From a virus: 29,373 nt of DNA. The notes under the pieces are model-generated. The model was not told where the DNA came from. It ran no database searches and was given only the letters and a program-made list of their open reading frames with translations. The stretch covers positions 1-29,373 of the IMG/VR virus record IMGVR_UViG_3300046167_000302; one strand, given 5' to 3'. Below are positions 1-29,373 of the stretch, piece by piece (position 1 is the stretch's first letter; the number at the start of each line of letters is the position of its first letter). Both the position numbers and the translations under genes were made by a program.

Positions 1-348
1 ATTATTTTACAACCGATAGCAACAGAACAAAGTTTTAGCTTTATACCAAGAAGCCAAACTTATGACGCGTTATTTATCACAGGAGAATCTACAAACGTAA
101 CAACCGAAATAACTATTACAAGTTTTGCGAATGGCGATTACTACGATACAATCAATGCAACATTTGTTAATGGTTTATTCAATTTAGTAAACAACACTTT
201 TTACACTTTGGAACTAAAAAACGGAACTACAACAGTACATAAAGACAGAATATTCTGCACGAACCAAACGCCTGTAGTCAACTATTCAGTCAATGACGGA
301 CAATATACGTCTAACGTTTCAAATAACGAATTTATAATTTATGAGTAA
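1..348 (+). CDS. Pre-portal structural protein (5' end lies across the contig junction)
   Basis: The frame is open from base 1 to the TAA at 346-348, encoding 115 residues without a start. It begins IILQPIATEQSFSF and ends NNEFIIYE. It is beta-strand-rich and rich in Thr and Asn, as virion accessory proteins often are. The first codons appear to be at the far end of the window (ATG 29366, Met-Val). Joining with a two-base overlap gives MVIILQP..., and I recall MIILQP-type starts for small proteins just upstream of the portal in Bacteroidota phages. The stop overlaps the portal start (ATGAGTAA), so the two genes are probably translationally coupled. The exact role is unknown; a head accessory or connector protein is a guess. 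Confidence 0.7.
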   Translation: MILQPIATEQSFSFIPRSQTYDALFITGESTNVTTEITITSFANGDYYDTINATFVNGLFNLVNNTFYTLELKNGTTTVHKDRIFCTNQTPVVNYSVNDGQYTSNVSNNEFIIYE

Positions 349-2098
349 TAACATACACTTATTAGAATTAAGCACATACGAAGCACCTGTAATAACAGAA
401 AGTAAGCGCAACGATTGGGTTGAATACGGTGAAGACAACAACTACTACAATCACTTGATCAATATGTATACTAATAGCACAACAAATAATGCTATTATAA
501 ACAACATTACAAGATTGGTTTACGGTAAAGGCTTAAACGCAACAGATGCACAAGTAAAGCCGAATGACTATGCAGTAATGATGTCGTTGTTTAAGAAGCA
601 AGACGTTAGACAACTTGTAACAGACTTAAAACTACTTGGACAATGTGCAATGCAAGTTATATACTCTAAAGACCGTAAGAAGATTGTAAACACCCACCAC
701 ATACCTGTTCAGTTGTTAAGACCAGAGAAGTGTAACGAAGAAGGCAAAATAGAAGCTTACTATTATTCGGATAATTGGGAAGACGTTAAGAAATACCCAC
801 CAAAAAGAATTAGTGCTTTCGGTTGTTCAAAAGACGGACTTGAAATACTAATGGTAAAGCCTTATAGTGTAGGAATGAAATATTTCGCACTTGTAGACTA
901 TACAGGTGGCTTACCTTATTGTGCTTTAGAAGAAGACATAAGCACTTATCTTCGAAATGAAGTTTCTACAGGTTTTTCAGGCAGAAGCGTAATAAATTTT
1001 TCTAATGGTATACCTTCGGAATCCCAAATGCACGAAATAAAAGCAAAGGTTTTAAATCAACTTTCTGGACCAACAGGAGACAAGGTCATAATTTCTTTTA
1101 ACAATAACTCCGAATCAAAGACTACCGTTGACGCAATGCCTGTTAACGATGCACCAGACCTTTATTCAACTTTAAGCGAAGAATGTTTAAGAAAAATAAT
1201 GTTAGCGCATAACGTTACTTCGCCTTTACTTTTTGGTATTGCTTCAAGCAATGGCTTTAGTAGTAATTCAGACGAACTAAAAGACAGTTTTGCACTATTC
1301 AACAATATGGTAATTAAGCCAATGCAAGAACTTCTAATAGACGCATTTGACGAAATACTTGCTTACAACAACATAAGCTTGAACTTATACTTTAAGACAC
1401 TTAAACCGCTTGAGTTTGTAGAAATAGGTGTGCAAGTAGGAACAGAAGAACTTGAAGAAGAAACAGGCGTAGAATTAAGCAAAGACGAAGCAGCAGCAGA
1501 ACTTATTGCGTTAGGTGAAGACGCACACCCAGAATGGTTGTTACTTGACCAATATGAAGTAGACTACGACATAGACGAAGAAGAAAACGAAATGCTTAAT
1601 AAGGCGGTTAAATTAAATATGACTGACAAGCTTGTAAACCTTGTTTCTACAGGTTCAGCGTTTCCAAATGCAAAAAGTGGACAAGACAGAGTAATAGACG
1701 GTATTAAGTTTATTACACGTTATGTTTATGAAGGCGAAAGAAAAGAAGATAGCAGACCTTTTTGTAGAAATATGATGAAGGCAGACAAAATATATCGTAA
1801 AGAAGATATAATTAGAATGGGTACACAAGAAGTAAACAAAGGTTGGGGACCACGTGGCACAAATACTTATTCTATTTGGAAGTGGAAAGGTGGCGGAAAT
1901 TGTTACCACCGTTGGAATAAACAAATATATGTAAGTTTTGAAGGCACAGGAATAGACGTAAGAAGCCCAAAGGCAGCACGTATTGCAGTTAAGAAGGCAG
2001 AGAAATACGGATATAAAATAAGAAATAGCAAGTTAGTAAGTCAAAGACCTATTGATATGCCGAACCAAGGTTTTTTACCAAGTAACAAAAGACAATAA
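341..2098 (+). CDS. Portal protein with C-terminal accessory domain
   Basis: This 585-residue protein has the length and layout of a phage portal, the dodecameric ring at the capsid vertex through which DNA enters and leaves. Residues about 1-400 carry portal-like features: an opening beta region, the NNITRLVYGKG segment, and an acidic helical stem region. Residues about 430-585 form a separate Cys/Trp-rich domain with SRPFCRNMM, then GWGPRGTNTYSIWKWKGGG and CYHRWNKQIY. That domain resembles morphogenesis extensions attached to portal or MuF-like proteins; this is recalled similarity, not a search result. The start overlaps the upstream stop by eight bases. Unusually, the portal is separated from the terminase by the whole tail operon in this gene order. 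Confidence 0.8.
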   Translation: MSNNIHLLELSTYEAPVITESKRNDWVEYGEDNNYYNHLINMYTNSTTNNAIINNITRLVYGKGLNATDAQVKPNDYAVMMSLFKKQDVRQLVTDLKLLGQCAMQVIYSKDRKKIVNTHHIPVQLLRPEKCNEEGKIEAYYYSDNWEDVKKYPPKRISAFGCSKDGLEILMVKPYSVGMKYFALVDYTGGLPYCALEEDISTYLRNEVSTGFSGRSVINFSNGIPSESQMHEIKAKVLNQLSGPTGDKVIISFNNNSESKTTVDAMPVNDAPDLYSTLSEECLRKIMLAHNVTSPLLFGIASSNGFSSNSDELKDSFALFNNMVIKPMQELLIDAFDEILAYNNISLNLYFKTLKPLEFVEIGVQVGTEELEEETGVELSKDEAAAELIALGEDAHPEWLLLDQYEVDYDIDEEENEMLNKAVKLNMTDKLVNLVSTGSAFPNAKSGQDRVIDGIKFITRYVYEGERKEDSRPFCRNMMKADKIYRKEDIIRMGTQEVNKGWGPRGTNTYSIWKWKGGGNCYHRWNKQIYVSFEGTGIDVRSPKAARIAVKKAEKYGYKIRNSKLVSQRPIDMPNQGFLPSNKRQ

Positions 2099-2100
2099 GA

Positions 2101-2601
2101 ATGGCAAAAGCACTTTTAATTTCACGAAACGACGTAGTAAAGTTTACTTCTGTAAACGGCAATGTAGACGTAGACAAGTTTATTCAATACGTTTCTATAG
2201 CACAAGACATACACATTCAAGGTATGTTAGGAACAAGACTACTTGAAAAGATACAAGCAGACATAATTGCTGGAACTTTAGCTGATCCATATTTAAGCCT
2301 TCTTGTAACATACATTAAGCCTTGTCTTATACACGCAAGTATGTTAGAGTATTTGCCTTTTGCAGCTATTACAATAGGCAACAAAGGCGTATATAAACAC
2401 GGAGCAGAAAATAGCGAAACGGTAAGTAAAGACGAAATAGACTTTTTAATAGAACGTGAAAGAAAGACTTACGATCATTACAAAGAAAGGTTCATAGACT
2501 ACATTTGTCAAAACAGTACATTGTTTCCAGAATACAATGCAAATAGTGGAAGTGATATGTACCCAAATACTTACAATAATTTTACAGGTTGGGTGTTATG
2601 A
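2101..2601 (+). CDS. DUF6712-like protein, head-tail connector candidate
   Basis: This is a 166-residue, mainly helical protein starting two bases after the portal stop. The pattern SRNDVVKFTSVNGNVDVDKF, then IHIQGMLGTRLLEKI, IKPCLIHASMLEYLPFAAI and a terminal GWVL matches my memory of the DUF6712 family found in Bacteroidota phages and prophages next to portals. Its size and position fit a gp6-like connector that joins the portal to the tail, but that role is inferred from position. The gene ends in ATGA, overlapping the next small frame. Confidence 0.6.
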   Translation: MAKALLISRNDVVKFTSVNGNVDVDKFIQYVSIAQDIHIQGMLGTRLLEKIQADIIAGTLADPYLSLLVTYIKPCLIHASMLEYLPFAAITIGNKGVYKHGAENSETVSKDEIDFLIERERKTYDHYKERFIDYICQNSTLFPEYNANSGSDMYPNTYNNFTGWVL

Positions 2602-2702
2602 AGTACAAACCAAAAGCAAAAAACGTTAAACGTTTAGAACTATATTTAAAAAAATACTATGGCAGAAATACGGATAAGCCAATTAACGGCAAAGGCAAGT
2701 AA
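2598..2702 (+). CDS. Small basic protein, 34 residues, unknown
   Basis: A 34-residue frame starts at an ATG that overlaps the preceding stop as ATGA, the coupling used repeatedly in this genome. The product is strongly basic (MKYKPKAKNVKRLELYLKK...) and ends in GKGK. It overlaps the next gene by 44 bases, which is long and makes the assignment uncertain. It matches no family I recognise. It could be a real mini-protein or only a coupling frame that helps deliver ribosomes to 2659. Confidence 0.35.
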   Translation: MKYKPKAKNVKRLELYLKKYYGRNTDKPINGKGK

Positions 2703-3111
2703 TTTAGCAAGTACAGACGAATTTGCAATAGCTGAAGATGACGGTGCTGGTGGTTATGTTTCTAAAAAGATAACAGGCGCAGAATTAAAAGGCGGTCTTA
2801 CAGAGATTGAATTTAATACGCAATCTGCTACCTATACTTTGGTATTGTCAGACCAAAATAAAATGGTCGAAATAAATAACGCATCTGCTAATGAAATCAT
2901 AATACCTTTAAATAGCGCTGTCGCTTTTCCAATAGGCACACAAATTTTAGTGGCGCAACTTGGAACAGGTCAAACAAGCATAGGCAAGTCTGTAGGCGTT
3001 AATTTATACGCAGAAGGTAATAAGCTTAAAATTGTTGGGCAATATGGCATTGCAACATTAATTAAGAAAAGTACAGACCTTTGGTATGTAGCAGGAAATC
3101 TTGAAGCATAA
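2659..3111 (+). CDS. Beta-rich virion protein, putative tail-tip or fibre-associated
   Basis: This 150-residue protein opens with MAEIRISQLTAKAS, a start common in flavobacterial phage proteins next to adhesins. From about residue 60 it has a compact beta-strand domain (YTLVLSDQNKMVEINNASAN, then FPIGTQILVAQLGTGQ, closing with LWYVAGNLEA). This layout recurs in phage fibre and baseplate proteins, where the domain often sits before a receptor-binding module. It is followed without a gap by a LamG adhesin (TAATG overlap), which supports a role at the host-contact end of the virion. The precise function is not shown by the sequence. Confidence 0.55.
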   Translation: MAEIRISQLTAKASNLASTDEFAIAEDDGAGGYVSKKITGAELKGGLTEIEFNTQSATYTLVLSDQNKMVEINNASANEIIIPLNSAVAFPIGTQILVAQLGTGQTSIGKSVGVNLYAEGNKLKIVGQYGIATLIKKSTDLWYVAGNLEA

Positions 3112-3782
3112 TGTTAGTAAGTACGCACGGAATCATAGCGCAGTCTGAAAGTGGTACACCACCTTTTAGTAATACAAAGTCTATATTGCTTGACGGTGTT
3201 GATGACTATGTAAATATAAGTAATGCTATAACGTTAGTAGATGATTTTAGCATAAGTGCTTGGATAAAACCAAGTAATACAACGGATACTTATAATATGA
3301 TTTTAAGTTGTGGAAGTGTAGGTCCTTATTTTGCGGTAAGAAGCGGAGGTAAATTACATTTTTATTTATCGTCAACTTATGAAACAAACGCTGGTGTTAT
3401 TCAGCCTAATGTATGGTCGCACGTTGCAGTAACAAGAACAAGCGGAGTTTTACAATTATATATTAACGGTTCTGCATTTGGTTCGACAAGCACACAATCA
3501 AATGTGATAGGTTCTCAAACATACAACATAGGAAGATATGCGCCAACAAACGGATTTCAATTTACAGGCAACATAGACGAATTGGCTTTGTTTAATTCGG
3601 CTTTATCTGCAAGTGATGTATCTACTATATACAATAGCGGTGTGCCTAATGACATTAGCAATTTATCACCTTTGAGTTGGTGGCGTTTTGAAGGTAGTGG
3701 AACAACTGCAACAGATAGCGGAAGCGGAGGCAATAACGGAACATTAACAAACGGAGTAACAAGAAGCACAGACGTTCCTTAA
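3111..3782 (+). CDS. LamG-domain adhesin 1, putative receptor-binding protein
   Basis: This 223-residue protein is mostly one concanavalin-A-like LamG/laminin-G-3 domain (about residues 25-180). Visible signatures are LDGVDDYVNI, FSISAWIKP, WSHVAVTR, LQLYINGSAFG and FTGNIDELALFNSALSASDV. Such domains bind carbohydrate and are common in tail fibres of marine Bacteroidota phages. It is a paralogue of the next gene (3818): the domain order matches, and both end in R-(S/T)-TDVP. The start codon overlaps the preceding stop. It probably binds a surface polysaccharide on the host; the ligand cannot be read from the sequence. Confidence 0.8.
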   Translation: MLVSTHGIIAQSESGTPPFSNTKSILLDGVDDYVNISNAITLVDDFSISAWIKPSNTTDTYNMILSCGSVGPYFAVRSGGKLHFYLSSTYETNAGVIQPNVWSHVAVTRTSGVLQLYINGSAFGSTSTQSNVIGSQTYNIGRYAPTNGFQFTGNIDELALFNSALSASDVSTIYNSGVPNDISNLSPLSWWRFEGSGTTATDSGSGGNNGTLTNGVTRSTDVP

Positions 3783-3820
3783 ATGCAACAGAAACACGAA
3801 AAAAAAGTTATTTATATATG
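3781..3820 (+). promoter_or_regulatory. Putative phage late promoter L1 (LamG 2/lysis operon)
   Basis: AAATGCAACA lies at 3781-3790. After a 16-base spacer comes GTTATT at 3807-3812, then five bases and ATG at 3818. The same arrangement occurs at four other late operon starts. The 21 bases from 3792 to 3812 are identical to 18062-18082. Confidence 0.6.
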
Positions 3821-4684
3821 AGCAATACAATAGGTTTCGGACAAGCAGCAATAAATAATACTATTGACTACGGTCAAGGCGCAACAGACAATACGATAAA
3901 TTGGGGTAAAAGTCAAACGTTATCGCCCAGCGGTGAAACTAACATAACAGGAACGCCAAGTACACCAAGCTTCAGCAATGTAAATTCATTTAGCTTTGAC
4001 GGAGTTGATGACTACTTTTTAGTGCCTAACACAAGCGGTTTAAGTTTTGGTAATGGTACTACAGATTCGCCTTTTAGTATTTCTGCTTGGGTTAAAATAG
4101 GACAAACAACTGCACAAGGTATTGTGACAAAATATGGTTCAAGTAGTAGTACAAGAGAATATTTATTTTATACTACAGGAGGCAAATTAAGATTGTTGTT
4201 TATAGATGCGTCAAATGGTGCTAATAATTTTGCTACAGGAACGACAACTCTATCTACTAATACTTGGTATCACGTAGCTTGTACTTATGACGGTAGAGGT
4301 GGCTCAACTGCATACAATGGTATGACTTTATATATTAATGGAGTGGCAGAATCAGTAACAACAAGTGGTGGATCATATACTGCAATGTCAAACACAAGTC
4401 AATCTGTAGAGATTGGTAAATATTCAACTAACGAACTTTTGGGCAATGTTGACGAAACGGCTATTTTCACAACAGAGTTATCGCAAAGCGACATAACTGC
4501 AATATATAACAACGGAGAACCACAAAGCCTTGACGCATACTCACCATTTGTTTGGTTCAGACTTGGTGACAATGCAACGTGGAATGGTGCAACGTGGACA
4601 ATGACAAGCGTAGGTACAGATACACGAATAGCAAGGTCTATCAATATGATTGAAGCCAATAGAACAACAGACGTACCAACATAA
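3818..4684 (+). CDS. LamG-domain adhesin 2 with 11-residue N-terminal repeats
   Basis: This is a 288-residue protein. Residues 4-36 are three imperfect 11-residue repeats (TIGFGQAAINN, TIDYGQGATDN, TINWGKSQTLS), probably a virion attachment or trimer-forming segment. Residues about 55-230 form a LamG lectin-like domain with FSFDGVDDYF, FSISAWVKI, WYHVACTYDG, MTLYINGVAES and LGNVDETAIFTTELS. It resembles adhesin 1, so the pair probably arose by tandem duplication and diverged in the loops that would bind glycans. The start is fixed by a late-promoter motif directly upstream. Likely role: receptor binding at the tail tip. Confidence 0.8.
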   Translation: MSNTIGFGQAAINNTIDYGQGATDNTINWGKSQTLSPSGETNITGTPSTPSFSNVNSFSFDGVDDYFLVPNTSGLSFGNGTTDSPFSISAWVKIGQTTAQGIVTKYGSSSSTREYLFYTTGGKLRLLFIDASNGANNFATGTTTLSTNTWYHVACTYDGRGGSTAYNGMTLYINGVAESVTTSGGSYTAMSNTSQSVEIGKYSTNELLGNVDETAIFTTELSQSDITAIYNNGEPQSLDAYSPFVWFRLGDNATWNGATWTMTSVGTDTRIARSINMIEANRTTDVPT

Positions 4685-4696
4685 AAACGAATAACA

Positions 4697-4954
4697 ATGA
4701 GTACAAAACAAGCAGAAACATACGCAACAATTAACATAGCAGACTTGCCTTTAATTGACTTTGCACAAATCGGAGAAACATCCGAAAACACGATACGCAA
4801 ATCTTTAGACGAATCTGAGTTTGTCATTAAGTACAATGCAGTACCTACCTTTATAAGCGATGGTAGCGTTGAAATTTTACAAGCAATGACTCACGCTGAA
4901 GCTTTATTGCTTATGGCATCGGCAGAATGGTCAGAGCCTATACCTGTAGAATAA
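4697..4954 (+). CDS. Small conserved-type phage protein, 85 residues, unknown
   Basis: The 85-residue product starts 12 bases after adhesin 2. It has no signal peptide or membrane segment. The sequence (for example TYATINIADLPLIDFAQIGE and TPSFIS-like PTFISDGS) is of a kind I associate with genes between fibres and holins in flavobacterial phages, but no function is known to me. It ends in TAATG, overlapping the next small gene, so the run from 3818 to 7386 is tightly coupled. Confidence 0.6.
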   Translation: MSTKQAETYATINIADLPLIDFAQIGETSENTIRKSLDESEFVIKYNAVPTFISDGSVEILQAMTHAEALLLMASAEWSEPIPVE

Positions 4955-5106
4955 TGCATACGAAAGTTTTAGCAATATTATATTTCGTGTTTGGCTACAT
5001 TGCAGCCTTTGGAATGTTCTACGATAATACTTTTCACGTAAAGGCTATTGGGTGCTTTCTTGCAATTTACCTAACCTACCAACTTACCGAACAACTTGAA
5101 CAATGA
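4954..5106 (+). CDS. Two-helix membrane mini-protein upstream of holin
   Basis: A 50-residue protein whose ATG overlaps the preceding stop and whose stop overlaps the holin start (ATGA). It contains two hydrophobic stretches, VLAILYFVFGYIAAFGMF and AIGCFLAIYLTYQL, separated by a short polar turn (YDNTFHVK), and ends in a charged tail. This is the topology of a small inner-membrane hairpin. Given its place directly before the holin it may be an antiholin or an accessory pinholin. That role is inferred; the membrane character is visible. Confidence 0.6.
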   Translation: MHTKVLAILYFVFGYIAAFGMFYDNTFHVKAIGCFLAIYLTYQLTEQLEQ

Positions 5107-5576
5107 AAACACAGTTACTTTTGCTAACAACTAAACTAAAACTATATTCAATGCAATTATTCGCTATTGTTAGCAGCTTCTTTTTGCCTATATCTGGCAT
5201 ACTTATTCTTATCGGTGTTTCTGTAATTGTTGACACTATCACAGGCGTTTGGAAATCTAAAAAATTAGGAACGCCAATTACGTCAAGAAAATTAAGTGCA
5301 GTAATTTCTAAAATACTTTTGTATGAAGTTACCGTAATGCTATTTTACCTAATAGACTATTTTATTATCAACGACATAGTGTTAACATTTTTTTCTGTTG
5401 AGCTGCTGATCACTAAAATACTTGCTTTAGTTTTAGTATCAATCGAAGTCATAAGTCTTAACGAAAATATAAAAGCGGTAAAAAATGTGGATTTATGGAC
5501 TGCACTTAAGAACCTATTTGCAAGAGCAAAAGAAGTTACGCAAGACTTTAAAGACATAAATGCGAAAGATAAATAA
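5103..5576 (+). CDS. Phage holin (holin 4/TcdE-like type)
   Basis: The 157-residue membrane protein has about four hydrophobic segments: LFAIVSSFFLPISGILILIG, a segment around VSVIVDTITGVW, VMLFYLIDYFIINDIV and LVLVSIEVISL. A charged C-terminal tail (ARAKEVTQDFKDINAKDK) follows. The DTITGVWKSKK loop is typical of the phage holin 4/toxin-secretion family. Holins make inner-membrane holes that time lysis and release the endolysin. The gene overlaps the amidase gene by 17 bases, forming the core of the lysis cassette. Confidence 0.85.
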   Translation: MKTQLLLLTTKLKLYSMQLFAIVSSFFLPISGILILIGVSVIVDTITGVWKSKKLGTPITSRKLSAVISKILLYEVTVMLFYLIDYFIINDIVLTFFSVELLITKILALVLVSIEVISLNENIKAVKNVDLWTALKNLFARAKEVTQDFKDINAKDK

Positions 5577-5973
5577 AATCATAATTCATTGCTCTGCTAC
5601 GCCAGAAGGTAGACATCACGATGTTGCAGACATTAGAAGGTGGCACTTAAAAAGAGGTTTTAACGACATAGGCTACCATTTTCTCATTAAGTTAAACGGT
5701 GAAATTTCTGTCGGAAGACCGATTACAAGACAAGGCGCACATTGTTCTGGACAAAATAGAGGTTCAATAGGTATTTGTTACGTAGGTGGTATGTCAAAAG
5801 ATATGAAGAAAGCTAAAGATACACGAACACAAGCACAGAAAGACAGTCTTATAAAACTTATGCACGAACTAATTTATAAGTATAACAAAGATATGACGAT
5901 TCACGGACACAACGAATATGCTAATAAAGCTTGTCCAAGTTTTAACGTACAAGAAGAATATGCGAATTTATAG
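5560..5973 (+). CDS. N-acetylmuramoyl-L-alanine amidase endolysin (T7 lysozyme type)
   Basis: This 137-residue Amidase_2-family enzyme cleaves the bond between muramic acid and L-alanine in peptidoglycan. The zinc ligands are visible as His10 (HCSAT), His117 and Cys125 (HGHNEYANKACPSF), with the H-to-C spacing of eight seen in T7 lysozyme. Lys123, two before the zinc cysteine, matches the T7 catalytic lysine, and GYHF supplies the conserved tyrosine. The SIGICYVGG strand is also typical. There is no signal peptide, so it needs the holin for access to the wall. The length matches single-domain phage amidases. Confidence 0.93.
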   Translation: MRKINKIIIHCSATPEGRHHDVADIRRWHLKRGFNDIGYHFLIKLNGEISVGRPITRQGAHCSGQNRGSIGICYVGGMSKDMKKAKDTRTQAQKDSLIKLMHELIYKYNKDMTIHGHNEYANKACPSFNVQEEYANL

Positions 5974-6358
5974 TCTTATTTGCGTTCTAACGCTATTTAG
6001 TTGCTCTGCTAACTATCACTACCAAAAGGCACTAAAGAAAGGCTTAAAACCTCTTATTTCAAGCGACACGATAAGAATAGCAACTATTGATTCTGTGCCT
6101 ATTGTTGTTCACGACACTATTGTATACGAAAAATACTTTAGTAGTAAGGACACTATAGTACACTATGAGAACGTATTTGTGCCTAAAACAAGGTTAGAAA
6201 CACGAATAGAATACAAGATACACAGAGACACTATAAGATACGAAACACGTGTAGAAGTACAGAAAGCAAAAGCAAGTAAACAACCTAATTACTTACTATG
6301 GGTGTTTTTGATCGTTCTTGTTTTAGCAGCTATGCAGTTAATTAAAAAGTTTCTATGA
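5960..6358 (+). CDS. Unimolecular spanin (u-spanin) candidate
   Basis: I chose the ATG at 5960 rather than an upstream ATG at 5918. From 5960 the protein begins with a lipoprotein signal, MRIYSLICVLTLFSC, with a lipobox LFSC and the lipidated cysteine at residue 15. The middle is predicted beta-rich, with four DTI motifs (SDTI, HDTI, KDTI, RDTI). The last 22 residues are a transmembrane helix (YLLWVFLIVLVLAAMQLI) with a basic end, KKF. An outer-membrane lipoprotein anchor plus an inner-membrane C-terminal helix is the defining layout of u-spanins such as T1 gp11, which fuse the two membranes in the last step of lysis. Its place after holin and endolysin supports this. Confidence 0.8.
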   Translation: MRIYSLICVLTLFSCSANYHYQKALKKGLKPLISSDTIRIATIDSVPIVVHDTIVYEKYFSSKDTIVHYENVFVPKTRLETRIEYKIHRDTIRYETRVEVQKAKASKQPNYLLWVFLIVLVLAAMQLIKKFL

Positions 6359-7386
6359 ACAAACGTTACAGACTTACACCAGACGAAGCCGAAATACTAT
6401 TTAGATATAGAGGCTTAAAAGCAGCAAGTGAAGAAGCTCGTGTAGATATTGAAAGCGTTAAGCACGGTTGGTTAAAAACTAAACAAGCAAGTCTATTCTT
6501 TAAGAACCCATTACATAAAAACGAAGCAGAAAACAAGTTAGAAGAATTAAGTAAAAAGCTTGTAGAAGATTTAAAACAATTTGCGCCTAAATTTCCTAAA
6601 TTAGTACGCACCGAAAAAACGAAAGACTATTTATTAGTAATTGACCCAGCAGACATACACATAGGTAAACTTGCAGATTCATTTGAAACAGGTGAAGACT
6701 ACAACAACCAAATTGCCGTTAAACGTGTCAAAGAAGGCGTACAAGGCATTTTAAACAAAGCGCAAGGCTTTCCTATTGATAAAATTTTATTTATCGGTGG
6801 TAACGATATTCTACACATAGACACACCAAGCAGAACCACGACTTCTGGCACAAATCAAGACACTACAGAAATGTGGTATCGAAATTTCTTAATAGCTAAA
6901 CAATTATATGTAGATATTTTGCTTCAGTTGATCGCAGTAGCAGACGTTCATTTTACATTTAACCCAAGTAATCACGACTACCAAACAGGCTTTTTTTTAG
7001 CAGACGTAATAAAAACGCACTTCAGAAACTGCAAAAACATAAGCTTTGACTGTTCAATATCACACAGAAAAGGTTATAAATACGGACAAAACTTAATAGG
7101 CACTACACACGGAGACGGAGCAAAGCACCAAGATTTACCGTTGCTTATGGCACAAGAATTTGCAGTAGAATGGTCTGAAACTAAACACAGGTACGTTTAC
7201 ACGCACCACGTACATCACAAAACAAGCAAAGATTTTATAGGCGTAACCGTAGAAAGCTTACGTTCACCTTCTGGCACAGATTCTTGGCATCATAAAAAAG
7301 GCTACCAACACGCACCAAAAGCCGTAGAAGGCTTTATTCATCACCGTGAAAACGGACAAGTAGCAAGACTTACACACCTTTTCTAA
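6355..7386 (+). CDS. Calcineurin-like metallophosphoesterase
   Basis: This is a 343-residue protein. Residues about 1-75 are charged and helical and might form a small HTH. Residues about 95-343 carry metallophosphoesterase motifs in order: DPADIHIGK (D-x-H), GGNDILHID (GNxxD-like), NPSNHD (GNHD-like), GTTHGDG (GHxD-like) and THHVHH (GHxH-like). The metal ligands are therefore present. The substrate is unknown; nucleotides, RNA ends or DNA are all possible. It overlaps the spanin stop by four bases (ATGA) and is the last gene before an AT-rich terminator, so it is co-expressed with lysis genes although nothing shows that it acts in lysis. Confidence 0.75.
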   Translation: MNKRYRLTPDEAEILFRYRGLKAASEEARVDIESVKHGWLKTKQASLFFKNPLHKNEAENKLEELSKKLVEDLKQFAPKFPKLVRTEKTKDYLLVIDPADIHIGKLADSFETGEDYNNQIAVKRVKEGVQGILNKAQGFPIDKILFIGGNDILHIDTPSRTTTSGTNQDTTEMWYRNFLIAKQLYVDILLQLIAVADVHFTFNPSNHDYQTGFFLADVIKTHFRNCKNISFDCSISHRKGYKYGQNLIGTTHGDGAKHQDLPLLMAQEFAVEWSETKHRYVYTHHVHHKTSKDFIGVTVESLRSPSGTDSWHHKKGYQHAPKAVEGFIHHRENGQVARLTHLF

Positions 7387-7416
7387 AGTTTTTTTGTTAA
7401 AAACGTAACTTTTTTT
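7385..7416 (+). terminator. AT-rich terminator after the lysis operon
   Basis: AAAGTT (7385-7390) pairs with AACTTT (7407-7412). Inside, TTTTT (7391-7395) can pair with AAAAA (7399-7403). A run of seven T follows at 7410-7416. The stem is weak because it has almost no GC. Confidence 0.4.
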
Positions 7417-7417
7417 G

Positions 7418-7446
7418 TTGATAATTCGTAATAGTTGTTATATTTG
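7418..7446 (+). promoter_or_regulatory. Bacteroidota-type early promoter P1
   Basis: TATATTTG at 7439-7446 matches the TAnnTTTG -7 box of the Bacteroidota primary sigma factor, with TTG at 7418-7420 as a -33 box at 18 bases spacing. The following bases TATACACAA repeat those after the promoter at 13475. It drives the small-gene early region. Confidence 0.75.
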
Positions 7447-7469
7447 TATACACAATTAACACTTAAAAA

Positions 7470-7688
7470 ATGAATAGGACAGAAAAATTAAAGATTTTAT
7501 TAGATATTGAAGAGGCAAAGTTTGTCTTTTATGAAAGATGCAACGACGCAGTATGGTCAAATGCTTGGGGGTTAGGTTCAGAGTTTGAATCTATACGCAA
7601 CAAAAACACGCACAACATAGAGATATGGGAAAAGTGCATAGACAGATTAAACGAACGATTTACTAAACAACTAAAAACACTTAAATAA
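7470..7688 (+). CDS. Early small protein, 72 residues, unknown
   Basis: This is the first gene after early promoter P1, starting 24 bases downstream of its -7 box. The 72-residue product is helical and charged, with several Trp residues (DAVWSNAWGLGS), and contains no motif I recognise. First genes behind strong early promoters in lytic phages often act on the host, but that is only a position-based suggestion here. Confidence 0.6.
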   Translation: MNRTEKLKILLDIEEAKFVFYERCNDAVWSNAWGLGSEFESIRNKNTHNIEIWEKCIDRLNERFTKQLKTLK

Positions 7689-7695
7689 ATAGATT

Positions 7696-7890
7696 ATGAC
7701 ATCAGAAAAAATAATTTCAGAAATAGAAAATGCAATACTCAAAATACGCAGTAGCGAATATGGCATTCCATTACAAGAAGGAAAAGAACTTCGACCTTAT
7801 GAATTTGGTTATGATCAATTTCAAAATCAAGAAATGCTTATTTTAGGAATGGAGCAATCAATAAGAATTATTAAAGAACTAAATAAATAG
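7696..7890 (+). CDS. Early small protein, 64 residues, unknown
   Basis: A 64-residue acidic, helical protein (MTSEKIISEIENAILKIRSS... ending IRIIKELNK). It lies seven bases after the previous gene and uses the same AATAGATTATG start context as the gene at 7894, which suggests a shared translation signal. I cannot assign a family or function. Confidence 0.55.
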   Translation: MTSEKIISEIENAILKIRSSEYGIPLQEGKELRPYEFGYDQFQNQEMLILGMEQSIRIIKELNK

Positions 7891-7893
7891 ATT

Positions 7894-8094
7894 ATGAACC
7901 TTATAGATATGACAAAAGCTTCTTTAGTAAATAAATTGACAAGGTTAGATGTTTCGCTTTTTCGTAAAATCGGACTATTAGAAACAGGCAAGTATAAACA
8001 CGAACCACCAAAGTTTAGAATCACATTAAAGCAAGTTTATGACAAGCTTGACAAAGAAGATATTATTCAATTAATAAATTTAAAAACGAAATAG
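7894..8094 (+). CDS. Early small protein, 66 residues, unknown
   Basis: A 66-residue basic protein with two amphipathic helices (SLVNKLTRLDVSLFRKIGLL and LKQVYDKLDKEDIIQLINL). The sequence has a faint winged-helix-like feel but no diagnostic motif. It starts three bases after the previous stop in the same AATAGATTATG context. Function unknown. Confidence 0.5.
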   Translation: MNLIDMTKASLVNKLTRLDVSLFRKIGLLETGKYKHEPPKFRITLKQVYDKLDKEDIIQLINLKTK

Positions 8095-8096
8095 AT

Positions 8097-8177
8097 ATGA
8101 AAGACACAATACTTGGCGCTTTATGCGTATGCAGCTTAATAGTTATGTTTTATTACACACTTTTAATTTTTGGATAA
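8097..8177 (+). CDS. 26-residue membrane peptide, unknown
   Basis: ATG at 8097 sits in the same AATAGATATG-type context as its neighbours, and the stop abuts the ATG at 8178. The peptide MKDTILGALCVCSLIVMFYY... is almost entirely one hydrophobic helix. It could be a membrane-active early mini-protein or a coupling frame. Being short, the call rests on context and composition only. Confidence 0.4.
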   Translation: MKDTILGALCVCSLIVMFYYTLLIFG

Positions 8178-8450
8178 ATGAGAGGCGAAATAGATATATT
8201 CAACATTGAAGACGATATTGTAGAATTTGGAATACACGATACTTCATTTCGTGTTTGCATAGAACAAGAAACTTATTGGATAGAAGAAGCGGTAAGCTTC
8301 AATAGTTTTACTGATCAAATACAATACGAAGAACATCAAGAAACTACAACTTTTGTAAGAATAGACACTTTAGAATGTGAAGGTATTTTATACTATTCTA
8401 AACAAGATATATGTTCAGAACTTGAACGAATTTTAAACGAAGACAAATAA
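8178..8450 (+). CDS. Early small acidic protein, 90 residues, unknown
   Basis: A 90-residue, very acidic protein (DIFNIEDDIVEFGIHD..., ending SELERILNEDK) that begins directly after the preceding stop. A net negative charge and small size are seen in many phage host-takeover and DNA-mimic proteins, but the sequence shows no specific match and no function is claimed. Predicted strands alternate with a final helix. Confidence 0.55.
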   Translation: MRGEIDIFNIEDDIVEFGIHDTSFRVCIEQETYWIEEAVSFNSFTDQIQYEEHQETTTFVRIDTLECEGILYYSKQDICSELERILNEDK

Positions 8451-8451
8451 T

Positions 8452-8697
8452 ATGATAGAACCTTTTAAACTTGAATTTTGGGACAATTTTAACGATAGTC
8501 TATATTTTGATTACTTACTAAAACGTGAAGAAATGTTAAACACTTATAGAATTACTTACAAGACTTACAAAGGAAGCGACACAAGCGCACCTGTAAGCTA
8601 TGCAATTAAATACATAAAGGCATACAATAGACACGACGCAATAAACGCTTTTAACTTGTGGAAAGGCTTAATAATTAAAGTAGAAATATGCGACTAA
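8452..8697 (+). CDS. Early small protein, 81 residues, unknown
   Basis: An 81-residue protein starting one base after the previous stop. It contains an aromatic N-terminus (FKLEFWDNFNDSLYFDYLL) and a central YRITYKTYKGSDTSAPVSYA stretch, followed by an Ala/Asn helix (NRHDAINAFNLWKG). The latter half resembles small alpha/beta domains found in many phage proteins of unknown role. No family assigned. Confidence 0.55.
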   Translation: MIEPFKLEFWDNFNDSLYFDYLLKREEMLNTYRITYKTYKGSDTSAPVSYAIKYIKAYNRHDAINAFNLWKGLIIKVEICD

Positions 8698-8750
8698 TAG
8701 AAATAATTTACTGCGCAGTTATAACTTGGATATATGGAGGACTTGATTAA
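8688..8750 (+). CDS. 20-residue hydrophobic peptide, possible coupling frame
   Basis: ATG 8688 overlaps the end of the previous gene by ten bases, and the TAA at 8748 lies inside the next gene. The peptide MRLIEIIYCAVITWIYGGLD is hydrophobic. It is too short for firm support; it may be a mini-protein or may only carry ribosomes to the start at 8734. Confidence 0.25.
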   Translation: MRLIEIIYCAVITWIYGGLD

Positions 8751-9102
8751 ACAGGTGATAGAAAAAGACGGACTTGCCAGTAAAGAACGTTTTTCACCTT
8801 TAATAAACAAACGTATGTATATGTATACGATAATGCGTAAACACGGAATGAACTTTCAAAAGATAGGTTCGTTTTTTAATAGGAATCACGCTACGATCAT
8901 ACACGGCATAAAACGTTACAACGACTTAACAAAGTCTAAAGACGCAATGCTAAAAGTAGACACAGAAGAATACGAACAAATATTCGGTGAAATACCTGTA
9001 CCAAAAGAACGTTACAATTTAGAAAAAGACGTAAGAAAAGCTACTACGATCACAGATTTAAACATAATAAAAAGAAGGTTAAACAATAATATGTACGAAT
9101 GA
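8734..9102 (+). CDS. DnaA domain-IV-like DNA-binding protein
   Basis: In this 122-residue protein, residues about 18-72 match the C-terminal DNA-binding domain of DnaA: an arginine/lysine-rich first helix (NKRMYMYTIMRKHG), then IGSFFNRNHATIIHGIKRY, equivalent to the DnaA signature around RDHTTVLHA. The AAA+ domain is absent. DnaA domain IV binds 9-base DnaA boxes at origins, so this protein may mark the phage origin or redirect host initiation. A consensus box, TTATTCACA, occurs in the intergenic gap at 15160. It overlaps the nuclease gene by four bases. Confidence 0.8.
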   Translation: MEDLIKQVIEKDGLASKERFSPLINKRMYMYTIMRKHGMNFQKIGSFFNRNHATIIHGIKRYNDLTKSKDAMLKVDTEEYEQIFGEIPVPKERYNLEKDVRKATTITDLNIIKRRLNNNMYE

Positions 9103-9464
9103 CACGACAAGAAAAACACGGAATAAGAGACATTTACTTTAGTCAATGGATTCGTAGAAGTCTACCAGATAGCAGCACAGGCTTTAGCGTTAGCGACATA
9201 GACTTTATGCTATGGAATTGGAAGACAAAAAGCTTCGCACTTTTAGAAATTAAATGCAGAAATGTAGAACCAAGTGTAGGACAATACAAGATGATCAAAA
9301 ACGTTCACAGGTGGATTAAAAAAGGTTTAGACGATAACTGGAAGTATTACGGTTATAATCTAATAACCTTTGAAGGTGACACTTTCGAAAATGGCAGAGT
9401 ATATTTAAACAAAAAAGAAATAACAGAAAAAGAACTTATAAAATTTTTGAGTTTAGAATTTTAA
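9099..9464 (+). CDS. PD-(D/E)XK-type nuclease candidate
   Basis: A 121-residue protein with the core of the restriction-endonuclease-like fold: VSDIDFMLWNWKTKSFALLEIKCR, where Asp of SDID and the E-x-K of LEIKC would form the metal site, and a Gln (SVGQYKM) in the following helix. The family includes Holliday-junction resolvases, VRR-NUC and repair nucleases. Its position between a DnaA-like protein and a DnaD-like protein suggests a replication or recombination role. Which substrate it cuts is not visible. Confidence 0.65.
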   Translation: MTRQEKHGIRDIYFSQWIRRSLPDSSTGFSVSDIDFMLWNWKTKSFALLEIKCRNVEPSVGQYKMIKNVHRWIKKGLDDNWKYYGYNLITFEGDTFENGRVYLNKKEITEKELIKFLSLEF

Positions 9465-9473
9465 TTATATTTG
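9446..9473 (+). promoter_or_regulatory. Bacteroidota-type promoter P2
   Basis: TATATTTG at 9466-9473 is a full TAnnTTTG -7 box. TTTG at 9446-9449 is a possible -33 box, spaced 16 bases away, which is slightly short. Transcription should start near 9479, just before the GGTAGGA stem of the leader RNA. Confidence 0.7.
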
Positions 9474-9478
9474 TAATG

Positions 9479-9555
9479 TTGGTAGGACAATCGAATTTTT
9501 TAAGTGTTGCGTTAGTAAGTGTTCCTACCCACCGAAAGCGCGGCACTTTTTTTTT
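9479..9555 (+). ncRNA. Structured leader or small RNA with interleaved stems
   Basis: A roughly 77-base transcript is predicted from promoter P2. GGTAGGA (9481-9487) pairs with TCCTACC (9523-9529). AAGTGTTGCG (9502-9511) pairs with CGCGGCACTT (9539-9548), using two G-U pairs. Nine T follow (9547-9555). The two stems interleave, so they either form a pseudoknot or compete. A second copy of TAAGTGTT (9516-9523) can also pair with the same 3' strand. The T-run makes the second stem terminator-like. This fits a small RNA with its own terminator, or an attenuator ahead of the gene at 9566. I know no family match. Confidence 0.5.
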
Positions 9556-9565
9556 ACAATAATTT

Positions 9566-10138
9566 ATGGCAGACAATAAGAAAAGCTTTTTACTTTACTG
9601 CGACTTACTGCATACGGTAAAGAAGTTAAACGATGAACAAGCTGGTAAGTTGTTTAAGCACGTTTTAGAGTACGTAAACGACTTAAACCCAGAAACCGAA
9701 GACATAATAACAGACTTATGTTTTGAACCTATAAAACAAAGTCTAAAGCGTGACTTACGTAAATACGAATCTACTTGTAAAAAAAGAAGTGAAGCTGGTA
9801 AAAAAGGAATGGCTAAACGTTGGGCAAAAGATAACAAAGAGAACAAGTGTTATAAACCTATAACAAACATAACTGATAGAGATAGTGATAAAGATAATGA
9901 TAAAGAAAAAGATATATATAGGCGCTTTGCGCATTTGTCTATGACTGTTTCAGAGTTTAACAAGTTAGAAGCTGACTACGAAAAGAAGACAATTGATTCG
10001 TGTTTAGATAGCATAGAGAACTTTAAAAACAATAAGAAATACAAATCGTTATATTTGACTTGCAAGAATTGGTTGAAGAAGGAACAAACAAAACACGAAC
10101 TAAAAACACTTAATAAATTTAAAGCACCGTGGGAATAG
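9566..10138 (+). CDS. Replication protein, DUF6291 N-terminus with DnaD-like C-terminus
   Basis: This is a 190-residue protein. Residues 1-70 (KKSFLLYCDLLHTVKKLNDE, AGKLFKHVLEYVNDLNPET, EPIKQSLKRDLRKYE) match my memory of DUF6291, a domain at the N-terminus of phage replication proteins. A basic linker with KKRSEAGKKGMAKRWAK follows. Residues about 125-175 (MTVSEFNKLEADYEKKTIDS, then YKSLYLTCKNWLKKE) have the DnaD/replisome-organiser C-terminal pattern. Together these suggest an origin-binding or helicase-loading factor. The helicase-like gene follows with a ten-base overlap. It sits behind the structured leader at 9479-9555. Confidence 0.7.
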   Translation: MADNKKSFLLYCDLLHTVKKLNDEQAGKLFKHVLEYVNDLNPETEDIITDLCFEPIKQSLKRDLRKYESTCKKRSEAGKKGMAKRWAKDNKENKCYKPITNITDRDSDKDNDKEKDIYRRFAHLSMTVSEFNKLEADYEKKTIDSCLDSIENFKNNKKYKSLYLTCKNWLKKEQTKHELKTLNKFKAPWE

Positions 10139-11031
10139 AAGGTTATAAGGTAACAGAAACAGGCGACATAATAGACAAAATATTTAAGCATAGAGATAAC
10201 TACAATCAAAAAGGTAAGTATTTAGGTTGGAAAGGTTTAGACGAATTCTACAGTATGCAATTAGGTAACTGCACAGATTGGACAGGTTTCCCAATGTCGG
10301 GAAAAACACAAGTGCTTATGGAATGCTTATTAAACACAAGTAAGTTTTATGGTTGGAAACATTTAGTTTACTTTCCAGACGTAGGCAACAACGTAGAAAT
10401 AGTTGCAGACTTAATACACAAGCTTACAGGTAAAAGCTTCAATCCGTTAGAAAACAATGTGATCAAAGACAGAGAAATCACAAATAGTTTAGATTGGATA
10501 TTTGAACACTTTCATATACTAACAAAGAAAGACGTAAAAGCTAAAATGACACCGTTCCAATTTTATGACTATGCAGTAGAACTTAAACAAAAACACGGAT
10601 TACAAACTGCAAGTATAGATAGTTGGAAAGACTTAAGCCACCCATACCACGACTATGGAGGTTACGCACAATATTTAGAAGTAGTGCTACCGTATAGAAA
10701 TCAAATAGCTGAAGACAACGAACTACACTTACACACGATTATACACCCAAAGCTTACAGAAAAGATAAACGGTAAACGTAGTGTTCCTTCACCGTATGAC
10801 TTAAAAGGTGGTTCTGAATGGTTTAATAGTGGCAAGTGTATGATAACTGTACACCGTGAAGATTTAAGCTACAACCAAGCAACAATAAACTTTAACAAGA
10901 TTAAGCCACGTTCTGCTGGTAAGATAGGTCAATTAATTTTGTGGTTCGATAAAGAAAAGTTTTTATATTATGAGCAAGACAATCCAGCACCAAATGTTTA
11001 CATAAGAAAATTTGCACAAGAAAATGAATAG
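10129..11031 (+). CDS. DnaB-like helicase/RecA-fold ATPase
   Basis: A 300-residue protein starting at GTG inside the end of the previous gene. Residues about 53-61 form a Walker A loop (GFPMSGKTQ). A Walker B-like strand follows around TASIDSWKDL, and later Gly-rich and Arg-containing segments (YDLKGGSEWFNSGKC) resemble the DnaB/twinkle C-terminal ATPase domain. It has no primase domain, so either the host supplies primase or the protein works with host DnaG. As a RecA-fold motor next to a DnaD-like protein, replicative helicase is the most likely role. Confidence 0.75.
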   Translation: MGIEGYKVTETGDIIDKIFKHRDNYNQKGKYLGWKGLDEFYSMQLGNCTDWTGFPMSGKTQVLMECLLNTSKFYGWKHLVYFPDVGNNVEIVADLIHKLTGKSFNPLENNVIKDREITNSLDWIFEHFHILTKKDVKAKMTPFQFYDYAVELKQKHGLQTASIDSWKDLSHPYHDYGGYAQYLEVVLPYRNQIAEDNELHLHTIIHPKLTEKINGKRSVPSPYDLKGGSEWFNSGKCMITVHREDLSYNQATINFNKIKPRSAGKIGQLILWFDKEKFLYYEQDNPAPNVYIRKFAQENE

Positions 11032-11317
11032 TTTAGAAATACTTAAAGCCAAGATCAACTTAAAAACTACATTGATAAAGTTTAAGTCAAGTCTTGAAGA
11101 ACTACGTGAAAAACACGAAGACAGAACAGATTTAATAAATTCTATGCAAGAAAGTGCAAACGACATAGAACACTTCCACAACGTTTTTTTACAGTTTGAA
11201 GACGAATACTATTTAGAATGTAAAGCGAACCTACGTAACCAAATTATAATAGCACAACATAAACACGAAATAGACAAGCTAAAAGAAATTATAAACGATG
11301 CTAAATTAGAATTATGA
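11024..11317 (+). CDS. Coiled-coil protein, 97 residues, unknown
   Basis: I take ATG 11024 as the start; a TTG at 11012 would add four residues. The 97-residue product is almost wholly helical and charged (LEILKAKINLKTTLIKFKSS, LEELREKHEDRTDLINSMQE) and probably forms a coiled coil. It overlaps the ATPase stop by eight bases and the following gene by four, so it is co-translated with replication genes. An accessory or regulatory subunit is possible but unproven. Confidence 0.6.
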   Translation: MNSLEILKAKINLKTTLIKFKSSLEELREKHEDRTDLINSMQESANDIEHFHNVFLQFEDEYYLECKANLRNQIIIAQHKHEIDKLKEIINDAKLEL

Positions 11318-11691
11318 ATGTTATTTACTATGACATTCCTGAAACAGTAAAAGTTAGAAAACACGAAGTAGATATAGAAGCTTTAAAAAGAACATTAAGC
11401 AAAAGAAATATATCTATAAAAAAAATAAGCGAAATGTTAGGAGTAAAAAAAACACTTGTTGAACATTGGTTTAGAAAAGACAGCTGCTTTAGCATACCAA
11501 ACGCAGAATATTGGTTGGAATTAAAAAAAATATTACAAATTGATACGGATAAATTTGACAGCAGCATTATGGAATTTGAAGAAAAAATAAGCGTACACGA
11601 ACAAAGCAATAGAGTATATAATATTAATGGGATTGCGCCAACTATAACAAGCACAAGCGCAGACATAAGAATAATAAACTTAGAATTATGA
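11314..11691 (+). CDS. HTH protein paired with the cytosine methylase
   Basis: This is a 125-residue protein. Residues about 15-65 contain a helix-turn-helix (ISIKKISEMLGVKKTLVEHW). Residues about 100-118 read RVYNINGIAPTITSTSAD, a segment like the V-Y-x-x-x-G-x-x-P-T-x-T stretch I recall from the termini of C5-methylases and of HTH proteins attached to them. It overlaps the methylase gene by four bases. It may help the methylase choose or bind DNA, or regulate its expression. The pairing is visible; the role is inferred. Confidence 0.6.
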   Translation: MNVIYYDIPETVKVRKHEVDIEALKRTLSKRNISIKKISEMLGVKKTLVEHWFRKDSCFSIPNAEYWLELKKILQIDTDKFDSSIMEFEEKISVHEQSNRVYNINGIAPTITSTSADIRIINLEL

Positions 11692-12788
11692 TAAAGGTAG
11701 GTAGTGATTTTAGTGGAGTAGGTGCATTCAATCAAGCATTAATGCGTTTGGGTATTGAATACGATGAGGTTTTCGCTTGTGATATGGACAAGTATGCAAG
11801 AGAAACATTCATACATAATTACGGAGAACCTAAATACTATCCAAAAGATGTTTACGAAAGAGAAATACCAAAAGAAAGTTTAGATATTTATATGACTTCT
11901 CCACCTTGCCAGGCATTTAGTTTAGCTGGAAAGAGATTAGGCAAAGACGATAAAAGAGGCGTATTATTTTTTAATAGCCACGAATTTATAAAGAAGAACA
12001 AACCAAGATACTTTATCTTTGAAAATGTTAAAGGTCTATTGTCAGACGACAACGGAAACACTTTTAAAGAGTGGGTAAATATGTTAGGAGGTAAAAGCGT
12101 AAACGGTTTGCCTGTATTGTTTGCTTATGAAGATAGCGTACCTTATCACATTTACTATAAAGTAATGAACGCAAAAAAACACGGAGTGCCACAGAATAGA
12201 GAAAGAGTTTTCATTGTTGGTATTCGTGATGATCAGGACAATCATTTTAGGTGGGCAAAAGAAGAACACTTAACTAAAATATTAAAGGATGTGTTGCAGA
12301 ATGAGTTTGATGAAAAGTATTTACAATCAGAAAAGGCTGTTAAATATTTATTAAGACACCAAGCAAATAAAGATATTTTAGCAAAAGATAACCCAGAAGC
12401 AAGTTCTTGCATTCCTGCATCTTATTATAAGAAACCAAGAGATGTTCAATATATTAATTTAGATAAATATTATATAAGTAAAACATCAGTCGAAAAACTT
12501 ATTGATTACGATAAAAGACAAAAACAAAAAGGTAACGGTTTTGGAGTAAATTTTCATAATGTTAATGGTGTAATGTCGTCTTTAAAAGTAGGTGGCGGAG
12601 GTTGCGATGACTTAATAAAAAAAAATAACCATAAAATAAGAAGATTAACGCCAAGAGAATGCTTTCGACTAATGGACTTTCCTGATACGTTTACTTGGAC
12701 TTGTTCAGATACACAAGCTTACAAACAGGCTGGGAATAGTATAGTAGTACGATGTTTAGAATTAATAATAAAACAATTTAAGTTATGA
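11688..12788 (+). CDS. DNA (cytosine-5) methyltransferase, Dcm family
   Basis: A full-length 366-residue C5-methylase that transfers a methyl group from S-adenosylmethionine to cytosine in DNA. Motifs appear in order: I (DFSGVGAF, residues 6-13), IV with the catalytic Cys (SPPCQAFS, about 70-77), VI (FENVKG, about 111), VIII (QNRERVFIVG, about 169), IX (RRLTPRECFRLMDFPD, about 319-334) and X (AYKQAGNSIVV, about 345). The target-recognition region is about 200-315; its specificity cannot be read. Likely use: protecting phage DNA from host restriction. No matching endonuclease is adjacent. Confidence 0.95.
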   Translation: MIKVGSDFSGVGAFNQALMRLGIEYDEVFACDMDKYARETFIHNYGEPKYYPKDVYEREIPKESLDIYMTSPPCQAFSLAGKRLGKDDKRGVLFFNSHEFIKKNKPRYFIFENVKGLLSDDNGNTFKEWVNMLGGKSVNGLPVLFAYEDSVPYHIYYKVMNAKKHGVPQNRERVFIVGIRDDQDNHFRWAKEEHLTKILKDVLQNEFDEKYLQSEKAVKYLLRHQANKDILAKDNPEASSCIPASYYKKPRDVQYINLDKYYISKTSVEKLIDYDKRQKQKGNGFGVNFHNVNGVMSSLKVGGGGCDDLIKKNNHKIRRLTPRECFRLMDFPDTFTWTCSDTQAYKQAGNSIVVRCLELIIKQFKL

Positions 12789-12949
12789 AATGCCCACAAT
12801 GCACACAACTAATAAAATGGCAAGAACAACACGAATACGAAGATTTTAATTTAGAAGGCGAAGGCATAATAAATGTACACTTTTGCACTAACATAAATTG
12901 CAACGTAGAAGAAGTTTACATATTTCAAAAAGACGATGCCACGTTGTAA
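12785..12949 (+). CDS. Ogr/Delta-like zinc-finger protein, 54 residues
   Basis: A short gene overlapping the methylase stop (ATGA). The product has Cys3-x2-Cys6 and Cys34-x4-Cys39. The second pair lies in HFCTNINCNVEEVYIF, close to the C-x-N-I-N-C...F signature of the P2 Ogr/Delta late activators. The central spacer (27 residues between Cys pairs) is about five longer than in Ogr as I recall it. Ogr proteins bind near -55 of late promoters and contact RNA polymerase. Here it could be a late activator or a generic zinc ribbon. It overlaps NinG by 14 bases. Confidence 0.6.
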   Translation: MKCPQCTQLIKWQEQHEYEDFNLEGEGIINVHFCTNINCNVEEVYIFQKDDATL

Positions 12950-13469
12950 ACATTGCAAAGAAAAATACGAAGCAAAGCACTTCAATCAAAAATACTGCTT
13001 TAAGTCTGAATGCGTTAAAGTATGGGTAGAGACTGCAAAGGTCAAGAATTGGAAGAAAGAAAAGAAGCAATTGAAAGAAGAACTTGAAACGGTGCAAAGC
13101 TTAACTAAAAAAGCACAGACTTATTTTAACGCATATATAAGAGCAAGAGACGAAGCGAAAGGTTATCCGTGTATTTCTTGCGGTAAGCCACTACGCAAAG
13201 GAAATATAGATGCAGGTCACTATTTTTCTGCAGGTGGTCACAATGCAGTCAGATTTTCAGAACTAAACGTACACGCACAATGTAGTAGACCTTGCAACAA
13301 AGATAAAAGTGGTGATCTATTGAATTATCAAATTGGTATAGAAAAACGAATAGGAGGCGAAGAACTGTTTAAGCTACACGAAGAAGCACACAAAACACGA
13401 AAGTATACACGTGAAGAATTAAAAGACATTATAGAATTGTATAAACAAAAGGTAAAACATATACAATAA
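12936..13469 (+). CDS. ninG: NinG/Rap recombination endonuclease
   Basis: This 177-residue protein matches the lambda NinG (Rap) family. It has an N-terminal zinc ribbon (CKHCKEKYEAKHFNQKYC), a basic helical linker (residues about 35-60), then an HNH-like nuclease region with CISCGKPL, DAGHYFSAGGHNAVRF, NVHAQCSRPCNKDKSGD. Rap cuts branched recombination intermediates such as Holliday junctions and D-loops. It lies just upstream of ERF and exonuclease genes and completes a Red-like recombination set. Length is close to the lambda protein (about 200). Confidence 0.9.
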   Translation: MPRCKHCKEKYEAKHFNQKYCFKSECVKVWVETAKVKNWKKEKKQLKEELETVQSLTKKAQTYFNAYIRARDEAKGYPCISCGKPLRKGNIDAGHYFSAGGHNAVRFSELNVHAQCSRPCNKDKSGDLLNYQIGIEKRIGGEELFKLHEEAHKTRKYTREELKDIIELYKQKVKHIQ

Positions 13470-13474
13470 ATCAC

Positions 13475-13482
13475 TATATTTG
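13475..13482 (+). promoter_or_regulatory. Bacteroidota-type promoter P3 (recombination operon)
   Basis: TATATTTG at 13475-13482 is a TAnnTTTG -7 box, 30 bases before the ERF start. It shares TATATTTGTATACACAA with P1 and an AAATCACTAyATTTGT context with the 15215 promoter. No clear -33 TTG box is seen at the expected distance. Confidence 0.65.
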
Positions 13483-13511
13483 TATACACAAACACTTAAT
13501 ATATTTACATT

Positions 13512-14036
13512 ATGAAACACTTATTTAAAGCACTTGCAGCTTTTCAGCAAGAAGTAAAGCCTATATTCAAAGGCACAAAAGGTTACGGTTATTCGTATGC
13601 AGACTTGCCTACAATCTTCGACAAGATTAATCCGTTATTAGAAAAACACGGATTAGGATTCACACAACTAATTAACACACACGAAGAAGACAACTACTTA
13701 AACACTATTATCTTCCACGTAGAAAGCGGTGAAACGTTAGAAAGCAATACACTTATACCACAAGCAACACTAAAAGGTATGAACGACTATCAAAGTTTTG
13801 GTAGTGGTGTAACCTACTTCAGACGTTACGCACTATCTTCTGCGCTTGGTTTAGTAACAGACAAAGACACAGACGCAGCTGGTGAGCAAGTAAAAGTAGT
13901 TAAGAAAGAAAAGTTAAACACTAAACGTTTTGCAGACGCACTTATCGCAGTACAAGAAGGCAAGATTACGAAAGACAAACTAATAGAAAAGTTTGCACTA
14001 ACTAACGTTCAATCTAAAGCACTTGAGTTATGTTGA
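13512..14036 (+). CDS. erf: ERF-family single-strand annealing protein
   Basis: A 174-residue recombinase of the ERF superfamily. Typical segments are LFKALAAFQQEVKPIFKG, YSYADLPTIFDKINPLLEKH, SGETLESNTLIP and GSGVTYFRRYALSSALGLVT, the last being the most diagnostic. ERF proteins anneal complementary single strands and help circularise or repair phage DNA. A short C-terminal region after about residue 125 is variable. Its stop overlaps the exonuclease start, as in many annealase-exonuclease pairs. Confidence 0.92.
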   Translation: MKHLFKALAAFQQEVKPIFKGTKGYGYSYADLPTIFDKINPLLEKHGLGFTQLINTHEEDNYLNTIIFHVESGETLESNTLIPQATLKGMNDYQSFGSGVTYFRRYALSSALGLVTDKDTDAAGEQVKVVKKEKLNTKRFADALIAVQEGKITKDKLIEKFALTNVQSKALELC

Positions 14037-14695
14037 AGATTCGCTGCTCTTCCATTGGTAAAATAATGACCAATTCACGAAGTAAAACAGAAACCTTAAG
14101 TAAGACCTGTAAGACATATTTACAAGAACTTGCAATAGAAGAAATGTACGGTAAGCGTAAAGAGTTTTCAAGTAGGTACACAGACAAAGGTAACGCAGTA
14201 GAAGACGAAGGTATAAAGTTATGTGAAAGCGTTTTAGACTTGGGCTTTATGTATAAAAACGAAGAACACTTTGAAAACGACTACTTAACAGGAACGCCAG
14301 ACGTAAACACGGACATAATATTAGATGTCAAATCAAGTTGGGACGCTACAACGTTTCCTTTCTTTGCTGAAGACATACCGAACAAAGACTACTACTATCA
14401 ACTACAAGGCTATATGGCTTTAACAGGTAAGCGCAAATCTTACTTATGTTATTGCTTGATCAATACGCCAGAACTTATGGTAGAAGACGAAGTAAGACGT
14501 GCGCATTGGAAAGAACATTTAATAGATGAAAACGAAGAACTGCGTAACCACGTTGAAGCGCAACACAACTTCGACAACATACCAGCAGAAAGACGAATAA
14601 AAACGTTTGAAATAAAGTATGACAAAGACGTAGTAAAAGCAATCTACGACAGAGTAAAAGAATGTCGTGAATATTACAAAACACTAATCGAATGA
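14030..14695 (+). CDS. YqaJ/lambda-exonuclease-type recombination nuclease
   Basis: A 221-residue PD-(D/E)XK exonuclease. Visible active-site order: CSSIGKIM (N-terminal), KGNAVEDEGI (Glu), LTGTPDV (Asp), IILDVKSSW (D-x-K) and YYYQLQGYM (Gln and Tyr of motif IV). These enzymes resect double-strand ends to give single strands for the annealase encoded just upstream. The overlap of seven bases with erf suggests balanced synthesis. Confidence 0.9.
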   Translation: MLKIRCSSIGKIMTNSRSKTETLSKTCKTYLQELAIEEMYGKRKEFSSRYTDKGNAVEDEGIKLCESVLDLGFMYKNEEHFENDYLTGTPDVNTDIILDVKSSWDATTFPFFAEDIPNKDYYYQLQGYMALTGKRKSYLCYCLINTPELMVEDEVRRAHWKEHLIDENEELRNHVEAQHNFDNIPAERRIKTFEIKYDKDVVKAIYDRVKECREYYKTLIE

Positions 14696-14820
14696 AAACA
14701 CGAAAAAGCAAAGTCATTACATTAAGAGTAACAGACGAAGAAAAGAAGCTTTTAGAATTGAAAGCAAGGCGCACACGAAAGACGTTAAGCGCATACATTT
14801 TAAGTAAAACAATAAAATAA
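14692..14820 (+). CDS. Ribbon-helix-helix mini-protein, 42 residues
   Basis: A 42-residue basic protein overlapping the exonuclease stop (ATGA) and ending directly before the next ATG. KVITLRVTDEEKKLLELKAR, followed by a Thr/Leu/Ser turn and AYIL, fits a CopG/Arc-type ribbon-helix-helix domain: one strand, then two helices. Such dimers bind short palindromes; one perfect palindrome lies 300 bases downstream at 15121. Regulation of this operon is a plausible but untested role. Confidence 0.65.
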   Translation: MKTRKSKVITLRVTDEEKKLLELKARRTRKTLSAYILSKTIK

Positions 14821-15069
14821 ATGGAACAGAAAAACAACACAGGTGCAATTTTTAAGAACGACTACAAAAAGACGGAGCAGCACCCAGACTACAAAGGTAA
14901 AGCAATGATCGACAACAAAGCTAAAGACGTTGCAGTATGGTTAAACGAATCAAAGAACGGTACAAAGTATTTAAGCTTGAAGTTTTCAGAACCTTATAAA
15001 GAAGCTGAAGCACCTAAACAAGATATGCCACAAGACTTACCAAATAAATTAGACGACTTACCTTTTTAA
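14821..15069 (+). CDS. SSB-like single-strand DNA-binding protein, 82 residues
   Basis: A small protein with a likely single OB-type sheet (NTGAIFKNDYKKTEQHPDYK, KAKDVAVWLNESKNGTKYLS, LKF) and a C-terminal acidic tail ending LDDLPF. That tail imitates the D-D-x-x-P-F tip of SSB, which recruits replication and repair partners. It is shorter than bacterial SSB (about 110-180 residues). It follows the annealase and exonuclease and closes the recombination operon, so protecting single strands during recombination or replication is likely. Confidence 0.65.
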   Translation: MEQKNNTGAIFKNDYKKTEQHPDYKGKAMIDNKAKDVAVWLNESKNGTKYLSLKFSEPYKEAEAPKQDMPQDLPNKLDDLPF

Positions 15070-15120
15070 AAATCTGTACAGAAAAAAGCGTGAAAAGTGA
15101 ATGAACCCAAAGTAACGCTA

Positions 15121-15132
15121 AAACATATGTTT
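15121..15132. promoter_or_regulatory. 12-base perfect palindrome, operator candidate
   Basis: AAACATATGTTT reads the same on both strands. It lies in the gap between the SSB-like gene and the sigma-factor gene, directly before a terminator. Nearby, AGCGT (15087-15091) and ACGCT (15115-15119) form a further inverted repeat. The binding protein is unknown; the RHH protein at 14692 is one candidate. Confidence 0.35.
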
Positions 15133-15133
15133 C

Positions 15134-15161
15134 ACCTCTCTATAAAATGAGAGGTTTTTTT
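15134..15161 (+). terminator. Intrinsic terminator after the recombination operon
   Basis: ACCTCTC (15134-15140) pairs perfectly with GAGAGGT (15149-15155) around the loop TATAAAAT. A run of seven T follows at 15155-15161. This is a good rho-independent terminator. Confidence 0.85.
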
Positions 15162-15168
15162 ATTCACA
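15160..15168 (+). other. DnaA-box match, possible origin element
   Basis: TTATTCACA at 15160-15168 matches the bacterial DnaA box TTATnCACA and is intergenic. The phage encodes a DnaA-domain-IV protein (8734). A second match at 21604 lies inside a gene. A single box is weak evidence for an origin. Confidence 0.3.
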
Positions 15169-15214
15169 ACGTTTCGTTCAAAACTACGTCTATACACTAT
15201 TAGAAAATAATCAC

Positions 15215-15222
15215 TACATTTG
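15215..15222 (+). promoter_or_regulatory. Bacteroidota-type promoter P4 (sigma/terminase operon)
   Basis: TACATTTG at 15215-15222 matches TAnnTTTG and lies 15 bases before the sigma-factor ATG, so the leader would be very short. It follows the terminator at 15134-15161. It shares the TCACTAyATTTGT context with P3 and, like it, lacks an obvious -33 box. Confidence 0.65.
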
Positions 15223-15237
15223 TTTAGATACTAACCA

Positions 15238-15771
15238 ATGAAATGGCTTAAGAAAGTTGCAGAACATCACGAAGACTATTTGCGAATCGTAAAGAGTTTA
15301 GGAGTTGACGACTTGGCTGAAGACATAGTACAGGAAATGTACATTAAGATTAGTAAGTATTGTTCGCCAGAACGCATACTACAAGAAAACGGAAAAGTAA
15401 ACAAATACTACATAAGATGTGTACTTTACAATTTAGTCTTTGACTACCGTAAACAACAAAACAAGCATAAGAAAGTTAATATAGAAGAAGTCTACAATTT
15501 GGGTGTTGAATACGATTACATAGAAGAAACAGAAGCTTTTACTTCATTGATTAGAAAAATTGATAGCGAAGTTGAAACGTGGCACTGGTACGATGAAATG
15601 TTATTTAACCTGTATCGTGATAGTGGCAAGTCAATTAGAAAACTTTCTGAAGAAACACGGATTAGTACAAGCAGCATATTTCAAACATTAAAGTATTGTA
15701 AGAACCAAATACGAATAAATGTAGGCGAAGACTACGAAGATTTTATAAACGAAGACTACGAACATTTATGA
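15238..15771 (+). CDS. Phage sigma-70-family factor (ECF-like)
   Basis: This is a 177-residue protein. Residues about 20-65 resemble sigma region 2 (VDDLAEDIVQEMYIKISKYC, then YYIRCVLYNLVFDYRKQQ). Residues about 125-160 resemble region 4 with a helix-turn-helix (GKSIRKLSEETRISTSSIFQ, TLKYCKNQIR). Regions 1 and 3 are missing, as in ECF factors. It is expressed from a host-type promoter. It is the best candidate for recognising the GTTATT-type late promoters found before the structural operons; that link is an inference. Confidence 0.8.
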   Translation: MKWLKKVAEHHEDYLRIVKSLGVDDLAEDIVQEMYIKISKYCSPERILQENGKVNKYYIRCVLYNLVFDYRKQQNKHKKVNIEEVYNLGVEYDYIEETEAFTSLIRKIDSEVETWHWYDEMLFNLYRDSGKSIRKLSEETRISTSSIFQTLKYCKNQIRINVGEDYEDFINEDYEHL

Positions 15772-15944
15772 ACGAAAAAGATGTTAAAGCAGAAATTAAA
15801 AGACTAAAGACAAAGATTAAAGGCGATATGTACGAAGATATGGAAACATTACAACAGATATACGAACTAAAGCTAATCTTAAACCCAGAAATAGAAAACA
15901 AACCAGAATTAGACGACGATGAATGTCTATCTTGTGGTGCTTAA
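15768..15944 (+). CDS. Small acidic protein with C-terminal CxxC, 58 residues
   Basis: The ATG overlaps the sigma-factor stop (ATGA). The 58-residue product is helical, with a Lys-rich first half (AEIKRLKTKIKGDMYED) and an acidic tail ending ECLSCGA. The single C-x2-C might take part in a metal site or a disulfide. Coupling to the sigma gene hints at a partner role, for instance modulating it, but no family is recognised. Confidence 0.5.
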   Translation: MNEKDVKAEIKRLKTKIKGDMYEDMETLQQIYELKLILNPEIENKPELDDDECLSCGA

Positions 15945-15954
15945 ATAAAAACAA

Positions 15955-16350
15955 ATGGAAAAGAAACCAAGAAAAAAACGAACTACAAAAAAGAAGTCTG
16001 AAGGATTAGGAGACACAATAGAAAAGATAACAGAAGCTACAGGTATAAAAGCTGCGGTTAAATGGTTAGCTGGTGACGATTGCGGTTGTGAAGAACGTAA
16101 AGAAAAGCTTAACAAACTTTGGCGCTATACACAACCTAAATGCCTACAGGAAGACGAACACGAATGGTTAAATGAATGGTACACTAAAAGACGTGAAACT
16201 ATGCGACCAAGTGACCAAAGAAGAATGTTAGAGATATACAATAGAATCTTTGACACTAACCAACAGGCAACACAATGTTCAAGTTGCTTAAGAGAAATTA
16301 ACACGAAAATGTTTAAAGTATTTGAAACTTACGAAGATGCCAATTCCTAA
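15955..16350 (+). CDS. Conserved-type phage protein upstream of terminase, 131 residues
   Basis: The N-terminus is extremely basic (KKPRKKRTTKKKSEG). It is followed by GLGDTIEKITEATGIKAAVK, a segment I remember from Bacteroidota phage genes near terminases, then GDDCGCEERKEKLN and a Trp/Arg-rich middle. A CSSCLREI motif near the C-terminus gives a second Cys pair, so a zinc site is possible. The basic tail suggests nucleic-acid binding. Function unknown; a packaging accessory is a context-based guess. Confidence 0.6.
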   Translation: MEKKPRKKRTTKKKSEGLGDTIEKITEATGIKAAVKWLAGDDCGCEERKEKLNKLWRYTQPKCLQEDEHEWLNEWYTKRRETMRPSDQRRMLEIYNRIFDTNQQATQCSSCLREINTKMFKVFETYEDANS

Positions 16351-16510
16351 ACCAAAAGCAAACGAAAAGAGACGTGATTTTATGGCACGTTGTATGTCTG
16401 ACAAAACAATGGTAAACGAATACGGTACAGACCAACGTTTAGCAATTTGCAGTACAAGCTATAGAGACAACCTACAAAAAGACGAAAAAGACAATGGCAA
16501 AAAGAGGTAG
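16337..16510 (+). CDS. Small phage protein with RCMSD/QRxAIC motif, 57 residues
   Basis: I prefer ATG 16337 (MPIPKPKANEK...) to the upstream start at 16322. The core RRDFMARCMSDKTMVNEYG, then DQRLAICSTSY, is a recurrent Bacteroidota phage pattern often found next to or fused with prohead protease or packaging genes. It overlaps both neighbours (14 bases with the previous gene, 17 with the small terminase). Its biochemical role is not known. Confidence 0.6.
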   Translation: MPIPKPKANEKRRDFMARCMSDKTMVNEYGTDQRLAICSTSYRDNLQKDEKDNGKKR

Positions 16511-16922
16511 ACCAAGAAAGATAGAAAGCACAGAACAAATGTACGATATGTTCAAAGCTTACAAAGTAGAAAGAAAAAGCAACCCAAGAATAAAGTACCA
16601 CCTAAACCAAAGAAGTGGTGATATGGTTGGAGAACCTTTAGAAGTACCTTTAACAATGGAAGGCTTCGAACTATTTTGTTGGAATCAATACGACTTAACA
16701 ATAAGTAATTACTTCAATAAGAAAGAAGAATACAAAGAATTTTATACCGTCTGTTCACGTATACGCAAGGAAATAAGAGAAGACCAAATTACAGGCGGTA
16801 TGGTTGGACAGTATAACCCAAGCATAACACAACGTCTGAACGCACTAAAAGAGCAGATAGAACAAACGAACATAGAGCAACCATTATTTCCAGATGTTAA
16901 AGAGAACGACAGCGATAAATAA
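16494..16922 (+). CDS. Terminase small subunit
   Basis: A 142-residue protein. The start MAKRGRPRKIESTEQMYDMF, the LTMEGFELFCW helix, and ITGGMVGQYNPSITQRLNAL fit the DNA-packaging small terminase type found in Bacteroidota phages. It recognises phage DNA and controls the large subunit. The AT-hook-like GRPRK at the N-terminus could contact DNA. The gene overlaps the large subunit by 29 bases, the usual pairing. Confidence 0.8.
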   Translation: MAKRGRPRKIESTEQMYDMFKAYKVERKSNPRIKYHLNQRSGDMVGEPLEVPLTMEGFELFCWNQYDLTISNYFNKKEEYKEFYTVCSRIRKEIREDQITGGMVGQYNPSITQRLNALKEQIEQTNIEQPLFPDVKENDSDK

Positions 16923-18054
16923 AATACTTGCGTTAAAAAAACGAATCAAAATTATTCAAGGCGGAACTTCTGCTGGTAAGACATTCGGCATACTTCCAAT
17001 ACTCATAGACAAAGCTGCAAAGAAAGGTGGTTTAGAAATTAGCGTAGTAGCTGAAAGCATACCGCATTTAAGAAGAGGTGCATTAAGAGACTTCTTGAAA
17101 GTAATGAAGTGGACAAACAGGTTCGTAGACGACAGGTTTAATAAGTCACTACTAAAATACGAATTTGCAAACGGCAGCTTTATAGAATTCTTTAGTGCTG
17201 ACGATAGTAAAAAACTTCGTGGAGGTAGAAGAAATATTTTATATATCAATGAGTGCAATCAAATATCTTTTGAAAGTTTTTTAGAAATGTCAATCCGAAC
17301 AAAAGACGAAGTATTTTTAGACTACAATCCAACTGCGGAATTTTGGGTACAGACAGAACTTGAAGGACAAGAAGACGCAGAAAAGATAATCTTAACATAC
17401 AAAGACAACGAAGCTTTAGACGTAGGAATAGTTGACCAAATAGAAAAGAACATAAAGAAAGCAGAAACTTCTAACTATTGGAAATCGTGGGTAGATGTTT
17501 ATGTAAACGGTCTTATGGGAAAACTTGAAGGCATCGTCTTCAGCAACTGGAAGCAGATAGACACGATACCAAAAGAGGCACGACTTGTAGGCATAGGTCT
17601 TGACTTTGGTTACACGAATGATCCAACAAGCTGCATAGAAATCTACAAGCATAACGATAAACGAATACTGAACGAAATAGTATACCAAACAGGTTTGCTT
17701 AATTCAGACATAGCAAACAAGCTACCTAAAGACGTGCCTGTATACGCAGATAGTGCAGAACCTAAAAGTATTCGCACACTACAACTTGCTGGAATAACGA
17801 TAAAAGGCGTAACAAAAGGTCGTGACAGTATCAACTACGGAATTGATGTAATGCAACGTGAAAACTATTTAGTCACTTCTAATAGCACAAACCTAATAAA
17901 AGAGTTAAGAAGCTATTGTTGGGACACGGACAAGACAGGTAAACGACTAAACAAACCTGTAGACAATTACAACCACGCAATCGATGCGGTGCGCTATCAC
18001 GAAATGGAAACACTTGGAATGAACAAGAACTACGGTTCGTATAACGTTCTGTAA
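16894..18054 (+). CDS. terL: Terminase large subunit (packaging ATPase and nuclease)
   Basis: This is a 386-residue motor protein. The Walker A variant is GGTSAGKT (residues about 23-30). Walker B is ILYINE (about 116-121). The RNaseH-like nuclease acids are Asp in GLDFGYTND (about 237), Asp in YADSAEPKS (about 285) and Asp in NHAIDAVRYH (about 363). It cuts concatemeric DNA and pumps it through the portal. At 386 residues it is on the short side but has all the motifs. In this genome it is followed by tail genes, not by the portal. Confidence 0.93.
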   Translation: MLKRTTAINKILALKKRIKIIQGGTSAGKTFGILPILIDKAAKKGGLEISVVAESIPHLRRGALRDFLKVMKWTNRFVDDRFNKSLLKYEFANGSFIEFFSADDSKKLRGGRRNILYINECNQISFESFLEMSIRTKDEVFLDYNPTAEFWVQTELEGQEDAEKIILTYKDNEALDVGIVDQIEKNIKKAETSNYWKSWVDVYVNGLMGKLEGIVFSNWKQIDTIPKEARLVGIGLDFGYTNDPTSCIEIYKHNDKRILNEIVYQTGLLNSDIANKLPKDVPVYADSAEPKSIRTLQLAGITIKGVTKGRDSINYGIDVMQRENYLVTSNSTNLIKELRSYCWDTDKTGKRLNKPVDNYNHAIDAVRYHEMETLGMNKNYGSYNVL

Positions 18055-18090
18055 AGTACAAAAACACGAAAAAAAAGTTATTACTATATG
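18051..18090 (+). promoter_or_regulatory. Putative phage late promoter L2 (tail operon)
   Basis: GTTATT at 18077-18082 is five bases before ATG 18088. A box ending TACA at 18060 lies 16 bases upstream of it. The intervening A-rich tract is identical to that of L1 over 21 bases. It begins the long tail operon and overlaps the end of terL. Confidence 0.55.
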
Positions 18091-18840
18091 AAGTTAGATA
18101 TTTTACTACCTACTAACCTTTCAGAAATACCTTTAAGTAGGTATCAAGAATTCATTGCTATGAAAGAAAAAAGCAACGATGAAGAATTTATAGCGCAAAA
18201 AATGATACAGATATTTTGTGGTATGAAGCTTGGCGAAGTAGCGAAGATTAAAATGAAGCACTTAAACGAATTGATCACACACTTTACAAAAGTGTTTAGT
18301 GAAAAGCCGCAACTGATAAGAAAGTTTAAAATTAAAGACATAGAATTTGGCTTTATTCCAAAGTTTGACGACATAAGCTTTGGTGAGTATGTAGATTTAG
18401 AAAACTATATGAAAGATTGGAAGACGTACCACAAGGCTTTAAGCGTTATGTACAGACCAATCAAAAACACGAACAAAGACAAGTACGAAATAGTAGACTA
18501 CGAACCAAATGAAGATATGCAAGACTTAATGAAGTTTGCACCTTTGGACGTAGCTATAAGCAGCAGTTTTTTTTTGTCAAGTTTAGGAATAGAATTACTG
18601 AAAGCTACCCAGACTTATTTGAAGAAAGAACTGAAGAAGATGACGGATTCAACCAATTTAGCGAAAGATACCAATTTGGCAAAAACTGGGGTTGGTATGG
18701 AAGTATCTATGGATTGGCTGACGGAGACATTACAAAGTTTGATGAGGTCACAAGCTACAGACTTACTAAATGTCTCACGTATCTTACCTTCAAAAAGCAA
18801 AAACACGAAATCGAAGCCAGAGAAATTAAACAACAAATGA
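18088..18840 (+). CDS. Tail assembly chaperone (gpG-like), 250 residues
   Basis: The N-terminal part (for example FGFIPKFDDISFGEYVDLEN, DWKTYHKALSVMYRP and PLDVAISSSFF) resembles tail-assembly chaperones upstream of tape measures in Bacteroidota phages. Such proteins coat the tape measure during tail building. At 18567-18575 the frame crosses nine T. In this frame translation continues to 18840 with a Ser/Thr/Lys-rich, less convincing tail after about residue 185. The -1 frame across the same bases encodes a better-looking domain (separate entry). It is the first gene of the tail operon, behind late promoter L2. Confidence 0.75.
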   Translation: MKLDILLPTNLSEIPLSRYQEFIAMKEKSNDEEFIAQKMIQIFCGMKLGEVAKIKMKHLNELITHFTKVFSEKPQLIRKFKIKDIEFGFIPKFDDISFGEYVDLENYMKDWKTYHKALSVMYRPIKNTNKDKYEIVDYEPNEDMQDLMKFAPLDVAISSSFFLSSLGIELLKATQTYLKKELKKMTDSTNLAKDTNLAKTGVGMEVSMDWLTETLQSLMRSQATDLLNVSRILPSKSKNTKSKPEKLNNK

Positions 18841-18848
18841 AGCGATGA
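18567..18848 (+). CDS. -1 frameshift extension of the tail chaperone (gpGT-like)
   Basis: In the -1 frame the DNA is open from a TGA at 18510 to the TGA at 18846-18848 but contains no ATG or GTG ahead of its conserved-looking core. It must therefore be reached by frameshifting, most simply at the T9 run 18567-18575 (T TTT TTT in the chaperone frame). The product has SYPDLFEERTEEDDGF, YQFGKNWGWYGSIYGLADGD and a charged helical end. Its stop overlaps the next start (ATGA), matching the coupling style of the genome. Lambda makes gpG-T by the same kind of shift. A one-base deletion error in T9 is the alternative. Confidence 0.65.
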   Translation, partial: FFFVKFRNRITESYPDLFEERTEEDDGFNQFSERYQFGKNWGWYGSIYGLADGDITKFDEVTSYRLTKCLTYLTFKKQKHEIEAREIKQQMKR

Positions 18849-19297
18849 ATTATTTTGATATTATAGACAAACTAAAAACACACTTTGACGGTGACGTTTT
18901 AGTAAACACAGTTACACAAGGCAACCTGTTCGACATAGACTTAAGCAAACAAACTATCTTTCCTTTGGTGCATATCATTGTAAACACGGCTTCACTTGAA
19001 GGCAACGTAGTACGATATAATATTTCAATACTTGCAATGGACATTGTAGACATAACAAAAGACGAAGAAGAAAATAAATTTGACGGTAACGACAACGAAC
19101 TATATGTATTGAATACGCAGCTACAAGTATTGACACGTTGCTACGAACTTTTATTACGTGGCGACTTATGGACTGACAAATTTCAAATAGACGGCAATCC
19201 TACTTGTGAACCTTTTGTTGATCGTTTTGAAAATAAGTTAGCTGGTTGGACTATGACAACAGACATATTAATTCCTAACGGTATGACTATTTGTTAA
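18845..19297 (+). CDS. Putative tail completion/terminator protein, 150 residues
   Basis: A 150-residue alpha/beta protein with the pattern NELYVLNTQLQVLTRCYELL, DGNPTCEPFVDRFENKLAGW and TTDILIPNGMTIC. I recall this set from Bacteroidota phages next to a gp10-like gene. By size, fold type and position it may correspond to a tail terminator or minor connector. Its start overlaps the frameshifted chaperone stop and its stop overlaps the next start (TAATG). Confidence 0.55.
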   Translation: MNYFDIIDKLKTHFDGDVLVNTVTQGNLFDIDLSKQTIFPLVHIIVNTASLEGNVVRYNISILAMDIVDITKDEEENKFDGNDNELYVLNTQLQVLTRCYELLLRGDLWTDKFQIDGNPTCEPFVDRFENKLAGWTMTTDILIPNGMTIC

Positions 19298-19812
19298 TGG
19301 CAGAATTTGAAAACATACAAGACGTTTTAAATAACTTTCGTGATAGCGTAATACGTGATGCACAAAAGAACCTTAAAAGCCAAAACACTACAGGCAATTT
19401 AAGTAGGTCTTTAAAGTCTTATGTTAAAGAATCTAAAAATAGCATACAGATAAGTTTTGAAATGGACGAATACGGCTTCTTTCAAGACAGAGGTGTAAAA
19501 GGTACGAAAAGTGGTAAGAGTTTAGACGGCTACAAATACACGAACAAAATGCCACCACCTAAAGCTTTTGATAAATGGGCAATAAAAAAAGGCATAGCAC
19601 CACGTGACATAAAAGGAAAATTCAAAAGTAGAAAAGGTTTAAACTTTGCAATCGCAAGAAGCATATTTGAGAAAGGTATAAAACCAACAATGTTTTTTAC
19701 GAAGCCTTTTGAAAAGTATTATAAGAAATTACCAGAAGAACTAATAGAAAAATATGGTTTAGATATGGAGCAACTATTTGACCAAATAACGAAATCAAAC
19801 TTTAAGAAATGA
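19297..19812 (+). CDS. HK97 gp10-like tail-component protein, 171 residues
   Basis: I use ATG 19297, which overlaps the previous TAA, rather than a TTG six bases upstream. The protein is basic, with a middle section (SIQISFEMDEYGFFQDRGVK, KMPPPKAFDKWAIKKG) typical of the HK97 gp10 family. That family includes head-tail joining proteins, in which a strand-rich core is followed by P-P-x-x-F-x-x-W. It ends with a helical, Lys-rich tail. A role at the neck or tail terminator is likely. Confidence 0.6.
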   Translation: MAEFENIQDVLNNFRDSVIRDAQKNLKSQNTTGNLSRSLKSYVKESKNSIQISFEMDEYGFFQDRGVKGTKSGKSLDGYKYTNKMPPPKAFDKWAIKKGIAPRDIKGKFKSRKGLNFAIARSIFEKGIKPTMFFTKPFEKYYKKLPEELIEKYGLDMEQLFDQITKSNFKK

Positions 19813-20906
19813 GTATAAATTTATCACGTTCACCTTTCATTATAGAAATAGACGAAACAGGACAAACAGGCAGCAAGATAGAGTTGTTTTTATGGACTAC
19901 AGGAAGTCAACCAGCTTCACCACAATACACTTTGAGCAAAAAGATACCAGCGACAAACAACATAAACACGTACTACGATATTGCACCATATGTTAAAGAA
20001 TATTACACATTCGGTAAATGGGACAATGACGCAGCTATTTATTTTGACGTAGACATAAGCACAAATTACATTGTAAACTATGTAGTCAAAAAATACAAAG
20101 AAGTAAGTGGAACATATACACTACTTACGCCAAACGTAACAGGTCAATTTATGAACGGCTATAGTGAATATATGGAAGGACAGAACAGAGTTATGCAAGA
20201 CGTTCTTTTAGACGAAGGCACATATTTCTACAACTACGATGCAGACATACCTACAAGTCAAGGAAACGCACTTGCTGGAAGCTTTGACGTTGAAATGGAA
20301 GTAGGCGAAACAATACGCTATACAAATTTAAGCACGGCAGCGACACAAGACTACGTTGCAACTTCTGCTGGTGTTAAGTCTTTTGGCAGAGTTTACACAG
20401 GTTGGAACTTGTACGGCAACAAAGTAGAAAAACTAAACACAGGAAGTAACGTAATTTGGACTGCAAAATTTAAGCCTGTATGTGAACCAAAGTACAAGCC
20501 TGTAGTGATCGACTTTGTAAATAAGTATGGTAGTTGGTCACGCATATACTTCTTAAAAGCGAACAAAAGAAACGTAACGGTAAAAGCAGACAAGTACAAA
20601 CTGAACCCACAAGCTTTACCATATTCACCAACACAAGACGGAGGACAGATACACGAATTTAACAAGACAGGAAACGAAAGCATAAGACTAAACACAGGTT
20701 GGGTAAACGACAATTATGCAGAATACTTACAACAACTTCTTTTAAGTGAAAACGTAACATTGTTAGACTACGACTATAACCAATTCTACAATCCTGTAAA
20801 CGTACAGACGCAAAGTTTAGAAAAGCAGACAGGTTTGAATAATGGTATGATGAATTACGAATTGACGTTTGACTTTGCTTATGATTTAATCAACAACGTA
20901 GTATAA
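19809..20906 (+). CDS. Tail structural protein, 365 residues, unknown
   Basis: A 365-residue, beta-rich protein. It begins SINLSRSPFIIEIDETGQTG and ends in a YELTFDFAYDLINNVV strand. Its composition (Tyr, Asn, Thr, Gly) and position between neck genes and a large baseplate-like protein mark it as a virion component, possibly the distal tail or an early baseplate protein. No catalytic motif is visible. It overlaps its neighbours by four bases and one base. Confidence 0.55.
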   Translation: MSINLSRSPFIIEIDETGQTGSKIELFLWTTGSQPASPQYTLSKKIPATNNINTYYDIAPYVKEYYTFGKWDNDAAIYFDVDISTNYIVNYVVKKYKEVSGTYTLLTPNVTGQFMNGYSEYMEGQNRVMQDVLLDEGTYFYNYDADIPTSQGNALAGSFDVEMEVGETIRYTNLSTAATQDYVATSAGVKSFGRVYTGWNLYGNKVEKLNTGSNVIWTAKFKPVCEPKYKPVVIDFVNKYGSWSRIYFLKANKRNVTVKADKYKLNPQALPYSPTQDGGQIHEFNKTGNESIRLNTGWVNDNYAEYLQQLLLSENVTLLDYDYNQFYNPVNVQTQSLEKQTGLNNGMMNYELTFDFAYDLINNVV

Positions 20907-23296
20907 TGAGAACGGTACAAGTTTACATAGAAGGACAAAGGTTAGACCTATTTGAAGACGAACAAATAAACGTTACAAGTACACAACAAAACGTTCAAGA
21001 CATAAGTAAAGTATTTACAGACTTTAGCCAATCGTTTAGCGTACCAGCTTCTACAAAGAACAACGAAATCTTTGAACACTTCTACCAAAACGATATTGAT
21101 AGCACGTTAGATTTTAACAAAAGACGGAACGCCAATATTGAAATAGACTACACACCTTTCAGAACAGGTAAAATAAGTTTAGAGAAAGCAGAAGTAAAAA
21201 ACAATCGTGCGTATAGCTACCAAATTACTTTCTATGGTGATGTATTAAGCCTTAAAGATAAGTTTAGCAATGATAAGTTAGTAGACATTAAGTTAGTGAC
21301 TACAGACTTTACTTATAATGCAACAGAGGTAAAAAACAGAATTATAAACGGTGCAATAGATTATGACATACGTTTTCCGCTAATATTTGACAGAGATATT
21401 ACTTACGGTAATGGAGGCAGCACAGATATTAACCCAAGCACAGGAACAGGCGCAGTACATTTTGACGAATTATTTCCAGCAATAAAAGTAGCTACTATAT
21501 TTTCTGGAATGGAAACAAAGTACGGAGTAACATTCAACGGTACTTTTTTAGATAGTCAACAATTTCAAAAGGCTTATTTACTTTGTCAAAATACTAATGA
21601 ATTTTTATTCACAAGTAAACCACAAGGTTTAGACTTTCAAACAGGTGCTTTAGGTGGTAACAACTACAATAGTGCTTTAAATTACACAGACTATTTTGAC
21701 TTAACGGCAGACACACTTACATACACTTACCAACCTATAACTACAACGTTTCCAAGTTTACCAAGTGGTTATTCAGTAGTAAGCTATCGAAATAGAGTAG
21801 GCGCAAGTGTGTTTACAACGTCTTCAGACACTTACTATTTAGACGTATTTTCTAATGGTCAATTAGTACAGACAATAGAAGGTACAGGCAATGCAAGTTA
21901 TGGAATTGCAGACGATGACGGATTTATTCAAACGTTAAATAGAATATACACTTTTCAAGTACGTGGTACCGCTGCAATGACTATTAACATATCTATAAGC
22001 TACCAACAAGAATGTACTATTTTTGACGGTTCATCTACTATAATTTTAAGCAATTTATTTTATGGTAGAACTACACCTTTTGCCTTATTAAGTGTTTTTG
22101 GTGTTGCAAGTTATTTGCCAGATATGACGGTAGAAAGTTTTTTTAGAGGTATTCTACAAATGTTCAATTTGACTTGCTACGGAACAGAACAAGACGTTTA
22201 CCAAATAGAACCGTTAAGTGATTGGTACGACAAAGGCGCAGTTGTAGACATTACCGAATACACGGACATAGAAAGTATTAATATTGATCGTGTAAAGCTT
22301 TACAAAAACATAGAGTTTAAATACCAAGAAAGCGAAAGCGCAACAAATACAATATTTAGAGATTTAACAAGCAGAGGTTACGGTAACACAAGCGTAAGTT
22401 TTGACTATGACGGTGGCGACTTTAAAGTAGAATTACCTTTTGAAAATATGATGATGCAAAAGTTTGTAGGTACTACTTTACAAATTGGTGAAACACTAAA
22501 CCAAGACGGCAACCAATACACGCCAAAGCCTTTAATAATTTATCAATACGAAAATCAAACAACTTCGTTTAGATTTACGGATAATGTAACGCCAGAAACG
22601 TTAACTTCTTATGCACCTTTCGGTCAAGACTTAAAAGATACAAACGTAAACTACACACTAAACTTTAACGCTGACATAAGCACGTTGTTAGATGCGATTG
22701 TACCAAATACTTTGTATAGTGTTTATTACCAACCTTATTTAAGCAACCTGTACAATTTAAAGAACAGAGAAACCACCGTAAAGACGAACCTACCTATAAG
22801 CTTACTTACAAACCTAAAGCTAAACGACAGACTTATAATTAGAGACAAGCGTTATATGATTAACGATATGAAGTCAAACTTAACAACAGGCGAAGTAAAC
22901 TTTGTTTTATTAAATGACTTTACAGACGTTATAAGTCAAGGAGGAGGCAAACCTATACAACCTTTGCAACCTTCAGACGGTGCGCAATGTTTAGACGTTC
23001 GAATATTATTTCCGAATGGTGCAGTAAGTGCAACGATAACTACAAGTGATGCTGGAGTAACAATAACGCCAAGCACACTAACAACAGACGGAACTGTAGA
23101 AGTTTGCATACCAGCAAATACGGATACGGTTGGGTTGATCACAACAGAAGATGACGCAGACTACATAAACACGGAAGACTTTATAAGATTAAGAACCGAA
23201 GAAGGTAACGTAGCTATTTACACTTTGACTGTTACTTACGATTATGCAGACGGCACACAAGTAGCAAACCAAATATTTATACAACAACAACCGTAA
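20906..23296 (+). CDS. Large tail/baseplate protein, 796 residues
   Basis: The largest protein in the window. Residues 1-150 (VQVYIEGQRLDLFEDEQINV, SKVFTDFSQSFSVPAS, SYQITFYGDVLSLKDKF) match the start of large virion proteins of Bacteroidota phages that I take to be baseplate hub-like. The middle is beta-rich. The last 110 residues (from about QPLQPSDGAQCLDVR) look like an Ig-like or carbohydrate-contact domain with two Cys. It is in the tail operon, directly before the tape measure. No lysozyme or peptidase motif is seen. Confidence 0.6.
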   Translation: MRTVQVYIEGQRLDLFEDEQINVTSTQQNVQDISKVFTDFSQSFSVPASTKNNEIFEHFYQNDIDSTLDFNKRRNANIEIDYTPFRTGKISLEKAEVKNNRAYSYQITFYGDVLSLKDKFSNDKLVDIKLVTTDFTYNATEVKNRIINGAIDYDIRFPLIFDRDITYGNGGSTDINPSTGTGAVHFDELFPAIKVATIFSGMETKYGVTFNGTFLDSQQFQKAYLLCQNTNEFLFTSKPQGLDFQTGALGGNNYNSALNYTDYFDLTADTLTYTYQPITTTFPSLPSGYSVVSYRNRVGASVFTTSSDTYYLDVFSNGQLVQTIEGTGNASYGIADDDGFIQTLNRIYTFQVRGTAAMTINISISYQQECTIFDGSSTIILSNLFYGRTTPFALLSVFGVASYLPDMTVESFFRGILQMFNLTCYGTEQDVYQIEPLSDWYDKGAVVDITEYTDIESINIDRVKLYKNIEFKYQESESATNTIFRDLTSRGYGNTSVSFDYDGGDFKVELPFENMMMQKFVGTTLQIGETLNQDGNQYTPKPLIIYQYENQTTSFRFTDNVTPETLTSYAPFGQDLKDTNVNYTLNFNADISTLLDAIVPNTLYSVYYQPYLSNLYNLKNRETTVKTNLPISLLTNLKLNDRLIIRDKRYMINDMKSNLTTGEVNFVLLNDFTDVISQGGGKPIQPLQPSDGAQCLDVRILFPNGAVSATITTSDAGVTITPSTLTTDGTVEVCIPANTDTVGLITTEDDADYINTEDFIRLRTEEGNVAIYTLTVTYDYADGTQVANQIFIQQQP

Positions 23297-23481
23297 TGCT
23301 AAAGAACATAATAGACTTACTACAGATAGACGACTTTATAGAAGAAAGCTACAACATACAAGTAGCAAAAGGATTATACGCTATGCCAAAAGGAGTTAAG
23401 GAAACCTACAAGCAAAAGAAACGTGAACAAGTGTTAAAAAAAAGACTTAAACAATGGCAGAAAAACGAACGATAAACATTG
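23296..23481 (+). CDS. Small basic protein ahead of the tape measure, 61 residues
   Basis: The ATG overlaps the preceding stop (TAATG), and the gene overlaps the tape measure by 28 bases. The product starts with an acidic helix (KNIIDLLQIDDFIEESYN) and turns strongly basic (VKETYKQKKREQVLKKRLKQ). This short, highly charged design suits a small adaptor or chaperone, but nothing identifies it. The overlaps argue that it is translated. Confidence 0.55.
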
Positions 23482-25256
23482 ACATAAACAACAATGCAGA
23501 AGAAGCAGCAAAAGACTTTCAAGACTTTGCAAAAGCAACAAACGTTGCAAACGATTCTGTAGAAGGCTTAAACAAAACATTTGAAGAAGTCTACGGTGAA
23601 CTACAACCACTTACTACCAGAATGGGTGAAGCTGAAGACAGGCTTTACGAACTTGCGTTAGCTGGTGACACAACTTCTAAAGAATACCAAGAACTTTTAA
23701 AGAACGTAGGTAATTACCGTAAGACACAAATACAAACAGATTTAGCGGTAGATCAAGCAGCGCAGACAATGAGCCAAAAGTTAGGCGGTGCGCTTACAGG
23801 TGCGACAAGTGGTTTTGCAGCGGTACAAGGCGCAATGGCTTTAGTAGGTTCAGAAAGTGAAGCTTTAGAACAAACACTTTTAAAAGTACAAGGTGCTTTA
23901 GCATTGCAACAAGGTGTTCAAGGTGTTTTAGACTACACAAAAAGTATAGGTCTTGCTGGTAAGGCAACAAAAGTATTTAATCTAATAGTTAAGGCAAATC
24001 CTTTAGCATTATTAGCAACTGCAATAGTAGGTATAATAGGATATTTTGCGTTGTTTACAGATGCAATAGATTTTGCAATACAAGGTTTAAAAAATTTAGG
24101 CGACGCAATAGGATTAACAAATTTTGCAGAAGAGGAACTTGCTGCTGAAAGGCAAAAAAGATTTGAAGAAAATATTGCAAGATATGAAGAAGAACAAAGA
24201 CAAATAGAATACACTTCAAGAATTAGGCAGCAATCTTACGACAATGAATTAGCTTTATTAGAAAGTTTAGGTAAAAGCACATTAAAATTAAGGAAACAAA
24301 AAGTAGATGCAGATTTAGAAGAAATAAATGCTATTTATGAGAAAAGGAAACTTCAACTTGAGGAACTTGACAATATTTCTAAAAAAAGAAAATTAACAAG
24401 TCAAGAAATTGAAATACAAAGAGTTTTAAATCTTGGGCTACAAAAAGGCGGTAAATTTCAAACAGAACGAAATGCGTTACTTATACAATCTAATAAAATC
24501 GAAAGAGAATTAGCAAATGAACGTAAAAAAAATGCAGCTGCAAGAAAAAAACGACAAGAAGACGAACAAAAAAGACTTGAAAAACTAAATGAAGAAAGAA
24601 TAAAGCAATTAGATGCAGAAAAGGCAATTCTACAAGAAGGCGTAGACTTTTTAAAAGAAGCAAACTTTGAAGAAGTAGAAAGTACGTTTAACAAGTATGC
24701 TGCTATGGGTGAAATATCTATGGAGTATCACAAAAAGGAACAAGAACGTAGAGAAAGAAATAAAGAGTTTGCAATTAATAGTGCATTTGAAACTTTAGAC
24801 TTAATAAGCAACATTACAGAACTATTTGGTAAGAAAGGTGAGAAACAAGCTAAACGTGCTTTTGAAGTACAGAAAGCAGCACAAATAGCAACTACTTTAG
24901 GAACAACTTATTTAAGTGCGACACAAGCCTATGCATCGCAGTTTTTACCGTTGCCCGATCCGTCTTCGCCTGTACGTGGTGGTATAGCAGCTGGTCTTGC
25001 AGTAGCAGCTGGACTTGCAAACGTAGCTAAAATAGCTTCACAAAAATTTGAAGGCGGCGGTGCAACAGGTGGAACAAGCGTAAGTGGTAGTGTGCCAGAC
25101 GCACCAACTGCACCACAATTTAATGTTGTCGGTGATAGTGGCGTAAACCAATTAGCACAACTTCAGCAACAACCAACACAAGCTTACGTAGTTAGTGGTG
25201 AAGTGACAACTGCACAGGCGTTAGACCGTAACCGTGTACAAAATGCAACACTTTAA
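23454..25256 (+). CDS. Tape measure protein, 600 residues
   Basis: Typical tape-measure layout: a charged N-terminal helical region (INIDINNNAEEAAKDFQDFA), a hydrophobic stretch at about residues 178-206 (ANPLALLATAIVGIIGYFAL) that may help DNA entry through the inner membrane, a long coiled-coil section with many Glu/Lys/Arg/Gln (about 225-460), and an Ala/Gly-rich tail with GGGATGGTSVSG. Tape measures set tail length; at about 1.5 angstrom per residue, 600 residues would predict a tail near 90 nm, an estimate only. It ends the tail operon. Confidence 0.85.
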   Translation: MAEKRTINIDINNNAEEAAKDFQDFAKATNVANDSVEGLNKTFEEVYGELQPLTTRMGEAEDRLYELALAGDTTSKEYQELLKNVGNYRKTQIQTDLAVDQAAQTMSQKLGGALTGATSGFAAVQGAMALVGSESEALEQTLLKVQGALALQQGVQGVLDYTKSIGLAGKATKVFNLIVKANPLALLATAIVGIIGYFALFTDAIDFAIQGLKNLGDAIGLTNFAEEELAAERQKRFEENIARYEEEQRQIEYTSRIRQQSYDNELALLESLGKSTLKLRKQKVDADLEEINAIYEKRKLQLEELDNISKKRKLTSQEIEIQRVLNLGLQKGGKFQTERNALLIQSNKIERELANERKKNAAARKKRQEDEQKRLEKLNEERIKQLDAEKAILQEGVDFLKEANFEEVESTFNKYAAMGEISMEYHKKEQERRERNKEFAINSAFETLDLISNITELFGKKGEKQAKRAFEVQKAAQIATTLGTTYLSATQAYASQFLPLPDPSSPVRGGIAAGLAVAAGLANVAKIASQKFEGGGATGGTSVSGSVPDAPTAPQFNVVGDSGVNQLAQLQQQPTQAYVVSGEVTTAQALDRNRVQNATL

Positions 25257-25280
25257 CACTTTAAAAGTTATTATAATATG
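25242..25280 (+). promoter_or_regulatory. Putative phage late promoter L3 (head protease operon)
   Basis: AAATGCAACA at 25242-25251 lies in the last codons of the tape measure. After 15 bases comes GTTATT at 25267-25272, and ATG follows five bases later at 25278. It is the same design as L1 and L4. Confidence 0.6.
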
Positions 25281-26175
25281 AAGATAGTAGAATTGGTTTT
25301 AGATTTAACTGACGAACAAGCTGGAATTGAAGCAATATCTGTAGTAGAATCACCAGCAATAGAAGAAAACTTTGTAGCACTAAATAAACACGAAGTCTTA
25401 CTGAAAGAAGTAGATAGCGAAAAGCGTATTCTTATGGGTGCGGCTTTAGTGCCTAACAAACAAATTTACAGACGTAACGACAAGACAGACGAAGAGTATT
25501 ATATTTACTTTTCAGAAGACACAGTACGCAAAGCTTCAGAACTATTTTTTAAGAAGTCTAACCACCATAACGCAACGTTAGAACACAATGAAAAAGTTGA
25601 CGGTACTTATATCACAGAAAGTTGGATAGTAGAAGATCCAAAGAAAGACAAGTCTGCACTTTACGGTATGGAAATGCCTAAAGGTACGTGGATGGTTTCT
25701 ATGAAAATAGACAACGACGAAATCTACGAAAAAGCGAAGAATGGCGAAGTAAAAGGCTTTTTCAATAGAAGGCTACTTTGCAGACAAGTACGACTTAAAC
25801 ACGGAATCTTTACAAGACCTTGAAAAAAGGTTTATAGTAGAAGAACTAAAAGAACTTTTAAGCAAAGAAGAATTAGAAAGTTATAGCGACTATCCAGAAA
25901 GCGTAAGCAACAATGCCAAACGTGGCATAGACTTAAACAAAGCGGTAAACAACAAATGTGCTACACAAGTAGGAAAGGTACGTGCGCAACAATTAGCAAA
26001 CGGTGAACCTGTAAGCGAAAAAACAATTAAACGTATGTATTCGTATTTAAGTAGAGCAGAAGTTTACTATGATCAAGGCGACAAAGAAAGCTGCGGATAT
26101 ATTTCATACTTATTGTGGGGCGGTAAAAGTGCGAAGACTTGGGCAGAATCAAAACTAAAGCAAATTGAAAAGTAG
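25278..26175 (+). CDS. XkdF-like prohead protease with C-terminal domain; frame broken near 25760
   Basis: Residues 1-161 match the XkdF-like serine protease type that matures capsids: ISVVESPAIEENFVAL, YIYFSEDTVRKASELFFKK, NHHNATLEHNEKVDGTYI, ESWIVEDP and PKGTWMVSMKI. At GGC-TTTTT-C (T run 25758-25762) the frame is lost. If one T is removed it reads GFSIEGYFADKYDLN and continues to the TAG at 26173-26175, giving about 298 residues. As written, translation stops at 25823. The C-terminal part (SNNAKRGIDLNKAVNNKCAT, RMYSYLSRAEVYYDQG, YLLWGGKSAKTW) is a domain I recall from Bacteroidota head proteins. A sequence error is the likeliest explanation; a real mutation is possible. Confidence 0.75.
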
Positions 26176-26521
26176 TAGAACAGGTATATTAGGTGGCACA
26201 CGTGCTTGTCTATGTAAAAACGGAACATACAGTATAGACTGTTGTGACGGTTCTATATGGGCGCAAGGAATAGGCAACATAACTAAAGAAGACACTTCTG
26301 CTACTTACAAATACCGTGTGACACATTGCACAAGTGGACACAATCATATTGTACATATACACGGAAGCGAATTAACCATAGGCAACGTATACTACGTTCA
26401 ATTTGAAAACTCACATCACGACGGTTGTTATACAGTTACAGAAGTACATACTGGCGAAGGTTTACACATTAATTCTGTTAGTGTTTATGCAGACTGCACG
26501 GCTTGTATAGCAGCTAATTAA
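26165..26521 (+). CDS. Cys/His-rich structural protein, 118 residues (TTG start)
   Basis: The frame opens at TTG 26165 inside the end of the protease gene; no ATG is available near this point. The motif CLCKNGTYSIDCCDGSIWAQ, then GIG, is a Cys-rich module I associate with flavobacterial phage virion proteins. A second part carries HCTSGHNHIVHIHG and HHDGC, so metal binding or disulfide bridges are possible. Whether it is a head decoration or tail protein cannot be told. Confidence 0.55.
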   Translation: MKSSRTGILGGTRACLCKNGTYSIDCCDGSIWAQGIGNITKEDTSATYKYRVTHCTSGHNHIVHIHGSELTIGNVYYVQFENSHHDGCYTVTEVHTGEGLHINSVSVYADCTACIAAN

Positions 26522-26527
26522 AAACGA

Positions 26528-26567
26528 AAATGCAACAAACAATTTAAAATAAAGTTATTATAGTATG
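26528..26567 (+). promoter_or_regulatory. Putative phage late promoter L4 (scaffold/capsid operon)
   Basis: AAATGCAACA at 26528-26537, a 16-base spacer, GTTATT at 26554-26559 and ATG at 26565. It lies in a 43-base gap between genes and heads the operon that makes scaffold and capsid. Confidence 0.65.
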
Positions 26568-26963
26568 AATCCACAATTAAACAAAGTATTTAGCAAACTT
26601 GCTAAAGCAGAAAAGAAGACAGAATTAGCTTCTGAAAAAGTAGAATTGGCTTTAGCAGATGACATAGCAAAAGCATTAAAAGCTTCTGAAGATGTTTTAG
26701 ACGGTTCTGAAAGGTCAGTTAATTTTGCCGAAAAGGTTGCAAAAGATAGAAACGCCTTGCTAAAAGATTTACCAAAACTATTGAAAGAATCAAATAGTGT
26801 ATTTACTAAAGGTGCTAAATTTTTAAGTAATGCTGAAAAAGCTGCAAAAGATTTAGGTTTAAACACAAGCGACATCAAGAATTACAGTAAGTTAGAAAGC
26901 AATTTAGATAAATTAGCAAGAGAAATTGACCGCATAATAAACGCTTCAAAATCTTTAAAATAA
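26565..26963 (+). CDS. Helical protein upstream of the scaffold, 132 residues
   Basis: A 132-residue, nearly all-helical and Ala/Lys/Glu-rich protein (KLAKAEKKTELASEKVELAL, LDKLAREIDRIINASKSL), predicted to form a coiled coil. It lies between the protease module and the scaffold. That makes a head-assembly role likely, for instance a scaffold partner or a minor head protein. It starts exactly at late promoter L4. No family name is assigned. Confidence 0.6.
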   Translation: MNPQLNKVFSKLAKAEKKTELASEKVELALADDIAKALKASEDVLDGSERSVNFAEKVAKDRNALLKDLPKLLKESNSVFTKGAKFLSNAEKAAKDLGLNTSDIKNYSKLESNLDKLAREIDRIINASKSLK

Positions 26964-26982
26964 ACACGAATAAATAAACAAA

Positions 26983-27618
26983 ATGAAAGATAATTCAATA
27001 CTAAACAAAGTAAGAGAACTTTTAGGAATGGAAGTTAAGTTAGCAGAAAGACGTCTTGAAGACGGACAAACACGAATCGAAGCAGAAGAATTTGCTGCTG
27101 GTTTTCAAGTAGTAATTGTAACAGAAGACGACCAACGTATTCCAATGCCAGAAGGTGAGTATAAACTTGACGGTGAAGAAGGCGAAATTCTTGTAATTAA
27201 AGAAGAAGGTATAATCTTTGAAATCAAGAAAGAAGAAGTAGTTGAAGAAGAGGTTGTAGAAGAAGAAGTTGAAGTTAAAAAAGACTACGAAGAAAAAGAA
27301 GAAGAAATGGCTACAGAAAAACCTGTTAAGAAAACTGTTGAATCAATCGTTAAAGAAACTTTCTTTTCTGAAATCGAAGCTTTGAAAAAAGAGAACGAAG
27401 AACTTAAAGCAGAGGTAGAACATCTTTCAAAGATCAATAACAAAGAAGAATTTTCTAAAGAAGAAGCAAAAGAAGAAGTTGAACTTTCTAACGAAGAACC
27501 AGCTGCTAAACCTATTGCACACAATCCAGAAAACAAGACAAACACGAATGACATTAAGTACGGTCAAAATAGACCACAAACTACTTTAGATAGAGTGTTT
27601 GCAAAATTAAGTAAATAA
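26983..27618 (+). CDS. Scaffolding-like protein, 211 residues
   Basis: An acidic 211-residue protein with a Glu/Val-rich centre (EEVVEEEVVEEEVEVKKDYE), a coiled-coil segment (EIEALKKENEELKAEVEHLS) and a basic C-terminal tip (TTLDRVFAKLSK). This is how capsid scaffolds are built: a helical rod with a basic end that holds the capsid protein during shell assembly. It is placed directly before the major capsid gene. The first 90 residues might be a separate small domain. Confidence 0.7.
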   Translation: MKDNSILNKVRELLGMEVKLAERRLEDGQTRIEAEEFAAGFQVVIVTEDDQRIPMPEGEYKLDGEEGEILVIKEEGIIFEIKKEEVVEEEVVEEEVEVKKDYEEKEEEMATEKPVKKTVESIVKETFFSEIEALKKENEELKAEVEHLSKINNKEEFSKEEAKEEVELSNEEPAAKPIAHNPENKTNTNDIKYGQNRPQTTLDRVFAKLSK

Positions 27619-27647
27619 CAAATTTTAATAAATAAATAATTTAAACA

Positions 27648-28586
27648 ATGGCAAATCCAATTATTGCTGGTACTACTTATAGCGGTCAATTCGCTTCGAA
27701 GTACATTTCAGCAGCACTTTTAAGTGCATCAACAATCGAAAACGGTGGCGTTACCGTACTTCCAAACGTCAAATTTAAAGAGGTTCTTCAAAACCTTTCA
27801 ACTTCAGCTTTATTAGCTAACGCAACTTGTGACTTTGACGCTGCGGGATCAACTGTTACATTGACAGAAAAAATCTTGCAAACCAATGACCTACAAGTAA
27901 ATATGCAACTTTGCCGAAGTCAATTTTTTAATACGTGGGAATCAATGCAAATGGGTGCTTCTGCACATTCTGACATTCCTAAAACTTTCGAAGACTATCT
28001 TTTAGGCTATGTAGCTTCTAAAATTGCGGCAGAAATGGAAACTACATTATGGCAAGGCGCTGCTGGTGCTGCTGGTGGTTTCACAGACGGTGGATTAAGT
28101 GTTATTGCAACTGGTGCTCCAGCTGCTAACAAAATTGCTGCTGCTGCCGTGACCGCTTTAAATGTGATAGATGAGCTTGGAAAGGTGGTTGATGCTTTAA
28201 ATGCACAAACTAACATTTTTGGGAAAGAAGACACAAGAATCTTTGTTTCAAGAAATGTAATGGCTGCTTATGTTCGTGCTTTAGGCGGTTTTGCTGCTAC
28301 AGGTGCAAACGGTGTAGACAACAGAGGTACAATGTGGTATGCTGACGGTGGCGGAGTTTCTTTCGACGGTGTTAAGTTGTTTATGGCTGAAGGTCTACCA
28401 AACGACACAATGTTAGCTGCTCAAATCTCTAACTTGTATCTTGGAGTTTCTCTTTTAAGCGACGTTTCAGAAGCAAAAGTTGTTCCTGTATATCAGTACG
28501 ACGGAAGCGACAACGTAAGAGTAATTTACAGAATGGCAGCAGGTTGTCAAATCGGTGTATTAGAAGACATTATTCTTTACGCATAA
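27648..28586 (+). CDS. Major capsid protein, 312 residues
   Basis: A 312-residue protein with a start (MANPIIAGTTYSGQFASKYI) and body (LPNVKFKEVLQNLSTSALLA, MQMGASAHSDIPKTFEDYLL, EDTRIFVSRNVMAAYVRALG, VRVIYRMAAGCQIGVLEDII) typical of flavobacterial phage capsids; an HK97-like fold is likely for a tailed phage. Its codons look more GC-rich and Ala/Gly-rich than those of neighbouring genes, as expected for a highly expressed gene. It follows the scaffold gene and ends at a strong terminator, so it is the last gene of the L4 transcript. Confidence 0.85.
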   Translation: MANPIIAGTTYSGQFASKYISAALLSASTIENGGVTVLPNVKFKEVLQNLSTSALLANATCDFDAAGSTVTLTEKILQTNDLQVNMQLCRSQFFNTWESMQMGASAHSDIPKTFEDYLLGYVASKIAAEMETTLWQGAAGAAGGFTDGGLSVIATGAPAANKIAAAAVTALNVIDELGKVVDALNAQTNIFGKEDTRIFVSRNVMAAYVRALGGFAATGANGVDNRGTMWYADGGGVSFDGVKLFMAEGLPNDTMLAAQISNLYLGVSLLSDVSEAKVVPVYQYDGSDNVRVIYRMAAGCQIGVLEDIILYA

Positions 28587-28606
28587 TATAAACCAGAACT
28601 ATATTA

Positions 28607-28638
28607 AAGGAGGAGGTAAAACGCCTTCTCCTTTTTTT
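28607..28638 (+). terminator. Intrinsic terminator after the major capsid gene
   Basis: AAGGAGGAGG (28607-28616) pairs with CCTTCTCCTT (28624-28633), a ten-pair stem with one G-U pair and a seven-base loop. T continues to 28638. This is the strongest terminator in the window. Confidence 0.85.
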
Positions 28639-28658
28639 GTTCATAAAACTAAAAACAA

Positions 28659-29253
28659 ATGGCTTGTGATATTAGCAATGGTCGTATTGAACAATGTAAA
28701 GACTCCGTAAGTGGATTAAAAGCGGTTTACATTATCAACTATGACAAATTAAATAGTGATTCTGTTGTCTATAATACAGGAACAGGTGAAGAAGACGAAA
28801 TAGATACGTGGACTCCAATAGACACGGCAACGGCTTTAAACTTGTATAAATTCGAACTAAAGTCAAATAGTAATTCCTTCACACAGGCGATTAATTCGTC
28901 ACGTGATAATGGAACGACATTCTATGACTCAAACTTTAGTAGCTGACTTAAAGCGTCAAGACGTAGCTACACTACTAAAAACGTAAAGCTTCTTGCATAC
29001 GGAAGACCAAGAATTGTTGTGCGTTCTATGACTGACCAATTCTTTTTGGTGGGATTAGACCAAGGTGCTGACGTTTCTGCTGGTGAAATTTCTTCTGGTG
29101 CAGCGCTTAGGTGACTTTAACGGTTATTCTTTAACGTTCACGGCAGATGGAAGAACTTCCAGCAAACTTTATTGATGTGCACAGACGAAGCAGACATTGC
29201 AAGCGGCTTTTGCAGATGATGGTACTGACGATGCAGTTATCGTAACTTCGTAA
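28659..29253 (+). CDS. Tail-tube-like structural protein; reading frame broken by several small insertions
   Basis: The intact part (28659-28946, 95 residues) reads ACDISNGRIEQCKDSVSGLK and FTQAINSSRDNGTTFYDSNF. Beyond it, clear protein sequence continues to the TAA at 29251-29253 but jumps between frames: VKLLAYGRPRIVVRSMTDQF, LVGLDQGADVSAGEISSGAA, GDFNGYSLTFTADEELPANF, and ADDGTDDAVIVTS. Restoring one frame needs about six events, all insertions: near 28941, 28970 (two bases), 29109, 29150, 29180 and 29206. The rebuilt protein of about 195 residues looks like a tail-tube or other abundant virion protein of Bacteroidota phages. Sequence error is the simplest cause. Confidence 0.6.
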
Positions 29254-29287
29254 GATTCTTTCCTATACCTTTCATAACGTAGATTAA

Positions 29288-29311
29288 GCACCTTTTCGGG
29301 GTGCCTTTTTT
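29288..29311 (+). terminator. Intrinsic terminator near the window end
   Basis: GCACC (29288-29292) pairs with GGTGC (29300-29304) around a seven-base loop, TTTTCGG. Six T follow at 29306-29311. It separates the tail-tube-like gene from late promoter L5. Confidence 0.75.
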
Positions 29312-29328
29312 GCTTTGCATAAACACTA

Positions 29329-29368
29329 ATTAAAAACAGATTTTCGCTTTTTAAGTTATTATAGTATG
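29329..29368 (+). promoter_or_regulatory. Putative phage late promoter L5 (portal operon)
   Basis: A box ending AACA at 29338, a 16-base spacer, GTTATT at 29355-29360, then five bases and ATG at 29366. This matches L1-L4 and would drive the pre-portal gene across the contig junction. Confidence 0.55.
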
Positions 29369-29373
29369 GTAAT
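29366..29373 (+). CDS. First codons of the pre-portal gene (continues at base 1)
   Basis: ATG-GTA-AT at the end of the window. Joined to base 1 with the shared AT counted once, it reads Met-Val-Ile-Ile-Leu-Gln-Pro and continues the open frame 1-348, giving a protein of 117 residues. Joined without overlap it would stop after a few codons. The start is supported by the late promoter L5 just upstream. Confidence 0.55.

Follow-up and report, generated by a model that had tools for sequence, protein, structure and literature searches.

Related leader RNAs

In the rep-leader attenuators of the plasmids pT181 and pIP501/pAMbeta1, an untranslated leader carries an intrinsic terminator shortly before the rep gene, and RNA loop contacts decide termination. 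The CI RNA of satellite phage P4 and the C4-type immunity RNAs are short leader RNAs of phage replication operons that control premature termination via internal complementarity. The put RNA of HK022 is a structured RNA found just after an early phage promoter; it controls termination, but as an antiterminator that is itself no terminator.

A leader of comparable position is found in a 29,373-base stretch of viral DNA, the whole of which is termed here the window. The phage is of the marine Flavobacteria type. As in pT181 and pIP501/pAMbeta1, a leader and a predicted terminator lie just before a replication gene. The plasmid trigger, however, is antisense RNA made from the complementary strand, and none was identified for the phage leader, whose architecture, with a pseudoknot placed in the terminator loop, is also unlike that of the plasmids. 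The P4 CI and C4 RNAs differ in that the phage leader shows no sign of trans action or processing, and the Rfam C4 covariance model has no match in the window or in the leader families tested. The difference from put is that the phage leader ends in a predicted terminator.

From one promoter of the Salmonella prophage Gifsy-1, IsrK is formed both as a short terminated RNA and as a readthrough mRNA, and the short form activates the long transcript in trans (PMC4825925). Short terminated and readthrough forms are similarly proposed for the phage leader, but the genes that it leads are replication genes, unlike those of IsrK. There is also a likeness to the type III toxin-antitoxin RNAs (ToxI/CptI), as a pseudoknot RNA and a terminator are situated between a promoter and a downstream gene; the phage element is nevertheless a single unit with no tandem repeats, and the downstream protein, DUF6291, is not a known toxin. 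The phi29 packaging RNA, also small and of phage origin, has two loops that are complementary to each other, but the present element is a replication-operon leader and no intermolecular contacts are indicated.

No description of such a leader was found in a literature search. Rfam 15, searched at gathering and at permissive thresholds, gives no family match in the window (best E 0.47, 16 bits where 43 are needed), and none of the Rfam families matches the other leader families tested. By its putative function the element would be of the leader-attenuator kind, although it fits no family model and the known triggers are not seen.

The element and its position

The features of the locus are as follows.

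9447-9473, + strand, Bacteroidota-type promoter read from the sequence: TTG at 9447-9449, a 16-base spacer and TATATTTG at 9466-9473
9478-9555, + strand, predicted leader RNA of ~75-78 nt, beginning a few bases past the -7 box and ending with the U-run
9481-9487, + strand, 5' strand of the pseudoknot helix (PK), GGTAGGA; covaries with 9523-9529
9488-9501, + strand, linker CAATCGAATTTTTT, rich in A and U; in family A, AATC is invariant and the length varies in the alignment, not by multiples of 3
9502-9511, + strand, 5' strand of the terminator stem P2, AAGTGTTGCG; both sides changed in 5 of 10 pairs
9514-9517, + strand, AGTA strand of the internal loop; invariant in 32 sequences
9519-9521, + strand, 5' strand of P3, GTG; double changes in all 4 P3 pairs
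9523-9529, + strand, 3' strand of PK, TCCTACC, inside the P3 loop; covariation
9530-9532, + strand, 3' strand of P3, CAC; covariation
9534-9536, + strand, GAA strand of the internal loop; invariant
9539-9548, + strand, 3' strand of P2, CGCGGCACTT; covariation
9547-9555, + strand, U9 tract; with P2, an intrinsic-terminator-like end
9566-10138, + strand, DUF6291 gene, first in the operon; Pfam PF19808 (E 5.6e-26), PHROG replisome organizer (2e-6) and primosomal protein (8e-6)
10129-11031, + strand, helicase-like ATPase gene, second in the operon; PHROG DNA primase/helicase (4e-13)

A preliminary description had proposed a short RNA with interleaved stems, and all of its parts are located at 9466-9566 of the window sequence. 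Both stems are present, GGTAGGA (9481-9487) with TCCTACC (9523-9529) and AAGTGTTGCG (9502-9511) with CGCGGCACTT (9539-9548), and the T9 end (9547-9555), the host-type promoter upstream (9466-9473) and the replication gene downstream (ATG 9566) are in place as had been stated. The promoter box TATATTTG fits the consensus TAnnTTTG, and this box has the same place in nearly all homologues. In the window, the promoter (9447-9473) overlaps the stop codon of the upstream open reading frame. P2 (9502-9511/9539-9548) consists of 10 bp including two G-U pairs, is given as 10-12 bp, and is followed by U9, so that a stable stem stands directly before a U-run, as in intrinsic terminators. The U-run ends 10 bases upstream of the ATG of the DUF6291 gene at 9566.

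Two features had been missed. One is the third helix, P3 (9519-9521/9530-9532), which encloses the 3' strand of PK; a fourth P3 pair, A9518/C9533, is unformed in the window and formed in many homologues. The other is the invariant AGTA/GAA internal loop between P2 and P3, which from its AGUA/GAA consensus we take to be a probable bulged-G (sarcin-ricin/loop E) motif. The repeat TAAGTGTT (9501-9508 and 9516-9523), suggested earlier as a competitor for the same 3' strand, is present, but a conserved competing hairpin or switch finds no support, as many homologues are without the second copy and yet keep every helix. No extra copies of the element were found elsewhere in the 29,373-base window.

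The combination of PK, P2 and P3 in the window is not due to chance. Among 20,000 dinucleotide shuffles in which the T-run was kept, 369 gave any PK-P2-P3 element and 0 scored as well. A pseudoknot-free fold of the 78 nt is unremarkable (z -1.5) and gives P2 and a weak 5' hairpin; for this reason, the case rests on the interleaved topology together with covariation.

Homologues and covariation

In relatives of the downstream protein, the element stands immediately 5' of the gene. A pattern of the conserved core found 96 stretches, which together with other relatives represent 53 distinct RNAs (family A). Covariation was scored for the three helices in an alignment of 32 distinct homologues. 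Compensatory changes, which had been put forward as the check on the two stems, are found in both of these and also in P3. Paired cells amount to 93.2% overall (PK 93.8%, P2 93.4%, P3 91.4%), and changes on both sides occur in 12 of the 21 pairs. There are 92 double-change cells, compared with 29.7+-4.6 after shuffling and 3-10 when partners are slid by 1-3 columns; the covariation score is 0.430, compared with 0.188 shuffled and at most 0.105 slid. RNAalifold recovers P2 and P3 unaided. The PK count is conservative, as rows L001, L102 and L117 are misregistered for this helix in the alignment.

The PK pair types are GGTAGGA/TCCTACC, GGTCGGA/TCCGACC, GCTGGGA/TCCCAGC, GGTGGGA/TCCCACC, GGCGGGA/TCCCGCC and TTGCGG/CCGCAA. 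This covariation, and the recurrence in other phages where the sequence is unrelated, lend strong support to the proposal of a pseudoknotted RNA with a promoter and a terminator of its own.

Insertions and deletions in the linker and P3 loop of the homologues are not multiples of 3, and the leader region is therefore not coding. A leader peptide was considered, as the window has a 28-codon open reading frame and phi19:3 a similar frame, and was rejected: linker indels of relatives break the frame and there is no conserved start.

Among the homologues listed, which were retrieved by a pattern that did not demand a T-run, all but L102 and L117 keep one next to P2. In these two family A leaders (L102:3290-3370 and L117:2156-2230), the helices are kept, the T-run is lost and a DUF6378 gene lies downstream. 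Translational use or decay of the terminator are possible explanations.

The same architecture in other phages

A blastn search of phage records with the RNA gave chance matches only, and isolates were therefore located through the protein. In the Cellulophaga phages phi19:3 and phi13:2, a TACATTTG box is followed by CTCTCACAA, which pairs with TTGTGAGAG inside the terminator loop ACCGCTAAA/TTTTAGCGGT; a T-run and the DUF6291 start codon come next. A scan for the whole arrangement, from the promoter box through PK and P2 with P3 inside it to the U-run and start codon, is also positive in Flavobacterium phage 11b, Olleya phage Harreka_1, elemoA and tooticki6-1. The element is thus present in the cultured phages phi19:3, 11b and Harreka_1, and it is recognisable by topology after sequence similarity is gone. 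A second element of phi19:3 precedes a YopX gene. Distant DUF6291 relatives add many more families. In most of these a 5' hairpin, P1, presents the 5' strand of PK in its loop, and the contact is thus a kissing loop. The operons led in these other Bacteroidota phages are replication or early operons. Across families, the start codon follows the U-run by ~10-30 nt.

Elements at -28 or below occur at 97 of 2,075-2,090 promoter-like sites in all viral loci, many being mutually related (61 distinct helix combinations, 33 PK helices), against 5, 1, 1, 1 and 3 in five shuffled viral sets; the energy threshold and P3 rule of the scan were fixed after family A had been seen, so that a fair assessment has to use the counts from outside family A. 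Addition of Erf-anchored loci, picked independently of DUF6291, raises the distinct PK helices to 40. Where the gap upstream of DUF6291 is at least 60 bases, the strict scan finds an element in 82 of 97 distinct regions; where it is below 60 bases, in 5 of 18. Covariation in family B is given as helix lists without counts, because the MAFFT alignment misregisters the helices. Bacteroidota host DNA (0.75 Mb) has 708 promoter-like sites; an element accompanies 4 of them, and these four look incidental.

L231 and L267 have two elements each with differing PK sequences, as self-pairing of each leader would predict.

Genes around the leader

The small protein encoded at 8734-9102, just 5' of the leader, consists of a DnaA C-terminal DNA-binding domain alone; similar genes carry a DnaA annotation in phi19:3 and Harreka_1. 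Between this gene and the leader is a short, uncharacterised open reading frame (9099-9464) found in only 4 viral loci, which indicates that upstream genes are exchanged while the leader stays.

Most carriers have DUF6291 as the first gene led. Its place is taken by DUF6378-ThyA-MazG in L088, L119, L128, L138, L240 and L263, whereas L265 and L267 have a helicase and L231 and tooticki6-1 an HNH endonuclease. As the first gene varies in this way, the element belongs to the operon head. In L240, L263 and L265, DUF6291 is further down the same gene row, with the element upstream at the head of the operon. L088, L119, L128, L138, L240 and L263 have a DUF6378-ThyA-MazG-nuclease cassette between the leader and the replication genes; the leader thus keeps first place and genes are inserted behind it. 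HNH endonuclease genes of the MEVWKNVIGYEEIYQVSNLGRIKRV type have their own kissing-loop leader (L231:3938-4030, L186:97-190), which perhaps moves with the gene.

DUF6291 is found in 3 of 395 Bacteroidota genomes sampled, and a scan of the surrounding stretches found no leader beside these three bacterial matches. The family A pattern gave four chance matches in bacterial genomes, all inside unrelated sequence. From these scans, the element looks confined to phages.

Proposed function and alternatives

The three helices, their position, the T-run and the recurrence of the architecture are observed in sequence and covariation. From these, a termination/readthrough switch appears to be the best-supported function: we infer that P2 and U9 terminate transcription, that readthrough expresses the operon and that the kissing or PK contact sets readthrough. 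The element, as the 5' leader of a replication operon, would then be an attenuator, a conditional intrinsic terminator organised around a pseudoknot. We assign this reading a probability of roughly 0.58, and the element probably decides how much of the operon is read. Promoter box, element, U-run and ATG follow one another as in leader attenuators, with an untranslated leader and a terminator before the start codon. Since the start codon lies ~10-30 nt past the U-run, there is little room for another promoter, and polymerases that reach the operon would have to pass the terminator. According to one study (PMC6847099), Flavobacteria initiate translation without Shine-Dalgarno sequences, and on that account the short AU-rich gap can suffice for initiation.

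In the proposed mechanism, transcription would begin just 5' of the 5' strand of PK. As the RNA emerges, P3 would form and its loop would be captured by this strand or, in other families, by the loop of the P1 hairpin to give a kissing complex. P2 would close beneath over the U-run and most polymerases would stop, with a compact ~75-nt RNA as the product; transcripts not ended there would run into the replication operon 10 nt on. Readthrough might be set by whether the PK or kissing contact forms, under the influence of polymerase kinetics, of the terminated RNA or of a protein from phage or host. Both PK strands are transcribed ahead of the 3' side of P2; the contact can therefore set P2 closure, and could help or hinder termination. 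An attenuator accounts for the joint occurrence of promoter, knot, terminator and gene.

Against an attenuator is that L102 and L117 keep the helices without the T-run. P2 is already a strong stem by itself, so that termination might not require PK. Inspection of families A and B by eye gave no conserved anti-terminator pairing; a candidate AAGG/CCUU anti-terminator in family B was rejected, as it is seen in some members and lost in others.

A fold closed at its ends would equally favour a stable small RNA, which can coexist with an attenuator. Taken as the whole explanation, the terminated RNA of ~75 nt would be the product, acting in trans on RNAs or a protein, and readthrough mere leakage. 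We consider this unlikely, even with both RNA ends in helices, a promoter and T-run of its own, and more than one element with different loops in phi19:3, L231 and L267. Across families, the element lies 10-30 nt 5' of the first replication or early gene, as a leader would; topology aside, helix and loop sequences are wholly different between phages, and the rest of the window has no more near-matches to the 12-base segment around the 5' strand than expected by chance.

Copy-number or superinfection control is a very doubtful further reading. Here the P3 loop of the terminated RNA would kiss, in trans, the 5' strand of leaders still being transcribed and alter their folding and termination; replication-gene expression would fall as genomes accumulate, and the diverging PK sequences would be specificity groups, which is equally doubtful. 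Such control is consistent with the exposure of two complementary segments within one RNA, with the 40 distinct PK helices that show compensated changes, and with the two leaders per contig with differing PK sequences in L231 and L267; there are also plasmid and satellite-phage precedents. However, PK evolves no faster than P2 or P3 in family A, and intramolecular pairing should win.

A metabolite riboswitch, with the PK core as aptamer and P2 as expression platform, is highly improbable: AATC, AGTA and GAAAGCG are invariant in family A and nucleotide-metabolism genes (DUF6378, ThyA, MazG) occur in several led operons, but families B, elemoA, tooticki and phi19:3 keep the topology and not the invariant nucleotides, a shared ligand pocket would retain its sequence, and no Rfam riboswitch matches. 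A ligand pocket common to the families was rejected, as it is not kept across them. P2 and the U-run do resemble a normal terminator, but an ordinary constitutive or leaky terminator or insulator that does no more than lower expression, PK being a stabiliser and regulation absent, has as little to commend it, since PK, P3 and elsewhere P1 are maintained over large divergence, beyond the needs of a plain terminator.

If the element is an attenuator as proposed, it would add a structural class of attenuators, one whose terminator loop is bound by the 5' end of the same transcript. The timing of early and replication genes in Bacteroidota phages is little known, and the element would be a concrete RNA device at the operon head. 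It is also a possible marker for replication operons in viral metagenomes. A much broader proposal appears improbable at present: that of an undescribed, widespread superfamily of kissing-loop/PK terminators that is the standard control of Bacteroidota phage replication operons, with loop pairs diverging through compensated changes into many specificities and the terminated leader RNA sensing genome number or a rival phage in trans to tune readthrough.

Variant leaders

Several leaders depart from the common form. On the reverse strand of L122, near 82-170, the 5' PK strand GCTGGGA and the 3' strand TCCCACC are from different family A types and the helix is shortened; this looks like recent recombination across the leader. 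Family C leaders (L250, L252-L254, L257 and L260) have the core CGTGAGTA...GAAAGCG in common with family A, together with an extra hairpin, TCTATGGAAACATAGA, and a promoter that is farther away. In L072 and L073, upstream of position 3001, an additional 5' strand, GGTTTCGCAG, matches by complementarity a segment that follows P3. This extra stem covaries (AGAGTT/AACTCT to AGAGAT/ATCTCT), which suggests that the leader in these two loci may be a double pseudoknot.
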